In this document: one piece after another, positions 1 to 64,000 of the stretch | How the letters are laid out: each line of letters begins with the position of its first letter | Numbering within the stretch: position 1 is the first letter of the stretch | Source of the DNA: Acinetobacter sp. LoGeW2-3 | GTDB taxonomy: Bacteria; Pseudomonadota; Gammaproteobacteria; Pseudomonadales; Moraxellaceae | NCBI RefSeq assembly: GCF_002688565.1 | Contig: NZ_CP024012.1 | Coordinates: forward strand, 1 to 64,000 | DNA length: 64,000 nt | Direction: 5' to 3' | Position numbers and translations under genes: made by a program | The notes under the pieces: model-generated | What the model was told of the DNA's origin: nothing | Database searches by the model: none | The model's input: only the letters and a program-made list of their open reading frames with translations

Positions 1-24
1 AGAACCTAGCCTCGGCTGGGTTCT
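1..24. terminator. Hairpin, possible terminator at window edge
   Basis: Two 11-nt arms (AGAACCTAGCC and GGCTGGGTTCT, one G-T wobble) are separated by TC, and a short T-run follows near position 34. It could end a gene lying to the left of the window, which cannot be seen here. Confidence 0.5.
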
Positions 25-638
25 CTTCATCCTTTTTAATAAGGTAAAGAGGTTTTCTCTGAAACCGACATTCTGCCCTGCTATTGATTAAACAATATTT
101 TTATTAAATTTCAAAATTACACACTAGACTTGCAGTAGTTGAGACAACTTAACTTTTAAAAAACATAGATTCAAAATAAAGAACCTTTCTTACCGGTTAT
201 CCATTTTATGAGATAACTTTTTTAAAATCGATTGGCTCATGGAAAGAACTGAAGTATTTATTAAATTAATCTCTGTTGCAGATCGTGAAGGTTTTAAGGC
301 AGATCAACTTATTTTAAGCATCTTAATAAGCCAAAGAATCAAAAAAATACTAATTTCTAATCAATATTAGGCTTTATTGTGGGTTATCAATCCTTACAGA
401 TCAGAAATTATCCACAATTTCTGTGGATAAACTTGGGATAATTTTATCCGTCTGTGTACGCATATGCTCACATAAATCTCGGCCTTTGCGGCTAGGCGAT
501 CAGACTGTGATTCCCTATCATGGGGAAATAGAGAGCAGGAAGCTACATACAAGAATAACAATAGATAAGCACAAGGATTGTAAGGTACGACAGGAGTTAT
601 ACCGAGCGAACCAATATGAAAAAAACCTGGCAGGATGA
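25..638. other. Non-coding stretch with a DnaA-box pair
   Basis: No convincing gene. Open frames here lack ribosome binding sites and resemble nothing recognisable. The only clear structure is the inverted pair of DnaA boxes at 408-430, annotated separately. Confidence 0.5.
408..430. promoter_or_regulatory. Inverted pair of DnaA boxes
   Basis: TTATCCACA at 408-416 and its reverse complement TGTGGATAA at 422-430 are two perfect consensus DnaA boxes facing each other across 5 nt. DnaA boxes are common near plasmid and chromosomal origins. This pair is about 2.5 kb from the iterons and on the other side of parAB. Confidence 0.7.
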
Positions 639-685
639 AAAGCACCCTTCAAGTTAGACTCTTAGTCTAACTTGAAGGGTGCTTT
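639..685. repeat. 22-bp perfect inverted repeat with 3-nt centre
   Basis: The arms 639-660 and 664-685 are exact reverse complements around CTT. The right arm leads directly into an IS3-type OrfA start codon at 688. It may be a transposon end, an abutted pair of IS ends, or a hairpin terminator. Confidence 0.7.
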
Positions 686-687
686 CT

Positions 688-795
688 ATGGCTAAATATT
701 CTCAAGAATTTAGACTTGAAGTTGTTCAATTTTACTTAATGAATCTAGGTAGACAACGAGCAACAGCTAATCATTTTAACATAGCAATATACTGA
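688..795 (+). pseudogene. IS3-family OrfA N-terminal fragment
   Basis: The 35-codon frame begins MAKYSQEFRLEVVQFYL, which resembles the N-terminal helix-turn-helix of IS3-family OrfA proteins (normally about 90-170 residues). It stops at TGA 793-795 and nothing recognisable follows, so this is only the left edge of an element. The adjacent 22-bp inverted repeat is probably part of the same remnant. Family assignment rests on this short stretch alone. Confidence 0.5.
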
Positions 796-1003
796 TCATA
801 GTAAGGGAATTGGCGTAGATGTTAATTACTTAATTCTATTATGTAACAGTATTGGCAGAAACAGGATTTATAGATAGTTTTTCAGCTAGCCTTCATTTAT
901 CAAGATGAATTCTATAGCTACTCAAGTACTCTCATTAAAGATAATGAAATTCCTCATAATAGCTTTCAAAATATAGGTGTTTTTCAAGCTTCTGATAAAA
1001 AGG

Positions 1004-1022
1004 GTGTAGCAAGTTGCTACAC
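1004..1022. terminator. 19-bp palindrome at parB end (copy 1)
   Basis: GTGTAGCAAGTTGCTACAC is a perfect palindrome overlapping the parB stop codon. In the parB direction it is followed by a T-run (the A-run at 996-1001 on the plus strand), so it probably terminates parB. The identical 19-bp core recurs after repB at 4744-4762. Confidence 0.65.
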
Positions 1023-1841
1023 CTTTTCATTTTTCTGAACTAGCCCTTTTAAAAAATTTTCTAGCTGCAATAAACTAGCTTCATCAATTTGCGAAATATT
1101 CAGCGAAACTTTAAGTTGTTTATCACTGAGTTTTATATTTCCAGCAACTCTACCATTATATTCAATCTTGCGAATTACAGATGTTGTTGTCAGTTTTTCA
1201 GAACCTTCACTAAGCAATTTCTCAGCATATATAGCAGCTTTAGTCTGCTCCAGCTTTTTATCTTTAACTTTATCCCAAGCTTTAAGTAATACTGTTTCAG
1301 CTTCAGAAAGTTGCTGCAGATGGTCTGACAAAAACTTTTTAAATGCAGTTGCAGCAGTACGTCCAAGTAAGTTTGGATCTACTTCAAGATCATTTAAAAT
1401 TGTTTTAGGTAGTTTTTCATAAGATAGATATTTATACATATCCTCTCGGTTTAAACCAAGAGATTTAGCTAAGCGCTGTTTATTTTTCTTTAAATTCTCG
1501 TCTAAAGCATTCAACCCTACAAAAACTTCATAATCTGTCAGATCCTGACGTTTTAAATTTTCTGCTAAAGTCAGCAATGATGCTTCTTCATCGTTCGCAT
1601 CAATAATGATTGCTTCGATTACAGTTTTACCAAGCTGTTGATGCGCACGTAAACGGCGTTCGCCTGCGATCAGTTCATATTTTAGATTATCCAGCTTACG
1701 AACTGTAATCGGCTGTAAAAAGCCAACTTCTTCAATAGAATTTGCTAGTTCTGTTAGCTCTAGCTCGTCAAATATTTTTCGAGGCTGATTTGGGCTTTTA
1801 CTGATATCCTCAATTGGGACATTACGCCGAAATTCTTTCAA
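1017..1841 (-). CDS. parB: ParB-family partition protein
   Basis: Plasmid partition protein that binds parS sites and works with the ParA ATPase. The N-terminal ParB/Spo0J nuclease-like domain is clear: a PNQPRK motif near residue 18, GFLQPITVR, then the hallmark ELIAGERRLRAHQQLG near residues 56-71, followed by a helix-turn-helix region (RLAKSLGLNREDMYKYLSYEKLP). The open frame gives 274 residues. A better start lies upstream at 1926, where ATG is followed by MASTKELLAQ in another frame and joins this frame if one A is removed from an A-run near 1895. The gene therefore probably spans 1017-1926 with a one-base frameshift. It lies 14 bp downstream of parA in the same operon. Confidence 0.88.
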   Translation of the reverse strand: MKEFRRNVPIEDISKSPNQPRKIFDELELTELANSIEEVGFLQPITVRKLDNLKYELIAGERRLRAHQQLGKTVIEAIIIDANDEEASLLTLAENLKRQDLTDYEVFVGLNALDENLKKNKQRLAKSLGLNREDMYKYLSYEKLPKTILNDLEVDPNLLGRTAATAFKKFLSDHLQQLSEAETVLLKAWDKVKDKKLEQTKAAIYAEKLLSEGSEKLTTTSVIRKIEYNGRVAGNIKLSDKQLKVSLNISQIDEASLLQLENFLKGLVQKNEKV

Positions 1842-1940
1842 CTCTTTGATGTTGTCTTTTTGAGCTTGTTGATGTTTCTGTGTATTTGTTTCAATTTTGA
1901 GCTAAAAGCTCTTTGGTGCTCGCCATAATATTCTCAAATT

Positions 1941-2711
1941 TTATACTTTAGCCACTATTTCAGCTGCTAGGCTTTCAAATGCCTTACGTACTTTTGAACC
2001 TTTTTCTACTTTTAACAGAGACTGTTGTAAAATTGCTGCTTGATTAACTTTGGTACTTTGAGGAATAGTAGTTTTCTAAAATTTTACCAACTTGTTTAAG
2101 TGCTTCATCACGAATCAATTTACACACATTCTGACGTTCATCATGCTTGATTAACAAGGCACCTAAAAGTTTGAGATCAGCATTAATACGTTTAATCTTT
2201 TCCATATGATTTAAAAGATCCGTTACCCGTAAAGACCATATTGTGAACCTGATTCAATTGGAATAATTACATGTGTAGAAGATGCTAGAGCATTACTAGT
2301 CAACAATTTCAGACTTGGTGGACAATCAATCAAGATAAAATCATATAGATCTTTAAGTAATTCTAGTTTAATTGTAAGTTCTTCAGATGGGCGTGGTGCT
2401 TCTTCTTTCAGTTGATCTTCAGTTTTTCCTAAATTTAATGATCCATAAATCAATGATACATTTTCAAAATTAGTTTCTTCTTGTAAGGCATCTGCTAATA
2501 AAGAAATATCACCTACAAGTAATTCTGCTGTTGTGACAGCAACTTCACTAGGATGTTGAACTCCAATGTGCAAACTTGCATTTGCTTGTGGATCTAAATC
2601 AATAACTAGAACTTTATTACCCAGATTTGCAAGTTCTGATGCCAAGTGAACAACTGTTGTTTTACCACATCCGCCTTTGTGATTGGCAACAGCAATAATT
2701 TTTGCAGACAT
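1941..2711 (-). pseudogene. parA: ParA partition ATPase, frameshifted
   Basis: Walker-type ATPase that drives plasmid segregation with ParB. The first 162 residues (2711-2223) are intact, with a deviant Walker A KGGCGKTT at residues 12-19, VIDLDPQANAS and the Walker B-like FILIDCPPSL. The frame then stops after ESGSQYGLYG. Shifting frame near 2228 continues VTDLLNHMEKIKRINADL and on to VGKIL. A second shift near 2076 continues TTIPQSTKVNQAAIL and ends at TAA 1941-1943, giving about 256 residues, the normal length. Both shifts fall at short homopolymers, so sequencing error is as likely as real inactivation. It is first in the parA-parB operon. Confidence 0.85.
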
Positions 2712-2848
2712 ACGTGTCAGATGCTTCCGTATTTGATTGTTAGTTAATATAAATAACTTTCACTAAACTTACTATAGTTTTTAAATTTATAAACCCTGTT
2801 TGTTCAGATGTAAAACAACTTAAAAAATAAATTTTACCTAAGCTAGCT

Positions 2849-2894
2849 TAATTAATAATTAGTATAATTAGTTATTTAGCTAATTAATAATTAG
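2849..2894. repeat. AT-rich direct repeat upstream of parA
   Basis: TAATTAATAATTAG occurs twice, about 31 bp apart, between parA and the iterons, inside a very AT-rich tract. It may be a partition (centromere) site, an autoregulatory operator for ParA, or a DNA unwinding element of the origin. The function is inferred from position only. Confidence 0.45.
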
Positions 2895-2938
2895 AGCCGA
2901 TTTTTCAATATAAAAAAACAATGCCTTATGGTTTTTAA

Positions 2939-3088
2939 AGTGGAAGGTTTGTCACTGAAAGGTGGAAGGTTTGTCACTGAAAGGTGGAAGGTTTATCATT
3001 GAAAAGTGTAATGATTGTCACTGAAAGGTGGAAGGTTTGTCACTGAAAGTGAAAGGCTTGTCACTATGGTGGAAGGCTTGTCATCAAT
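2939..3088 (+). repeat. Iteron array (plasmid origin)
   Basis: Five contiguous 22-bp units run at 2939-2960, 2961-2982, 2983-3004, 3005-3026 and 3027-3048 (core GTGGAAGGTTTGTCACTGAA; the fourth is the most diverged). Shortened copies follow at 3049-3067 and 3069-3088. The 22-bp period, two helical turns, is typical of RepB/RepA-type iterons bound by the initiator encoded about 500 bp downstream. Confidence 0.92.
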
Positions 3089-3566
3089 TATTTGAAATAG
3101 TCAAAATAATCAAATTAAATAATTTTAAAACAATAGCTTAACTTGTTGATAAAGATGTTTTAAATAGCTTTAATAGTGGAGTGTCTGTCACGCAGACCTC
3201 TTTTATTGTGGATAACTTTATTTTTAAAGATATTTTCTGATGATTATGTATTCAGTTGATTCTTTAATCATATATCAAAGGTGGAAGCCTTGTCATATCT
3301 AAGTTTCAATTTCATCCAACTTCATTTAAACCTAAAAAATAATGAGTAAAAATACATCTATCTGGCAATTTTTTCTCATATAAGGTGGAAGGTCTGTCAC
3401 TTATTGGTGGAATAAAATATAAAAATTCCACTTTTAGATGCTAATCCACGTACAATTGCCCTTTTTTGATGACAAGCTTTCCACTTTTGCACTCTTATGG
3501 TGAAATTGTTGAAAATTTTTCCACTTTTGTTTATAAACGAATAGTCGAATTACAAATATTACGGTT
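3089..3566. other. Origin region between iterons and repB
   Basis: No gene. It holds a DnaA box on the minus strand (3207-3215), scattered iteron-like copies (about 3174-3191, 3280-3297, 3382-3401) and inverted copies just ahead of repB (about 3467-3491 and 3515-3530, with TTTCCACTTTTG). The inverted copies overlap the expected repB promoter, as expected for autorepression of an initiator gene. Confidence 0.7.
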
Positions 3567-4737
3567 ATGACAGAAGCTAATCCGCTGCAAGAAGAATCTA
3601 ATTATGTACCTTACTGTATTGGCAACATTCGCCATAATGGAGTTGTTAGTACCAGCAATCGATTGATTCGTCCAATTGAGTTGTCGGCAAACGAATATAA
3701 AGCACTGTTGTATGCTATGGCGGTGGCAAATTATGGGAAAAGAATAGTGCAGATCGTGAGATAACTGAACAAACTTATATTTATTTATATAAGGATGATT
3801 TGGCTGATTTGCTTGGGCTTAGTAAACGTAATTCGATTAATGTTGCAATCGATCGTATTTATAAAGAACTTTCATCTCGAGTAGCTCACTTCATTATTGA
3901 AGAACCGGCTGATGACAGAAAGAAAAAAACTAAAAAGGTTCACTCTGTTGTTCCTATTATCCGTGAGTTGAGATGGGAAGATGATTCTAAAAATGCAATT
4001 CAAATCCGTTTACCAGTGAAGTTTTGCCCTATTTTACTCAGCTTGCGGGTGGAAATTTTACGACCTATCAGCTCAAGCACCTATTTGCATTAGATTCAGT
4101 CGCAAGTATGAGTCTGTATACTTATTTTGTTAAAAATGAATTTAAGTATAGTCAACAAAAGAACTATGAAATACCACTTCTGCTTGAAAATCTTAAAGCT
4201 TTAATTGATATTAATGAAACCAAATACGATCGTTGGGTAGATTTCAGACGCTACGTGCTGGATAAGATCGTGGCTGAGATTAATGAAAATACAGATCTGC
4301 AGTTAGAATATGAAACAATTAAGAAAGGTCGTCCAATTATTGGAGTAAATTTCAAACTGCAACGTCGTATAGCAGAAAAAAGCCATACTGATGCCGCACC
4401 GGTTGAGAAAATTTATCTGGATGTACCATTTGAAGATAATGCTCTGGTAAAAGAACTGGGTGCAAAATTTGATACGAATGTACGTTCCTGGTACATTTAT
4501 AGTGATGATGATAAATACAACCAGTTTAAGAAATGGTTTAAAAAATCAGGTTGTCTGACTGATTCTCAGGCAAATATTGTTATTAATGACACCTTATTCC
4601 AGATGGACTTCGCTGAAATCGGAATAAGTCTGAATGATTTCAAACGAAATATGAAACATAAACTAAAGAACAACCCTGAATTTGTTGAAAGCATTCGTGA
4701 ACGTCTGAATGAGCTTTTTGGTAAAGAAGTGATTTAG
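3567..4737 (+). pseudogene. repB: RepB-family replication initiator, frameshifted
   Basis: Initiator of the Rep_3/RepB type common on Acinetobacter plasmids, which binds iterons to start replication. Three reading-frame pieces join to about 390 residues. Piece one is 3567 to about 3740 (IRPIELSANEYKALLYAMA). Piece two runs about 3744-4020 (NSADREITEQTYIYLYKDDLADLLGL, then KELSSRVAHFI). Piece three runs about 4024-4737 (PYFTQLAGGNFTTYQLKHLFAL, which contains the winged-helix region, through the KEVI end). The breaks fall at GGGAAAAG and TTTTG and are each repaired by one extra base in the run. A plasmid needs this protein, so either the sequence has errors here or replication depends on something else. 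Confidence 0.85.
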
Positions 4738-4743
4738 GAAAAA

Positions 4744-4762
4744 GTGTAGCAAGTTGCTACAC
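4744..4762. terminator. 19-bp palindrome at repB end (copy 2)
   Basis: Identical to the palindrome at 1004-1022. The flanking base pairs differ but still pair (A..T here, G..C there), extending the stem. It lies 6 bp after the repB stop. It lacks a strong T-run, so termination here is uncertain. Confidence 0.55.
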
Positions 4763-5305
4763 TTAGGAATATATAGTTATCCCTGCTTTTTGGGATTCAT
4801 AAGAATGCTTGTAGCACAATAAGCTAAATTATCAATGAATTAATTCTTATGATTAACAGAATTCTGTTTGCTTACCAGCATCAGAGAAGATTAAGAACAG
4901 ATACCTGTAAAACCATATAAAATCCGAGTGTTTTCATTCCAATAATATTATTGTATAGATGGGTAACGGTGTAGCATAACTAGATGCTGTTACATTTAGA
5001 ATAATGCCAAAATACATTAGTAAGCAAAACTATTTGCTTTATAACCTCCTATATTCAAATCAAGTAAATTAATCCCTTAGTCATGACCAAAATTCACATA
5101 GCAGCCATCCTACTTTTAATTTTTTTAGCCTAAGCATAAGTGAGTATAGTGATTTAGCTTTAATTTTCAGAGTTAATTCTATTGGATAGTAATCATAGTG
5201 CCTGATTCCTGTATGTTCTACCTAGATGAGTTTTCTGAAATTTAATTAATAAGATTCTTTATACTTATCAATGTATGTAATTGATTGGTAATAGGTAGAA
5301 AAGGG
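4763..5305. other. Non-coding stretch before the ETF-QO remnant
   Basis: About 540 bp of AT-rich sequence with no recognisable gene, repeat or strong hairpin. It presumably contains the promoter of the downstream ETF-QO gene. Confidence 0.4.
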
Positions 5306-7015
5306 ATGTTTCCAGAATCAGAAATTGATAGAGAGTCAATGGAATTTGACGTAGTCATCGTAGGCGCAGGCCCTGCGGGTCTTTCTGCTGCGATCAAAAT
5401 CCGTCAGCTTGCAATTGAAAACAACCTGAATGATCTGTCCGTTTGTGTCGTGGAAAAAGGTCCGAAGTCGTGCTCATATTCTTTCTGGTGCTGTACTTGA
5501 ACCGCGTGCAATCAATGAACTGTTCCCGAACTGGAAAGAAGAAGGAGCGCCTTTAAATGTCCCAGTCACTGAAGATAAAACCTTCTTCCTTTTATCTGAG
5601 ACTACCTCTAAAGAAGCACCGCATTGGATGGTGCCGAAAACCATGCATAACGATGGCAACTACGTGATCTCACTCGGTAACGTGGTACGCTGGTTAGGTC
5701 AAAAAGCAGAAGAACTGGAAGTATCCATCTTCCCAGGCTTTGCCGCTGCTGAAATCCTGTACCATGAAGATGGTTCAGTAAAAGGCATCCAAACCGGTGA
5801 CATGGGCATAGGTAAAGATGGTGAACCAACACATAACTTTACCCCAGGTTACGAGCTTCATGCCAAATACACCATCTTTGCTGAAGGCTGCCGCGGTCAC
5901 TTAGGTAAACGCCTGATCCAGAAATTCAATCTGGATAAAGATGCTGATCCGCAGCATTACGGTATCGGGATTAAAGAACTGTGGGAAATCGATCCTGCAA
6001 GCATAAACCAGGCCTGGTGATGCACGGTGCCGGCTGGCCATTGTCTGAAACCGGTTCTTCAGGTGGCTGGTGGTTATACCACGCGGAAAACAACCAGGTC
6101 ACTCTGGGCATGATGTGGACCTTTCTTACGAAAATCCGCACATGTATCCATTCATGGAAATGCAGCGCTGGAAAACTCATCCACTGATCAAACAGTATCT
6201 GGAAGGTGGTAAGCGTATTTCTTATGGCGCACGTGCTGCGTGAAAGGTGGCTTTAACTCTCTGCCGAAATTCACCCTCCAGGCGGTTGCTTAATTGGTGA
6301 TGAGGCCGGCTTCCTGAACTTTGCCAAAATTAAAGGTTCACACACAGCCATGAAATCAGGCATGCTGTGTGGTGAAGCGGTGTTTGAAGCGATTGCTGCC
6401 GGTGTCGAAAAAGGGGTGACCTTGCGATTGCCCGTGTCACGGAGGTGAAGACCTGTTCGAAAAAGAACTGACAGCTTACACGGACAAGTTCAACAACAGC
6501 TGGCTGAAAGAAGAGCTATATAGTGCACGTAACTTTGGCCCGCAATGCACAAGTTCGGTCAATGGATGGGTGGTGCATTTAACTTCATCGACCAGAACGT
6601 ATTTAAGTTCCATTTACATTACATGATCTGGTGCCAGATTTTAAAACTCTGAAAACTGTTGATGCCGTGAACTTCAAACCTAACTATCCAAAACCGGATG
6701 GCAAGCTAACATTTGATCGTTTGTCTTCAGTATTCGTATCGAATACTGTGCATGAAGAAACCAGCCTGCTCACCTGAAGCTGACGGATGCGTCAATTCCA
6801 GTGAACGTGAACCTGCCAAAATGGGATGAGCCAGCGCAACGCTACTGCCCGGCGGGTGTATATGAAATTATGGAAAATGATGATGGTTCTAGCGCTTCCA
6901 GATCAATGCAGCGAACTGTGTGCACTGCAAGACCTGTGACATCAAAGATCCATCTCAGAACATCACCTGGGTGGTACCGGAAGGTGCTGGTGGTCCGAAT
7001 TATCCTAACATGTAA
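5306..7015 (+). pseudogene. Electron-transfer flavoprotein-ubiquinone oxidoreductase, frameshifted
   Basis: ETF-QO passes electrons from acyl-CoA dehydrogenases, via ETF, to the ubiquinone pool. The start ATG 5306 precedes the FAD-binding motif VVIVGAGPAGLSAA. The C-terminal [4Fe-4S] segment is visible in a shifted frame ([15 protein letters not shown] near 6910-6960) and the gene ends GGPNYPNM at 7015, about 570 residues in all. At least eight one-base frameshifts interrupt it (for example near 5468, 6000, 6112, 6238, 6275, 6415 and 6440). Most restore by adding a base to a run of G, C or A. It would suit the two acyl-CoA dehydrogenases downstream. A working copy is expected elsewhere in the genome. 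Confidence 0.9.
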
Positions 7016-7100
7016 TGTTAGGATAATTCTTGCGAAGCAGTGCCTCTCATATCCAAATATGTAATTTGGATAGTTCTTGCGAGGTGTTGTCTCTCATACC
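7001..7100. repeat. Two tandem hairpin-containing repeats after ETF-QO
   Basis: Two diverged units of about 50 bp (7001-7050 and 7051-7100) each contain a small palindrome around ATGTAAT or ATGTAATTT followed by a shared stretch (TTCTTGCGA..., then GTCTCTCAT or GCCTCTCAT). The first overlaps the ETF-QO stop codon. Function unknown. Confidence 0.5.
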
Positions 7101-7147
7101 CACACATGTAGACGGTTAGTAATAACTCTTCATTTGTTTTTTTAGGT

Positions 7148-7177
7148 AAAGCAGTCTCTTCGGAGGCTGCTTTTTTT
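7148..7177 (+). terminator. Rho-independent terminator
   Basis: AAAGCAGTCTC, a TTCG loop and GAGGCTGC followed by seven T residues. It closes the ETF-QO transcription unit. Confidence 0.85.
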
Positions 7178-7352
7178 ATAATCATACTATTATGAGTTTT
7201 ATGCAATTAACCTTATACAGAAAAAATGTAAGCTGTGGAACACAAGTCGTAGACATGTTTATGAACAGTTCATACGACTTATTGATAAGCCAGTTACTTC
7301 GGACGAAGAATATTTATTGAATATACTGTGCTTCTTTTGACAGGAGGTTGAT

Positions 7353-8229
7353 ATGCGCGATATTCCACCATTAAATGCCCTACGTACTTTTGAATGTGTA
7401 GCCGACATAAAAGTTTTACCAAGGCTGCTGATGAGTTATATGTGAGTCAATCTGCTGTGAGTCGCCAAATCACACTTATAGAAGAATATCTCGGCATTGA
7501 ATTCTTTAAACGTGAACGTTCTGGAATTAGCCTGACTGAAGCAGGTGAAAATATTTATGCGGAAATTGGCCCTGCATTTAATAAAATTGCTATTGCCACT
7601 CGTGGCATGAGTTCGTACCGAAAAAACAATGACATAGCTTTACGCGTATATTCAACATTTGCAGCTAAATGGCTAGTGCGAAGATTGCAAAAACTACATG
7701 CTGAAAACCCTAAACTACGCGTCAATATCAAAACCGCTGTTGCTCCTGTAGATTTTGCAACAGAGCATGTTGATGCATCCATTCAGTTTGGTGATGGCAA
7801 TTGGCCTGATGTTGATAGCTATTTTTTATGTAGTGATGAGCTTAGACCCGTATGTAGCCCATCTCTAATTAGCCATTTAACACGCCCACCAGCTCCACAA
7901 GATGTAAATAAATATAAGCTTATACATTCTAACTATAGAAAATTAGATTGGACCGATTGGTTAGCGGCTCAAAATATCGAAAGCTCAGAAACAGATCAAT
8001 TTATACTCCCAAACTCGCTTTTAGCCTACCAGGCAGCCCTTGATGGAATTGGGATCGCAATGGCACAGACCAAGTTAGTGGAACAGGAAATTGATAATGG
8101 CAGTTTGGTCTATTTCTCTGACTATATACTTCAGCGTGATTTGGGCTATTACTTGTCGTACCACAAAATTCACCAAAATTAGAAAAGATTATTGAACTAC
8201 GTGATTGGTTAATCGAAGAACTTAATTAA
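7353..8229 (+). pseudogene. LysR-family regulator (GcvA-like), frameshifted
   Basis: Transcription regulator with an N-terminal winged helix ([16 protein letters not shown], then [13 protein letters not shown] and [17 protein letters not shown]) and a substrate-binding effector domain. The start ATG 7353 follows an AGGAGG-type site. One base is missing near 7400, and a second shift near 8150 is needed to reach the natural end [18 protein letters not shown], terminating at 8229 (about 292 residues, usual length). It is immediately upstream of, and co-directional with, the MmgE/PrpD gene and the acyl-CoA dehydrogenase block, which it could regulate. Confidence 0.85.
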
Positions 8230-8246
8230 AAGGATGTAAAAGATAT

Positions 8247-9596
8247 ATGACTACGCTCATTCAAAAATATGCCGAATATGCTGCATTGGAAGCTCAACGA
8301 GACTTAATCTTGAAACACTTCATCATGCGAAACGTGTTGTGCTTGATTGGTTTTCTGCTTTATACCCAGGATTCGTATCTGAAGTTGGGAAAAACATAGT
8401 TGCAACCTTTGAGGAAGAGTTTGGAAATGGTAAAAGCCGCATACCAAGTCTAAATCAAATGCTTTCTCATCTACAGCAGCATGGGTTTTAGGAACTGCTT
8501 CACATGCTGTAGAGTTTGATGATATTTTTCGCGATGCTGTATATCATCCGGGGGTACCAGTCATTAGTGCCGCCTTATCAGTTGCGGATGAATATCAGCG
8601 TTCTGGTTTAGAATTTTTAAAAGCAGTTGTAGTAGGGTATGAGGTTTCAACACGTCTAGGGGCGGCTGTACAACCTTCACATTATACTTACTTTCATACG
8701 ACTGGAACTGTTGGTGCAATTGGTAGTGCCGCTGCTGCAGCCTTCTTAATTGATCCGCATAATAAGGATATTTTTGCACATGCAGTTGCAACAGCAACAA
8801 CTTTTGCATCAGGTTTACAGCAAGCATTTCGTTCAGATGCAATGACCAAAGCTTTGCATGGTGGGCATGCTGCATCAATCGGTGTTACTGCAGCGAAAGC
8901 GGCTGCTAAAGGAGTCACTGGTGCATTAGATATTTTAGAAGGTGAAGTCGGTTTTGGGGCTGCATTATCAAAAGATCCAAAATGGGAAAAGCGACTCTAA
9001 ATTTAGGCACAGATTATAATGTCTGTAAGATGACCCAAAAAAATCATGGTTGTTGTGGTCATACTTTCGCTGCCATTGATGGTGCTTTAGAAATTCGTAC
9101 TCAAATTCTTAATCAGAACCTGAAGATTGAGGATGTTGAGAACATTACAGTGCGTACATACCAAACGGCACTTAATGTAACAGGGAATTTTGATCCTGAA
9201 TCAGCATTCCAATGTCGCTTCAGCTTACCTTATGTAGTCTCACATGGCTTTTTACACGGTAGTGTTCGTTTAAATGCTTTTACAGATGAACAAATGGCAT
9301 CACCAGAAACACGCGAGTTAATGAAGAAACTTATCTTAGAAAGTGATGATGAATTAACTTCTAAGTTCCCAAATCAACGTGCGGCAAAAGTTAAAATTAC
9401 GCTAAAAGATGGTCAAACATTTGAACACTTCTCCCCATGTCGAAAAGGTGATCCTGAAGCACCATTAACAGATGAAGATTTAGATCATAAATTCTTTGAA
9501 TTAGTTGAGGGAGTTATAACAACATCTCAAGCCAAAGTATTAAGAGATCAAATCTGGAATCTTGAAAATATAAGTGTTGCTGACTTAACTTTATAA
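8247..9596 (+). pseudogene. MmgE/PrpD-family protein, frameshifted
   Basis: The family includes 2-methylcitrate dehydratase, cis-aconitate decarboxylase and iminodisuccinate epimerase. The start is ATG 8247 after AAAAGGATG. The conserved ASHAVEFDDIFRDAVYHPG, GYEVSTRLGAA and LHGGHAASIGVTAA segments are visible, and the intact C-terminal piece (8982-9596) has HGCCGHTFAAIDGAL. The pieces need frame changes near 8308 (A-run), 8450-8490 and 8986 (A-run), giving about 450 residues, the normal family length. The specific substrate cannot be told. Its place next to acyl-CoA dehydrogenases suggests it prepares or isomerises an organic acid for the downstream pathway. Confidence 0.85.
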
Positions 9597-9617
9597 ATCA
9601 TTATAGTTAAACAATTT

Positions 9618-9653
9618 AAAGCAGCTAGTTGAATTTACTAGCTGCTTTTTTTA
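9618..9653 (+). terminator. Rho-independent terminator
   Basis: AAAGCAGCTAGT and ACTAGCTGC arms around a 7-nt loop, followed by seven T residues, directly after the MmgE/PrpD gene. Confidence 0.9.
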
Positions 9654-9750
9654 TTAATACTTTAGTCTTAATAGTGAAATATAAGTGATTGATAATTATT
9701 ATATTAAATTTTAAAAAACTTATTTCTATAGTTAAATGCACCAGTTTTAA

Positions 9751-9773
9751 AAATAAGTCATGCCATGATGATT
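9751..9773. promoter_or_regulatory. Shared upstream element, copy 1
   Basis: A 23-bp block (AAATAAGTCAT ... TGATGATT) about 75 bp before acyl-CoA dehydrogenase 1 recurs at 12429-12451, at a similar distance before its duplicate. Here its core is a palindrome, TCATGCCATGA. It may be a regulator operator, or only sequence retained from the gene duplication. Confidence 0.5.
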
Positions 9774-9848
9774 AATTAGAAAACATGATTTAAATATATC
9801 CAATATTCTAACTCCACAGGGTTAATTAATAGACTTAGAGTTAGACAT

Positions 9849-10997
9849 ATGGATTTCAATTTAACCGAAGAACAAAATGCATTTGCAGATTCAGTGCGCA
9901 AGTTTGCCCAAAAGGAACTGGCAGATGGCGCATTAGAACGCGCTCATTCTCATGATTATCCGTGGGAAATCGCTGCCAAATTGGCAGAAATGGGTCTGAT
10001 CGGTATCACTGTTAAAGAAGAAGATGGCGGTATTGGCGGGACCTTGATGGATGCCGTGATTGCCATTCAGGAACTTGCGCTGGTTTGCCCAAAAAGTGCT
10101 GACGTGGTTCAGGCGGGTAACTTTGGTGCGATCCGTACCTTCGCAGAATATGCATCTCCTTACCTGAAAGAGAAATATCTTCCAGATTTATTGGCAGGTA
10201 AAAAACTGCTTGCTTTAGGCATGAGTGAGCCAGGCGCAGGGTCATCAGTGACTGAGCTAAAAACTTCAGCAGTTGAAGATGGTGACCACTACATTATCAA
10301 TGGTTCTAAAGTCTTCTCTACACATAGTCCACATGCTGATACCTTCCTCATTTATGTCCGCTTTGGTGAAGGGCTTGATGGTATTGGTTCGGTGATGATC
10401 GATCGCGGTACACCAGGCTTTGAAGTGGGCCAGCCTTCATCATTTATGAGCGGTGAAGAGTGGTGCCAGCTTTATTTTGATAATTGCCGTATCCCAAAAG
10501 AAAACGTATTGCTTGGCCCTGGTGGCTTTAAAAAGCAGATATCAGGTTTCAACGTTGAACGTATTGGTAATGCATCACGCGCATTAGCACTCGGCCGTCA
10601 TGCTTTTAACGTAGCGCGTCAGCACTGTTTGGACCGTGAACAGTTCGGCAAGCCTTTATGTGAGTTCCAAGGTCTGCAATGGAAATTTTCTGAGATGGCT
10701 CTGAAGCTGGAAGGTTCACAACTGCTTCTTTACCGTGCGGCAATCAATGCCGATGGTGGTCTGCCATCTGCTTATGAAACCAGTATTGCGAAACTATCAT
10801 GCAACCTGACGGGCTGGGAAGTATCTAACGAAGCGCTGCAGGCGATGGGTGGCTACGGTTATTCAACAGAATCATTGGTTGAGTACTGTGTGAAGCGTAC
10901 CCGTGGCTGGATGATTGCAGGTGGTTCAATCGAAGTTCTGAAGAACCGTATTGCAGAAGATGTATTTGGTCGTCGTTTCAATCAGCGTGCGAAGTAG
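9849..10997 (+). CDS. Acyl-CoA dehydrogenase, copy 1
   Basis: FAD enzyme introducing a trans-2 double bond into an acyl-CoA, with electrons leaving through ETF. It has 382 residues, typical of the family. Seen: the N-terminal helical domain (FNLTEEQNAFADSVRKFA), the flavin-binding LGMSEPGAGSSVTELKT, VFSTHSPHAD, and the C-terminal QAMGGYGYST. The usual medium-chain catalytic Glu motif (YEGT) is replaced by MIAGGSIE, so the base must sit elsewhere. It differs from copy 2 (12524-13672) at only five residues and is separated from it by the MFS transporter gene. The substrate is unknown; the context suggests a dicarboxylyl- or other unusual acyl-CoA. Confidence 0.92.
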   Translation: MDFNLTEEQNAFADSVRKFAQKELADGALERAHSHDYPWEIAAKLAEMGLIGITVKEEDGGIGGTLMDAVIAIQELALVCPKSADVVQAGNFGAIRTFAEYASPYLKEKYLPDLLAGKKLLALGMSEPGAGSSVTELKTSAVEDGDHYIINGSKVFSTHSPHADTFLIYVRFGEGLDGIGSVMIDRGTPGFEVGQPSSFMSGEEWCQLYFDNCRIPKENVLLGPGGFKKQISGFNVERIGNASRALALGRHAFNVARQHCLDREQFGKPLCEFQGLQWKFSEMALKLEGSQLLLYRAAINADGGLPSAYETSIAKLSCNLTGWEVSNEALQAMGGYGYSTESLVEYCVKRTRGWMIAGGSIEVLKNRIAEDVFGRRFNQRAK

Positions 10998-11056
10998 ATT
11001 CACGGGAAAAGTGGATGTTTTAAATATAAGATGTATGTATTGCAAAGGAAATCATT

Positions 11057-12373
11057 ATGCATGTAGATACTGTTGCCAATAACGGAAGTGGCAGTAAAAA
11101 ATGGAAACTTGCTTTTATATTCGCATTTTTAACACTCATCGTTGATGGTGCGGATGTAATGTTTCTGGCGTTTAGCTTAGCCAGTATTAAAGCTGATTTT
11201 GGTTTATCTGCTGTTGAAGCAGGTATGTTGGGTAGTGTCACACTGGTAGGTATGGCACTTGGTGGTGTAACAGGTGGATGGTCTAGCGACCGTTTTGGAC
11301 GCGTAAAGACCATTACATTCTGTGTATTTGTGTTCTCAATTCTGACTTCATTTATCGGTTTTGCAGAAAACGTTACACAATTTGCAATCTTAAGATTTAT
11401 CTCAGCATTATTCTTAGGTTCTGTTTATATGGTGTGTAGTACATTACTTGCGGAATCAGTACCTACCCATAAGAGAACAACAATTGTTGCTTCTTTGCAG
11501 ACTGGTATTACTGTTGGCTATATTGTTGCAAGTATCTTAGCTGGTGTGATCATTCCAGATTTTGGTTGGCGTCCAATGTTTATGCTTGCGAGTGTGGGCG
11601 TGATTTTAGCCATCGCAATGTACATTATGGTTCCAGAATCTGATGCCTGGTTAGCTGCTAAAGACAATATTCGTAAGCAAATTGCCACCAAATCAAAAGC
11701 ACCAAAGGGAGCTTTTACTACATTATTTAAAGATCCGTCAGTACGTAAAATTTTAATTCTATGGGTCCTTGCTAGTGGCTTCATGCATTTTGGTTATTAT
11801 GGTGTAAATAACTGGATGCCGTTATATCTTGAACAAGAATTAGGAATGCAGATTAAAAAGCTAACTACTTTCATGGTAGGTAGTTATACCGCAATGATTC
11901 TTGGTAAAGTGATTGCGGGTATTCTAGGCGATAAGATTGGTCGTCGTGCAACATTCGCGTTAGGTACTGTGAGTACGGCATTGTTCTTGATCGTAATTGT
12001 GATGTTTAATTCTCCGAATAACATCTTATGGTTATTGATCGGCTTCGGTTTCTTATATGGTCTACCATTTGGTGTATATGGCACATATATGGCGGAAAGT
12101 TTCCCGACTCGTATCCGTGGTACATCTTTGGGTGTAGCACATAACATGGGACGTATTGGTTCTTCTATTGGTCCAATTGCAATTGGTTTCGTCGCGACAA
12201 ATGCCTCTGTAGGTTATGGTTTCTTAATGATGGGTGCTGCTTATTTAGTTTGTGTATTACCTGTATTCTTTATTAGGGAACATCTGTATGATCCACAAGG
12301 AAATGCAGAAGTTGCTTCAGATGGTAGTAACTCTGAAGAAAAACCTATAAAAACAGTCAATCAAACTGTATAA
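11057..12373 (+). CDS. MFS transporter, aromatic acid:H+ symporter type
   Basis: Inner-membrane proton symporter of 438 residues with about twelve membrane segments. The N-terminal half has the signature LTLIVDGADVMFLAF, including the Asp typical of the AAHS group in TM1, and the loop GGWSSDRFGRVKT between TM2 and TM3. The second half carries AGILGDKIGRRAT. The ribosome site AAAGGAA precedes ATG 11057. Position between two acyl-CoA dehydrogenases implies that it imports the substrate of the catabolic block, probably an aromatic, cyclic or short carboxylic acid. The exact ligand cannot be read from sequence. Confidence 0.88.
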   Translation: MHVDTVANNGSGSKKWKLAFIFAFLTLIVDGADVMFLAFSLASIKADFGLSAVEAGMLGSVTLVGMALGGVTGGWSSDRFGRVKTITFCVFVFSILTSFIGFAENVTQFAILRFISALFLGSVYMVCSTLLAESVPTHKRTTIVASLQTGITVGYIVASILAGVIIPDFGWRPMFMLASVGVILAIAMYIMVPESDAWLAAKDNIRKQIATKSKAPKGAFTTLFKDPSVRKILILWVLASGFMHFGYYGVNNWMPLYLEQELGMQIKKLTTFMVGSYTAMILGKVIAGILGDKIGRRATFALGTVSTALFLIVIVMFNSPNNILWLLIGFGFLYGLPFGVYGTYMAESFPTRIRGTSLGVAHNMGRIGSSIGPIAIGFVATNASVGYGFLMMGAAYLVCVLPVFFIREHLYDPQGNAEVASDGSNSEEKPIKTVNQTV

Positions 12374-12380
12374 GTCAGCT

Positions 12381-12411
12381 AAAAAAACGCCCTAAATAGG
12401 GCGTTTTTTTA
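12381..12411 (+). terminator. Rho-independent terminator after MFS gene
   Basis: AAAAAACGCCCTA and TAGGGCGTTTTTTT form a strong stem with a short loop and a T-run. It separates acyl-CoA dehydrogenase 1 plus transporter from the second unit. Confidence 0.9.
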
Positions 12412-12428
12412 TTGTTTTACATTTTCTC

Positions 12429-12451
12429 AAATAAGTCATAGCGTGATGATT
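12429..12451. promoter_or_regulatory. Shared upstream element, copy 2
   Basis: Second copy of the 23-bp block described at 9751-9773 (AAATAAGTCAT ... TGATGATT), about 73 bp before acyl-CoA dehydrogenase 2. Weaker similarity continues for about 30 bp (GAAAACAT...). Confidence 0.5.
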
Positions 12452-12523
12452 TATATGAAAACATAAAATAAATAAAACACCTATTCTAGAACTATAAGAT
12501 ATATTGGATAGAGAGTTAAACAT

Positions 12524-13672
12524 ATGGATTTCAATTTAACCGAAGAACAAAATGCATTTGCAGATTCAGTGCGCAAGTTTGCCCAAAAGGAATTAGCAGA
12601 CGGTGCATTAGAACGCGCTCATTCTCATGATTATCCGTGGGATATCGCTGCCAAATTGGCAGAAATGGGTCTGATCGGGATCACGGTCAAAGAAGAAGAT
12701 GGCGGTATTGGCGGGACCTTGATGGATGCCGTGATTGCCATTCAGGAACTTGCTTTAGTTTGTCCAAAAAGTGCCGATGTTGTTCAAGCCGGGAACTTTG
12801 GCGCAATCCGCACCTTCGCAGAATACGCATCTCCATACCTGAAAGAAAAATACCTTCCGGATTTGTTGGCAGGCAAAAAACTGCTTGCCCTAGGCATGAG
12901 TGAGCCAGGTGCAGGTTCATCAGTAACTGAACTGAAAACTGCAGCCGTTGAAGATGGTGACCACTACATTATCAATGGTTCTAAAGTCTTCTCTACACAT
13001 AGTCCACATGCTGATACCTTCCTCATTTATGTCCGCTTTGGTGAAGGGCTTGATGGTATTGGTTCAGTCATGATCGATCGTGGTACTCCGGGCTTTGAAA
13101 TAGGTCAGCCTTCAGCATTCATGAGCGGTGAAGAATGGTGTCAGCTGTACTTTGATAACTGCCGTATCCCGAAAGAAAACGTATTGCTTGGTCCTGGTGG
13201 CTTTAAAAAACAAATCTCAGGTTTCAACGTTGAGCGTATTGGTAATGCATCACGTGCATTAGCTTTAGGTCGTCACGCTTTCAATGTGGCACGTCAGCAC
13301 TGTCTGGACCGTGAACAGTTCGGTAAGCCTTTATGTGAATTCCAAGGTCTGCAATGGAAATTTGCTGAAATGGCACTGAAGCTGGAAGGTTCACAACTGC
13401 TACTTTACCGTGCCGCAATCAATGCCGATGGTGGCCTGCCATCAGCCTATGAAACAAGCATTGCAAAATTGTCATGCAACCTGACGGGTTGGGAAGTATC
13501 TAACGAAGCGCTGCAGGCGATGGGTGGCTACGGTTATTCAACAGAATCATTGGTTGAGTACTGTGTGAAGCGTACCCGTGGCTGGATGATTGCAGGTGGT
13601 TCAATCGAAGTTCTGAAGAACCGTATTGCAGAAGATGTATTTGGTCGTCGTTTCAATCAGCGTGCGAAGTAA
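12524..13672 (+). CDS. Acyl-CoA dehydrogenase, copy 2
   Basis: Near-identical paralogue of the enzyme at 9849-10997: 382 residues with substitutions E to D, S to A (three times) and V to I. At DNA level some blocks are identical (about 12957-13060 and the last 180 bp) while others differ at many third positions, which suggests gene conversion. It starts a new transcription unit followed after 22 bp by the acyl-CoA synthetase gene. It probably acts on the same or a related acyl-CoA as copy 1. Confidence 0.92.
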   Translation: MDFNLTEEQNAFADSVRKFAQKELADGALERAHSHDYPWDIAAKLAEMGLIGITVKEEDGGIGGTLMDAVIAIQELALVCPKSADVVQAGNFGAIRTFAEYASPYLKEKYLPDLLAGKKLLALGMSEPGAGSSVTELKTAAVEDGDHYIINGSKVFSTHSPHADTFLIYVRFGEGLDGIGSVMIDRGTPGFEIGQPSAFMSGEEWCQLYFDNCRIPKENVLLGPGGFKKQISGFNVERIGNASRALALGRHAFNVARQHCLDREQFGKPLCEFQGLQWKFAEMALKLEGSQLLLYRAAINADGGLPSAYETSIAKLSCNLTGWEVSNEALQAMGGYGYSTESLVEYCVKRTRGWMIAGGSIEVLKNRIAEDVFGRRFNQRAK

Positions 13673-13694
13673 AATTTAAAAAGGATTTAGAGAA

Positions 13695-15794
13695 ATGAAT
13701 TCCATGGTTAATGAAAATAAAACCCTTTCTAATGCTTTACTGAAGCCTAAGACAGTCGCGTTGGTTGGTATTTCAGATGACATCAGCAAAACAGCTGGTC
13801 GTCCTTTACACTTTTTAAGAAATGCCGGTTATAAAGGCACAATTTATTGTATTAACCCACGTCGTGAAACCGTGCAGGGTGAAAAAGCATATACCTCTCT
13901 TTCATCACTGCCTGAAGTCCCAGAGCATGTGTACGTATTAACAGCAGCAGACTTGGCATTAGAAGCTGTTGAAGAATGCGGCAAACTGGGTGTGCCCGTT
14001 GTGACTCTGATTGCGAGTGGCTTTAGTGAAGCTGGCCCTGAAGGAATCGAACGCGAAAACAAGCTTCGTGAACTTAAAGCAAAATATCAAACACGTATTT
14101 TAGGTCCATCAAGTTTAGGCCTAGTAAACCTGTATGAAGATCTGTTCTTAACTGCAAATGCAGCTTTTGCTGAGCCAGGGCTGCCAAAAGGCAATATTTT
14201 CTGTGCTTCACACAGTGGTAGTATGATTGGCTCTTTAACTTCACGTGGTCGTAACCACCATACAGGCTTTTATGGCTTGGTATCAGTTGGTGGTGAAGTA
14301 GATCTGAGTGTAGGTGAAATCTGTTTAGCTACTTTGGACAATCCTGATATCCATGGTTACATGCTATTCCTGGAATCAATGCGCCATGCAGATAAACTAC
14401 GTGAATTTGCGTTTAAAGCAGCGGAATTGAATCGTCCAGTGGTGGTATTCAAGCTTGGCCGTTCACAAGTTGCAGCAGATCTCGCAGTTTCTCACACTGG
14501 TTCTATGGCAGGTGAGGATGCAGTTGCAGAAGCATTCTTTAAAGATTGTGGTATTGCACGTGTAGAAACTTTAGATGGCTTCCTGAATGCAATTCCACTT
14601 CTAAGCAAAGTTCCACCACAAGCAGCCAATAAAAAACAGATTAATGTTGGTGTTTTGACGACTACCGGTGGTGGTGCTGCAATGGTGGTTGATCAGCTTG
14701 GCATTCGTAATGTTTCAGTTGTGTCACCCTCAGAAGAGACGATTGCTAAACTCAATGCACGCGGTGTAGATGTACATGCGGGTGGTATTATCGATTTAAC
14801 GCTAGCTGGCACTAAGTATGAAGTCATGAAAGCTGCGCTAGAAGTACTTGAAGAAGCACCTGAATTTGACCTGGTACTAGTAGCTTCAGGTTCTTCAGCT
14901 CGTTATCACCCCGATCTTGCGGTTAAACCAATTGTTGACAGTATTGCGACTTACAAAAAGCCATTGGTGAGTTTCCTGGTTCCTGATGCACCAGAAGCGT
15001 TAAAGCAATTAAAACAGGCTGGTGTACCTGCATTCCAATCGCCAGAAGCTTGTGCTGATGTAATCAATGCCGCATTTTCTCGTCGTCAGCCGATGCCAAT
15101 TCCAGTGCAAGTCACTCAGCCGGCCGTATCCACTACAGTAACTTTAGATGAAGATTCTGCTTATAAATTACTGAGTCCATTAGGCATTCAAAATGCACCA
15201 TACCAAGTGTTGGATGTTGCTCAACCACAAGCATTGAAAATTGCATATCCAGTGGTAGTGAAAGTCTTACATGATCAAATCAGTCACAAAACTGAAGTTG
15301 GCGGCGTGATTCTCCATGTACACAATGAGACAGAGCTTCAAGCAGCAATCAAGCAAATCAAAACCAATGTTGAGAAAAACTGCCCAGATCTAACTGTTGA
15401 AAAAGTATTAGTTCAATCCATGGTGAAAGGTCTAGGTGAAGTACTTGTCGGGTTTAAACGTGACAAGGATGTAGGCCCAATTGTGATGCTGGCTGCTGGC
15501 GGCGTATTAACTGAACTATATAAAGACAGCTCGATGCGTTTAGCACCTGTGACGATTGATTCAGCTTATGAAATGATTGCTGAAGTAAAGGGCTTAAAAG
15601 CTCTGGATGGTTTCCGTGGTAAGCAGAAAGGTGATTTAAAAGCGATTGCCGAAACTGTAGTGGCTTTCTCTCAGCTAGCAGTATCTAAGGAATACTACAT
15701 TGAAGAAGCTGAAATGAATCCACTCATCGTAAATCCACAAGGACAAGGTGTTACCGCAGTGGATGCACTTGTTCATATCGCTAAGGAAGGTTAA
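13695..15794 (+). CDS. ADP(NDP)-forming acyl-CoA synthetase
   Basis: Activates a carboxylic acid to its CoA thioester while splitting ATP to ADP and phosphate, by a phospho-His mechanism. It has 699 residues with the fused domain order of the Acs/Pat-like family: N-terminal CoA-binding Rossmann domain (KTVALVGISDDISKTAGRP), succinyl-CoA-ligase flavodoxin-like domain (IFCASHSGSMIGSL), then a C-terminal ATP-grasp (YPVVVKVLHDQISHKTEVGG, VGFKRDKDVGPIVMLAAGG). The ribosome site AAGGATTTAGAG precedes the start. It lies between acyl-CoA dehydrogenase 2 and the hydratase/dehydrogenase gene (3-bp gap), so it probably performs the activation step of the pathway. Confidence 0.92.
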   Translation: MNSMVNENKTLSNALLKPKTVALVGISDDISKTAGRPLHFLRNAGYKGTIYCINPRRETVQGEKAYTSLSSLPEVPEHVYVLTAADLALEAVEECGKLGVPVVTLIASGFSEAGPEGIERENKLRELKAKYQTRILGPSSLGLVNLYEDLFLTANAAFAEPGLPKGNIFCASHSGSMIGSLTSRGRNHHTGFYGLVSVGGEVDLSVGEICLATLDNPDIHGYMLFLESMRHADKLREFAFKAAELNRPVVVFKLGRSQVAADLAVSHTGSMAGEDAVAEAFFKDCGIARVETLDGFLNAIPLLSKVPPQAANKKQINVGVLTTTGGGAAMVVDQLGIRNVSVVSPSEETIAKLNARGVDVHAGGIIDLTLAGTKYEVMKAALEVLEEAPEFDLVLVASGSSARYHPDLAVKPIVDSIATYKKPLVSFLVPDAPEALKQLKQAGVPAFQSPEACADVINAAFSRRQPMPIPVQVTQPAVSTTVTLDEDSAYKLLSPLGIQNAPYQVLDVAQPQALKIAYPVVVKVLHDQISHKTEVGGVILHVHNETELQAAIKQIKTNVEKNCPDLTVEKVLVQSMVKGLGEVLVGFKRDKDVGPIVMLAAGGVLTELYKDSSMRLAPVTIDSAYEMIAEVKGLKALDGFRGKQKGDLKAIAETVVAFSQLAVSKEYYIEEAEMNPLIVNPQGQGVTAVDALVHIAKEG

Positions 15795-15797
15795 GCC

Positions 15798-17846
15798 ATG
15801 ACAGAGACTATTCATTTTGAAACTGAGGGATCAATTGCTGTTATTGTAATTGATAACCCTCCTGTAAACACAGGTTCATGGTCTGTGCGTAAGGGGCTGC
15901 TCGATGCAGTTGAAAAATTTGCACAGGATGAGACCCTCACAGCAGCAGTGATCATTGGTAAAGACAAAAACTTTATTTCAGGTTCCGATCTTAAGGAGTT
16001 TGGAAAGCCAATTACACCGCCTGAATTGCCTCAAGTGATTAAGGCAATTGAAGAATGTCCAAAACCTGTGATTGCAGCAATTAGTGGTGCAACTTTAGGT
16101 GGTGGTTATGAGCTGGCACTTGGTTGTGATGCACGTTTAGCCGCAGCGAATACCTTGGTAGGTTTACCTGAGGTGACTTTAGGTATGCTTCCTGGTGCTG
16201 GTGGCACACAACGTTTACCACGCCTGATCGGTCTGGGTCCTAGTATTGAAGTGATTTGTAGCGGCAAACGTCTTAAAGCTGCTGAAGCATTCAAACTAGG
16301 TATGGTCGAAGCTATTGCTGAGGGCGACTTACGTCCGTTTGCAATTGAATATGCAAAAACAGCGGTAAAAAATCCGTTATCGAAGAAAATGGTAGCAGCT
16401 GAACTTGCTGAAGAACTTGATGGCATTATCAAAAAAGCCTTGAAGGCGGGTAAAAACCGTCCTCAAGTCAAGGAAGCGATCCGTCTGATTCAAGCAACAG
16501 CGACAGTTGATTTCGAAACTGCTTTAGCCGAAGAACGTGAAGTATTCCAAAAACTTCGTGTAGGTGAAGAGGCATTTGCATTAAGACATTTGTTCTTCGC
16601 AGAAACCAGCGCCAAAAAGGCCATCAATCTGAAAGAGACGCCAGTTAAAGCCATTAATAATGTGGTGATTGTGGGTGCGGGTACGATGGGAACTGGTATT
16701 GCTGTTGCGGCACTAAGAGCTGGTTTTAAAGTTGCAGTTTATGACCAGTCAAAATCAGTACTGGTACAGTGCAAGTCTAAAATTGATGACATCTATGAAA
16801 AGGATGTTGCAGCGGGTCGAATCAAGCCCTCTGACCAGCTTATTCAGCTGGAACAGCTTGAACTTTCAGATCATGATTCTGTTTTTGAAAACGCTGATCT
16901 GATTATTGAAGCTATTTTTGAAAATCTAACCGTCAAACAGAATCTGATTAAACAGATTGAAAGCGTCGCTTCACCAAATACGCTCATTGCCAGCAATACA
17001 TCCTATATTGATTTAGATGAGATTGCCGAGGTAAGCATTCGACCAGAAAATATTGTAGGTATTCATTTCTTTAATCCTGCAAATATTATGCGGTTGGTAG
17101 AAGTGATTCACGGTAATAATACCTCTCAGGAAGTCATTGCTTCTGCATTTGCATTTGTCCAAAAGTTAGGCAAGTTACCTATTTTATGTAAAAACTCTTT
17201 TGGCTTTATTGGTAACCGGATCTATGCAGCTTACCGTTATCAATGTGAATTAATGCTGGAAGAGGGTGCCTTGCCTCATGAAATTGATCAGGCAATTGAA
17301 GGCTTTGGCTTTAACATGGGGCCATTTGCTGTGGGTGATTTATCCGGGCTGGATATTGCTTGGAATATGCGTAAGGCCAATGCCTCAAAACGTGATCCAA
17401 AGGCACGTTATGTCGATATTCCAGACCAGCTCTGCGAAGCACAGCGTTTTGGTCGAAAAACAGGTGCTGGCTACTATAGCTATGCAAATGGAAAACCTGA
17501 AATTGACCCGATCGTTACTGACATTATTCTTAAAGCTTCTGCAACTAAAGGTATTGAACGTAAAAACTTTACACCTGAACAGATTGTGGAACGCGTATTA
17601 CTCACTATGGCCAATGAAGCTGCCTTGCTGTTGGCTGAAGGGGTGACCTTACGTATGAATGATATTGATCTGGTGATGATCAATGGCTTTGGATTCCCTA
17701 AATGGGAAGGCGGACCTGCATATTGGGCATCTAAACAAGACTTAAACTATCTGTATAAGCAACAAGAAATCCTGGAACACAATACAGGTATTGGATTTAA
17801 CAAAGGAGATTTATCCATTTTTCATAAACTAGCTAAAACAGCGTAA
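15798..17846 (+). CDS. Fused enoyl-CoA hydratase / 3-hydroxyacyl-CoA dehydrogenase
   Basis: Bifunctional FadB-like beta-oxidation enzyme of 682 residues. The N-terminal crotonase domain has the oxyanion-hole segment ISGATLGGGYELALGCD and the catalytic-Glu segment GLPEVTLGMLPGAGGTQRL. The NAD-binding dehydrogenase domain begins near residue 288 with VVIVGAGTMGTGIAVAA and continues with ASNTSY, the catalytic-His segment GIHFFNPANIMRLVEV and a duplicated C-terminal helical domain. It starts 3 bp after the synthetase stop, so the two are probably translationally linked. It would hydrate the enoyl-CoA made by the acyl-CoA dehydrogenases and oxidise it to a 3-ketoacyl-CoA for the thiolase downstream. 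Confidence 0.93.
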   Translation: MTETIHFETEGSIAVIVIDNPPVNTGSWSVRKGLLDAVEKFAQDETLTAAVIIGKDKNFISGSDLKEFGKPITPPELPQVIKAIEECPKPVIAAISGATLGGGYELALGCDARLAAANTLVGLPEVTLGMLPGAGGTQRLPRLIGLGPSIEVICSGKRLKAAEAFKLGMVEAIAEGDLRPFAIEYAKTAVKNPLSKKMVAAELAEELDGIIKKALKAGKNRPQVKEAIRLIQATATVDFETALAEEREVFQKLRVGEEAFALRHLFFAETSAKKAINLKETPVKAINNVVIVGAGTMGTGIAVAALRAGFKVAVYDQSKSVLVQCKSKIDDIYEKDVAAGRIKPSDQLIQLEQLELSDHDSVFENADLIIEAIFENLTVKQNLIKQIESVASPNTLIASNTSYIDLDEIAEVSIRPENIVGIHFFNPANIMRLVEVIHGNNTSQEVIASAFAFVQKLGKLPILCKNSFGFIGNRIYAAYRYQCELMLEEGALPHEIDQAIEGFGFNMGPFAVGDLSGLDIAWNMRKANASKRDPKARYVDIPDQLCEAQRFGRKTGAGYYSYANGKPEIDPIVTDIILKASATKGIERKNFTPEQIVERVLLTMANEAALLLAEGVTLRMNDIDLVMINGFGFPKWEGGPAYWASKQDLNYLYKQQEILEHNTGIGFNKGDLSIFHKLAKTA

Positions 17847-17879
17847 TCATCGTTTTAGTATTGAGGTGTGTGCCTATTT

Positions 17880-17904
17880 GCCTGACTTCGGTCGGGCTTT
17901 TTTT
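17880..17904 (+). terminator. Rho-independent terminator
   Basis: GCCTGAC, a TTCG loop and GTCGGGC followed by seven T residues, ending the synthetase-hydratase unit. Confidence 0.85.
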
Positions 17905-18001
17905 ACTTGAAAGAAAGATATGAGGTCGTGATTTTTCGGAAATTCTTACTGATTTCTGCTCAATATAATCAAATTAACCAATATTGAATTACACATGAAA
18001 A

Positions 18002-18451
18002 ATGAGTGATCGAAGCAGTTTAACAATGAGTGTATTGATGACACCGGATATGGCTAATTTTTCTGGCAATGTTCATGGGGGAACAATACTAAAGTTACTA
18101 GATCAGGTTGCTTATGCATGTGCCAGTCGTTATTCGGGAACCTACGTCGTTACATTATCTGTAGATCAAGTCTTGTTTAAAGAACCTATAAAAGTGGGAG
18201 AAATGGTTTCATTTCTGGCAAATATCAATTATGTCGGACGGAGCTCAATGGAAATTGGTATTCGCGTTGAAGCGCAAAATATTCAAACCCGTCAGAACCG
18301 GCATACCAACAGTTGTTACTTCACCATGGTAGCAGTAGATAGCAATGGTAAACCTACTACCATATCTCCTTTAAATCTTGATTCGCAACTGAAGCAATGC
18401 CGGTTTGAGGCTGCTTTAAGACGTAAAAAACTGCGACTACAGACCAGTTAA
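18002..18451 (+). CDS. Acyl-CoA thioesterase (hotdog fold)
   Basis: Protein of 149 residues with a single hotdog domain of the YciA/acyl-CoA hydrolase type: the N-terminal LMTPDMANFSGNVHGGTILKLLDQ (Asn-x-x-His-Gly-Gly with the active-site Asp in the following helix) and a central VTLSVDQVLFKEPIKVGEMV. It hydrolyses acyl-CoA to free acid and CoA and may relieve CoA trapping during catabolism. It stands alone between a terminator and the thiolase gene (37-bp gap), with which it may be cotranscribed. Confidence 0.9.
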   Translation: MSDRSSLTMSVLMTPDMANFSGNVHGGTILKLLDQVAYACASRYSGTYVVTLSVDQVLFKEPIKVGEMVSFLANINYVGRSSMEIGIRVEAQNIQTRQNRHTNSCYFTMVAVDSNGKPTTISPLNLDSQLKQCRFEAALRRKKLRLQTS

Positions 18452-18488
18452 ATTTTCCTAATGAAGCATATCTAAAAAAGGATTTGTG

Positions 18489-19694
18489 ATGAAAAATGCA
18501 TATATCATCGATGCTATCCGTACACCATTTGGCCGCTATGCTGGTGGCTTAGCACCAGTCCGTGCAGATGATCTGGGTGCTCTACCAATTAAAGCTTTGA
18601 TGGAACGTAATCCAGGCATCGACTGGGAAAACGTAGATGATGTAATTTACGGTTGTGCTAACCAAGCCGGTGAAGACAACCGTAATGTCGGCCGTATGTC
18701 CGCCTTGCTTGCTGGCGTGCCATACCAAGTGCCAGCAACTACAATTAACCGTTTATGTGGTTCATCACTTGATGCAGTAGCTATTGCGGCACGTGCAATT
18801 AAGGCAGGTGAGGCCAATCTGATCGTGGCTGGCGGTGTGGAATCCATGTCTCGTGCGCCATTTGTCATGGGTAAATCTGATACAGCTTATGGCCGTAATC
18901 AAAAGATTGAAGACACCACTATGGGTTGGCGCTTCATCAATCCGAAGTTGAAAGAACTGTATGGCGTAGAAACCATGCCACAGACTGCGGAAAACGTAGC
19001 AGAGCAGTTCAATATTAACCGTGAAGATCAGGACAAGTTTGCTTTAGCCAGCCAGCAGCGTACAGCAGCAGCTCAGGCACGTGGCTTCTTTGACAAGGAA
19101 ATTATCCCAGTTGTAATCCCACAGCGTAAGGGGGATCCGATCATAGTTGACAAAGATGAGCATCCTCGTGCTTCAACCACACTTGAAGGGTTAACAAAGT
19201 TAAAGCCTGTGGTAAAAGCAGACGGTATTGTGACCGCAGGCAATGCATCAGGTATCAATGACGGTGCAGCTGCACTTCTGATTGCATCAGGTGAAGCAGT
19301 GGAAAAATATGGCTTAAAACCTCGTGCCAAAATTATTGCTTCAACTGTTGTAGGTGTAGAACCACGCATCATGGGCTTTGGTCCAGCTCCAGCAATCAAA
19401 AAACTGCTTGAACAGACTGGCTTGACTCTGGATCAGATGGATGTAATCGAACTGAATGAAGCCTTTGCCGCGCAAGCCTTAGCCGTAACGCGTGATCTAG
19501 GTCTACCTGACGATGCGGCTCATGTGAACCCGAATGGTGGTGCAATTGCAATTGGTCATCCACTAGGTGCTTCAGGTGCACGCCTGGTAGCGACAGCACT
19601 AAACCAGCTTGAAGCTATAGATGGAAATTATGCACTTTGCTCAATGTGTATTGGTGTGGGGCAGGGAATTGCCTTGATCATCAGCAGAAAGTAA
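18489..19694 (+). CDS. 3-oxoadipyl-CoA-type thiolase
   Basis: Cleaves a 3-ketoacyl-CoA with CoA. It has 401 residues with the nucleophile Cys in TTINRLCGSSLDA (near residue 90), NEAFAAQALAV, the catalytic His in GGAIAIGHPLGASGAR and the second Cys in CSMCIGVGQG. Sequence style (MKNAYIIDAIRTPFGRYAGG, VDDVIYGCANQAGEDNRNV) matches PcaF/CatF/DcaF-type 3-oxoadipyl-CoA thiolases from Acinetobacter, which yield succinyl-CoA and acetyl-CoA. A GTG sits one codon upstream (18486), but ATG 18489 has the better AAGGATTT spacing. This type of thiolase points to a dicarboxylic or ring-derived substrate. Confidence 0.92.
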   Translation: MKNAYIIDAIRTPFGRYAGGLAPVRADDLGALPIKALMERNPGIDWENVDDVIYGCANQAGEDNRNVGRMSALLAGVPYQVPATTINRLCGSSLDAVAIAARAIKAGEANLIVAGGVESMSRAPFVMGKSDTAYGRNQKIEDTTMGWRFINPKLKELYGVETMPQTAENVAEQFNINREDQDKFALASQQRTAAAQARGFFDKEIIPVVIPQRKGDPIIVDKDEHPRASTTLEGLTKLKPVVKADGIVTAGNASGINDGAAALLIASGEAVEKYGLKPRAKIIASTVVGVEPRIMGFGPAPAIKKLLEQTGLTLDQMDVIELNEAFAAQALAVTRDLGLPDDAAHVNPNGGAIAIGHPLGASGARLVATALNQLEAIDGNYALCSMCIGVGQGIALIISRK

Positions 19695-19860
19695 ACAACG
19701 CTTTTGGAAGATTTTTAGAGTTTCTAGAGATCTTCTCTTTTATTATTATTTTCAATTTAAATCATAACTAAGTGATTGATATTTTTTAAAAAAATCAATC
19801 AACTTTTTGAAATACTTCAAAAAGTCACGGATGAACTTTATACAAATATTGGAGATTTTT

Positions 19861-21132
19861 ATGCGCTTGGTTGTAAATACCCTTGCATTCACGGTAGTAA
19901 CTTGTCTGTACAGCCATGCTTATGCTGGTACAACTGAACAGCAACAGATACAAGAACTCAGGGCTGAACTAGAAGTACTAAAAACAGCGATTCAAAAGCA
20001 GAACAATACTGAAGTACACACAACAACCACACCCCAGACTCAAGCCAGTTTTCCAGTAGTAGCAAACGTTCCGAAGAAATCTGAAGATTCAGCATTAAAA
20101 TGGAAATCAAAGAACGGCGCAGAAGTCAATATTTATGGTTTTGTTCGTGCTGATGCTGCCTATCAAATTGAAGGTGCAAAAGGCATGTTTAATAGCATCA
20201 ATAGTGTGGCGCTAACAGGGGAGGCTAACAAGAAATCTACTGAAGATCGATTGGATTCGACATTAACAACTACCCGTATAGGCCTGGATTTCAAGGCTCC
20301 AGTTCAGGATGCTGATATCGGCGGTAAAGTTGAAATTGATTTTCGTGGTGGCTCTGATAAGGATACAGTACGACTACGTCATGTATATATGACTTATAAC
20401 AACTGGTTAATGGGTCAAACGACCTCTAATTTCCTGTCTACTGAAACCTCCCCCGAAATGCTCGATTTTAATACTCCACTTGGAGGAGGCACAACGCGTA
20501 CTCCAATGGTGCGGTACACGGAGAAAGTAAATCCTAATACCCAGTATTTTGTCGCATTAGAAAAAGGTAATGATGAAAACAGATTACCTGCTGCCACAGC
20601 GAAATTGAGTCATAAATTTGCTGAGGGTACTGGCCTAGTCACTGCACGAGGCCTCTTACAAGAAGTACGATTACGTGATTTGGGCGATGAGACAGAGTTA
20701 GGTTGGGGAATTGGCTTAGGGGTAAACTATAAGCCTCTTAATCAGCTGATTCTGAATGCCAATTACTCGCATGTCTCTGGCGATAATAAATTTTTGTTAG
20801 CTACTGCAGATAATGATCGATTTATCAGAACAAAAGAAAGCCTTGAACTGATTGATTTTGATGCTTTCACTTTAGGTGTAACTTATAAATTTACTCCTCA
20901 AATTAGAAGTACATTAGGTTATGGTTCTATTATCTATGATGAAAACAATGTAAAGAATAAGAAAGGAGAGCCAAGCAACGATCATCTGCAGCAAGGTTGG
21001 TTAAATGTTATGTATAACCCAATAAAACCAATTACGTTTGGTATGGAATATATCTATGGTGAACGTGAGACTGTAGATAATAGATCAGGTAAGGATAATC
21101 GTATAGAAATTATGGCGAAGTATGATTTCTAA
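19861..21132 (+). CDS. DcaP-like outer-membrane porin
   Basis: Outer-membrane trimeric porin, 423 residues from ATG 19861, which has GGAG nearby; the frame is open further upstream to 19807, but only this start gives a clean signal peptide (MRLVVNTLAFTVVTCLYSHAYA, cleavage after AYA). A short coiled coil follows (QQQIQELRAELEVLKTAIQKQ), then a beta-barrel ending in the terminal Phe typical of Omp85 substrates (IEIMAKYDF). DcaP proteins take up dicarboxylic acids in Acinetobacter. As last gene of the block it probably admits the pathway substrate. Confidence 0.88.
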   Translation: MRLVVNTLAFTVVTCLYSHAYAGTTEQQQIQELRAELEVLKTAIQKQNNTEVHTTTTPQTQASFPVVANVPKKSEDSALKWKSKNGAEVNIYGFVRADAAYQIEGAKGMFNSINSVALTGEANKKSTEDRLDSTLTTTRIGLDFKAPVQDADIGGKVEIDFRGGSDKDTVRLRHVYMTYNNWLMGQTTSNFLSTETSPEMLDFNTPLGGGTTRTPMVRYTEKVNPNTQYFVALEKGNDENRLPAATAKLSHKFAEGTGLVTARGLLQEVRLRDLGDETELGWGIGLGVNYKPLNQLILNANYSHVSGDNKFLLATADNDRFIRTKESLELIDFDAFTLGVTYKFTPQIRSTLGYGSIIYDENNVKNKKGEPSNDHLQQGWLNVMYNPIKPITFGMEYIYGERETVDNRSGKDNRIEIMAKYDF

Positions 21133-21145
21133 GGTAAATCAGCTT

Positions 21146-21176
21146 AAGGAATAGAGAAATTTCTCTATTCCTTTTT
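21146..21176 (+). terminator. Terminator after porin
   Basis: A 28-bp perfect palindrome (AAGGAATAGAGAAA and its complement) followed by T residues, immediately downstream of the porin. Confidence 0.85.
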
Positions 21177-21199
21177 CAGCAATAAAATAGTTATATAAT

Positions 21200-21235
21200 A
21201 TTTAACTTATGTTCACCTAAAGTCTAGTTCATAAT
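21200..21235 (+). repeat. 36-bp dispersed repeat, copy 1
   Basis: ATTTAACTTATGTTCACCT, then AAAGTCTAGTTCATAAT. An almost identical sequence lies at 32082-32117 (two differences), same strand. The two copies bracket the sulfur gene block. Confidence 0.6.
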
Positions 21236-21416
21236 AAAAAAATAGTTAATGATTAATAAAAACATGTATTTATAAACATTATTTTTATATCTTATTTTTT
21301 ATGGTTCAGGAACTTGGTGAATTCTAGGTCGTTTTTAGAGTAAAAGATGGAAATTGCTAGACCTCTACCATGTCAACGTAGAGGTCTCAGTAAAAATAAA
21401 AATTTATGAAGTAGTT

Positions 21417-22247
21417 TTATCGTTTTGGCCAGGTAACCGTATCGGCATAATTTTTTAAAACAAATTCACGCGTATCTTCTGCGATAAAGGCCTCTTTAAC
21501 GAGTTCTACTTCAGGTCTCTGAGCAGCTTTGCTATTGGATACAAGCACACTGTCATATTCCTGGTTATCTTGTTCAAGATAAATTGAATCACGTTTGGGT
21601 ATCAGGTCAGCGTGAATAGTATATGCGCCTGCCATAATTGCTAAGTCTGAATCATTAAAGCTAACGGGCACTAATGCATGTTCAACTTCTAAGAATCTTA
21701 GTTTTTTGGGATTAGCAGTAATATCTTTTAAGCTGGTTTTCGCACCTGTATTAGACTTTAATTCAATCAATTTAGCTCGTGCTAATAAATTTAGTGCACG
21801 TCCTCCATTTGATGGATCTGATGGAATTATGACTTTAGCTTTATCTGGTAGCTCATTAATATTTTTATATTTAGGTGAATATGCCCCAAACATCCCATTA
21901 AAAGTAGAGGCTATCGCTACTAAATCCCAATTATTTAACTCTTTTGCTGACTGCATATAATACTTATGCTGGAAATAGTTCAAATCAGCCTCATCATCTG
22001 CCACTGATTTGTTCGGAATCAGACCATCATTGGCATATTTAATTTTCAATTCAATATTTTGTTCTTTAACTTTATTCTTTACATATTCAGCAACTTGTGG
22101 ATATGGAGGATTATCTCGTGTAAGTAAAGTAACTACTTTAATTTCACTGTTCGCAGTAGTAGCTGTTTTATCTTGTTTAGCACAGCCTGACAACCCAAAA
22201 CCAATTGATGCTGCAAGAGCAGCAGTCAATACATTTTTAAATTTCAT
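21417..22247 (-). CDS. metQ: MetQ-family substrate-binding lipoprotein 1
   Basis: Periplasmic binding lipoprotein (NLPA family) of a MetNI-type ABC importer, 276 residues. The signal peptide ends in the lipobox LSGC (Cys about residue 22). Family segments include VVTLLTRDNPPYPQVAEYV, a DEADLNYFQHKYYM motif and IIPSDPSNGGRALNLLA. It is closely related to the second MetQ at 23561-24388. It is last in the metN-metI-metQ-SfnB-like-metQ operon, 83 bp after the SfnB-like gene. Ligand could be methionine, its sulfoxide or another organosulfur compound. Confidence 0.9.
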   Translation of the reverse strand: MKFKNVLTAALAASIGFGLSGCAKQDKTATTANSEIKVVTLLTRDNPPYPQVAEYVKNKVKEQNIELKIKYANDGLIPNKSVADDEADLNYFQHKYYMQSAKELNNWDLVAIASTFNGMFGAYSPKYKNINELPDKAKVIIPSDPSNGGRALNLLARAKLIELKSNTGAKTSLKDITANPKKLRFLEVEHALVPVSFNDSDLAIMAGAYTIHADLIPKRDSIYLEQDNQEYDSVLVSNSKAAQRPEVELVKEAFIAEDTREFVLKNYADTVTWPKR

Positions 22248-22330
22248 AGATATTCCATTATATGCGCTGTTTGCGCAGTTGTATTAAATAGCGCCTTAAA
22301 TTTTTAGGACGCTTAACGTACAGTGCTAGG

Positions 22331-23539
22331 TTAGAAATAGCCGATATTTGGTACAGTTTTTTTATTGACTAAAATGTCACCTAATACTTTAGCTTTCAGG
22401 CTGACTGAGTTATGCGTTGATAGCGTACGAATATTGCGCCAGTGACGATCATTTAATGTATCTCGTCCCATTGCGGAAGCACCGATAACTTCGAACATCA
22501 GATTGGCAGCTTTTAGGGCTAGCGGATCAATTGCGACTTTTACTTTTGCTGCATCTGCCGCTGCTAGCTGCAGTACAGAATCATAGCTAGGAAGGTCTAA
22601 ATGCTGGATCACACGATCTAATGAACGTGCTGCCCGTAAAACGGCATTTTCAACAATAAAAGAAATAGAAGAAATTTCACCCGCTTTTTCCAGAAAAAGC
22701 GGTTCATCATGCGCTTGTTCAGCATTGCCATAGCTGAACGTGCGACCACGAGTGGCCAGGAGCACAGCAGTACGATCTTCTACAGCTTTGGTTTGGCCTG
22801 CAATAATGGCTTGAATGTACAGCTGTGCAAATGGCTTATTCACTAAACCATTTCGTTTAGGCCAACGGATTTCATCTTCGGAGATGGCAACCCTTTTAAA
22901 TAACGTAGTACCACTGGCAGTGTTACGCTGGCCGATGCCAATCCAGTCATCAAGAATTTCTACTCCTTCACGATTTGTCGGCACAACTACATGGCATAAA
23001 GAATCTAGGTGACTTTGTGCCCATACCAATACGTAGTCAGCATGCAAGGTACCAGTAGTGAAGTATTTTTTTCCGTTTAAAAATAGTTTGTTATTTTCAT
23101 TTAGGATATGGGTTATCAGCTTGCCGTTGCCAACATTATGTGAAGATGGTTCAGCCAGGGCATTACTAATAATTTTTCCACTAGCAATACGCTCAAACCA
23201 TTTTTCACGGTATGAAGGATCGGGATGTCTCAACACATCTTCAGTAAACTGAAAATGTGAGTGGAAAATATGTGCTACATCAGAATCTGCGCGTCCTAGC
23301 TCTATAATCACAGCAAACAGTTCTTCAATGCTGAGTGCTTGACCACCATATTGTTTCGGCAGACGGAGTGCACCCAATTTTTGTGATTTCAGATATTGAA
23401 CAATCTGAACTGGTGGCAGTTCACCATTAGCATCACGTACTTCTAAATCAGCTTTAACTGCATCAATCAATGCAAGAAATTCTGGACGCTCGTGGTAGGG
23501 AAGTGATGCATTTGAGACCTCCTTAACTTTAATATTCAT
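22331..23539 (-). CDS. SfnB/DszC-like flavin monooxygenase (acyl-CoA dehydrogenase fold)
   Basis: 402-residue protein with the acyl-CoA dehydrogenase fold: IVQYLKSQKLGALRLPKQYGG, RADSDVAHIFHSHFQFTE, SNALAEPSSHNVGNG, FLNGKKYFTTGTLHADYVLVWA. Members such as SfnB and DszC use reduced flavin to oxidise sulfur compounds instead of acyl-CoAs. The missing C-terminal catalytic Glu motif and the location between two metQ genes support that reading. Probable role: assimilation of sulfur from sulfones, sulfides or similar molecules under sulfate limitation. It is cotranscribed with metNIQ (21-bp gap to metQ2). The precise substrate is not known. Confidence 0.8.
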   Translation of the reverse strand: MNIKVKEVSNASLPYHERPEFLALIDAVKADLEVRDANGELPPVQIVQYLKSQKLGALRLPKQYGGQALSIEELFAVIIELGRADSDVAHIFHSHFQFTEDVLRHPDPSYREKWFERIASGKIISNALAEPSSHNVGNGKLITHILNENNKLFLNGKKYFTTGTLHADYVLVWAQSHLDSLCHVVVPTNREGVEILDDWIGIGQRNTASGTTLFKRVAISEDEIRWPKRNGLVNKPFAQLYIQAIIAGQTKAVEDRTAVLLATRGRTFSYGNAEQAHDEPLFLEKAGEISSISFIVENAVLRAARSLDRVIQHLDLPSYDSVLQLAAADAAKVKVAIDPLALKAANLMFEVIGASAMGRDTLNDRHWRNIRTLSTHNSVSLKAKVLGDILVNKKTVPNIGYF

Positions 23540-23560
23540 AAAACTAGACTTCCTATATAC

Positions 23561-24388
23561 TTATTGTTTTTCCCAAGTGACTGTTCCTGAATAGTTTTTC
23601 AGTACGTAATCACGAGTATCATCGGCCGTAAATGCATCTTTAATTATTTGCACTTCAGCTTTTTGCTGTGACTTGGAATTCGCTACTAAAACCGCATCGT
23701 AATTGTGATTATTTTCTTCCAAATATAGGGCATCTCGCTTTGGCACAAGGTTGGCATGGACTGTATAGGCACCGTCCATAATTGCTAAATCTGAATCTTT
23801 GTAACTCACTGGCACTAATGCATGCTCTACTTCAATAATCTGTAATTTTTTTGGATTAGCTGTAATATCTTTAACACTACTTTTTGCACCGGTATTTGGC
23901 TTCAGCTCAATTAAATCAACTGAAGCCAAAAGATTTAATGCTCGACCACCATTGGATGGATCTAAAGGAATAACAACTTTAGCTCCCTCCGGCAAATCCT
24001 TTAGACTTTTATATATCGGTGAATAAGCGCCAAAAATACTGTTAAATGTGGTACCTATAGCATTTAGATCCCAGTTATTTATTTCTTTTGCAGACTGCAT
24101 ATAAGTTATGTGTTGGAAATAATTTAGATCAGTTTCATTTTCAGATACTGATTTATTAGGAATCAAACCGTCAGTGGCATACTTAATTCTTAATTCAATA
24201 TTCTGTTTTTTAACTTTATCTCTTACAAATTCAGCAATTTGTGGCAAGGGTGGATTGTCACGTGTGAGTAAAGTTACTACTTTGATAGCGTCAGCATCTG
24301 CTTTTGTATCTTCCTGTTTTACACAGCCTGCCAAGCCTAGACCAACAGATGCACTCAACATTGCATTCAATGCATATTTAAATTTCAT
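23561..24388 (-). CDS. metQ: MetQ-family substrate-binding lipoprotein 2
   Basis: Second NLPA-family binding lipoprotein, 275 residues, lipobox LAGC near residue 22. It shares most of the sequence of metQ copy 1 (VVTLLTRDNPPLPQIAEFV, NETDLNYFQHITYM, IPLDPSNGGRALNLLA), pointing to duplication with divergence of ligand range. It lies 16 bp after metI, as expected for the cognate binding protein of the transporter. Regulated with the rest of the operon from the long AT-rich region upstream of metN. Confidence 0.9.
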   Translation of the reverse strand: MKFKYALNAMLSASVGLGLAGCVKQEDTKADADAIKVVTLLTRDNPPLPQIAEFVRDKVKKQNIELRIKYATDGLIPNKSVSENETDLNYFQHITYMQSAKEINNWDLNAIGTTFNSIFGAYSPIYKSLKDLPEGAKVVIPLDPSNGGRALNLLASVDLIELKPNTGAKSSVKDITANPKKLQIIEVEHALVPVSYKDSDLAIMDGAYTVHANLVPKRDALYLEENNHNYDAVLVANSKSQQKAEVQIIKDAFTADDTRDYVLKNYSGTVTWEKQ

Positions 24389-24403
24389 ATATAAATTAAT
24401 CCC

Positions 24404-25069
24404 TTAAAAACGTTTATCTAAACGCTTCACAAAATAGTTGCCAGTAAATTGAATGATCTGAACAATAAAAATAATGATAAGCACAGTGAAAATCAGAATA
24501 TCTGTTTCAAAACGATGGAAACCATATCTAATAGCAAAGTCGCCAATACCACCGCCTCCTACAATTCCAACAATCGTGGAATAGGAAAAATAACTTACTG
24601 TCACGATAGTGATTGAGTTAACAATTGCTGCACGTGCTTCTGAAAACAGCACTTTATGTACAATTTGAAATTTAGTTGCGCCCATTGCTTCCGCTGCTTC
24701 AATTACCCCACGGTTGACTTCTAGCAAAGCTGCCTCAACAAAACGGGCAAAATATGGAATACAACTAATTGTCATAGGAACAATGGCGGCTGTTGTACCA
24801 ATTGAAGTTCCCACAATTAAGCGTGTTAAAGGCACAATAGAAATAGCGAGAATTAAGAAAGGGAAAGAACGGATGAAGTTCACCACCGCATTTAAAATCC
24901 CATTTACTAAATTATTGCTAGAAATTGAACCCTCACGAGTTAAATACAGCGCAGTGCCGACTATTCCACCAAAAATAATGCCAAGAAAAATCGTCACAGA
25001 CAGCATATAAAAGGTTTCGCCCAGTGCTGTTTGAATTTCAGGCCAAATACCAATTACTTTTTCGTACAT
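24404..25069 (-). CDS. metI: MetI-type ABC permease
   Basis: Inner-membrane permease of a methionine-type importer, 221 residues with about five membrane segments. The coupling EAA loop is clear (EAAEAMGATKFQIVHKVLFSEARAAI, near residue 130), and the family-typical YFSYSTIVGIVGGGGIGDFAIRYG follows. One base separates its start from the metN stop, so the two are probably translationally coupled. It forms a complex with MetN and receives ligand from one or both MetQ proteins. Confidence 0.92.
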   Translation of the reverse strand: MYEKVIGIWPEIQTALGETFYMLSVTIFLGIIFGGIVGTALYLTREGSISSNNLVNGILNAVVNFIRSFPFLILAISIVPLTRLIVGTSIGTTAAIVPMTISCIPYFARFVEAALLEVNRGVIEAAEAMGATKFQIVHKVLFSEARAAIVNSITIVTVSYFSYSTIVGIVGGGGIGDFAIRYGFHRFETDILIFTVLIIIFIVQIIQFTGNYFVKRLDKRF

Positions 25070-25070
25070 A

Positions 25071-25835
25071 TTAAGAAGCCTCTTTTAAGCTGGTACTGAC
25101 ATCATTGAGCAATAGTTTTGAAATAATAGATTTGACCGGTTGCTGGATTGGCTGATTGAGGTCAAACTCTTCAATTACTTGGCCTTGTTCCATTACCGCA
25201 ACACGGTTGCAGATTTTGTGTACTAGTTGCATTTCATGAGTCACGATCACTATCGTAATACCAAACTGTTTATTGATCTTTGACAGGTAATGCAGAATCG
25301 ATTCTTTAGTTTGTGGATCGACAGCAGAAGTTGGCTCATCGCAGAGCAGAATTTTGGGCTGGGTCACAATGGCGCGGGCAATTGCAATACGCTGTTTCTG
25401 TCCACCGCTAAGTTGACTTGGATAAGCATCTTTTTTATCTAATAAATCAACAATTTCTAGGCACTCTAAAGCACGTTTATGACGTTCTGCTTTTGGCACA
25501 CCTGAAAATTCTAACGGCAACTCAATATTTTCTAGAGCAGTGCGGTTGGTCAGCAAGTTAAAATGCTGAAAAATCATACCAATGGATTTACGCTGTTCGA
25601 GTAATTGCTTTTTTGATAATCGTAAAAGGGAAATACCTTCTATTTTAATATCACCAGTATTGGGGCGTTCTAGCAGATTAATCATGCGCAATAATGTTGA
25701 TTTTCCTGCACCACTAAAACCGATAATGCCAAATACATCGCCTTGATGAATATTTAGACTAACATCGGAAACAGCCGTGAATTGACCATCCTTTTGTATA
25801 AATGTTTTCTTAAGATCCTGTAGTTGTATCATCAT
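25071..25835 (-). CDS. metN: MetN-type ABC ATPase lacking the regulatory NIL domain
   Basis: ATPase of the importer, 254 residues. Walker A GFSGAGKST (about residue 37), Q-loop IFQHFNLL, signature LSGGQKQRIAIARAI, Walker B ILLCDEPTSAVD and the switch His in VTHEMQLV are all present. E. coli MetN is about 343 residues because of a C-terminal methionine-sensing NIL domain. This protein ends right after the ATPase core, so transinhibition by cytoplasmic methionine is not expected. It is first gene of the minus-strand operon. Confidence 0.92.
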   Translation of the reverse strand: MMIQLQDLKKTFIQKDGQFTAVSDVSLNIHQGDVFGIIGFSGAGKSTLLRMINLLERPNTGDIKIEGISLLRLSKKQLLEQRKSIGMIFQHFNLLTNRTALENIELPLEFSGVPKAERHKRALECLEIVDLLDKKDAYPSQLSGGQKQRIAIARAIVTQPKILLCDEPTSAVDPQTKESILHYLSKINKQFGITIVIVTHEMQLVHKICNRVAVMEQGQVIEEFDLNQPIQQPVKSIISKLLLNDVSTSLKEAS

Positions 25836-26611
25836 TTATTCTCTATGTTTAGCTCAGCATCACTGATGCAGTAGTCCTATGCAGCTCAACATAAATGAGA
25901 ATTTAATATGTTTAAAATAAATATTTTTAATAAAATTATATAAAAATAATGAATACTAAATTTAAGATTGATCTATTATCCACCCTTTACAGAAGATTTA
26001 TATCAATAATTCTAATAAAATTATAATGAAAAATTATGATTTTGTATGAAATTTATCAATTATATCAGTGTGTTAGTAATATTTATTAAAAAAAATTCTG
26101 TAATTTATTGATTGAGATAATAACGTTACTTTTATTCTTTTATAAACAAAACATAGCTTATTCTGAATTTTATCTTTTCATATGAATTATATTCACTTCG
26201 CTTTAAATTAGAGAGAATCTAGAATCCGCGAAAAATTAATATAGATCAATTTATAGCTAAGAATTTGTTTTTTAATATCTTTTTTTGTAATTTAATCTAA
26301 ATATTCAAAGTTAATTTATAAGATAGTCACTTGCAACATCTACTTTAGATACTCAATTTAGGTGAATAGGGGTTTTGATTCGTTCTGTTAAAAACTAGAA
26401 ACCCTTAATTCAGTATTTTTGTTAGAAAATTTCTTTTGTATGAATGAAGAGAATACTGATCTTCCTAAATAATGCATATTAAATTCACATAGAATAAGCT
26501 CCTGAATTTTTAAATAAATTTGATAGCCAGTATGATATGAGCTATTCAAATATCAAATTAGATTTCAAGCAGACAGCTGTGCAGCGCGATTATGCCGAGG
26601 TTAAATTTTTA
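25836..26611. other. Long divergent regulatory region
   Basis: About 775 bp of very AT-rich DNA between the divergent metN operon and the LysR gene. No gene, IS or riboswitch-like fold was recognised. It should hold both promoters and LysR binding sites, but I could not single out a convincing operator. Confidence 0.5.
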
Positions 26612-27508
26612 ATGAAGATTGAAGACATCCATGCTTTTATTGCTTTTGTTAAATTGCAATCCACGAGTCTTACTGCTCAACAATTAGGTATCACACAACC
26701 TGCAGTTACACGTCGTATCCAGAGTCTAGAACAAGCCTGTTCAGTGCAACTTTTTGACCGAAATACTCGCCCTTTAAAGTTAACCGCAAAAGGACGAGAA
26801 ATATATGAACAGTGCTGTATTATCGAGCAAGAGTTCAATAGATTGAAGCAGATTATTGCTTTGCAAAGTGCAGATTCAACACATCTTAGGATAGGAATTC
26901 CAAATAGCCTGTCAGAGTCTGGTATTTTTGGAATGATACAAGACCTCCAAAAAGATTTTCCCTCTGCAAAAATTGAAATTAGTACAGGGTGGGGTAAGGA
27001 ATTATTATCTAAATTAGCTCACGATGAACTTGATGGCGTGATTTCTACTGCAAAAGAACATAATGCTTTTCCAAAAGATTATTCTCTGAAAATTATGGGT
27101 ACCTTACATATTAGGCCTGTAGTATCAAAATCTTTAAGCAGATCAGGTGTTTCAACATGGGAAGACTTGCAGGATCTAGGTTGGATTTTAAATAATAAAG
27201 GATGTGGATTCAGAGAATTTTTAACTGAACAATTAGAAAAACAGCATAAACAGCTAAATTTAAAAATTGAAGTTACTGGAACTAGAATCCAGTTGGATTT
27301 AATACAACAGGGAGTTGGTGCTGGTTTCTTGGCACAGGAATTAATCTTTCAAACTCCTCATTTTCACCAATTATCAATTATAGATACTGAAGAACTAAAT
27401 CTAGATGTCATTGTTTACAATGCACGTCGAGAAAACTTGAGCCATGCACAAACTGAATTATTTGATGTAATTATGGAACGTTTTAACCAAAAATTGCATT
27501 TAGCGTAA
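26612..27508 (+). CDS. LysR-family regulator (CysB/Cbl-like)
   Basis: 298 residues from ATG 26612 (GAGG about 11 bp upstream). The frame is open to 26537, but the extra 25 residues precede the conserved start MKIEDIHAFIAFV. Winged helix: LTAQQLGITQPAVTRRIQSLEQACSVQLFDR; effector domain follows (LRIGIPNSLSESGIFGMIQ). The divergent position next to metN and upstream of the monooxygenase, binding protein and dioxygenase genes makes it the likely sulfur-responsive regulator of both arms. Confidence 0.88.
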   Translation: MKIEDIHAFIAFVKLQSTSLTAQQLGITQPAVTRRIQSLEQACSVQLFDRNTRPLKLTAKGREIYEQCCIIEQEFNRLKQIIALQSADSTHLRIGIPNSLSESGIFGMIQDLQKDFPSAKIEISTGWGKELLSKLAHDELDGVISTAKEHNAFPKDYSLKIMGTLHIRPVVSKSLSRSGVSTWEDLQDLGWILNNKGCGFREFLTEQLEKQHKQLNLKIEVTGTRIQLDLIQQGVGAGFLAQELIFQTPHFHQLSIIDTEELNLDVIVYNARRENLSHAQTELFDVIMERFNQKLHLA

Positions 27509-27626
27509 TCTAAAAACCATTCTTATGCGTGAAATTAATATTAGTTTATGATAAATATTTATTTAACGCATACTAATTTTTAAATTACAGTTGTTTCAAG
27601 TTCAAAAAAATATTTTGGAAATTGAA

Positions 27627-28715
27627 ATGACAATTCAAATTTTAGGCATGATTGGCCATCGTCTTGCTTCGGAAACGATCCCAGCAGAAGGCCCAGTATT
27701 TAATCCAGATTATGTTGCAAATTTTGCTAAAGCCCATGAGGATGCTGGATTTGATCGGGTATTGATTGGTCAATGGTCAGATCAGCCCGATGGCTTTATT
27801 GTAACGGCTCATGCAGGTGCAAATACTTCGAAATTAAAGTTTTTATTAGCACATCGTCCAGGTTTTATAGCGCCAACTTTAGCTGCACGTAAGTATGCAA
27901 CTCTAGATCATTTACTTAAAGGTCGTTTAGCAATTCATGTTATTACCGGGGGAAGTGATCCAGAACAACAGCGTGATGGTGATTTCTTAACTAAAGCCGA
28001 ACGATATGCCCGTACAAAAGAATTTTTAGACATCGCTAAGCTTTCCTGGTACAGCGATAACCCCTTCCAGTACAGTGGTAAATACTATCAAGTCAAAGAT
28101 GGTTTCTCAGAAATCAAACCTTATCAATCTCATTTGCCAGTATATTTCGGAGGTTCTTCTCAAGAAGCATTAAATGTAGCTGCTAAACATGCAGATGTAT
28201 TTGCACTTTGGGGTGAGCCTTTAGCTGGTGCTGAAGAGCTTATAAAAAATATTCGAGCAAATGAAGTAAATTTTGAGCGTAAAAATCCACTGGATTTTAA
28301 TATCTCTTTCCGTCCAATTATTGCAGATACCGAAACACAGGCTTGGGAAAAGGCACAGGATATTTACAGTCTGACTCGAGAGCAAATTGAAAACCGCGGT
28401 CTGCGCAAAGATAAACAAAGTGCTCAAAGTGTAGGAGCCCAGCGTTTAGTGGAGTTGGCATCACAAGAAGTGCATGACACTAATTTATGGACTGGCATTT
28501 CTACCTTAGTACATGGCAACCATAACTCTACAGCTTTAGTAGGTACACCCGAGCAAGTAGCAGAATCTATTGCAGAATATTATAAGCTAGGTATTAACAG
28601 CGTATTGATTCGTGGTTTTGACCCATTAAATGATGTCATTGAATACGGCAAAGAACTACTACCGAGCATCCGTTATAAAACAGCCGAACTGGATAAATTA
28701 AACAAGATTGCCTAG
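27627..28715 (+). CDS. LLM-class flavin-dependent monooxygenase (SsuD/SfnG-like)
   Basis: Cleaves C-S bonds of organosulfonates or sulfones using reduced FMN and oxygen, releasing sulfite or sulfinate. It has 362 residues from ATG 27627 (GGAA 7 bp upstream; an in-frame TTG at 27591 is less likely). Luciferase-like TIM-barrel segments: HEDAGFDRVLIGQWSD, LKFLLAHRPGFIAPTLAARK, LKGRLAIHVITGGSDPEQQRDGD and the phosphate-binding PVYFGGSSQEAL. SsuD and SfnG share these motifs. It needs an FMN reductase, not seen here. Confidence 0.88.
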   Translation: MTIQILGMIGHRLASETIPAEGPVFNPDYVANFAKAHEDAGFDRVLIGQWSDQPDGFIVTAHAGANTSKLKFLLAHRPGFIAPTLAARKYATLDHLLKGRLAIHVITGGSDPEQQRDGDFLTKAERYARTKEFLDIAKLSWYSDNPFQYSGKYYQVKDGFSEIKPYQSHLPVYFGGSSQEALNVAAKHADVFALWGEPLAGAEELIKNIRANEVNFERKNPLDFNISFRPIIADTETQAWEKAQDIYSLTREQIENRGLRKDKQSAQSVGAQRLVELASQEVHDTNLWTGISTLVHGNHNSTALVGTPEQVAESIAEYYKLGINSVLIRGFDPLNDVIEYGKELLPSIRYKTAELDKLNKIA

Positions 28716-28750
28716 GCCTTGCTGACAAAATATTAAAAAGTGTGATTGAA

Positions 28751-29746
28751 ATGAAAAAAATATTAGTTGGCATTATTAGTGCTGTTTCAATAAGTTTAGC
28801 TGCTTGTAATAAACAGGTTAATCAAGCTGAAAATACAAAAGAAGTGACTAAACTTAAAAATTCAGCACAAATTGAACTCAAAATTGGTGATCAAAAAGGA
28901 AATATGCGTGCCCAGCTAGAGGCTTCAAAACTTCTAGATGGTATCGATTATAAAATTTCATGGTATGAATTCCCGGCAGCAGCTCCAGTTGCCGAAGCAT
29001 TAAACGCTACCGCGATTGATATTGGTTATCTTGGAGATGCACCATTCATCTTTGCAAATGCAAATGGTGGTCATGCACGCGCAATTGCGGTTAACCGATA
29101 TGATCCCTATGCAGTAGCTTTACTCGTACCTAAAGATAGTCCGATTAAATCCATTCAGGATATCAAAGGAAAAACTATTACAGCGAATAAGGGCTCGATT
29201 GGTCAGCTGGTTACATTACGTGCTGTAGAACGTGCTGGCTTGAAAGCTTCTGATGTAAATTTTAAATTTTTGCCACCAGCAGATGGCAAACTTGCTGTTG
29301 CAAATGGCAATGTTGATGTATGGGCAGTTTGGGATCCATACACTGCCTATGCTGAAGTCATTGATGGTTTTCGAATCATTGAAAATGGACGTGGATTATA
29401 TTCAGGTTTTACATTCCTTGCCGGTACAGAGCAAGCTTTAAATGATCAGCAGAAGCGTGCAGCTATTCAGGACTTTATCTACCGGCTTGAAGAATCTCAG
29501 GAATGGGTAAATAAAAACTATCAGTCATTTGGTAAAGAACTTGCAAAAATCACCGGAATTCCAGAAGAACCAGCCACATTAGCATTCAAACGAAAAAATG
29601 CCACATGGACTAGTATTACTGATGATGTAATTGCCACTTCGCAAGACACAGCAGATTTCTATCATAAACACCAATTATTAAATCAGAAAATTGATGTAAG
29701 CGGTCTGTTTGATCGTGAGTTTAATACAAAGCAGGCAGGAAATTAA
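28751..29746 (+). CDS. Aliphatic sulfonate/taurine-type binding lipoprotein
   Basis: Periplasmic binding protein of the SsuA/TauA class, 331 residues from ATG 28751 (an in-frame GTG lies 9 bp upstream). The signal peptide ends in lipobox LAAC at residue 19. Family segments: LKIGDQKGNMRAQLEASK, TAIDIGYLGDAPFIFANANG, DIKGKTITANKGSIGQL, NVDVWAVWDPYTAYAE. No SsuB/SsuC-like ATPase or permease lies in the window, so it must use a transporter encoded elsewhere or, less likely, MetNI. It ends 1 bp before the dioxygenase start. Confidence 0.88.
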   Translation: MKKILVGIISAVSISLAACNKQVNQAENTKEVTKLKNSAQIELKIGDQKGNMRAQLEASKLLDGIDYKISWYEFPAAAPVAEALNATAIDIGYLGDAPFIFANANGGHARAIAVNRYDPYAVALLVPKDSPIKSIQDIKGKTITANKGSIGQLVTLRAVERAGLKASDVNFKFLPPADGKLAVANGNVDVWAVWDPYTAYAEVIDGFRIIENGRGLYSGFTFLAGTEQALNDQQKRAAIQDFIYRLEESQEWVNKNYQSFGKELAKITGIPEEPATLAFKRKNATWTSITDDVIATSQDTADFYHKHQLLNQKIDVSGLFDREFNTKQAGN

Positions 29747-29747
29747 T

Positions 29748-30302
29748 ATGGCTAAATATCTGAATGTTTTAGCACCTGTAATTAATGCTATTGAGCAAGG
29801 ATTGATAGAACAACTGGATGAGCAAAACTTAATTCAGCGCTTTACACCTGAGTTTAAAAAGCTCCTCCAGGATTCAACCTGGCTTGAACCAGAGTTTAAA
29901 AAACCGCATCCAGAATATTATCAACAATATCTATTGTATCTAGATCCTGAAGAGCGTTTTTCCATTGTCAGCTTTGTTTGGGGACCAGGTCAAAAAACAC
30001 CAATTCATAACCACGAAGTATGGGGTGCAATTGGTGTGCTTGAAGGTGCAGAAGTCTCTACACCTTATACCTGTGATGAGGCAGGTTTACATCCAGTTGC
30101 TCAAGGCGATTATCTCGAAGTGGGAGATATCGACTGGTTTACACCAACTACGGGAGATATTCATGCTGTTAACAATGCCTTTGAGGATCAAGTCTCAATC
30201 AGTATCCATATTTATGGTGCAAATATAGGCAAAGTTGAGCGTTTTACCTATCAACTAGACGGTACAGCTAAACCATTTATTTCTGGTTATTCAAATTTTT
30301 AA
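29748..30302 (+). CDS. Cysteine/3-mercaptopropionate dioxygenase-like cupin
   Basis: Thiol dioxygenase of the CDO_I family, 184 residues from ATG 29748 (ribosome site AGGAAA). Iron ligands are two His in PIHNHEVWG (about residues 84-86) and one in GDIHAVNN (about 142). The Cys of the mammalian Cys-Tyr crosslink is absent, as in bacterial CDO and 3-mercaptopropionate dioxygenases. It would oxidise a thiol to a sulfinate using oxygen. It starts 1 bp after the binding-protein stop and is followed by the rhodanese gene, suggesting stepwise handling of released sulfur. Confidence 0.88.
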   Translation: MAKYLNVLAPVINAIEQGLIEQLDEQNLIQRFTPEFKKLLQDSTWLEPEFKKPHPEYYQQYLLYLDPEERFSIVSFVWGPGQKTPIHNHEVWGAIGVLEGAEVSTPYTCDEAGLHPVAQGDYLEVGDIDWFTPTTGDIHAVNNAFEDQVSISIHIYGANIGKVERFTYQLDGTAKPFISGYSNF

Positions 30303-30319
30303 AGAGTGATGTTAAAAGA

Positions 30320-31903
30320 ATGAAAACTATCGTTTATCAAGAAATCCGTGAAAAATTACTGGCTGGCGAGGAAGTTGCTATTGTAGATTTAAGGGAAGAG
30401 CATATCTTCGCCCAAAATCACCCCTTATTTGCGACAAATATATCTTTATCACGTCTCGAAATTGAAATTTATAACCGTATTCCTCGTCTAAATACACTCA
30501 CGGTTATTTATGATGATGGTGATGGTCGTATTGAGCGCGCCTATAAAAAACTTAGCGAGTATGGTTATAGTAACATTGCAGTTTTAGAAGGTGGCGTAGA
30601 AGCATGGCAACGTGATGGTGGTGAATTATTCATTGATGTTAACTCTGCCAGTAAAGCATTTGGTGAGTTTGTAGAGCATCATAAGGGCACACCATCTCTT
30701 AGTGCCGAGGAACTAAAAGCAAAAATTGATGCTCAAGAAAATATCGTCATTTTAGATGCTCGACGTTTTGATGAATATCAGACTATGAGTATCCCAACTG
30801 GGATGAGTGTTCCAGGCGCAGAATTGGTTCTGCGTGCACCTTCATTGGTTAAAGATGAAAACACCCAGATTATCGTAAATTGTGCTGGTCGTACTCGCAG
30901 TATTATTGGTACTCAATCACTAATTAATGCTAAGTTGCCTCATGAAATTTTTGCATTACGAAATGGAACGATTGGCTGGACACTAGCTGGACAACAACTA
31001 GAGCATGGTCAGCAACGTTCATTTGTAGCTCTTGATACCCAGATCGATGCGCAAGCAAAACAAAATGCTGCAGAATTGGCAAAGCAAGCAGGTGTAAAGC
31101 AAATCAGTTTAATTGACTTACAGGATCTACAGGCACAGGAAGATAAAACCACTTATATTTTTGATGTACGTACTGAACAGGAATATGCAGCAGGGCATTT
31201 ACCTGGTAGTCGTTGGGTAGCAGGTGGTCAGTTGGTACAGGAAACTGACCATTATGCTGCAGTGCGTGGTGCTCGTATTGTTTTAGTTGACGATCAACTT
31301 ATTCGGGCATACATGACCGGTTCTTGGTTAGCACAAATGAACTGGGATGTTTATGTGCTAGAAGATGATTTTACGAAACTTTTGGCTGAAACTGGAGTAT
31401 GGAAACCTGCTACACCACAGATAGATGTTGACTTATTTATTTCTCCAGAAGAGCTGCAACAACTTTCAGCAACACAAAATATTGCTATTTGGGATTTCAC
31501 TACTGCAGCCAATTACAAAAAAGGGCATATCCCAAATGCACAATGGGTTTTGAAAGCAGATGTACCTAAACTGATCCAGCAGTCAGAATTTACAAACAAA
31601 GATGCCATTGTTGTGACTTGTGGTTCTAGCTTGCTTGCTCAATATGCAGTTCCAGAAATTAAAGCTCAAATCAAATCAACTCAAAAAGTGTATATCTTAA
31701 AAGGTGGTAATGCTGCCTGGGGGCAGGCAGGTCTGCCATTATCACAAGAATTAGATTTACTTTCAGAAGAGATTGATCGTTATAAACGACCTTATGAAGG
31801 TACCGATAATTCAAGAGAAGCAATGCAAGCTTATCTTGATTGGGAGTTCGGTTTAGTCGATCAGCTTAAGAATGATGGCACACATGGGTTCTTTGTAATA
31901 TAA
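30320..31903 (+). CDS. Four-domain rhodanese sulfurtransferase
   Basis: 527 residues with four consecutive rhodanese-like domains (about 1-110, 120-235, 260-360, 370-480). Only domains 2 (IIVNCAGRTRSIIG) and 4 (AIVVTCGSSLLAQYA) carry the active-site Cys. Domain 1 (TVIYDDGDGRIERAY) and domain 3 (RIVLVDDQLIRAYM) have Asp at that position and are probably structural or binding domains. It moves sulfane sulfur between thiosulfate, persulfides or sulfite and acceptors. It is last in the LLM-SBP-CDO operon (17-bp gap), so it fits as the final sulfur-handling step. Confidence 0.9.
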   Translation: MKTIVYQEIREKLLAGEEVAIVDLREEHIFAQNHPLFATNISLSRLEIEIYNRIPRLNTLTVIYDDGDGRIERAYKKLSEYGYSNIAVLEGGVEAWQRDGGELFIDVNSASKAFGEFVEHHKGTPSLSAEELKAKIDAQENIVILDARRFDEYQTMSIPTGMSVPGAELVLRAPSLVKDENTQIIVNCAGRTRSIIGTQSLINAKLPHEIFALRNGTIGWTLAGQQLEHGQQRSFVALDTQIDAQAKQNAAELAKQAGVKQISLIDLQDLQAQEDKTTYIFDVRTEQEYAAGHLPGSRWVAGGQLVQETDHYAAVRGARIVLVDDQLIRAYMTGSWLAQMNWDVYVLEDDFTKLLAETGVWKPATPQIDVDLFISPEELQQLSATQNIAIWDFTTAANYKKGHIPNAQWVLKADVPKLIQQSEFTNKDAIVVTCGSSLLAQYAVPEIKAQIKSTQKVYILKGGNAAWGQAGLPLSQELDLLSEEIDRYKRPYEGTDNSREAMQAYLDWEFGLVDQLKNDGTHGFFVI

Positions 31904-32308
31904 GATATTAAGTTTATTCAAAATAATAACCATTCTAGGCCAAGAAATATATTTTCATATTTCTTGGCTTAATTAATATCCGGTTCATGTAATTCATAAC
32001 TAAATATTAAAAAATTTGACGTTATCACTAGTAATCTTTAATCTATATCAATATTAATGAACTTATTATCAGTTGTTATCTATTTAACTTATGTTCACCT
32101 GAAGGCTAGTTCATAATTTAATTTCTATTAATCTAATAATAAATTTAATTACTTAAGCCAATATAAAGTATAGATTAGAAAAATTTCGGTTCATGAACCT
32201 AGTAAAAATTGCGACTTCATAGCTTGAAAAGATAGACCCTATGGGCTTTGTTAATCATAGCTATTTTGAGCGCTTCTTTTTTAGTAAAAGAATCTCGAAA
32301 TGAAGAAC
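31904..32308. other. Non-coding stretch with second copy of dispersed repeat
   Basis: No gene recognised. It contains the second 36-bp repeat (32082-32117). The stretch is cut by the IS3-family element at 32309. Confidence 0.5.
32082..32117 (+). repeat. 36-bp dispersed repeat, copy 2
   Basis: Matches 21200-21235 except for two bases. It lies about 190 bp after the rhodanese stop, just as copy 1 lies about 70 bp after the porin stop. Confidence 0.6.
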
Positions 32309-32358
32309 TGAACCGTACCGGATTTGTCGGAGACCAACTTTCTTGAGAGAATGTCCCA

Positions 32359-32689
32359 ATGACAAAATTAAAATATACCCCTGAAATTAGAGAAAGAGCG
32401 GTTCAATTATTGATTGAATCTAAAAAAGATTATCCTTCTACTTGGGCTGCAATCACAGCAATTGCACCTGAGCAGCATGCTGCGCAAGGGCTGTAATCCT
32501 GAAACACTGCGTTCCTGGCATCAGAAGTATTTGAATCAACAGAATCCAATCAAAGTGCAGCAGCTTTCAGACCAGGAACGCATTAAACAACTTGAGCGCG
32601 AAAATAAAGAACTGCAACGAGCCAATGAAATTCTACGCAAAGCAGCCGCTTTTTTCGCCCAGGCGGAGCTCGACCGCCCACACAAATAA
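32359..32689 (+). pseudogene. IS3-family OrfA, frameshifted
   Basis: DNA-binding transposase subunit. It starts MTKLKYTPEIRERAVQLL at 32359 with a helix-turn-helix, but the frame runs into TAA near 32495. The native continuation (CNPETLRSWHQKYL, then a leucine-zipper QLERENKELQRANEILRKAAAFF) is in another frame and ends at 32689, overlapping the orfB start by one base. A frameshift near 32470-32490 therefore separates the two halves. Loss of OrfA would prevent production of OrfAB. Confidence 0.85.
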
Positions 32690-33591
32690 TGGTGGATTTT
32701 ATCCATAATAATAAAGAGCTGTACGGAGTCGAGGCGATTTGTAGAATTTTACCTATCGCACCTTCAACCTATTACCGAACTTTAGATCTCGCAGACAATC
32801 CAGAACATCGAGCGAAACGAGATTTACATGACTTGCATCATGCTGAACAAATTAAACGAATTTGGAAAGAGAGTTCGGGTCGATATGGTGTGCGTAAAGT
32901 TTGGCAAAAACTGAAACGTGAAGGTTATATTATTGCACGCTGTACAGTTGCTCGATTGATGCAGAAGCTAGGTCTACAAGGTGTTTGGCGTGGTAAGAAT
33001 AAACAAACCACACGTAGTAGAGATGATCAAAAACGAGCGGATGACTTGGTGAGACGTAATTTTAAAGCTGATTATCCGAATCATTTGTGGGTTGCTGACT
33101 TCACTTATATTCAAACTAATTCCGGCTGGGTCTATCCCGCCTTTATTATTGATGTGTTCTCACGAGCAATTGTTGGGTGGAAAGTGTCAACTCGTATGAA
33201 TACAGATATGGTGCTGGATGCATTGGAGCAAGCGTTGCATGACCGAGGTATGCCAAAGAATGTGATTCATCATTCCGATAGAGGTGTTCAATATCTTTCT
33301 ATTCGCTATACCAATCGTTTAGAAGCAGTAAATTTACGAGCATCCGTTGGTACGACTGGTGATTCATACGATAATGCTTTAGCTGAAACGGTGAATGGCT
33401 TGTATAAAACAGAGGTGATTGAATATTTAAAAGCAGACTGGCAAGGTTTAGCGGATGTACAACTTGCAACATTGAATTGGGTAGATTGGTTCAATAAAAA
33501 GCGTGTACACAGTGCTCTGGGTTATGTATCGCCTTTTGATTTTGAAGCAATCTACTATAATAAGATTAACCCGTTAGGTCAGGTGGCCTAA
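32689..33591 (+). CDS. IS3-family OrfB transposase (DDE)
   Basis: 300-residue integrase-core protein. N-terminal HTH_21 region (YGVRKVWQKLKREGYIIAR), then DDE residues in VADFTYIQTNSGW, VIHHSDRGVQY and the Glu in GDSYDNALAETVNGLYKTE. The ATG overlaps the orfA stop (TAATG), so it would normally be made as an OrfAB fusion by programmed frameshifting. Intact as read. Confidence 0.93.
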   Translation: MVDFIHNNKELYGVEAICRILPIAPSTYYRTLDLADNPEHRAKRDLHDLHHAEQIKRIWKESSGRYGVRKVWQKLKREGYIIARCTVARLMQKLGLQGVWRGKNKQTTRSRDDQKRADDLVRRNFKADYPNHLWVADFTYIQTNSGWVYPAFIIDVFSRAIVGWKVSTRMNTDMVLDALEQALHDRGMPKNVIHHSDRGVQYLSIRYTNRLEAVNLRASVGTTGDSYDNALAETVNGLYKTEVIEYLKADWQGLADVQLATLNWVDWFNKKRVHSALGYVSPFDFEAIYYNKINPLGQVA

Positions 33592-33692
33592 CTTAAATAA
33601 AAAGTCTCCGACAAACCCGGTACGGTTCAAACCTTGCTGCTAAAATCTATTTGAAAACCAGCTTCTTCTCATATCAGCAAGCATTAATCAAT

Positions 33693-35657
33693 TCAGAAAA
33701 CATCTCTATTTATTTTATTAATGGTCAAAGGTAAAAGTACTTGAATTGAGGTTTTACCGGGCTGTGAATCAATTTTAAACTCGCCACCCAAACGATGAAT
33801 GCGCGCCTGCATGCTTTGCAGTCCAACATGCAGTCCAGCTTCTACTGTTTTGGGATTAAAGCCAATACCATTGTCTAAAATACACATCATCAGTTCATTA
33901 TTCTCTGTCTCCGTCAAAGATATGTTAACTTCTGATGCTTGGCTGTGTTTGACAATATTGGTGAGAGCCTCTTCTAGAACTCTTGTTAATGTAAGGCATT
34001 GCAGAGGTACAGGGATATTTTTCCATGTTTGTTCAAAGTTCCAGTGTGAACGGATATCTATTTCCTCGAAGAGTTGGATAAATCTATAGCGAATAGGCGC
34101 TCCCCATTCCATAGGATTAGAAGGGACTTTGCAGGAGAAGCTGGAACCTGAGTCAACAATTTGTCGTAAATCACTGCGCAGCATTTTTAATATAGATAGC
34201 ACTTGTGGTTTAGTGATTTTATCATTTTGTTCCATTGTGATGATTGAGCGTACAATAGAACCACCTAATCCATCATGCAAATCATGGGATAAATGAATGC
34301 GTTCTTGCAGCCTAGCATTTTCGATCGAAAGCTTATGCTGCTGTCCTAATGATGCTGTCAACTCCTGCTTGGCTTGAGTCACATTTTCTGCAAGTGTTTT
34401 ATTAAAACGTTCAATTTTCCGTGCATTTCGGGCTAGACGCATAGCTAAAATAGCACCAACTGCCATGGTGGTAAATGGTCCAGTATAAGGAGAAAGCGGG
34501 CGCCCTTCCATAGTGAGCATAAACTGCGCATCATTAAAAGCTATGGGTAAGTAGATTAAATACAATACTGCTAGTAAATAAGTTTCTGGAGAATTTGATT
34601 TATAAGCAATAAAAGGATAGGTAATACATTTTAATAAAAAGATGACAACAGCAACTGAAAAGAAAAATTGTATTACTGTACTGACTTGATTGGTTGGTGC
34701 CAAAGTAATACAAACAATAGCCACAGCTAAGAAGATAAAGAGTAATTTTTGGATACGTGGAAATGACTTATTTGCAAAGTACCAAGCACCTAAACAGCCC
34801 GTGACTGTATAAATACAGAAGATAATATTCTGTAAACGGTCAATGTTGATAAAGGAAAGAAAATAAATCGGGTCGGTATATAAAAAGCAAAAACTGTAAA
34901 TAACCCATCCTAAGCCGGTCACTGCAAACCATAAGAATGCTTTTTCTTTGCGGTTGGCCAGCCATGCCAAAAGATAAAACACTCCCACTACAATGTTGAC
35001 CATCGTATTGAATTCAGGAAGTGTTCTTTTTTCTAAAAGCCATTTGTTGTACAGACTGTATGTGCTTGGATAATTGCCTAAAGCAACATGGCCTAAACCG
35101 GATTTTTGCGTAATACTTCCATATACTTGTATCCATAAGGTATTTTGACCTTGCTTTAAGCTAGATGTGGGCAAATTCCATATACGGGGCATATACTGGC
35201 TGCGGGATGCTGGCTCTTTTAGGTATAAGTCTTGCCATAGCAAATCGTCATTTAAAAATATTTTCCCGCTTTGTGTGATTCCCTCTATAGCAAAACTAAG
35301 CGGTGGATTGGACATAATAGTGTCACAGGTGTAGCTAAAGTGAATCTTATACCAAGCTATACCATGAAACTCAGGCCAACGTTTTTCCCAGCGATCCGGT
35401 AATTTTTCAAGGTTAACCCAGCCTTGAACAGGGCGCTGCATTTCCTGATTTACGTTGCCCTGAGCTGCCATTATGCTCTGTATTATGGTTTGACATACAT
35501 CTTTGGGATGTTGAATAGTTGAAGCAGCAAATGCCGTATTGAACAATCCTATACATAAAATGAAACAAGTGAAGACTGCCATGATAAAAGCGTCATGATT
35601 TAGCTTAAATGAAGTTTGAGCAAATCCCAGAGCCATTACACTTGCTTCCCCATTCAT
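33693..35657 (-). CDS. 7TM sensor histidine kinase of the NarL/HisKA_3 class
   Basis: 654 residues. A signal segment, then a periplasmic jelly-roll-like region (IQHPKDVCQTI to about residue 210), seven membrane segments (about 215-415, beginning TMVNIVVGVFYLLAWLA), a coiled-coil linker and a HisKA_3 kinase core with phospho-acceptor HDLHDGLGGSIVRS, N-box EEALTNIVKHSQAS, DNGIGFNP and a G2 region GLQSMQARIHRLGG. The architecture resembles 7TMR-DISM kinases. ATG 35636 (MALGFAQ), preceded by GGGGAAG, may be the real start. It lies downstream of the pilus operon on the same strand; its probable partner is the NarL-type regulator at 42154-42834. Confidence 0.88.
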   Translation of the reverse strand: MNGEASVMALGFAQTSFKLNHDAFIMAVFTCFILCIGLFNTAFAASTIQHPKDVCQTIIQSIMAAQGNVNQEMQRPVQGWVNLEKLPDRWEKRWPEFHGIAWYKIHFSYTCDTIMSNPPLSFAIEGITQSGKIFLNDDLLWQDLYLKEPASRSQYMPRIWNLPTSSLKQGQNTLWIQVYGSITQKSGLGHVALGNYPSTYSLYNKWLLEKRTLPEFNTMVNIVVGVFYLLAWLANRKEKAFLWFAVTGLGWVIYSFCFLYTDPIYFLSFINIDRLQNIIFCIYTVTGCLGAWYFANKSFPRIQKLLFIFLAVAIVCITLAPTNQVSTVIQFFFSVAVVIFLLKCITYPFIAYKSNSPETYLLAVLYLIYLPIAFNDAQFMLTMEGRPLSPYTGPFTTMAVGAILAMRLARNARKIERFNKTLAENVTQAKQELTASLGQQHKLSIENARLQERIHLSHDLHDGLGGSIVRSIITMEQNDKITKPQVLSILKMLRSDLRQIVDSGSSFSCKVPSNPMEWGAPIRYRFIQLFEEIDIRSHWNFEQTWKNIPVPLQCLTLTRVLEEALTNIVKHSQASEVNISLTETENNELMMCILDNGIGFNPKTVEAGLHVGLQSMQARIHRLGGEFKIDSQPGKTSIQVLLPLTINKINRDVF

Positions 35658-36298
35658 TTATTTTAAAAGTTGGATAAATTTGATATTTAGTCAGAATGAA
35701 TAAAATATAAAAATCAAAGACTAATTTTGTAAAGTATATTTTTTTTGAACAAAAATATATAGATAAATTTCATGATATTTCAAAGAAAATATTGGATACT
35801 CACTGGAGCGGTTTTGATGAGGCATGCCAACTTTGAATAATAACTTCTTATTCAAAAAATTTGATACACAGTCTATTGATGATTAATTTGGGCATGGTAT
35901 TCAAGAATATTCATGCTAAAGTGGGTAAGATGCGTAGTATTTCGAAAGGCATTAAAGCGCATATTTTCAGAACTGAGTCCGCTTGGCGTGGCGCACAATA
36001 CGTAAATCACTTACTTTGCCTGTACATCTAATCACAGCAGATCAAAGCCATTTTATAAGCGAGGCTTACCTGATGTAGCAAACAGGTTAAGCTTGATTTT
36101 AAATGAAATAATTTTACAAATGGGAGGATTATTTTAAGTCGGAGAACGGGAATCCAAATATACCTATGAATCCCTATGCCTCTATTATGCAAATTATAGA
36201 ACCTAGTATGATTGTATCTGCGTATGAATGACGCGTTACAGCAGGATTAAACAATAGATCTTGGATTGTTGAATAATCCCAATCATTTTATAAGTCAG
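35658..36298. other. Non-coding stretch between kinase and usher genes
   Basis: About 640 bp with no recognisable gene. A 21-codon frame beginning at ATG 36164 (MNPYASIMQIIEPSM) lacks a good ribosome site. It presumably holds the kinase promoter. Confidence 0.4.
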
Positions 36299-36331
36299 TA
36301 AAAAGGAGCTGATTGACAGCTCCTTTTTTTG
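36299..36331. terminator. Bidirectional terminator
   Basis: AAAAAGGAGCTG, a short loop and CAGCTCCTTTTTTT. On either strand the stem is followed by T residues. It ends the pilus operon on the minus strand. Confidence 0.85.
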
Positions 36332-36335
36332 TACT

Positions 36336-38759
36336 TTATTGGCAAGTTAAAACGACTATTTCATCCTTAGCTATATCAGGCTCTAAGGTAAACTGACTTG
36401 AGCAAGTCTGATTAGACGTTTGTACTTTAATAGAATAGCTTTGTGGGTTTAGACCGTAAACAGTCACTAAGTTTTGACTGTTAATTGGATATTTACCCTG
36501 TGCAATTCCTTCAATGTTTACCATGCTTCCGCTTTCAAGCGGCTGCTGATTTTGATCAATAAATTTAAAGGTAATGTTGTGGTTCGCAGTATTGCTCATT
36601 GGGAAATCAATAATATATCCACGTTGATTGATTGGCATAATGGAGCGAGAAGAGTGGGCAAAACTATCTTCAATACTGATTTGGCTGTCGTCAAAGATCA
36701 CACTATTCTCACTATAACCATATAAGTTATAGCTGAAAATTTCACCATTCTTGTTGGTTTTGCCTATATATGAACCATTGCTGTAAATATCAACATTTGG
36801 CGTACCATCAACGCGAACGAGTGCAAAGCTATTCGAAATATACTTACTTAGATCAAAACGGTTGCCTAACCAAACCAGAGATCCCATATAGCTTGCGCTG
36901 TAATATTTTTGATCATCTGTTTGCAGGTATTGTAAATTCAAGTCACCTGCATTGGTTTTAAAGCGTGTAGATAAATTGCCTGAATACTCATCGTGGCTGC
37001 GACTAGCGCCAATGCTATAGTCAAAACCAGTATTGCCTTCACTGTATTGATTAAACTGCAGATTAGTTTCGTCATCATCATGCTGATTCAGATTCAAGGA
37101 TTGTTTATTGTTATCAAAATTGTAACTTAGCCTGAGGTCAACACTTGCACGGTCATTGCTCTCAGCATCATAGGAGATACCAAAACTACCAAATAGATTG
37201 TTAGATAAAGAGCGACTGGTGCTTAAATTGAATAGCTTTTGATCTTCTGAATTCGATTCTTCCCTGAATTTACGTTCAATATAGCTGAGAGAAAGATTAT
37301 TCAGATAAGGGATCTGATTTTTAGATACATAGATTTGGTTTTCCCGCGCTGGCAAATAGCTATGACTACTGTAGTCATCCAGACCTAGCATGCGAAAGTC
37401 TGCGCTATAATATTGTGAACGTAGGCCGACACTATAATTTTGTGTATTGCGCTTAAACTCAGTATTGACCGTATAGCCCTCTAAACCTGCTTCATCTGCA
37501 TGGCTGTAGGCAGAGTTGACTTCCAGTAATCCCAACTTGTACAGATATTGGCTCCACATGAGTCCAGCACTTTCTAGTTTCTTACTATATTCTGCTGTTA
37601 TGCCTAAAGTTGTCGATGCTGTGATACCTCTACGAAGATAACCGCTTCCAAACCAGTCACGATAATCATTATCTTCATAAGCATAGTTATAGCGTAATTT
37701 ACCAGCGGAAAAATTATAATCTGTCAGTCCTGGACGCAGCAGCCGTTGATCGACAAAAACCGAGATATTTTGTACTGTAGTATTGCCTAAAATATCTTTG
37801 ACAATAATTTGTGCATCACCTAAACCTGAAAAGCCAATATTGCTGTCAATGTTATATTGGCCAGGGTTTACTTTGGCGTTATAGGCTTGTGAACCGTTAA
37901 TCATTAAATCGACAGTCGATTGTGTCAAAGCACTGCCTTGAACGGATGGGGTATTCCAATAGGTGAAATTGGGGCGTCTGCTGAAATTGGTGCCAAAGCT
38001 TAGACCACCAAAATAGAAAGATTGATTCAGCCCAGTATAGTTACTGACATTATCACCCAATTTTAAAGTCGTCATTTGTTCTGGGAATTCAAAACTTAAG
38101 GACGTATTTAAACGGTTGCTGCTCTGAGACTTGTTGTGATGATCATCATTGTTTTTACGAAACAAATGACTGCTGTTAAACAGCATGTTTTTCCAAAAAA
38201 GATTGAGGTCTGTCGAAGCATTGATTTGCTTGTTGTAATCACCATTTTGATAATACACATTATAGTTAATAAATCCGCCTAAATTAGGCATGTCAGGTAT
38301 AAAACGCTGCTTTGCAGCGAGTTCCTGCTTGAGCATATATTGCGCGGGAATGTTCAGTTTGAACAATTGACGCTGTGCATCAATTTCACTACTAAAACTC
38401 GGATTGTCAATTAAACAATATTGAATATTATCTTGATTTAATGCACTTAATTGAGAAATATCAACAAATCCTTGTTGAAGAATACTGCACTCTATATAGC
38501 GCTGCTGATTAATGTTAAGAATAAAGGCTTCTTGTTGCAGATCTACACCGTTGACCCAAAGCCCTAAAATAGCATTATCTTGTTTAGGTGCATTGATTAC
38601 TGAATGCTCGGTCCTTAATTCGGGCGCGGTTTTAGCCACAAGGTTTTTTTCAGCAACACTTTGCGCTAAGCCGTGTTGGGAATAAAGCGTACAGCAGATT
38701 AAAACGAGGGTAGATGGGGATGTGACAATATTGCGTACTTTTTTAATTCCTTTTTTCAT
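36336..38759 (-). CDS. Fimbrial outer-membrane usher (PapC/FimD family)
   Basis: 807-residue usher that assembles pilus subunits at the outer membrane. Signal peptide to about residue 33 (ending HGLAQS), an N-terminal chaperone-binding domain (WVNGVDLQQEAFILN), a long beta-barrel with LKLGDNVSNYTGLNQSFYFGGLSFGTNFSRR, a plug (AYNAKVNPGQYNIDSNIGFSGLGDAQIIVKD) and C-terminal domains. Its ATG shares one base with the chaperone stop codon, so the two are coupled. The length is normal for the family. It is last gene of the pilin-pilin-chaperone-usher operon. Confidence 0.92.
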   Translation of the reverse strand: MKKGIKKVRNIVTSPSTLVLICCTLYSQHGLAQSVAEKNLVAKTAPELRTEHSVINAPKQDNAILGLWVNGVDLQQEAFILNINQQRYIECSILQQGFVDISQLSALNQDNIQYCLIDNPSFSSEIDAQRQLFKLNIPAQYMLKQELAAKQRFIPDMPNLGGFINYNVYYQNGDYNKQINASTDLNLFWKNMLFNSSHLFRKNNDDHHNKSQSSNRLNTSLSFEFPEQMTTLKLGDNVSNYTGLNQSFYFGGLSFGTNFSRRPNFTYWNTPSVQGSALTQSTVDLMINGSQAYNAKVNPGQYNIDSNIGFSGLGDAQIIVKDILGNTTVQNISVFVDQRLLRPGLTDYNFSAGKLRYNYAYEDNDYRDWFGSGYLRRGITASTTLGITAEYSKKLESAGLMWSQYLYKLGLLEVNSAYSHADEAGLEGYTVNTEFKRNTQNYSVGLRSQYYSADFRMLGLDDYSSHSYLPARENQIYVSKNQIPYLNNLSLSYIERKFREESNSEDQKLFNLSTSRSLSNNLFGSFGISYDAESNDRASVDLRLSYNFDNNKQSLNLNQHDDDETNLQFNQYSEGNTGFDYSIGASRSHDEYSGNLSTRFKTNAGDLNLQYLQTDDQKYYSASYMGSLVWLGNRFDLSKYISNSFALVRVDGTPNVDIYSNGSYIGKTNKNGEIFSYNLYGYSENSVIFDDSQISIEDSFAHSSRSIMPINQRGYIIDFPMSNTANHNITFKFIDQNQQPLESGSMVNIEGIAQGKYPINSQNLVTVYGLNPQSYSIKVQTSNQTCSSQFTLEPDIAKDEIVVLTCQ

Positions 38760-39487
38760 TATTCCTGCTCCGCAATATCAAATTTCAACGGCTTATCGTT
38801 TGCGGTTTGCACAATGAGTTGAAGCCCTTTTTGCGGTTTAATGGCAGGAATGCTTAATTGCACTTGTTGCTGCGCAAGAATATATTTCATTTCATTTGAT
38901 GTGAAAATGCTATTTCCTTTGCCATCTTGCAGAGTAAAACCAGTGATTTGGAAATGCCCTGTACCTAAATTTTTGGCATGAATAGCAGGCTGGTTATTCA
39001 AATCTTTTGCGAATTGAAATGACAAATCTGCTTTAAAGTTTTTGCCTGCAAACAGCGGTACATTAAAACCATACGCATATTTAATGCCGTTGGATTTCTC
39101 TGTATCAGGCAATGGTGAAATTTTAATGCGCCAAGCTTCTTCTTTTTGTAAGTTCATTGCTGAAATGGGCTGTTTAAAACCCATACGGATGACCTGCTTG
39201 CTGTTCGGCTCAAGCACAAATGAAGCAGGACTAATCACCAGTTGATTATCAGGGGTCAGAATGTCATTACCATTACTGTCTTGAGTCCATTTATATACAT
39301 AAACTTCATAATTTTTGGGAGTTTCATCAGCAGAGGAGTGTAGGTTGATGGTTGTTGTACGCTGACGATTGTCCCCATTGATTTGCATTTTGACTGGATA
39401 AATTGCGACATTGGCATAAGCTGTTGCCGACATCATGCCAGCAATGCTGGCTAAAAAGCAAAGGCGGATCAATGATAGGTGAGACAT
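38759..39487 (-). CDS. Periplasmic fimbrial chaperone (PapD-like)
   Basis: 242 residues with a signal peptide (ending SATAYANVAIYP) and two Ig-like domains. The N-terminal domain has VAIYPVKMQIN and the G1-strand region ISPASFVLEPNSKQVIRMGF, which donates to pilin subunits. The second domain includes IHAKNLGTGHFQITGFTL. It stabilises pilins until they reach the usher. It is followed by the usher with a one-base overlap and preceded by the pilin gene about 190 bp upstream. Confidence 0.9.
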   Translation of the reverse strand: MSHLSLIRLCFLASIAGMMSATAYANVAIYPVKMQINGDNRQRTTTINLHSSADETPKNYEVYVYKWTQDSNGNDILTPDNQLVISPASFVLEPNSKQVIRMGFKQPISAMNLQKEEAWRIKISPLPDTEKSNGIKYAYGFNVPLFAGKNFKADLSFQFAKDLNNQPAIHAKNLGTGHFQITGFTLQDGKGNSIFTSNEMKYILAQQQVQLSIPAIKPQKGLQLIVQTANDKPLKFDIAEQE

Positions 39488-39679
39488 ATGTTTTCCCCAA
39501 AACTATGTGGTATTTAAATTGCAAATAGACTGCAGTAAAGCTAATTTTAAAAGAGGGTGAATTGTGATGCCTAGGAACGGAGGAAAGCCAAAGTTCTATG
39601 CTTCAAATAGGAAGTTTTGCAGAATGACTCTGCGGCATGTATGTGGATCAATGGTCTATACATACATGCCTATGAGAAA

Positions 39680-40165
39680 TCAGTAGCTAATTTCTACAGT
39701 AACAGTATCGGTATAGTCACCTGCAATGTACTCTTCAATGGCAATTGCTGATTCGGTTTTGGCAGTGAGGGTATATGTGTCCGTTTTTGTAGTCGCTGCT
39801 GGAGCGACTTTTCCTGAAGCTGCTCCATTTACAATCACAGAAGTCGGTCCGCCTGTCAGAGTGATATCGTAAGGAATATTAAGCGTTGATTGGGGGTTAA
39901 CCAGCTGAGATTTGTTAGGACCTAAATTATTTACAGATGATGCTTTAACGGTGTAGTTGACATTGCATTTCACATCAATGTTTTGAGTTGCTGGAGTGGT
40001 ATCATGTTTTAAAGGTAGGCTGATAGCTTTAACTTTGTTTGAAATCGCACATGCGGTTGGGACAGTAAGGATGTATTTTACAGTGATACTGTCAGTACCA
40101 GCATGTGCAGCAAATGCCCCTGTACTTAATAATAAAATGCTGGTGAGTTTTATGAATGAATTCAT
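39680..40165 (-). CDS. Pilin, spore-coat-U-like secreted subunit
   Basis: 161 residues, signal peptide cleaved after AAHA. It has two Cys (TACAISNK and VKCNVNY) able to form the usual pilin disulfide and ends in the alternating beta-strand YTDTVTVEISY, typical of spore-coat-U/Csu-type (archaic) subunits. The probable major subunit, encoded directly ahead of the chaperone. Confidence 0.75.
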   Translation of the reverse strand: MNSFIKLTSILLLSTGAFAAHAGTDSITVKYILTVPTACAISNKVKAISLPLKHDTTPATQNIDVKCNVNYTVKASSVNNLGPNKSQLVNPQSTLNIPYDITLTGGPTSVIVNGAASGKVAPAATTKTDTYTLTAKTESAIAIEEYIAGDYTDTVTVEISY

Positions 40166-40299
40166 AGGATCAATTTCCTTTTATTGATTGTAACTTTTCA
40201 TTTCAAAAATTAATGTTAGAAAATATAGTCTGAAAAATAATTAAAATTAATTATTTAAGTTCTAAAAGTGGATTATTAAATAAAACATTTTTAATGCAA

Positions 40300-40770
40300 T
40301 TAATAATTTACGGAAAGTTTGACAGAGGTGGCATAATCGCCAGGTCGATAGTTTGCAAGTGAGGATAGCAGGTGTTTGCCCATCATGATCGTATAATCGA
40401 CATTCCTTACATCCGAGGTATTTTCATAGTTAATGCGAGCCTCTAATATACTTGGAGTGTTCCAAACTTGTTGTGAGCTTCCCCAGCCCCTCATGATTGT
40501 GAAATTTTGATTCGTATGCCATACCGGAATAGGGTCCTGCGGGTAGGTAGAAGACTTGAAAATAATATGTCCATCTTTTGTGTCTAGCCATTTATATTCT
40601 GAAGATTTAATTCTTTTGTTACAGTTCTCAAAATTATAGAATACGATACCCGGTGCTTTATCTAGGTATACTGTTCGATCCGAATTATTAAGAATACATT
40701 CTGCAGCAAGTGCAGTGCTGCATAGCCCGATTAAACTGAAAAAGCCAAAAATATTTTGAAGTTTAAACAT
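40300..40770 (-). CDS. Secreted pilin-like protein, possibly a tip subunit
   Basis: 156 residues with a signal peptide (cleavage after ALAA) and a mature start ECILNNSDRTVYLDKAP. Two Cys (ECIL, ENCNK) and the C-terminal strand PGDYATSVKLSVNY resemble the end of the neighbouring pilin. No family is recognised with certainty. It is first gene of the operon, about 55 bp downstream of a perfect palindrome (40826-40845). It could be a tip adhesin or minor subunit. Confidence 0.6.
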   Translation of the reverse strand: MFKLQNIFGFFSLIGLCSTALAAECILNNSDRTVYLDKAPGIVFYNFENCNKRIKSSEYKWLDTKDGHIIFKSSTYPQDPIPVWHTNQNFTIMRGWGSSQQVWNTPSILEARINYENTSDVRNVDYTIMMGKHLLSSLANYRPGDYATSVKLSVNY

Positions 40771-40825
40771 GTAATACCGCCCCCAAATTCTTTGTTTTTA
40801 ATATAGTGATTGTGTTTTTTTGTTA

Positions 40826-40845
40826 AATACCTAAATTTAGGTATT
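40826..40845. promoter_or_regulatory. Perfect palindrome before the pilus operon, NarL-like 7-2-7 site
   Basis: AATACCTAAATTTAGGTATT is a 20-bp perfect palindrome. Its core, TACCTAA-AT-TTAGGTA, has the 7-2-7 inverted heptamer layout known for NarL-family regulators. It is about 55 bp before the first pilin start, with a NarL-type regulator encoded 1.3 kb away. The binding role is inferred. Confidence 0.5.
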
Positions 40846-40854
40846 ATTTAATTA

Positions 40855-41833
40855 ACCTGAGTTCGACGAAATTCGCTTAGCCTTTTAGCATATTTTGGAA
40901 AGTTGGCTTATTGGGATTCAAGCAATAAGCCACTACAGCAGCCATAATATTCACCATAAAATTATTGACCGAACGATGACGTAAATGTTCAAGTTGCTGC
41001 AAATTTTTTAACTGATCATTCACTGTTTCGATCAATCCTCTTTTGCAAAGCAATTGTCTTTCTTCTTCGGTGTGGATGGATTTATTTTTCATATTCCTGC
41101 GTGATGGGGTCAATATTTTTAGTCCTCTGGCTGCTAAAGCTTCAGCTTTCGCTTTGCTCAAATATCCTTTATCCCCCAGTAAAACTCCTTTTAGTTCTTT
41201 AGTTAAAGATTCAAGTACAGCAACATCATGAACATTTCCCGATGTGAGTTTGAGATTAATAATTTCACCTAAATTATTGATAATCAGATGTAATTTAAAC
41301 CCATAAAACCAACCCGTACTACTTTTCCCGCGATCAGCCAGGCCTTTGAATATACGATGCCTTTTAATTCGAAGATTATGGCAAACAACCAACTTGGTTG
41401 AATCAATAATACTGATCCCTGTATCTTTTCCTTTAACTTGATGGAAGAAACTACTCAAAGCTTGTAGACAACGGGGCATGATTTCAATAAACCGGTTGTA
41501 GCTAAGAAGTTGAGGAAAAGCAGATTTTCAGAATGGAACGATCATTTGGCAATAAAAATATTTGAAGAATCTAAAGCCAGATTGATGAAATAAAATCACA
41601 ATGGTCATTGCTTCAGATAAGCTTAAAGCTGACTTTTTTAACCTGGATTTTTGATCAGAAATTAAAGCTTTTTCTAAAGATTCATTAAATTTTTTGCAGA
41701 AATCATCCACAATACAAAATAATTCGGTAATATGATCCATTGAAAATCCTTGTTTTATAGAATTTTGTCTTGAGAACCAATATGTTACAAATACAGGGCT
41801 TTTTTTCTACTCTTTTTTATATCGAACTCAGGT
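40855..41833 (-). mobile_element. IS982-family insertion sequence
   Basis: About 980 bp. The ends are ACCTGAGTTCGA at 40855 and its complement ending at 41833. Both sides carry TTAATTAA-type sequence that may be the target duplication. It encodes one minus-strand transposase interrupted by a stop. It separates the pilus operon from its probable response regulator gene. Confidence 0.85.
40877..41740 (-). pseudogene. IS982-family transposase with in-frame TGA
   Basis: 287-codon frame. N-terminal part from ATG 41740 (MDHITELFCIVDDFCKKFN) runs to QMIVPF, then TGA at 41528-41530, and continues in the same frame with KSAFPQLLSYNRFIEIMPRCLQ. The catalytic part shows ISIIDSTKLVVCHN, FYGFKLHLIINNLGE, GVLLGDKGYLSK and RGLIETVNDQLKNL. 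The TGA probably replaces TGG (Trp). This is a nonsense change, unlike the homopolymer frameshifts elsewhere. Confidence 0.88.
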
Positions 41834-42153
41834 TAATTAAAATAACGGTCATGACTTGTTTTAGAAACCATAAAAAACGCCAAGAATTTTAAAATGATGG
41901 TCAGCCTGTTACAGCCTTAGAGCTACAGCCGCTCTATTTGCAGGGATTTATCACAAAGAATTTTCCTTTTTATTTTTACTTAATGCTGCAATGCAATCAG
42001 AAGTGATTGTGGTTTTGGTTTATGATAGATATCACGTTATTGAGCAATTAGGGTGAGCCATTAAATTATTGAAATTTAAAATCCCAAATTTTAGGGATAG
42101 CAATTCTAAAGCTAAATGAAAAGAATCTATGTAAATAAAATGGATGGTAAAAA
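41834..42153. promoter_or_regulatory. Upstream region of the response regulator
   Basis: About 320 bp without a gene. It contains a near-palindrome at 42081-42098 (ATCCCAAATTTTAGGGAT), about 55 bp before the regulator start. It resembles in layout the palindrome before the pilus operon and may be an autoregulatory site. Confidence 0.4.
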
Positions 42154-42834
42154 ATGTTTGATTTCAGCACGCCATTGCTTAAGCCAATGCTGGTTTTAGA
42201 AGATGATCCGGCTCAGCAGTGGAGAATTTCTAAAGTCTTACAGGCCTTTGGTTATGAAGAAAAAGATATCTTCTATTCTCAAACCATAGAATTTGCTGTA
42301 GATATTTGCAGTAAAAATTCCATACAATTTATGCTAGTAGATTTAAATTTACCCGATGGCAGCGGCATCGATTTTATTATGAACATTCGTGCAATAAGTG
42401 CAAAGACTGCACCTATTATGGTTCTTTCCGCATGGAATACTTTAGATGTTATTTATAAAGCTTTAAATGTAGGTGCAACAGGTTATGTCTTAAAAGAAAC
42501 AGATGATTTTGAACTTATGTTTGCCATAAGAACAATGCTAAAAGGCGGTGCTATTATCGATCCACATATCGCCAAAAAAATTCTAAGAAAATTTAAAAAA
42601 TCATTGATTGATTTGCCGGTGAGTCATGAGCAAGTTCATACCAATTTATCACAAAGAGAAATAGAAATATTGACTTGCGTCTCTAATGGATCGAGTAGCT
42701 ATGAAATTGGCTTGGAGCTTAATATTTCAAAACACACTGTAGATACGCATATTAAAAAAATTTATCAAAAGCTGGAAGTGAATTCCCGTACTAAGGCAAT
42801 TTATGCAGCTAAGCAAATAGGTTTAATTAGTTAA
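42154..42834 (+). CDS. NarL/LuxR-type response regulator
   Basis: 226 residues. The receiver domain has the acidic pair EDD (about residues 16-18), the phospho-Asp in MLVDLNLPDGSG (about residue 62), the conserved Ser in VLSAW and Lys in YVLKET. The C-terminal LuxR helix-turn-helix is LSQREIEILTCVSNGSSSYEIGLELNISKHTVDTHIKKIYQKL. It pairs in class with the HisKA_3 kinase at 33693-35657; together they bracket the pilus operon and probably control it. Confidence 0.92.
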   Translation: MFDFSTPLLKPMLVLEDDPAQQWRISKVLQAFGYEEKDIFYSQTIEFAVDICSKNSIQFMLVDLNLPDGSGIDFIMNIRAISAKTAPIMVLSAWNTLDVIYKALNVGATGYVLKETDDFELMFAIRTMLKGGAIIDPHIAKKILRKFKKSLIDLPVSHEQVHTNLSQREIEILTCVSNGSSSYEIGLELNISKHTVDTHIKKIYQKLEVNSRTKAIYAAKQIGLIS

Positions 42835-42961
42835 ATGCAAAAGTGGTCAGCAAATTTAGATTCATCAAAGAATTTTTACTTCATCCAAATAGGCTGAAAT
42901 TAAAGCCCTGGTTGTAGTAAACAAGATCGCCATCTATTGTTATAAATTTAAATTGACCGTT

Positions 42962-43884
42962 TAATAGATCTCTTTCATAAATCAAAAAATGATCTTCTTT
43001 TTGGTTAATATTTGCACTCCAGATTTCTTGGCATTCGTGCATAATCTGCGGATGAAATACATCGATTCAAACAAGCTTTCTGATCTTCAGTTCAAGCGAT
43101 ACACGGGCATCTCATGGCCAACTTTCTATTTGATGGTTGAGCAATTGAAGAAACATGTCCCTGCCAAAGGCAGACCACCCAAGTTAAGCCTGGAAGACCA
43201 GGTTCTGCTCTGTCTAAGCTATTGGCGGGAATACCGAACTTTATTTCACGTTGCGAAGAGTTACAGGGTTTCAGAGCCCACAGCCTCAAGAATTTACACC
43301 ATGTTGAAGACTGCCTGATTCACTCCAATCTGTTTAATTTACCGAAGAGTTTACCCGAAGGTGAAGGCATCGACTGGAATGTTGTGATCGTAGATGCCAT
43401 AGAAATTCCAATCCAAAGGCCTAAAAAAACAGAAGAAAAGCTATAGTGGCAAGAAAAAGACCCATACCTTTAAAGTACAGGCCATGATTCACTACAAGAC
43501 TCAGCAAATTCTGAGTTTATGTAGCAGTCGCGGTGCAGTGCATGATTTCGAGTTGTTCAAACGCAATTTAAACCAGATTCCTTCAGGAGCCGTTGTTCTT
43601 GCGGATAAAGGTTATCAAGGGATTTATACTTTGTATCCCAATAGCCTGTTGCCCTTAAAAGCCAAAAGACGCTGTAAATTGGATCCTGAACTCAAAATCT
43701 ATAATCAGGAAATCAATAAAAGAAGAATAGGCGTTGAGCATGTATTTGGCAGCCTGAAAACCTTCAAAATCCTTGCTGAGCGTTATCGAAATAGAGGCAA
43801 AAGACTCGGTTTGAGATTCAATTTAATTGCTGGAATCTATAACTTGGAGCTGAGTAAAAAATGATTTATGAAGGAGGTCTATTA
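42962..43884 (+). mobile_element. IS5-family insertion sequence
   Basis: Imperfect terminal repeats: TAATAGATCTCTTTCATAAAT at 42962 and the complement of TAATAGACCTCCTTCATAAAT ending at 43884. It contains one frameshifted transposase gene. The outer ends and target duplication are not resolved exactly. Confidence 0.75.
43052..43864 (+). pseudogene. IS5-family transposase, frameshifted
   Basis: Begins MKYIDSNKLSDLQFKRYTG at 43052. A helix-turn-helix_4 region (LSLEDQVLLCLSYWREYRTLFHVAKSY) is followed by frame changes near 43310 and 43430 (an A-rich run). DDE parts are visible: NVVIVDAIEIPIQRP, AVVLADKGYQGI and NKRRIGVEHVFGSLKTFKIL. About 270 residues when joined. Probably inactive as read. Confidence 0.85.
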
Positions 43885-44151
43885 GTGTAAGGCAAGAAAT
43901 TGCTTAAGTTCTTGAACGAATTATTAATGAAAATTAGAGATGTAAAATAAAACTGAGATTAATTAGAAGTGGGTTATATAAAAACTCACTTCAAGAATCG
44001 ACAAATAGATGATTGACAGCTGTTGAAGGTAAAATTTATGAAGTATTCTTAAGGTGAACATATCATATTTTATAAGTGAAATAGAAATCACTTAAGTTAT
44101 TGAATTGTGGTTTAAGTAAGAGGTCTATGAATTTAAAGTATCATGTACTCA
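43885..44151. other. Non-coding stretch between IS5 element and pdif site
   Basis: No gene recognised. Two small hairpins are visible, about 43970-43996 (GAAGTGGGTT and complement) and 44077-44094 (AGTGA and TCACT arms). Confidence 0.4.
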
Positions 44152-44179
44152 ATTTAACATAATCTATATTATACGAAAT
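44152..44179. other. XerC/XerD recombination site (pdif-like)
   Basis: ATTTAACATAA (44152-44162, XerD-type arm), a 6-bp spacer TCTATA, and TTATACGAAAT (44169-44179, XerC-type arm). The arms and 6-bp spacer match the 28-bp pdif sites by which Acinetobacter plasmids exchange modules. Only one was found in the window. It lies 11 bp from the ISNCY-like element. Confidence 0.85.
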
Positions 44180-44190
44180 AAGTTTGTAAG

Positions 44191-45659
44191 CCCAAAATAG
44201 AAATGTCCGGTTTCTCCAAAGTAAAAATGTCCGCTTTTAGAATATGCACTTTTGCAATTTCCTTAGCGGACGGTTTGATATGTTGGTGTCTATGTCGGAT
44301 AAAGAACTTAAAAGATTGTCGGTCTTGCAAGAAATCTGTGATCAACGCATAACTCAGTCCCAAGCTGCTCAGCTACTTCATATTTCAGAACGTCAGATCA
44401 GACGTTTATTGCAAAAATATAAAACTCAAGGTGCAACTGCATTAGCACATGCTGCACGTGGCCAAATCAGCAATTCCAGGCTTCCTGAAGAGCTCAGACT
44501 CAAGTGCCTCAATCTGGTCGCTGAGCAATTCCATGGTTTTGGACCCACTCTAGCGCATGAAAAGCTGACGACCATTCATGGATTCAATATTTCAGTGGAA
44601 ACACTGCGTTCCTGGATGATTGCAGCCGATTTATGGATTCCTCGCGCTAAGCGCCTGAAACGGCCGTATCAGCCTCGTTATAACCGGGACTGTTATGGTG
44701 AACTGATCCAGATTGATGGCTCACATCATGACTGGTTTGAAGGACGAGCCCCTAAATGCTGTCTGCTAGTATTTATCGACGATGCTACAGGAAAATTGCA
44801 GCATTTACGCTTCTGTGAGTCAGAATCAGCCTTTGACTATATGATTTCAACACGTTTATATATCGAACAGCACGGTAAGCCTTTAGCATTTTATAGCGAC
44901 AAACATTCAGTCTTTAGGGTAAATCAAAGTAGTAAGAAAGACTCCAAGATCACGCAATTCGGACGCGTGCTCAGCACTCTGAATATCGATATCATCTTCG
45001 CCAATTCACCACAGGCCAAAGGCCGTGTAGAACGAGTCAATAGAACTCTTCAGGATCGTCTGATTAAAGAAATGCGTCTGGCAGGCATCGGTTCGATTGA
45101 GGAAGCGAATGGATGGTTACCCTGCTTTATTGAGCAATTTAATCGTAAATTTGCCAAGATGGCCTTTAATCCCAAGGATCTACACCGGACTGTCAGCGAA
45201 ACTGCTGAGCAGTTAGATGATATTTTTACCTGGCGTGAACCCCGCAGAGTCACGAATAGTCTGACGATTACTTATGATAAATGCGTATATCTTCTGGAAA
45301 ATACGGAAGAAAATCAAAGGCTGATCGGCAAGTATCTTGAGTTTCTAGAATACCCGGATGGTACAGTTGCAATTGAATATGAAGGTCGAAAAATCAATTA
45401 CAGCATCTTCGATAAGTTAAGCCCACTCAATCAGCGAGAGATTGTTGAAAATAAACGTTTAGGTGCTGTTCTGAACCATATTCAACAACAGCATGAAGAA
45501 TTAGAACAACGAAACAAACGTAATCGTTCTCAAAAGATGCCCCGTAGACGAGCACAGAAAACAGCAGTTCAACAACGATATCTGAATCCTGTGCTTGACT
45601 TGGAAATGTCTGTATAGGACATTTCTATTTGGTTTTTAGGTAGGACATTTCTACTTGGG
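44191..45659 (+). mobile_element. ISNCY-like insertion sequence
   Basis: Ends CCCAAAATAGAAATGTCC at 44191 and the complement of CCCAAGTAGAAATGTCC ending at 45659. AAATGTCC also recurs internally at both ends (near 44227 and 45617), as expected for multiple transposase-binding sites. It carries one intact transposase. It sits between the pdif site and the distal end of the CRISPR array. Confidence 0.8.
44280..45617 (+). CDS. ISNCY-family (rve-type) transposase
   Basis: 445 residues from ATG 44280 (an earlier in-frame ATG at 44244 is less likely). A homeodomain-like helix-turn-helix (ITQSQAAQLLHISERQIRRLLQKY) is followed by a second HTH and an integrase core with QIDGSHHDWFEGRAPKCCLLVFIDDATG (D), AFYSDKHSVFR (D) and NSPQAKGRVERVNRTLQDRL (E). 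A basic C-terminal tail ends the protein. All catalytic residues are present, so the element may be active. Confidence 0.85.
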   Translation: MLVSMSDKELKRLSVLQEICDQRITQSQAAQLLHISERQIRRLLQKYKTQGATALAHAARGQISNSRLPEELRLKCLNLVAEQFHGFGPTLAHEKLTTIHGFNISVETLRSWMIAADLWIPRAKRLKRPYQPRYNRDCYGELIQIDGSHHDWFEGRAPKCCLLVFIDDATGKLQHLRFCESESAFDYMISTRLYIEQHGKPLAFYSDKHSVFRVNQSSKKDSKITQFGRVLSTLNIDIIFANSPQAKGRVERVNRTLQDRLIKEMRLAGIGSIEEANGWLPCFIEQFNRKFAKMAFNPKDLHRTVSETAEQLDDIFTWREPRRVTNSLTITYDKCVYLLENTEENQRLIGKYLEFLEYPDGTVAIEYEGRKINYSIFDKLSPLNQREIVENKRLGAVLNHIQQQHEELEQRNKRNRSQKMPRRRAQKTAVQQRYLNPVLDLEMSV

Positions 45660-45837
45660 AATAACACTCGGCCCCCGTTTCATTGGTAAACCGATAGAAG
45701 AATGGGATGACGTTTCAGATATCTTAAAATATTATCAGGCAGATTCGGTTGTTGAGCATATTCTTGCCTTACAGAATCAGGTAGAAGACTTAAAACAGGC
45801 TCTACCTAACAATAACTATTTACCGGTGAATGTAATT
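45660..45837 (+). pseudogene. Truncated ORF between IS and CRISPR array end
   Basis: 178 bp with a coding character: it translates without stops as ITLGPRFIGKPIEEWDDV..., with a likely coiled coil (VVEHILALQNQVEDLKQAL). It has no start of its own: the IS end abuts it on the left and the frame runs into the first CRISPR repeat on the right without a stop. I do not recognise the family. It may be the remnant of a gene cut by the IS, or chance openness. Confidence 0.35.
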
Positions 45838-48800
45838 TTTCTAAGCTGCCTACATGGCAGTGAACTAATGACTTTAGGTTCAGCCATGCCAAGCTCACTT
45901 CTAAGCTGCCTACATGGCAGTGAACACTATCAAGACCTTGAGCAAGGTAACATGGATCTTCTAAGCTGCCTACATGGCAGTGAACCTCAAGGTCTTGGAA
46001 GTACTGAGCCAGTAATGTTTCTAAGCTGCCTACATGGCAGTGAACCTGCTGGAATAACAATAGATACACTTTTATCATTTCTAAGCTGCCTACATGGCAG
46101 TGAACCAACTAGAACCGCATTTTGACGCGGTGTTCAATTTCTAAGCTGCCTACATGGCAGTGAACGGCTTGGCTGGCAAAGTCCATGCCCTTGAATTTTT
46201 CTAAGCTGCCTACATGGCAGTGAACGGTGACAGTTTGCATGATGCTTATCAGTCATGTTTCTAAGCTGCCTACATGGCAGTGAACTCTAGGGATTTACGA
46301 CAACACTAACGCTAAATTTTCTAAGCTGCCTACATGGCAGTGAACCGGACTCAGGGCCTCTCTCACTGATCAATGAATTTCTAAGCTGCCTACATGGCAG
46401 TGAACAGGCTTTGGCCAAGGTAGAACCGGATGCTTGCTTTCTAAGCTGCCTACATGGCAGTGAACACAATGTAATTTCAAATGTATCTTCACAAGAATTT
46501 CTAAGCTGCCTACATGGCAGTGAACCCAGACATTACCAATGCTCAGATAGCGACCCTTTTCTAAGCTGCCTACATGGCAGTGAACAGGATCTGTCTGACT
46601 CACTCAAGACTTTGGTTTTTCTAAGCTGCCTACATGGCAGTGAACCAACTGGAACGGTTCGACTGGCGACTGATTTATTTCTAAGCTGCCTACATGGCAG
46701 TGAACTTAGCAGTGCCCGTCTCTAAATCTGAAATTACTTTCTAAGCTGCCTACATGGCAGTGAACGCATTGCATCGTAATATCGCACCTTAGCGTCATTT
46801 CTAAGCTGCCTACATGGCAGTGAACTCTGCATTTTTGAAGTGACTCTTTCTTCAATTTTTCTAAGCTGCCTACATGGCAGTGAACGCCTGAAAATAGGCC
46901 GTACAGCAATAATGGATTTTCTAAGCTGCCTACATGGCAGTGAACAGGAGCACACCATGAGCATTTTAAAATTAGGTTTTCTAAGCTGCCTACATGGCAG
47001 TGAACAAGGATTTTAAAAATGATTCAGATGCTCGTTTTTTCTAAGCTGCCTACATGGCAGTGAACCATCGCTATGCGTTCGGCTGTTATTTGCATACTTT
47101 CTAAGCTGCCTACATGGCAGTGAACGATCAGTACTTATCCGCCAAGCGGATCTACTATTTCTAAGCTGCCTACATGGCAGTGAACATCTTGGCCATGAAT
47201 GGGCAGTTCCTCTCTGATTTCTAAGCTGCCTACATGGCAGTGAACCCAGTGGATATTGATTCTTGGCTTGTGGTGAATTTCTAAGCTGCCTACATGGCAG
47301 TGAACCTGGCAGGCAGACGGACAGAAGGGCCATTGGGTTTCTAAGCTGCCTACATGGCAGTGAACCTTTGTTTACTGGTCCTCTGAACCAGATTGAATTT
47401 CTAAGCTGCCTACATGGCAGTGAACACCTGTCAGCTAACACAATGAACCTATTGGCATTTCTAAGCTGCCTACATGGCAGTGAACCTTGTACCCATCAAT
47501 CTGAGATTGCATCAGCTTTTCTAAGCTGCCTACATGGCAGTGAACTATGGGCCTGATCCGAGACGTGCAAATCAATGTTTCTAAGCTGCCTACATGGCAG
47601 TGAACAGTTTTCAGGATTTCACCAAGATACTATTAAATTTCTAAGCTGCCTACATGGCAGTGAACATGAAAACACAAAACAAACCTTTGAATTTTTATTT
47701 CTAAGCTGCCTACATGGCAGTGAACTGCGTAGCTTTGATAATCACCATCAATTTAATTTTCTAAGCTGCCTACATGGCAGTGAACTGGCTACCGTGTTGC
47801 ACCTACTCATATCGCAATTTTCTAAGCTGCCTACATGGCAGTGAACCATGCGCGACATGTAACGCACACTCTTAATGATTTCTAAGCTGCCTACATGGCA
47901 GTGAACTACATAGCTATCTGCAAAAGCCCAAGCAGCAATTTCTAAGCTGCCTACATGGCAGTGAACGCTTCTTGTGCTAACTGCTGAGCTTCCTCTTTTT
48001 TCTAAGCTGCCTACATGGCAGTGAACAATGAAGTAGCTTGCGTACTCATCACCTATATATTTCTAAGCTGCCTACATGGCAGTGAACAAGAATTAGGTTT
48101 TATTTCCGAAAAGAAACAATTTCTAAGCTGCCTACATGGCAGTGAACGTGAAATTATTATGAATACAAAAGTTAATGAATTTCTAAGCTGCCTACATGGC
48201 AGTGAACTGTACTGGGTCGGCATAGCAAAAGCCGTAAATTTTCTAAGCTGCCTACATGGCAGTGAACTTTGGAAATAATTTGGTTATTCAAATAGACATT
48301 TTCTAAGCTGCCTACATGGCAGTGAACTTGCATCTGAGACATAAGCCTTGATTGACTTATTTCTAAGCTGCCTACATGGCAGTGAACATACTGACTTAGT
48401 GCAGTTTAAAACAAGTGATTTTCTAAGCTGCCTACATGGCAGTGAACGCCAAAATGCTTAAACTCAACGGTCTTATTGTTTTCTAAGCTGCCTACATGGC
48501 AGTGAACCAATAGTTAAAAGAAAAACCCTTGCAGAATAATTTCTAAGCTGCCTACATGGCAGTGAACCTAAATGCCGTAATTCGCGTTTTAGAGTTTGGT
48601 TTCTAAGCTGCCTACATGGCAGTGAACACGTGGTTTTAGTTTGGCATGGTCAATATCTATTTCTAAGCTGCCTACATGGCAGTGAACTTAACTTTTCTGA
48701 AAAGTTTAAAGTAGGTGATTTTCTAAGCTGCCTACATGGCAGTGAACCATTGGTTGGTATTCCTGCTATCACTGCGTATTTTCTAAGCTGCCTACATGGC

Positions 48801-50487
48801 AGTGAACAAATCTTAAATCCTGAATATCGCACTTATCCCTTTCTAAGCTGCCTACATGGCAGTGAACGTGTTTGATGCCGACTCTCTAGTAAACCATACT
48901 TTCTAAGCTGCCTACATGGCAGTGAACTATACAGCGATCTCTTGTGACCCAAGGTCATTTTTCTAAGCTGCCTACATGGCAGTGAACGAACAAAAGTTGT
49001 CAATCACACTTGCCGATATTTTCTAAGCTGCCTACATGGCAGTGAACGGCTTTTCACGCCTGGCTTATACGACGGAACATTTCTAAGCTGCCTACATGGC
49101 AGTGAACAAACTTGCTGCCATTCCCTCTTATTACTCCACTTTCTAAGCTGCCTACATGGCAGTGAACATTTGGCTCAATTAATATTGCTTTATCCCAATT
49201 TTCTAAGCTGCCTACATGGCAGTGAACATGAATATGGGTTGGCTCTGGTGATTCGATCTTTTCTAAGCTGCCTACATGGCAGTGAACGTTGGTGGAAATC
49301 ATGGGACAAGTGGCGGTGATTTCTAAGCTGCCTACATGGCAGTGAACATGATGTCGGTTCACGGCATAGAAATTATGGATTTCTAAGCTGCCTACATGGC
49401 AGTGAACATAGCGATATTCATCACCATCACGTGCAAACATTTCTAAGCTGCCTACATGGCAGTGAACCATCTGAGTGATCAGAGCTAATAAGTCCTTGAT
49501 TTCTAAGCTGCCTACATGGCAGTGAACGAGAATCAAGGATTTTGACACCCTGAAAGTTTTTTCTAAGCTGCCTACATGGCAGTGAACCACTGCTGGACTT
49601 GTTTATTATTTTTTGATTATTTCTAAGCTGCCTACATGGCAGTGAACCAGAATAGAATAGAATCTATTGACATAGGACTTTTCTAAGCTGCCTACATGGC
49701 AGTGAACAACCTGACAATTCCTGTTGGTGGTGGCTATGATTTCTAAGCTGCCTACATGGCAGTGAAGGTTTTCTTAGCTGCATCGCCAAGCTTGGTTTTT
49801 TTCTAAGCTGCCTACATGGCAGTGAACTGTTCGGGCAATCAGCAGCGGGCTTTGCGTCATTTCTAAGCTGCCTACATGGCAGTGAACTTTGCAGCAGCGA
49901 TTATTTATGTAGGGATGTTTTTCTAAGCTGCCTACATGGCAGTGAACGATGCAGCTAAGAAAACCTTGAAAGACGTTGATTTCTAAGCTGCCTACATGGC
50001 AGTGAACTTCAACAAGGTTGCCGAAGTCGAAACGGTCAATTTCTAAGCTGCCTACATGGCAGTGAACACAAATTCAGGCTGCTGGTTGCTGCGCTTGTCT
50101 TTCTAAGCTGCCTACATGGCAGTGAACGTTGGGTTTCATGGCAAAAACTCCCTGGTGATTTTCTAAGCTGCCTACATGGCAGTGAACGCTTTCGCGCTCG
50201 GCAGCTTTGTTGAACTCTCTTTCTAAGCTGCCTACATGGCAGTGAACCAGTTGCAGTAGACGGTCAAAGTTTCGCGCGTTTTCTAAGCTGCCTACATGGC
50301 AGTGAACTTAATCTATTTGTGGCAATGATGATGCTAGACTTTCTAAGCTGCCTACATGGCAGTGAACAAGCCAATCGCATGCAGCTTGTTCATTAATGCT
50401 TTCTAAGCTGCCTACATGGCAGTGAACTCATCGTACTCAACCACACGACCATCTTTAAATTTCTAAGCTGCCTACATGGCAGTGAAC
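45838..50487 (-). CRISPR. Type I-F CRISPR array, 78 repeats and 77 spacers
   Basis: The 28-bp repeat on the plus strand reads TTTCTAAGCTGCC, TACATGGCAGTGAAC; the transcribed (minus) sense begins GTTCACTGCC, the type I-F form with a CTGCC/GGCAG hairpin. Units recur every 60 bp (32-bp spacers) except two 33-bp spacers near 47786 and 48027. Repeats are almost identical from end to end, including the distal one at 45838. One has its last base changed (C to G at 49767). The leader is on the right next to csy4, so the newest spacers are near 50.4 kb. Long reading frames across the array are repeat artefacts, not genes. Confidence 0.98.
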
Positions 50488-50618
50488 AGTGATTTTAACG
50501 CAAAAAATAAAGCTATAACAGTGATTTAACCCTTAAATCCCGTAAAAGACCCAAGTTTCAAATCACTGTCATAACCTATTGATTTTATTAAGCTGTTAAA
50601 GATTAAAAAAATATTGGG
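50488..50618 (-). promoter_or_regulatory. CRISPR leader
   Basis: 131-bp AT-rich region between csy4 and the first repeat. ACAGTGATTT occurs at 50486-50495 and 50518-50527 and inverted at 50560-50569. These could bind integration host factor or Cas1-Cas2/3 during spacer uptake. It should contain the pre-crRNA promoter. Confidence 0.7.
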
Positions 50619-51233
50619 TTAAAATTCAGGTACAGATGACTCTGAACTTAATCCATAAGTGCTAAAAACCTGAGTTTCAGATTTTTCAGCAGATTGTTTT
50701 TCAATGAAGATTTTAAAAGCGTGCTTTTGACTTAACTCTAAATTTTCAGAAGAACTATCACTCAGCATATTGATATAGGGCAAATCAGTTGTTTTTACAA
50801 ACTTACCGTAATGTGCCAAGGCATTTTCATAACTAAAACGCCCTTTTCGCTCATCATGTCGCGCTAAGCGTGCAGCACTGCTTTTGACTTGCTTACGCTT
50901 ATACAGTGCATAACCCGTAACTTTTTTTGAAGACACTGGTTTTACAGAACTAATATGTACATAGTCCAAATAACGACTGAGCCATTTGGGCACATCCAAT
51001 TGAATTAATTCCTGTTCACTTAAGCCAAAGATACGTAACTTTTCGCCAATAAATCCCTTCCCTTTTTGAGGATCAAAACGATAATCAGGAAATGAAAAGC
51101 CAATTTTCACCTTACTGCTTTCGTCTTTTAAACCAGCCAATGCAAGATGTAGCTGTTTATAAATTTTAGACCATAAAAAGTTAATCGAGATTTCATCATC
51201 TGGCAGAAATTTTAATTCCAGATAATACTTCAT
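50619..51233 (-). CDS. cas6f: Cas6f (Csy4) crRNA endoribonuclease
   Basis: Cuts pre-crRNA at the base of each repeat hairpin and stays bound to the crRNA 3' end. It has 204 residues. His29 in KIYKQLHLALAGL corresponds to the catalytic His29 of Pseudomonas Csy4. An Arg-rich helix for hairpin recognition follows (SSAARLARHDERKGRFSYENALAHYGK) and the C-terminus is YGLSSESSVPEF. It overlaps the csy3 stop by one base and is last of the Cascade genes, adjoining the leader. Confidence 0.94.
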   Translation of the reverse strand: MKYYLELKFLPDDEISINFLWSKIYKQLHLALAGLKDESSKVKIGFSFPDYRFDPQKGKGFIGEKLRIFGLSEQELIQLDVPKWLSRYLDYVHISSVKPVSSKKVTGYALYKRKQVKSSAARLARHDERKGRFSYENALAHYGKFVKTTDLPYINMLSDSSSENLELSQKHAFKIFIEKQSAEKSETQVFSTYGLSSESSVPEF

Positions 51234-52273
51234 TATTTATCACTCTCGCCAAATACACCACCACGAACCAAAACTGCCATCACATAATGCTGCTGTTCAA
51301 GTTCAGGTACTTTATTGTCGTTGACCCAAGCATCAAACAAGCTATAAAAATCTTGTTTTTCTTTTGGTTGGCGATATGCCTTACCTTCCGAGGTTACTGA
51401 ACCGTATGGCTCAACTGCAATCGGTTTATCTGCATTTGGATACCATGTATCAATCGTACGTAGTGCATTACCAATTTTTTGTGAATGAATGCCTGCTTCT
51501 TGATTGCCAAAAGAGTATAGAGTTTTACTCTTAGCACCTTTGGAATTGCTCGTATCTAGAATCAGTTCTTGTGATGGATATACTTCTTGCCCTTCACCTA
51601 AACGAGAAAAACCTGTCACTTTAAGTAATACATGTTCCTGACCATTTAAACCTGCTTCAATCCAAGCGGAAAGCTTTTGAATTTCATTTTTTTGGTCTTG
51701 ATGTATTGTTGCTTCATTTAAACGATTTTGTAAAGCATCAAAACTTAATTTTTCTACGCTCTTACCATCAATTAAACGTTCAACTGTAACCGTGACATTT
51801 TCAGCACCAATACGGTTACGCCACAAGAATCGACCATTCGCTAAATTCACAGCATAACGATTTGCAAGTTCACTAAATTTATTCGCAGCTTCATAACCTG
51901 ATACCACTGCTTCAAGGCGTTCCGCAAATGCTGCATCATTACATGCAGATGGACGACCTACATTCGGCAAGACACGTAAGCTAAACGTCACAGCAACGGT
52001 ATCTTTGCCTTGTGGTAAAGCAGCAACATCTACCGTTTGCAAATTGGCTTTATTCACGGCTGCATTGATGGCTGCTTCATCCGTTTCTTTACTATTTTTA
52101 GGACGATTAGAAATCGTACCACGTACCGATTTTTCTTGAATTAAGATCGGTGTGTTTCCTGCACCTTGTGCAATATCCGCCCAATTTACGGCAAACATAC
52201 GACCATCTGATGCATCTAAATGACGGTTAAATGAAAGTACTGATGCTGTTTTTAATTTGTCATTCTTAGCCAT
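51233..52273 (-). CDS. cas7f: Cas7f (Csy3) Cascade backbone
   Basis: 346-residue RAMP protein that coats the crRNA spacer in six copies. Recognised by order and by segments such as ASVLSFNRHLDASDGRMF at the N-terminus and NRYAVNLANGRFLWRNR in the middle. It starts 2 bp after the csy2 stop. Length is normal (about 340). Confidence 0.93.
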   Translation of the reverse strand: MAKNDKLKTASVLSFNRHLDASDGRMFAVNWADIAQGAGNTPILIQEKSVRGTISNRPKNSKETDEAAINAAVNKANLQTVDVAALPQGKDTVAVTFSLRVLPNVGRPSACNDAAFAERLEAVVSGYEAANKFSELANRYAVNLANGRFLWRNRIGAENVTVTVERLIDGKSVEKLSFDALQNRLNEATIHQDQKNEIQKLSAWIEAGLNGQEHVLLKVTGFSRLGEGQEVYPSQELILDTSNSKGAKSKTLYSFGNQEAGIHSQKIGNALRTIDTWYPNADKPIAVEPYGSVTSEGKAYRQPKEKQDFYSLFDAWVNDNKVPELEQQHYVMAVLVRGGVFGESDK

Positions 52274-52275
52274 GA

Positions 52276-53376
52276 TTAAATTTCCTCTTCTTCTATTTCA
52301 AAGTCAAATGATTGATGTAGTTCTTCGTCTGTTAATGACGCGTAAATTTCTGATTTAGGTGAAAATGGTTGAACGAGCTCATACAGCCCATTTTTGGGTT
52401 CAGTGTTGTAGTTCCACAAAATGTCCATGATATTTTCAATACGATGTGGACTTTGCCATTCACCTAAACTGATTAAGGTTTCAACAAAGGTGGCAGGATA
52501 GTCATCATGACGTAATCCTTTAATGCTGCCTTCAGGCTGTAAAGCCGTTAAAGCTGCATAACCAATGGGTATCGGCACAAGCCAACCTTTTAAATGTTCA
52601 GGGCGTGGTCGTAACGTCCAAACACCCTCTACTGATTCTTGATCAACTGGTGCTTCTTGCGCAGTACTGACAAAATTGAAGCGTTGAATATCCAATAACG
52701 TATCGAGCAAATCAGGACTATTTTTCTGAGTCGCTAAATATGTTGGATTTTGCACTAACCAATTTTGATGTGCCATCAACAGCTCATGACGATGCTGTAA
52801 AGCAAAACCTGGTAATACACTCCGACGTAGTGTTTTGGTTTTCTCTACTGCATCGTGTTCTGACCAATTGATCAATTTAGGTTTGACACGTTTGTGTGGA
52901 AATACCGAACCGCCTGCCAAACGCATGTTGTAGACCAACTGATTTAATCGAGCTAACAAGCTTTGCGTCTGAGTCGATAAATCTTCGTCATTGGCAGATA
53001 GATGTTCGTCTAGCCCATCTCCTGCTAAACCAATCAGTAAACTGACTTCAAAGTGTCCTTTGCCCTCTTCAATCATCGCAGGTGTAGAACCATCTGCTTT
53101 TAAAGGGTGACGAGCTAAATTCAGTTGATACGGTGAATAACGGAAATTATTGGTTTTGGTAATTTGTGGATTAAATTGATGCGATATAATCCCAATACCA
53201 CAACATTCAACAGTTGCATATTCAGTAATTTGATTCAGCTGACGCTGTAAATGATGCATAAATCCAGTAAATGCACTTGGTGCTGGGAAGCCCCACGTTA
53301 AATGACTACTGATAATCGATGCATTTTCAACATTTAGACGTACAACATACAATGCTTTAGGATAAGTTAAATGCAT
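52276..53376 (-). CDS. cas5f: Cas5f (Csy2) Cascade subunit
   Basis: 366 residues. It binds the crRNA 5' handle together with Csy1. N-terminal RAMP fold segments: ALYVVRLNVENASIISSHLTWGFPAPSAFTGFMHHLQRQL; the later GGSVFPHK and PIPIGYAAL segments are typical. The start overlaps the csy1 stop by one base, indicating translational coupling. It is somewhat longer than the Pseudomonas protein because of a C-terminal acidic tail (FDFEIEEEEI). Confidence 0.92.
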   Translation of the reverse strand: MHLTYPKALYVVRLNVENASIISSHLTWGFPAPSAFTGFMHHLQRQLNQITEYATVECCGIGIISHQFNPQITKTNNFRYSPYQLNLARHPLKADGSTPAMIEEGKGHFEVSLLIGLAGDGLDEHLSANDEDLSTQTQSLLARLNQLVYNMRLAGGSVFPHKRVKPKLINWSEHDAVEKTKTLRRSVLPGFALQHRHELLMAHQNWLVQNPTYLATQKNSPDLLDTLLDIQRFNFVSTAQEAPVDQESVEGVWTLRPRPEHLKGWLVPIPIGYAALTALQPEGSIKGLRHDDYPATFVETLISLGEWQSPHRIENIMDILWNYNTEPKNGLYELVQPFSPKSEIYASLTDEELHQSFDFEIEEEEI

Positions 53377-54710
53377 TAAGCAAACTCCTCTTTCAGCAAT
53401 TTTAATTTTTCACGTAAAATCAAAGACCAAGCACGGGCTTCATGATCGTCTAAATCCACAATCTTGCCTTTTTTTGTGAGGATCTCATTCAGCCATGTGC
53501 CAAAGTTATAACCCACTTCAGTATGCCAATCTCGTTCACGATAAGCCTGTAACCACTCAGCTTCTTCTTCCATCAATTCTTCGGCATCCTCTTTATTAAA
53601 GAGTTCTTCCCGATAGCCATAATCGAGCCAATAACTTTCTGCACGACTAAAACTAGACTTCTGTGTCCAACCCGATGGTGCACTTTGTTGTAGCTCAAAA
53701 CTTATATCAATAATGCAATCCGCCAATTTAGATACCAAGTCATCCCGTTGTGCACGAAATTCCTCGTTATTGCGACGATCTTCTTTACGATACAAAGTCA
53801 CGATTTTATGCAACAAAGACTTAATGTCTTTACGGTTGCTTAAATAGCCTGTAAAAACCGAACCACGTTTTGGTAATTCAATCTGCTGACCTTTCCAAGT
53901 CGGTGGAATGGATGGTAATAGCCACATGGAGCCACGTCGGTCACTATTAAGCTGTGAAATATTTTGCGGTTTAGAACCACCAAAATTTTGTACCAAGAGA
54001 TTCGGATACTCACGGCTTTCATGGGCATGGTGTATTTTTTTAAACCGTGCTTCACGTAGTGCTTTACTCTCATCACTAAAACGATCATGAGAAAGCTGTT
54101 GATACGCTCGGTGAATCAACGAACTCGGATATAAAATCACTAAAGTATGATATTCATCATCTTGCACAGGAAACAGCACTTGTTTAGAGAAGCGTCCTGC
54201 ATTGAGTTCTGTTGGCAACTGACTGAACGCTAAAAAGCGTTCATAACGTAACTGTGCAATTTCAGATTTCACAGATAATGCTGAGATTAATTCCTGATCT
54301 GCATTTAACAACCGATCAAGCAACGATGTACCTTGAAAAGATAAACGTAGCATCTTAAATACATCTAATACGGCAGCATTACCAATCACATCAGCATCTA
54401 GTTTTATACCTTGGGAACCCACATAATGATGCGTTTTGTCCGTATTGCTATAAAACATAGCAGATGCTTTTGAATCAGGATGGTGTTGTTTCGGTGTATG
54501 CGTCGCCAAACGTAATTGGCTAATGCGTAGACTCGCATCTTCCAACCACGTTTCAAACTCATATTTTTCCAATAGCTTGTCACGCTCTGCCATATCATCC
54601 GCTTTGAGTTTTTCCAGCTTTTCATTCAAACGTCCTTGAATATATTGCTCTATTAACTCACGAATGCTAGCAGGCTCGGAGTTTTGAACTCCCTCTACTT
54701 CATCATTCAT
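53376..54710 (-). CDS. cas8f: Cas8f (Csy1) large Cascade subunit
   Basis: 444 residues. It recognises the CC PAM and binds the crRNA 5' handle. Family segments: SREYPNLLVQNFGGSKPQNISQLNSDRRG and WLLPSIPPTW (central), ending in a helical bundle. It is first of the csy operon and is preceded by a 429-bp gap that contains the candidate CreTA-like module. No strong ribosome site is visible directly before ATG 54710, so translation may depend on upstream RNA structure or be weak. Confidence 0.93.
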   Translation of the reverse strand: MNDEVEGVQNSEPASIRELIEQYIQGRLNEKLEKLKADDMAERDKLLEKYEFETWLEDASLRISQLRLATHTPKQHHPDSKASAMFYSNTDKTHHYVGSQGIKLDADVIGNAAVLDVFKMLRLSFQGTSLLDRLLNADQELISALSVKSEIAQLRYERFLAFSQLPTELNAGRFSKQVLFPVQDDEYHTLVILYPSSLIHRAYQQLSHDRFSDESKALREARFKKIHHAHESREYPNLLVQNFGGSKPQNISQLNSDRRGSMWLLPSIPPTWKGQQIELPKRGSVFTGYLSNRKDIKSLLHKIVTLYRKEDRRNNEEFRAQRDDLVSKLADCIIDISFELQQSAPSGWTQKSSFSRAESYWLDYGYREELFNKEDAEELMEEEAEWLQAYRERDWHTEVGYNFGTWLNEILTKKGKIVDLDDHEARAWSLILREKLKLLKEEFA

Positions 54711-54764
54711 TTTTTGTACTCATTACAAAATAAATTATGTTTTAAATCATTTTTTGTTATCATC

Positions 54765-54783
54765 TTGATAGATTAACTATCAA
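54765..54783. promoter_or_regulatory. Perfect hairpin before csy1
   Basis: TTGATAG and CTATCAA arms around a 5-nt loop, about 55 bp before the csy1 start. There is no T-run, so it is not a standard terminator. It may be an operator or a 5' leader RNA structure. Confidence 0.5.
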
Positions 54784-54806
54784 TAATGATGTGTGATGCC
54801 AATTGG

Positions 54807-54889
54807 CTAGACCCTTCTAACTAAATGTGTGCTAAACATCGTTACCCCCCTTACCCTATCGGGTGATGTGTGATCCTGCCAGATCGATA
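54807..54889 (-). ncRNA. Candidate CreT-like toxin RNA with 10-codon mini-ORF
   Basis: On the minus strand a 10-codon ORF (54839-54807, MFSTHLVRRV) follows an unusually strong Shine-Dalgarno, AAGGGGGG, 5 nt before ATG. It contains tandem rare Arg codons AGA-AGG before its stop. A candidate promoter lies upstream: TTGTAC at 54925-54920, 17 bp, TAAAAA at 54902-54897, so transcription would begin near 54889. The start would carry a hairpin with CTATCG (54890-54885) and CGATAG (54861-54856). CreT RNAs are known to kill by sequestering rare tRNAs through a well-initiated mini-ORF. This assignment is inferred from layout; the RNA ends are estimates. Confidence 0.55.
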
Positions 54890-54911
54890 GTTAGTCTTTT
54901 TAATTTTTAAA

Positions 54912-54944
54912 CCTAGTTAGTACAATTAAACTATATTTTAAAAC
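54912..54944 (+). promoter_or_regulatory. Protospacer-like target with CC PAM, overlapping promoter
   Basis: CC at 54912-54913, the type I-F PAM, is followed by a sequence that matches the spacer of the solitary mini-array (55065-55095) at positions 1-5, 7-11, 13 and 15-20. Position 6, normally flipped out in type I targeting, is a mismatch. The target covers the -35 region of the minus-strand promoter proposed for the mini-ORF RNA. Confidence 0.7.
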
Positions 54945-55036
54945 CACTAAATCTAAGATAAATTATTTTTTCAGATATCACAAGTACAAAATTTAACAAC
55001 TTGTAAGTTGAGAGCATCAACAATTACACTATGCGT

Positions 55037-55123
55037 ATTCACTGCTAAACAAGCAGCTTAGAAATAGTTCGTACATTCAAACTAGTTTGTATTTTATTCA
55101 CTGCCATATAGGCAGCTTAGAAA
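55037..55123 (+). ncRNA. CreA-like mini-CRISPR: two degenerate repeats and one spacer
   Basis: Repeat-like units at 55037-55064 and 55096-55123 flank a 31-nt spacer (55065-55095). They read in the opposite strand sense to the main array. Unit 2 (ATTCACTGCC ATATA GGCAGCTTAGAAA) differs from the array repeat at two bases. Unit 1 is more diverged, but its stem CTGCT/AGCAG still pairs, replacing CTGCC/GGCAG by a compensatory change. The 8-nt handle CTTAGAAA is intact in both, so Csy4 could process a crRNA-like RNA. Convergent with cas3, whose stop is 17 bp away. Confidence 0.8.
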
Positions 55124-55139
55124 GCTAGGTTTATCAGGG

Positions 55140-58100
55140 TTATTCCCTGATAAATCCTAGCCAATTATGGTATTTCCACTTTTGTAGGTCTTTTAACTCG
55201 GGTAAATTCAAACTTAAATAACGACCACAGTTTTCACTCCAAATCCTGTCATTTGGATTGACCTCTAAATATTTCTGCAATGCTTGCTGAGGGTTCTGAT
55301 TTGGCCAACAATGAATCTGCGGATTGTCAGCTAGATCAACTCGTCGAATTAAACTTTCTTCATACAGCCAATTTCCCGTTTTATCGTTATAGGCATAAAG
55401 ACCTAACGCTTCCTCATCTTCCTCCGCTCTAAATGCCATGAACTTTTCTGCTTGTGATTGTCTAAACTGGCTTAAGCGTTGCAAAATCCCCGTATAATGA
55501 ATCGGTGTATTCCAAAAAGCATAGGTTGGAAATTTAATCGGCACACTTCTACTCACTCGCATATCAGGGCTAATGCCTTGCCCCAATAAAATTGAGTGCA
55601 TGCGATCATGCTCTAAATCAACCAAATTTGGATAACCAAATTTTTCATAATATTTCTTTAAGTAGTTTGCTCCCGGTTGCTGCAAACGTGGTATAGCATC
55701 TAATTGGTCTAGATGAGCTTTTCGAATTAATCCATCATCAATATCTTTAGTAACACCATTTAAAAAATGTCTAGTCGTCTTAAACTCAAAACCCGTCGCC
55801 TCAAAGCCTGGGCGTGAAAAACAACTTCGATCAGGATGTTTAAAATGTCGAATATTGGTTTCCATTAAAAAGACATTTGGCTTGTCATTAGCTTCTATGC
55901 GATGACGTCGTACCCGTCCAGAAGCCTGAATAATCGAACGCATAGACGATGGTTCTAGAATCATCCAATCATAATCATGATCACGCCCCACCTCACAAAC
56001 AGGGGAAGCTAAGACCAAAATAATATGCTGTTGTTCTGGATATCGATTTAGCCACCCCTGCACCATTGGATGATCATGTGGCTGTTTAGATTGATTTCGA
56101 TCTAAAATTTCATCTAAATATTTTTCAATATTTGCACGCATCAACAATGGAAAGCGCGAATGATAGACACAAATATGAATGCGGACATTTGGATCAATCT
56201 GCTGTTTTAATAACTGCTGAGCAATTTCAGCTAATGGATCAATATTGGCAAAGCGTACTAAACCCACACTGTATTGTTTGCCTGTATTAGGATCTGTAAT
56301 TGAATTTTCACCATGTGCAAGCATTGTCGTTTGCAGAATTTTTTCTGTAAAAACTTTTTCCCACTTCTCCTGCGCTGATATTCTTCGCGGTAAACCCACC
56401 CATTCAACTGTACGTCGTTTGGTTTGCTGTGCTTGCTGATTTAAGAACTCAACACGTTGTTTAGTAAATTTGAGATGGGCTTTTTTAAAAATGTCATTCG
56501 CTTGACTATCATTGATATTTTGATCGCACGGAATAACCTCATGACAAATACTGTTAGGGTTTTCATCAAACCATGCAGCAATAATCGGTTGGTCTACCTG
56601 TGTACGATTTTTATTATAAAATTTACGCCCAGAACTATACGCCAAATACAAACCATTAATTTCGGCAGGTGTGAGCGTTGCCGATGACAATAATACCCGA
56701 CTACCCAACAAACCTGCCCAATGCACCAAACGTGTCAGCGCATAATAATCTTCAGGGGAAAAATCATCAGGTTCATCCAATACCAAATCTGATGACATTA
56801 AACGTAACATCGGTGCAATTTGTTTTCCGCCACGAGTACTTTCAGTGGCTGGAATTAAATGATCTATCGTGCAACATAAAATTGGACTCATCAGCATTTT
56901 TCTTACTTGATGATTTCCCTTTAACCATTTGGCAAACATATGCTGCTGATCAAGAATACCTTCAAAATCTAGTTCATGATCATCATAATCAACATAGCTT
57001 TCTTCATCTGTCAGCCCATTTAAGGATTCTGAACCGATATTTTCTGCAATATACTGATTTTGTTTCGGATCAAGATTTTCTATATTTTCTTCTAAAATTT
57101 CTTTTGAATCTTTCTGGCTATAATGCTCAAAGATTTCTTTAACTGCTCCACCACCGACCATAATGGCTAAATCAGTTTCGTCTAAATCCAGTTTCTGACG
57201 TAAAGCTTTACCTGTTTGCAAAGTTAATGTTCTAAGACCTAGAGCAATATTAAAACGTGCACCTTTTTCAGGATCAGCAAGACCGTACATAATTCGGGTA
57301 TTACCCAAGGTTTTGCCTCGCCCAGTCGAAGCCAAATTCACACCAAAAAAACCATGATTTGGATAATCTTTTTGTATTTTACACGCTAACTGATAAGACT
57401 TATCTTGCCATTGATAATATGAGTTATTGGTTTTACCTTCTAAACCTTTTTGTTGAGGTAGACGATCAAACAATGCATCTAATCGAGTCAGTGCACCCAT
57501 CAGTTGCCTCGCCGATTGGCTTACCCCCACCAAATGATCGTCTAAGCTTTGCTTTAATGCACCAAATTTATCCGTATTGGCATATCGATCATACTTTGGA
57601 TCATGCCATTTAGGATTGGCATCACAACTTGAATAATAATGGTCTGACAACATTAAGGTCAGCCGTGAAATATGACTCACATATGGATCATCTAATCCAA
57701 TCGAATGAGGAAGATTCAGTAATTGCTTTAAATTACGTGCACAGGAATTTACTTCTCTACACCATGTTTCACTATTGAAAGGAATATGCTCTTGCCGAAT
57801 ATTCCAGCATTTTTTAATCTCTTTTTGTTGAGTACTATCACCATCTACATATTGTTTTGGATAGCACCAACTAAATTTTAAGTCACTCCAAATTGATTCA
57901 AATTTATCTGTTTTATAGCTTGAATCTTTGGTATTTGGTATCGGTAAACGATGATGTGAAACAATCAGCCACGCTGTTAGTTTTGCAATGGTTGGTAAAT
58001 TTTGAAAAGGTGAGCCTGATACTTGGTTTATTCCATCTTTAATGACTTGATCCAACCAAGAAAAATTATGATTTTTATCAGACATGGATACAAGGGCATC

Positions 58101-58625
58101 AATCCAATCTTTATCTTCTTCACCACAGCTTTGCACAAAAGCTTCAAATAATCTCAGAGAAATCCATTCATGTCTAAATGGATCAGCTACTGGTTTTTTA
58201 CTCTTCGAAACATTTTTTAATTTCGCAGCAAAAAATGGATTAATTTTGCCAAAGTCATGAAATAGTGCAGCGATGCGAGTGACTTGACTGACAAAACTTG
58301 CTGAGTGCCAATTTTGATCACAATAATCTACTTTTAACTGTTTTGATGTTCGATTTACCGGCACAATCCCCTCACGATTAAACTTATTCCGATTCCCCAC
58401 AATCCACAGCAACTCACTGCGACGTCTGCCTCGAATCCAATGACAACTGACCGCTGTACTTTTGGTCACAGTCTTACGCAGTAACTTTTTCACCGCTATT
58501 AGACCGTCTTCTGTAATCACTGTTTGCCACGTGTTATCCCCAATCCGATCAGCAAAAGCATCCAATACTCGACGAGTACGTGGAATGGCTTTCTTTTCGC
58601 ATTGACTAATAAAGGTCACAATCAT
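55140..58625 (-). CDS. cas3f: Cas3 with N-terminal Cas2 (Cas2-Cas3 fusion)
   Basis: 1161 residues, normal for type I-F. N-terminal Cas2 domain (MIVTFISQCEKKAIPRTRRVLDAFADR), HD nuclease with RIAALFHDFGKINPFF (about residue 115), helicase Walker A LASTGRGKT, DEAD-type LVLDEPDDFSPEDY, LLSSATLTP, and motif VI QASGRVRRHR. It degrades DNA bound by Cascade and works with Cas1 in spacer acquisition. It starts 5 bp after the cas1 stop, so it belongs to the cas1 operon rather than the csy operon. Confidence 0.96.
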   Translation of the reverse strand: MIVTFISQCEKKAIPRTRRVLDAFADRIGDNTWQTVITEDGLIAVKKLLRKTVTKSTAVSCHWIRGRRRSELLWIVGNRNKFNREGIVPVNRTSKQLKVDYCDQNWHSASFVSQVTRIAALFHDFGKINPFFAAKLKNVSKSKKPVADPFRHEWISLRLFEAFVQSCGEEDKDWIDALVSMSDKNHNFSWLDQVIKDGINQVSGSPFQNLPTIAKLTAWLIVSHHRLPIPNTKDSSYKTDKFESIWSDLKFSWCYPKQYVDGDSTQQKEIKKCWNIRQEHIPFNSETWCREVNSCARNLKQLLNLPHSIGLDDPYVSHISRLTLMLSDHYYSSCDANPKWHDPKYDRYANTDKFGALKQSLDDHLVGVSQSARQLMGALTRLDALFDRLPQQKGLEGKTNNSYYQWQDKSYQLACKIQKDYPNHGFFGVNLASTGRGKTLGNTRIMYGLADPEKGARFNIALGLRTLTLQTGKALRQKLDLDETDLAIMVGGGAVKEIFEHYSQKDSKEILEENIENLDPKQNQYIAENIGSESLNGLTDEESYVDYDDHELDFEGILDQQHMFAKWLKGNHQVRKMLMSPILCCTIDHLIPATESTRGGKQIAPMLRLMSSDLVLDEPDDFSPEDYYALTRLVHWAGLLGSRVLLSSATLTPAEINGLYLAYSSGRKFYNKNRTQVDQPIIAAWFDENPNSICHEVIPCDQNINDSQANDIFKKAHLKFTKQRVEFLNQQAQQTKRRTVEWVGLPRRISAQEKWEKVFTEKILQTTMLAHGENSITDPNTGKQYSVGLVRFANIDPLAEIAQQLLKQQIDPNVRIHICVYHSRFPLLMRANIEKYLDEILDRNQSKQPHDHPMVQGWLNRYPEQQHIILVLASPVCEVGRDHDYDWMILEPSSMRSIIQASGRVRRHRIEANDKPNVFLMETNIRHFKHPDRSCFSRPGFEATGFEFKTTRHFLNGVTKDIDDGLIRKAHLDQLDAIPRLQQPGANYLKKYYEKFGYPNLVDLEHDRMHSILLGQGISPDMRVSRSVPIKFPTYAFWNTPIHYTGILQRLSQFRQSQAEKFMAFRAEEDEEALGLYAYNDKTGNWLYEESLIRRVDLADNPQIHCWPNQNPQQALQKYLEVNPNDRIWSENCGRYLSLNLPELKDLQKWKYHNWLGFIRE

Positions 58626-58630
58626 AATGC

Positions 58631-59590
58631 TTACCCCTCTACATCATGATTTTTGCAAGCTTGTGCTTTGACCTGATCAAACATAAAGTCCAATACCTTA
58701 TGCTCAGTAAATTTCTGTAAAATCTGCTGCCGAAACTCTTGCTCGGTCATTTTCTCTTTGGCACAAATAAAGGCATAGGGTAAAACCACTGCGTCTTTAA
58801 TTAAATCCGCTACATCAAAGACCAATGCCCCACGACGGGTTTTACCATGCATCACTGCAAAACCATGTGGAATACCCAAAACCCAAAGTGTTGTAGCAGC
58901 TAAACCGTAGGCCAAATAATTACCGTGATTTAAAAAATCATTGGCTAAATCCCCTTGTTCAGGGTTACGACTAAAATCCTTAAGCCCTGTCCGAGTCGCA
59001 GCAATTTTATAAAGTAGTTTCGTTGTGGCAGCTTCAGCAAGTAACAGATCACCAACCTTACTTTGCAATGGAATTTTTGCACGATAAGCATTGAGTGCTT
59101 GTTGAATATCTAAATCATCGATATGAAAGCTATATTCTTTTAAATCCCGATCTTTTGCCCAAATTTTGTGAATGTATTCAATTCGTGCGACTTGAAATTG
59201 CTTTGCCACTTCTAAACGTTTTGCTTCATCAAACCAAAAAGACAACCAACCTTGCACATATTCAGTGGGACGATATTCACTTTGTGGTGTCATCCACTCA
59301 ATTTCACATCCCATAAATAAAGGTGTTCCACCACCGCCCGTAAAACCAACGAGTACGCCGGCACTCGCCAACATGCGCATTGCAGCTTGGGTAATGGATG
59401 TCCCTGTACCAAGCATAATGACTGTGGTATTGGCTATCGGGATATTCCAATACTGATTTTCATTTTTAGCTTCTGTTAAATACAAAACACGCCCATCTTT
59501 TTGCATGACGCGGCAATGCTCGAGATAGTACAAATTTGCACGTTTAGAATGTAGTATGGCTTTTAAATCTGTGGGATTAAGATTATCCAT
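58631..59590 (-). CDS. cas1: Cas1f spacer integrase
   Basis: 319-residue integrase of the type I-F adaptation complex. The C-terminal helical domain has the metal ligands: Glu in LLLAEAATTKLLYK, His in IPHGFAVMHGKTRRG and Asp in ALVFDVADLIKDAVVLP. It works with the Cas2-Cas3 fusion encoded next. The region upstream (59591-59954) should hold the operon promoter. Confidence 0.95.
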   Translation of the reverse strand: MDNLNPTDLKAILHSKRANLYYLEHCRVMQKDGRVLYLTEAKNENQYWNIPIANTTVIMLGTGTSITQAAMRMLASAGVLVGFTGGGGTPLFMGCEIEWMTPQSEYRPTEYVQGWLSFWFDEAKRLEVAKQFQVARIEYIHKIWAKDRDLKEYSFHIDDLDIQQALNAYRAKIPLQSKVGDLLLAEAATTKLLYKIAATRTGLKDFSRNPEQGDLANDFLNHGNYLAYGLAATTLWVLGIPHGFAVMHGKTRRGALVFDVADLIKDAVVLPYAFICAKEKMTEQEFRQQILQKFTEHKVLDFMFDQVKAQACKNHDVEG

Positions 59591-59954
59591 TGTTTACTTG
59601 TAAAGAATTATTTATGAATTAATCTATGAAATTTAAGGTAAATATTCTAGTGATTTTATTTTTTAGACGACAAGTTACGTCACCAAAAAATAATGTAGCT
59701 TAAGTACCCCTCTTATCTACGAATCACCAACTTAATTTCAGCTCATTGATGAATTTCATAAACTGACTAACCGATAAGGTATTGGGTGATTTTTACTTTA
59801 TTCACAGAGAACGGAATTAGTACAGAAAATTTTCATGCATGATCTTATAAATGGCAAGACATGCTAAATGACAAATACTATGACTTCTTTTACAGCGCGG
59901 ATTCAAATCTCAAGTGCAACACATTTGTAGGTGGTTGAAAAAGTTAGGTGTATT
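59591..59954. other. Upstream region of cas1
   Basis: About 360 bp without a gene, between cas1 and the IS66 left end. Near 59895-59930 it has a short stretch (GGATTCAAATCTCAAGTGCAACAC) that looks like an IS30-type end, but is too short to call. Confidence 0.4.
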
Positions 59955-59985
59955 GTAAGCATCCGCTGAACCCCATCGCTATATT

Positions 59986-61600
59986 TTAACGGGGTTCAGG
60001 TTTCCATCGGTGTGGCAGCAATTCTTCTATTTGGGTCGCTTTGTGTGTCGGCAGCCTTTTCAGCACATCACTTAAATAGGCATACGGATCCAGTCCATTC
60101 AGCTTGGCTGACTGGATTAACGTCATGATATTCGCCGCTCGCTGACCACTTCGTAGCGAGCCCGCAAACAGCCAATTCTTACGCCCTAAGGCCCAAGGAC
60201 GCATCTGGTTCTCAACCCACATCCTCGTATACGAGGATGGGCAAATAGGTAAATTGCCATCATCCAGATAGCGGCTTAAAGCACTCCAACGTTTTAGGCT
60301 GTAATTGATGGCTTTGGCTGTGGCAGAACTTGGTGGCACCTTTACAGCGTGCTGGTTGAGCCAATCATACAGCTGTTGCATCACCGGTTGACTATGCTGC
60401 TGCCGGTAGTCGTAGCGTTCTTGTGCTGTATTGTCAGTCTCTTTTCTGAGTTCTGCTTCTATCGCATAGAGTTTTTGAATCAGTGCTAATGCCTGTTCAG
60501 CAATTTGACTTTTCCCAGTCACATGCAGTTCATGGAATCTACGACGTGCATGGGCCATGCAGCCTACTTCAATGATTTGACCTGATTTAAAGCGGGCTTT
60601 GTAGCCACTGTAATCATCACAGACCAAATGACCCTGCCAGTCTTGCAGAAAGTCTTCTGCATGCTGACCTGAACGACTCGGCTGGAAGTCATAGATCACC
60701 GCCTGAATAGGATTGTATTGTGTGGTGGCATAAGCCCAGACATAACCTTTCTGTGGTTTTTTCTCTTTATAACCAAGTTGCATGATGGTGACTGGTGTTT
60801 CATCTGCATGAAGCACTTACTGTTGTAGCACCATTTTTTTAAGGCATTGGCTAGAGGTTCTAGTTCCACACCACAGCGACCAATCTGAGAAGCACTGCTT
60901 CGCAAGGGACAGCGTAGATCGAGAAAGATCAATACCAGCCCGTTGATAGATCAGGCGCTGACGGTACAGCGGCAAATGATTGGCATATTTAGAGACCAGT
61001 ACATGGCTCAGTAGTTCAGGTTAAGCGATCCCTTTATCAATGACATACGCAGGCATCACTTGCTGAGTCAGGGTATCACACTGATCACAGACCCATTTGC
61101 CACGCACATGTTGTTCTTTATAGAACTGTGCCGGTCTGAAATTCAGTTTTTCACTCACATCTTCACCGATACGACGCAACTGACAACCACAATCACATTG
61201 GTTTGATGCAGGTTCATGCTCAATACGTACACTCGCTAGATGATCTGGCAATAGTCGACGTTTAGGTTTATTGGTTTTGGCTTTCTGTGTCGATCCATCT
61301 ATTTTATCTGCATTCAGCCGTTCCAGTTCTAGCTCGACTGCTGCGATATCTTCTTCAACCGCTTCATCCCACAAATGGATTTGTTTGGCGGTGAGATGTT
61401 CATTTTTGCTGCCAAATTTGTGTTTTTTAAATAGCGCCAGGCTCATGCTCGTATTTTTGGTTGAGAATGGAAAGATGTTGAACTTTGGCATCTAATTGCT
61501 GATTTGATTTTTCTAATTGTTGATGCTGCATCGCTAACTGTCTGGTGAATTCCAGTAGTTGTTCATGGGGCAGTTGGCTTAAGTCAGGTAGCGTATTCAT
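59986..61600 (-). pseudogene. tnpC: IS66 TnpC transposase, frameshifted
   Basis: Starts at ATG 61600 (MNTLPDLSQLPHEQLLEF, then a coiled coil), shifts frame near 61460 to KKHKFGSKNEHLTAKQIHLWDE, has a zinc-finger-like region (CDCGCQLRRIGED ... KWVCDQCDTL), stops near 61020, and continues in other frames (ELLSHVLVSKYANHLPLYRQ) to the catalytic part LHADETPVTIMQLG and LVCDDYSGYKARF, ending LPHRWKPEPR. At least three frameshifts or stops; inactive as read. Confidence 0.88.
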
Positions 61601-61718
61601 GACCACAGTATAGTATGCCTGAGGTCATGAGAGTAAAGGAATAGAACCTTTGGAGAATAGCAGAACCAAGTGGCTTGGTTTAGAGCATATTCACCACCTG
61701 CTGTCGACCAACTCTTTG

Positions 61719-62015
61719 CTAGGGCAAGCCTTGGATTAATGCTTGTAATTGTTCCGAACTGAGTGAGATGGTTTCACCTTGATGAACCTGAGCCCAGTGG
61801 AATTTACCCTGTTCCAGACGCCGGGCACACAGCCATATGCCCGGTCCATCATGTACCAGTACTTTCATCCGATAACCACGTTTATTACAGAATAGGTAAG
61901 CGCAATAGGGTTTGATCGAACCAAAGGCTCTCAGCACCTGAGCCATGGCAGTATCCATCCCTGCACGCATATCCATTGGCTGAGTAGACAACCAGATTTC
62001 ATCAATACGGATCAT
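61719..62015 (-). CDS. tnpB: IS66 TnpB accessory protein
   Basis: 98-residue IS66 Orf2 family protein, with the conserved RIDEIWLSTQPMDMRAGMD, YCAYLFCNKRGYRMKVLVHDGPGIWLCARRLEQGKF. Slightly shorter than usual (about 110-118). Its start overlaps the tnpA stop (ATGA). Required with TnpA and TnpC for transposition of this family, exact role unknown. Confidence 0.9.
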   Translation of the reverse strand: MIRIDEIWLSTQPMDMRAGMDTAMAQVLRAFGSIKPYCAYLFCNKRGYRMKVLVHDGPGIWLCARRLEQGKFHWAQVHQGETISLSSEQLQALIQGLP

Positions 62016-62110
62016 TGAGTCAAACCCTGTATCAGCACCAGTAATTCAGTCACTGATTCCACAGGCCATTCAATCTTGATTATCTGATCCCGTGTGCAAC
62101 CTTGTTCCTG
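62012..62110 (-). pseudogene. tnpA: IS66 TnpA C-terminal fragment
   Basis: About 32 codons remain in frame (HQEQGCTRDQIIKIEWPVESVTELLVLIQGLTQ), ending in TGA overlapping the tnpB start. The N-terminal helix-turn-helix part is missing. Confidence 0.6.
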
Positions 62111-62143
62111 ATGCACTGGTATGCTGATATGAGAATCATACAA

Positions 62144-62214
62144 ATTAACCCATCAAAATAAGCCAACAATTCAAATTATGGAATCATTGGCTTAAATAGG
62201 CTTCGGGTTAATTA
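62144..62214 (-). terminator. Inverted repeat after yddG-like gene
   Basis: Nested arms: ATTAACCC (62144) with GGGTTAAT (about 62205), and AATAAGCCAA (62157) with TTGGCTTA (62188). In the minus direction the inner stem is followed by TTATTTTG. Probably the terminator of the exporter gene, or part of a deleted IS end. Confidence 0.5.
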
Positions 62215-62218
62215 ATGT

Positions 62219-63124
62219 TCAAATACTAGCTCTTTTAATTAAATTCCAGTTTGTTGCTATCCAACATATAAATGAGCCTACAATTACCATACATGTGCCT
62301 TTCCAAAAACTTACTGACAAATCAGTTTGCAGAATGAGCATAGCACTTAAGGAGGAAAGTATAGGAGAACAATAAGTTGCAGCCACTAAAATAGTAATAT
62401 TACCCCTCATGATTCCTATATTCCAAGCGGCATAACCTAATCCAACGGCCAAGCCTGCCGATACGATATATAAAGTTGTTATCAAATTTAGACTCGGAAC
62501 TAGTAACTCCTCTACCCATAAAAATTTGATCCAAAGGATGATTGCCGTAAAAATAAAAAAAATAGAAATTGGATTATTTCCTTCACTCATTTTTTTAGTG
62601 ATCACACAATAAATCGACCATATTATTGCCGCTGCTAGCGCCAAAATATAGCTTATCGGGTTACTTTTAAAATTTTCAATAACCTGGTTAAGATCTAAAC
62701 CCGACTCACCTGTTTGAATATAAATAATTCCAATAATTGAAAGTAATAAGCCAAAAATGACCCAAATACTAAATTTTAGTTCTTGAACTAGAATAAAAGC
62801 CATTACCATTAAACTAGGCCATAAATAATGAATAATATTAACTTCAATCGATTGTTGGGCATTTTCTGCATAAGCAATAGCAAATGCAAAAGATAATTCA
62901 TAGCCACAAAATAATAATGTCCCCAAAAATAAATATTTTTTAGAAATTTTTCTTAAATTAGGTAATTTAAAAATTAGCAACACTAAAAGCGCACTACAGC
63001 TATAGACCAATGTAATACCTAAATCAGCACCCAAGAGCATACTGACTTTCTTTATTAGCCCTGCCATCAAGGACCACAATAAAATTGCACTGAGCCCAAT
63101 TAATGTTGCTACATTTTTTGTCAT
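62219..63124 (-). CDS. yddG: Aromatic amino acid exporter, YddG-like (DMT superfamily)
   Basis: 301 residues with ten predicted membrane segments in two EamA repeats. Close in pattern to E. coli YddG throughout: the start TKNVATLIGLSAILLWSLMAGLI, the GYELSFAFAIAYAENAQQSIEVNIIHYLWPSL block, and AAWNIGIMRGNITILVAATYCSPILSSL in the second half. YddG exports aromatic amino acids and analogues. It stands alone with the Phd-like gene 34 bp upstream on the same strand. Confidence 0.88.
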   Translation of the reverse strand: MTKNVATLIGLSAILLWSLMAGLIKKVSMLLGADLGITLVYSCSALLVLLIFKLPNLRKISKKYLFLGTLLFCGYELSFAFAIAYAENAQQSIEVNIIHYLWPSLMVMAFILVQELKFSIWVIFGLLLSIIGIIYIQTGESGLDLNQVIENFKSNPISYILALAAAIIWSIYCVITKKMSEGNNPISIFFIFTAIILWIKFLWVEELLVPSLNLITTLYIVSAGLAVGLGYAAWNIGIMRGNITILVAATYCSPILSSLSAMLILQTDLSVSFWKGTCMVIVGSFICWIATNWNLIKRASI

Positions 63125-63158
63125 TATTTTCCCACTATTTAACTATATTCATTACAAA

Positions 63159-63341
63159 CTATTTTGTTTTTTCATATTGTGATGTATAAAGTGCTTTTTG
63201 ATAGGCTTCATAGGATGCTTTACTGATAATTACAGCAGAATCTCGGCCTCGACGTGTAATTTCAACTGGTTGCCCATCTATGGCTTTATTTATAAGCATA
63301 GATAACTGAGCTCTGGCTTTTGAATAGTTTAAGATTTCCAT
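63159..63341 (-). CDS. Phd/YefM-type antitoxin, no partner toxin seen
   Basis: 60 residues, typical of the Phd/YefM fold: MEILNYSKARAQLSMLINKAIDGQPVEITRRGRDSAVIISKASYEAY. The N-terminal half binds operator DNA; the C-terminal tail normally neutralises a Doc, RelE or YoeB toxin. No toxin gene follows on the minus strand (yddG does) and none precedes it, so it is an orphan here. The C-terminal toxin-binding part is short. Confidence 0.8.
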   Translation of the reverse strand: MEILNYSKARAQLSMLINKAIDGQPVEITRRGRDSAVIISKASYEAYQKALYTSQYEKTK

Positions 63342-63757
63342 CTATTACTCCTAAGTATCAAAACAGTTATAAGACTCAATCTGCACTTGCTCTGTTCTTC
63401 ATTTAAAAATGCTTTATTACACTGGCAATACTTAGCTCAGCCAAGCTTGAAATAAAACTATTCTGTCTCAAAAATAACTTTATTCATCAAATGCTTACAA
63501 GATTAAAAGCTTTTTTATAAACTATAATTTATAGCCTGCTTATCTAAGCATTACCAAATATTTAAAAATATAAAAAAAATGTCAATTTATCCCATAAAAG
63601 GTAAAGACCTATAATTACATCAAATATTTATTCAAAATGTAGGCTTGAATCTAAATTTACCTAAATGTCCTATTTATCCTAAAAATCGCCCATTTTGTTA
63701 TATGAAAGACATGGCAATGAGTTCAAAAATAATGAAAAGGATTTTTAGGATTTGATC
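63342..63757. other. Divergent intergenic region
   Basis: About 415 bp of AT-rich DNA between the antitoxin gene and the oxidoreductase gene. No gene or repeat seen. It should contain promoters for both directions. Confidence 0.4.
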
Positions 63758-64000
63758 ATGGCAAGAATAAGTTCAACACCTGCTGATGATGATGGATGTG
63801 CATGGTTTCAATTGAGTCCCAATCGAGTACCACAACCAGAATTACAAGGATTAGTAAAAGCTGACTGGGTGATAGTGGGTGCAGGCTTTACTGGGCTAGC
63901 AGCAGCACGACAACTTGCATTGAATTTCCCAGAAGATCATATCGTTTTGGTTGAAGCTCAAGTTGTAGGATATGGAGCTTCAGGACGCAATTCTGGCTTT
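63758..64000 (+). CDS. FAD-dependent oxidoreductase (DAO family), N-terminal part
   Basis: First 81 residues of a gene cut by the window end. ATG 63758 has AGGA about 9 bp upstream. The Rossmann FAD motif VIVGAGFTGLAAARQLA is followed by the acidic ribose-binding VLVEAQVVGYGASGRNSGF. This N-terminal pattern is typical of DAO-family amine oxidases such as gamma-glutamylputrescine oxidase. The specific substrate cannot be judged from the fragment. Confidence 0.8.
   Translation, partial: MARISSTPADDDGCAWFQLSPNRVPQPELQGLVKADWVIVGAGFTGLAAARQLALNFPEDHIVLVEAQVVGYGASGRNSGF

Follow-up and report, generated by a model that had tools for sequence, protein, structure and literature searches.

The 429-bp gap between cas3f and csy1 of Acinetobacter sp. 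LoGeW2-3 very probably houses a type I-F CreTA module, in which a crRNA-like guide, creA, would direct the Csy complex to silence a toxic mini-ORF RNA, creT, making the cas genes addictive and likely also damping the csy operon. An initial annotation made from the sequence had offered the CreTA reading, and the anatomy supports it: the parts, their order, their strands and their place between cas3 and csy1 are those given for Acinetobacter I-F CreTA in the relevant sections of PMC10097628. The guide and target are complementary, the arrangement is conserved in relatives, and the creT RNA co-varies. I-F CreTA is an already known, little-studied kind of element, and judged by its sequence the LoGeW2-3 locus is a real member of it.

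The DNA analysed, here called the window, comprises bases 1-64000 of a 179,399-bp contig from an assembly of 2 contigs and 3.36 Mb. It carries a complete type I-F system on the minus strand, consisting of cas1f (58631..59590, TIGR03637), cas3f (55140..58625, TIGR02562), csy1 or cas8f (53376..54710, TIGR02564), csy2 (52276..53376, TIGR02565), csy3 (51233..52273, TIGR02566), csy4 or cas6f (50619..51233, TIGR02563) and, beyond csy4, a main CRISPR array with 78 repeats matched by Rfam CRISPR-DR4 (45838..50487). The gap itself spans 54711-55139, between the cas3f stop at 55140 and the csy1 start at 54710. The locus most likely sits on a plasmid, as had been suggested for this guard next to csy1, because a ParA gene is present near the start of a contig of this size in a two-contig assembly; in lying on a 179-kb contig the module differs from the I-F CreTA described in those sections of PMC10097628. 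The same contig also carries usher and PapD-type chaperone genes (36336-39487), and an ALIL pseudoknot (Rfam RF01497, 32647-32763) overlaps the start of an integrase-core transposase gene. A consensus promoter scan of the gap region gave no convincing promoter for creA or creT, both of which would be transcribed in our reading; it returned a single promoter-like site, where shuffles average 2.5, and by eye the second hexamer of this site is lost in two relatives (L016 and L017). The consensus scan for terminator-like sites found none within 54650-55250.

The two-repeat mini-CRISPR reported at 55037-55123 is recovered by Rfam CRISPR-DR4 on the plus strand, with PsiR1 at 55037..55064 (37.4 bits), whose 3' end is the 5' handle CTTAGAAA, and PsiR2 at 55096..55123 (41.7 bits). 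Against the window's own array repeat, taken as the commonest among 12 array copies sampled, the degenerate PsiR1 is identical at 22/28 positions and PsiR2 at 26/28, so PsiR1 is the more diverged. Between them lies the 31-nt guide, PsiS (55065..55095, plus strand). The CC-flanked target proposed for this guide (54912..54944, plus strand; PAM at 54912-54913, target at 54914-54944), 201 nt upstream of csy1, stood up equally well. It matches the first 20 guide positions at 17, with mismatches at 6, 12 and 14; positions 1-5 and 7-11 match perfectly, and among the last 11 positions 4 match and 7 do not. None of 2000 shuffled spacers equalled the real match within the gap. The seed pattern with its PAM, CCTAGTTNGTACA, has a single match in the 3.36-Mb genome, which is this target, and its backward control has zero.

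Downstream of the target, on the minus strand opposite creA and divergent from it, lies the creT mini-ORF (54807..54839, 33 bp, ATGTTTAGCACACATTTAGTTAGAAGGGTCTAG). Its 10 sense codons and stop are ATG, TTT, AGC, ACA, CAT, TTA, GTT, AGA, AGG, GTC and TAG, and it stands behind the Shine-Dalgarno (SD) stretch UAAGGGGGGU (54844..54853, minus strand). The coordinates, the strong SD and the rare arginine codons noted earlier for this ORF check against the sequence: codons 8-9 are the tandem AGA AGG (54813..54818, minus strand), and codon counts over 23 window ORFs place AGG as the rarest codon and AGA as the fifth rarest.

Wang et al. 2023 (PMC10097628) described type I-F CreTA in three Acinetobacter strains, WCHA45, LoGeW2-3 and ANC3789, and reported 19 further modules. 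According to the sections of that paper on I-F CreTA, WCHA45 CreT poisons A. baumannii AYE and is repressed there by CreA, transcripts of a creT-promoter reporter drop about seven-fold in the presence of CreA and the Csy complex, and creT of both WCHA45 and LoGeW2-3 is toxic from plasmids. The ANC3789 creT was non-toxic in AYE, which leaves two of three tested I-F creT toxic and means that a look-alike need not be active (PMC10097628). In the same sections, killing is ascribed to an RNA effect that depends on the SD, on a 5-bp hairpin containing the AUG and on the loop. The emphasis that the initial annotation placed on rare arginine codons therefore stood only in part: our comparative data, given below, support these codons, but they do not belong to the mechanism published for WCHA45, because among single-codon synonymous changes only those at codons 2, 3 and 5 abolished toxicity. 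That result argues against either rare codon being strictly required by itself, each change having left the other rare codon intact.

With WCHA45-type modules, as those sections present them, the window shares a cas3-csy1 gap of ~400 bp, the order PsiR1-PsiS-PsiR2, a CC-flanked partial target and a divergent SD-led mini-ORF of 33 bp whose codons 2, 3 and 5 (TTT, AGC and CAT) are identical to those of WCHA45 CreT. Nucleotide 12 is A in the window and G in WCHA45, where a G-to-A exchange at this nucleotide kept toxicity (PMC10097628). The start-codon hairpin of WCHA45 CreT is possible in the window as well, although the window's minimum-energy fold differs. The guides differ in length (31 nt in the window, 20 nt in WCHA45), and the WCHA45 mismatches within the first 20 positions fall at 6, 11 and 18. 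A more distant likeness is to the haloarchaeal type I-B CreTA of H. hispanica and H. hubeiense, in which, according to the passages of PMC8501985 on these systems, a crRNA-like CreA guides Cascade to repress CreT, a tRNA-sequestering mini-ORF RNA in which two rare codons, AGA AGA or AUA AUA, stand next to each other. The consecutive AGA AGG of the window and an AGA/AUA swap across I-F loci resemble this, whereas the CRISPR subtype and the place of the module differ and a start-codon hairpin is not named in those passages.

Relatives were collected with Csy1 searches of overlapping genome sets: 175 genomes of the genus (36 matching, 11 of the window's Csy1 kind, its own included), 348 of the family (12 at 1e-90), 390 of the order (16 at 1e-60), 369 of the class (12 at 1e-40) and 201 of a second family, f36 (62 at 1e-60). 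No relatives of the locus were found among viral contigs. Among plasmid records, pANC7970.1 was the single match both for the entire gap and for Csy1, and four others matched the repeat part only; the named genome contigs yielded one relative (L010). In the Csy1 tree the window belongs to a clade of 13 rows with SH-aLRT 100. This tree was made by a quick method, its long branches meet and its deep order is unsure, its labels were set by hand, and two genomes enter it twice (L046/L075 and L044/L084).

Each of the 13 clade rows carries a mini-CRISPR together with a CC-flanked target for its guide; guide-target complementarity is kept in the 12 clade relatives and is weakest in L021. In shuffle tests with 2000 shuffles per row (L042 aside), 34 were as good as the real match in L021, one in L018 and none in the remaining rows. 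Guides differ among the rows, and in 9/12 rows of a cross-matrix no gap gave a better fit to the guide than its own, the exceptions being L012, L015 and L021. L016, L017, L018 and L042 have their target on the opposite strand. One relative (L012, genome G115) has a 20-nt guide with mismatches at 6, 11 and 18, as given for WCHA45 in the I-F sections of PMC10097628. creT is intact in 8 rows, decayed in 1 (L009) and absent from 4 (L014, L015, L019 and L020); these four have a gap of ~200 bp and a target ending 16-24 nt before csy1, and in the other nine rows the target lies 200-243 nt before csy1. The decayed case is plasmid pANC7970.1 (6132-6306), with an early stop, a broken hairpin and an intact guide-target pair. 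In L018 (2826-4136) an insert of ~900 bp with two antisense ORFs lacking Pfam matches separates cas3 from a degenerate PsiR2, and creT and the guide-target pair are retained despite it.

The part of creT conserved in Moraxellaceae (54795..54887, minus strand; alignment A2 and covariance model R1) takes in leader hairpins, the SD, the mini-ORF and a rare-codon hairpin. Nine creT regions support five helices, four predicted and one, the start-codon helix, added by hand; 92.6% of cells are paired, support is far above slid controls, and pairs changed on both sides number 11 compared with 5.1 in shuffles, of which 1/500 was as high. The strongest helices are the hairpin round codons 6-9 and the stop (54803..54824, minus strand; 5/9 pairs compensatory over 9 sequences) and the 3' hairpin between creT and csy1 (54759..54790, minus strand; 4/13 pairs compensatory). 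In the start-codon hairpin (54825..54839, minus strand), nt 1-4 are able to pair with nt 15-12 (pairs AT, TA, GC, TA). This helix is present in a shorter eight-sequence consensus fold and missing from the nine-sequence one; it shows zero compensatory change among the nine creT regions of the window's clade. It is also missing from the minimum-energy fold of the window's 175-nt RNA (z = -3.1), where the AUG pairs with an upstream CAU. An inverted repeat (54770-54784 / 54883-54897) encloses creT, which makes an alternative fold conceivable in which the leader and the 5' arm of the 3' hairpin are base-paired. Model R1, built from eight creT sequences of the window's Csy1 clade, was run with strict filters over the 175 Acinetobacter genomes and matched 7 of them once each, always just upstream of csy1, all seven sites being among or equal to its eight building sequences; at E 0.01 it gave no matches outside csy1 leaders in these genomes.

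Beyond the clade, csy1 was placed in 116 type I-F loci, or 113 after three repeats of the same genome were dropped. Scoring for two I-F repeats 15-35 nt apart (maximum 56) gave 53 loci with at least 31, which count as mini-CRISPR carriers, 5 with 28-30 and 55 that scored lower or had no room. From loci scoring at least 29 and the window we took 54 distinct guides, and 47 of these have a CC target with at least 13/18 matches. With 300 shuffles for each of the 47, the real match was never equalled in 41, equalled once in 3, twice in 2 and six times in 1. Two loci (L053 and L043) reached 14/18 after the repeat position was set by hand, and a clear target of at least 13/18 was not reached in L021, L078, L086, L095 and L136. 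Of the 158 mismatches in the 47 guides, positions 1-5 have 0, and 102 are found at 6, 12 or 18, where an even spread would put 26. Positions 6, 12 and 18 are those flipped out of the duplex by Cascade-type complexes. This pattern was not built into the search, because targets were picked by plain identity.

For the mini-ORFs, start codons were picked by SD strength, which left 11 loci without a candidate and, after exclusion by length of 12 non-duplicate picks (L009, L039, L053, L059, L061, L078, L085, L092, L099, L115, L125 and L136), a set of 29 distinct ORFs of 7-16 codons. The start taken by the SD rule seems wrong or premature in L018, L055, L059, L065, L106 and L115, which were left in the counts as picked. 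Two neighbouring AGA, AGG or ATA codons occur in 26/29 of these ORFs, where csy1 codon usage leads one to expect 0.03; in the csy1 genes these are the rarest codons, cysteine codons aside. The three without a pair (L055, L065 and L106) are apparently wrong starts, and L055 and L106 have a tandem pair in another SD-led frame. The pair stands at codons 8-9 in 23 mini-ORFs and at 6-7 in two shorter ones, and in L018 it comes one codon later because the SD rule took an extra ATG. It occurs as AGA AGA, AGA AGG, AGG AGG or ATA ATA. Rarity rather than the amino acid is conserved, since the pair switches between arginine and isoleucine types even between Csy1 neighbours (AGA AGA in L053, ATA ATA in L094). 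Outside the counted set, L053 has its pair in a longer SD-led ORF, L061 has TTA TTA, none of the 400 codons counted in its csy1 being TTA, and L059 has an SD-led ORF with no tandem rare pair. L065 has an SD-led ORF with an early stop; AGA AGA lies beyond it in the same frame. Counted by locus, 33/53 high-scoring loci have an SD-led ORF holding the pair and 20 do not.

The start codon, moreover, pairs fully with codon 5 in 25/26 of the tandem-codon ORFs, compared with 1, 17, 6 and 0 of 26 for codons 3, 4, 6 and 7. Nucleotides 1 and 15 form A-T (A1–U15) in 13 ORFs and G-C (G1–C15) in 12, with 0 cases of A-C or G-T (Fisher 1.9e-7); kinship inflates these counts, yet both states occur within one family. 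The 26th ORF, from L018, has A-A at these nucleotides with the start chosen by the SD rule. Given these frequencies of tandem rare codons and of start-codon pairing, the start-codon hairpin and the rare-codon pair would therefore both be features of the whole I-F creT family. This proposal comes from the comparison made here; the main text of PMC10097628, its supplement aside, contains neither "arginine" nor "AGA". Some gaps hold other genes: in L085 (3096-3705, f36) the stretch from cas3 to the mini-CRISPR contains, in antisense orientation, a HicB gene (PF05534) and next to it a HicA-like ORF without a Pfam match, which may together be a protein toxin pair replacing creT, and by eye L086 (f36) is arranged likewise. 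In L044, L074, L076, L079 and L081 the cas3-csy1 gap is 245-252 bp and has no mini-CRISPR; that of L044 contains a short ORF resembling a truncated HicB by eye, with no Pfam match.

Guide and target are also kept where creT is missing outside the clade. The target then lies 30-35 nt before csy1 in L083, L090 and L091, and 50, 79 and 107 nt before it in L087, L043 and L117. The creT segment measures 129 nt between anchors in L101 and 5 nt in L092 and L099, a loss of 124 nt after which guide and target remain. Among the mini-CRISPR rows of the Csy1 tree, creT presence changes 10 times, on hand-set labels and an unsure deep order. Because relatives without creT keep the guide and a target shortly before csy1, the guide likely also represses the csy operon in the manner of a CreR, creT being a cassette gained and lost over time within the csy leader; retention of both elements without the toxin would fit csy self-repression. 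A single promoter may feed both creT and csy1-4, with read-through into csy1. Homology from PsiR1 to the target between toxin-less and toxin-bearing loci reaches z >= 2 in 9/20 pairs and falls below in 11 (best L019 against the window and against L012, z 4.1), and the shared-promoter idea therefore leans on position more than on sequence.

A CreR is a cas-regulating mini-CRISPR RNA partly complementary to a cas promoter and, as put in PMC12737573, uncoupled from a toxin gene. In the relevant passages CreRs are stated for types I-B, I-E and V-A (PMC13131331) and for "type I and type V-A" (PMC12737573). The window may resemble them in the first respect, with its target 201 nt before csy1, and differs in that a toxin-like ORF separates this target from csy1; I-F is missing from the list of types in that part of PMC13131331, and we found no I-F CreR in the literature searched, which largely excluded subscription papers. 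The toxin-less I-F loci of our survey would be CreR-like. The sections of PMC10097628 on I-F CreTA mention neither creT-less relatives nor csy control.

Taken as a CreTA module, the gap would work as follows. CreA RNA would be cut by Csy4, by homology, and would guide the Csy complex to the CC-flanked site before creT, silencing CreT RNA; if Csy proteins were lost or blocked, CreT would be made. CreT would then act as a decoy mini-mRNA, its strong SD and its start codon held in a short hairpin capturing ribosomes, and the tandem AGA AGG stalling ribosomes or tying up scarce tRNAs, so that the cell would stop or die and the cas genes would become addictive. Trapping of tRNA or ribosomes by very short, rare-codon ORFs is known from the bar minigenes of phage lambda and the AGG/AGA minigenes of E. 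coli, which resemble creT in length and codons and lack CRISPR regulation. The rare-codon pair may in this way add tRNA or ribosome trapping to the hairpin effect; against this, AGA lies within the co-varying hairpin in Moraxellaceae, which could explain its conservation without tRNA effects. CreA would likely damp the csy operon as well, because its target precedes csy1 and no terminator-like site was found between them.

We considered whether the gap might be less than a toxin-antitoxin module. That the guide merely brings the Csy complex to the csy promoter or leader and lowers cas expression, the mini-ORF being inert, seems improbable to us. Such a regulator would account for the relatives that keep guide and target close to csy1 with no toxin, both in the clade (16-24 nt) and outside it (30-35 nt), and for the decayed creT of L009 beside an intact guide-target pair, and CreRs are stated for types I-B, I-E and V-A in PMC13131331. 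It would leave the constraint on codons 8-9 and codon 5 needless, however, and the window creT keeps the features that mattered in WCHA45, two of the three tested I-F creT being toxic in the sections of PMC10097628 cited above. With creT intact, a pure CreR was rejected for the window.

A short ORF with tandem rare codons followed by a co-varying hairpin, all before an operon, would also suit an attenuator, a leader peptide that uses its rare codons as sensors of charged tRNA and thereby controls read-through into csy1-4. We consider this very unlikely: the scan of 54650-55250 found no terminator-like site, and the swap of arginine for isoleucine codons between close relatives (L053 and L094) is unlike a sensor of a single amino acid. 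The toxicity of WCHA45 and LoGeW2-3 creT from plasmids (PMC10097628, I-F sections) also speaks against it, though toxicity is compatible with an attenuator. Still less credence, close to none, is due to a decayed CRISPR-array end with a chance self-match, even though the repeats are degenerate and AT-rich DNA can yield such matches by chance. We rejected it on the shuffles, the unique seed match and the non-random mismatch positions; in addition, guide-target matches are kept in the 12 relatives, and guides fitted their own gaps at least as well as any other in most cross-matrix rows.

Returning to the CreTA module, we would tentatively extend it into a joint reading that we hold slightly less probable than its opposite. 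In it, I-F CreTs throughout Gammaproteobacteria would be a single class of decoy mini-mRNAs that trap ribosomes and scarce tRNAs by two separable hooks, the start codon tied to codon 5 and a rarest-codon pair (AGA/AGG/AUA) at codons 8-9. The creT cassette would enter and leave a csy leader already self-repressed by an older guide RNA, so that toxin and Csy share one guide-controlled promoter. Were Csy blocked, whether by mutation, an anti-CRISPR or crRNA excess from the 78-repeat array, more Csy would be called first and, failing that, the toxin released.

With these relatives in view, two questions can be put to the test: what I-F CreT acts on, and whether I-F CreTA arose from a CreR-like regulator. 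The toxin-less loci, two of them with a clean loss of creT, suggest both a CreR-like layer of control in type I-F and a route from CRISPR self-control to CRISPR addiction. If a plasmid brings its own guard along, this would also matter for how CRISPR-Cas systems persist when moved between hosts.
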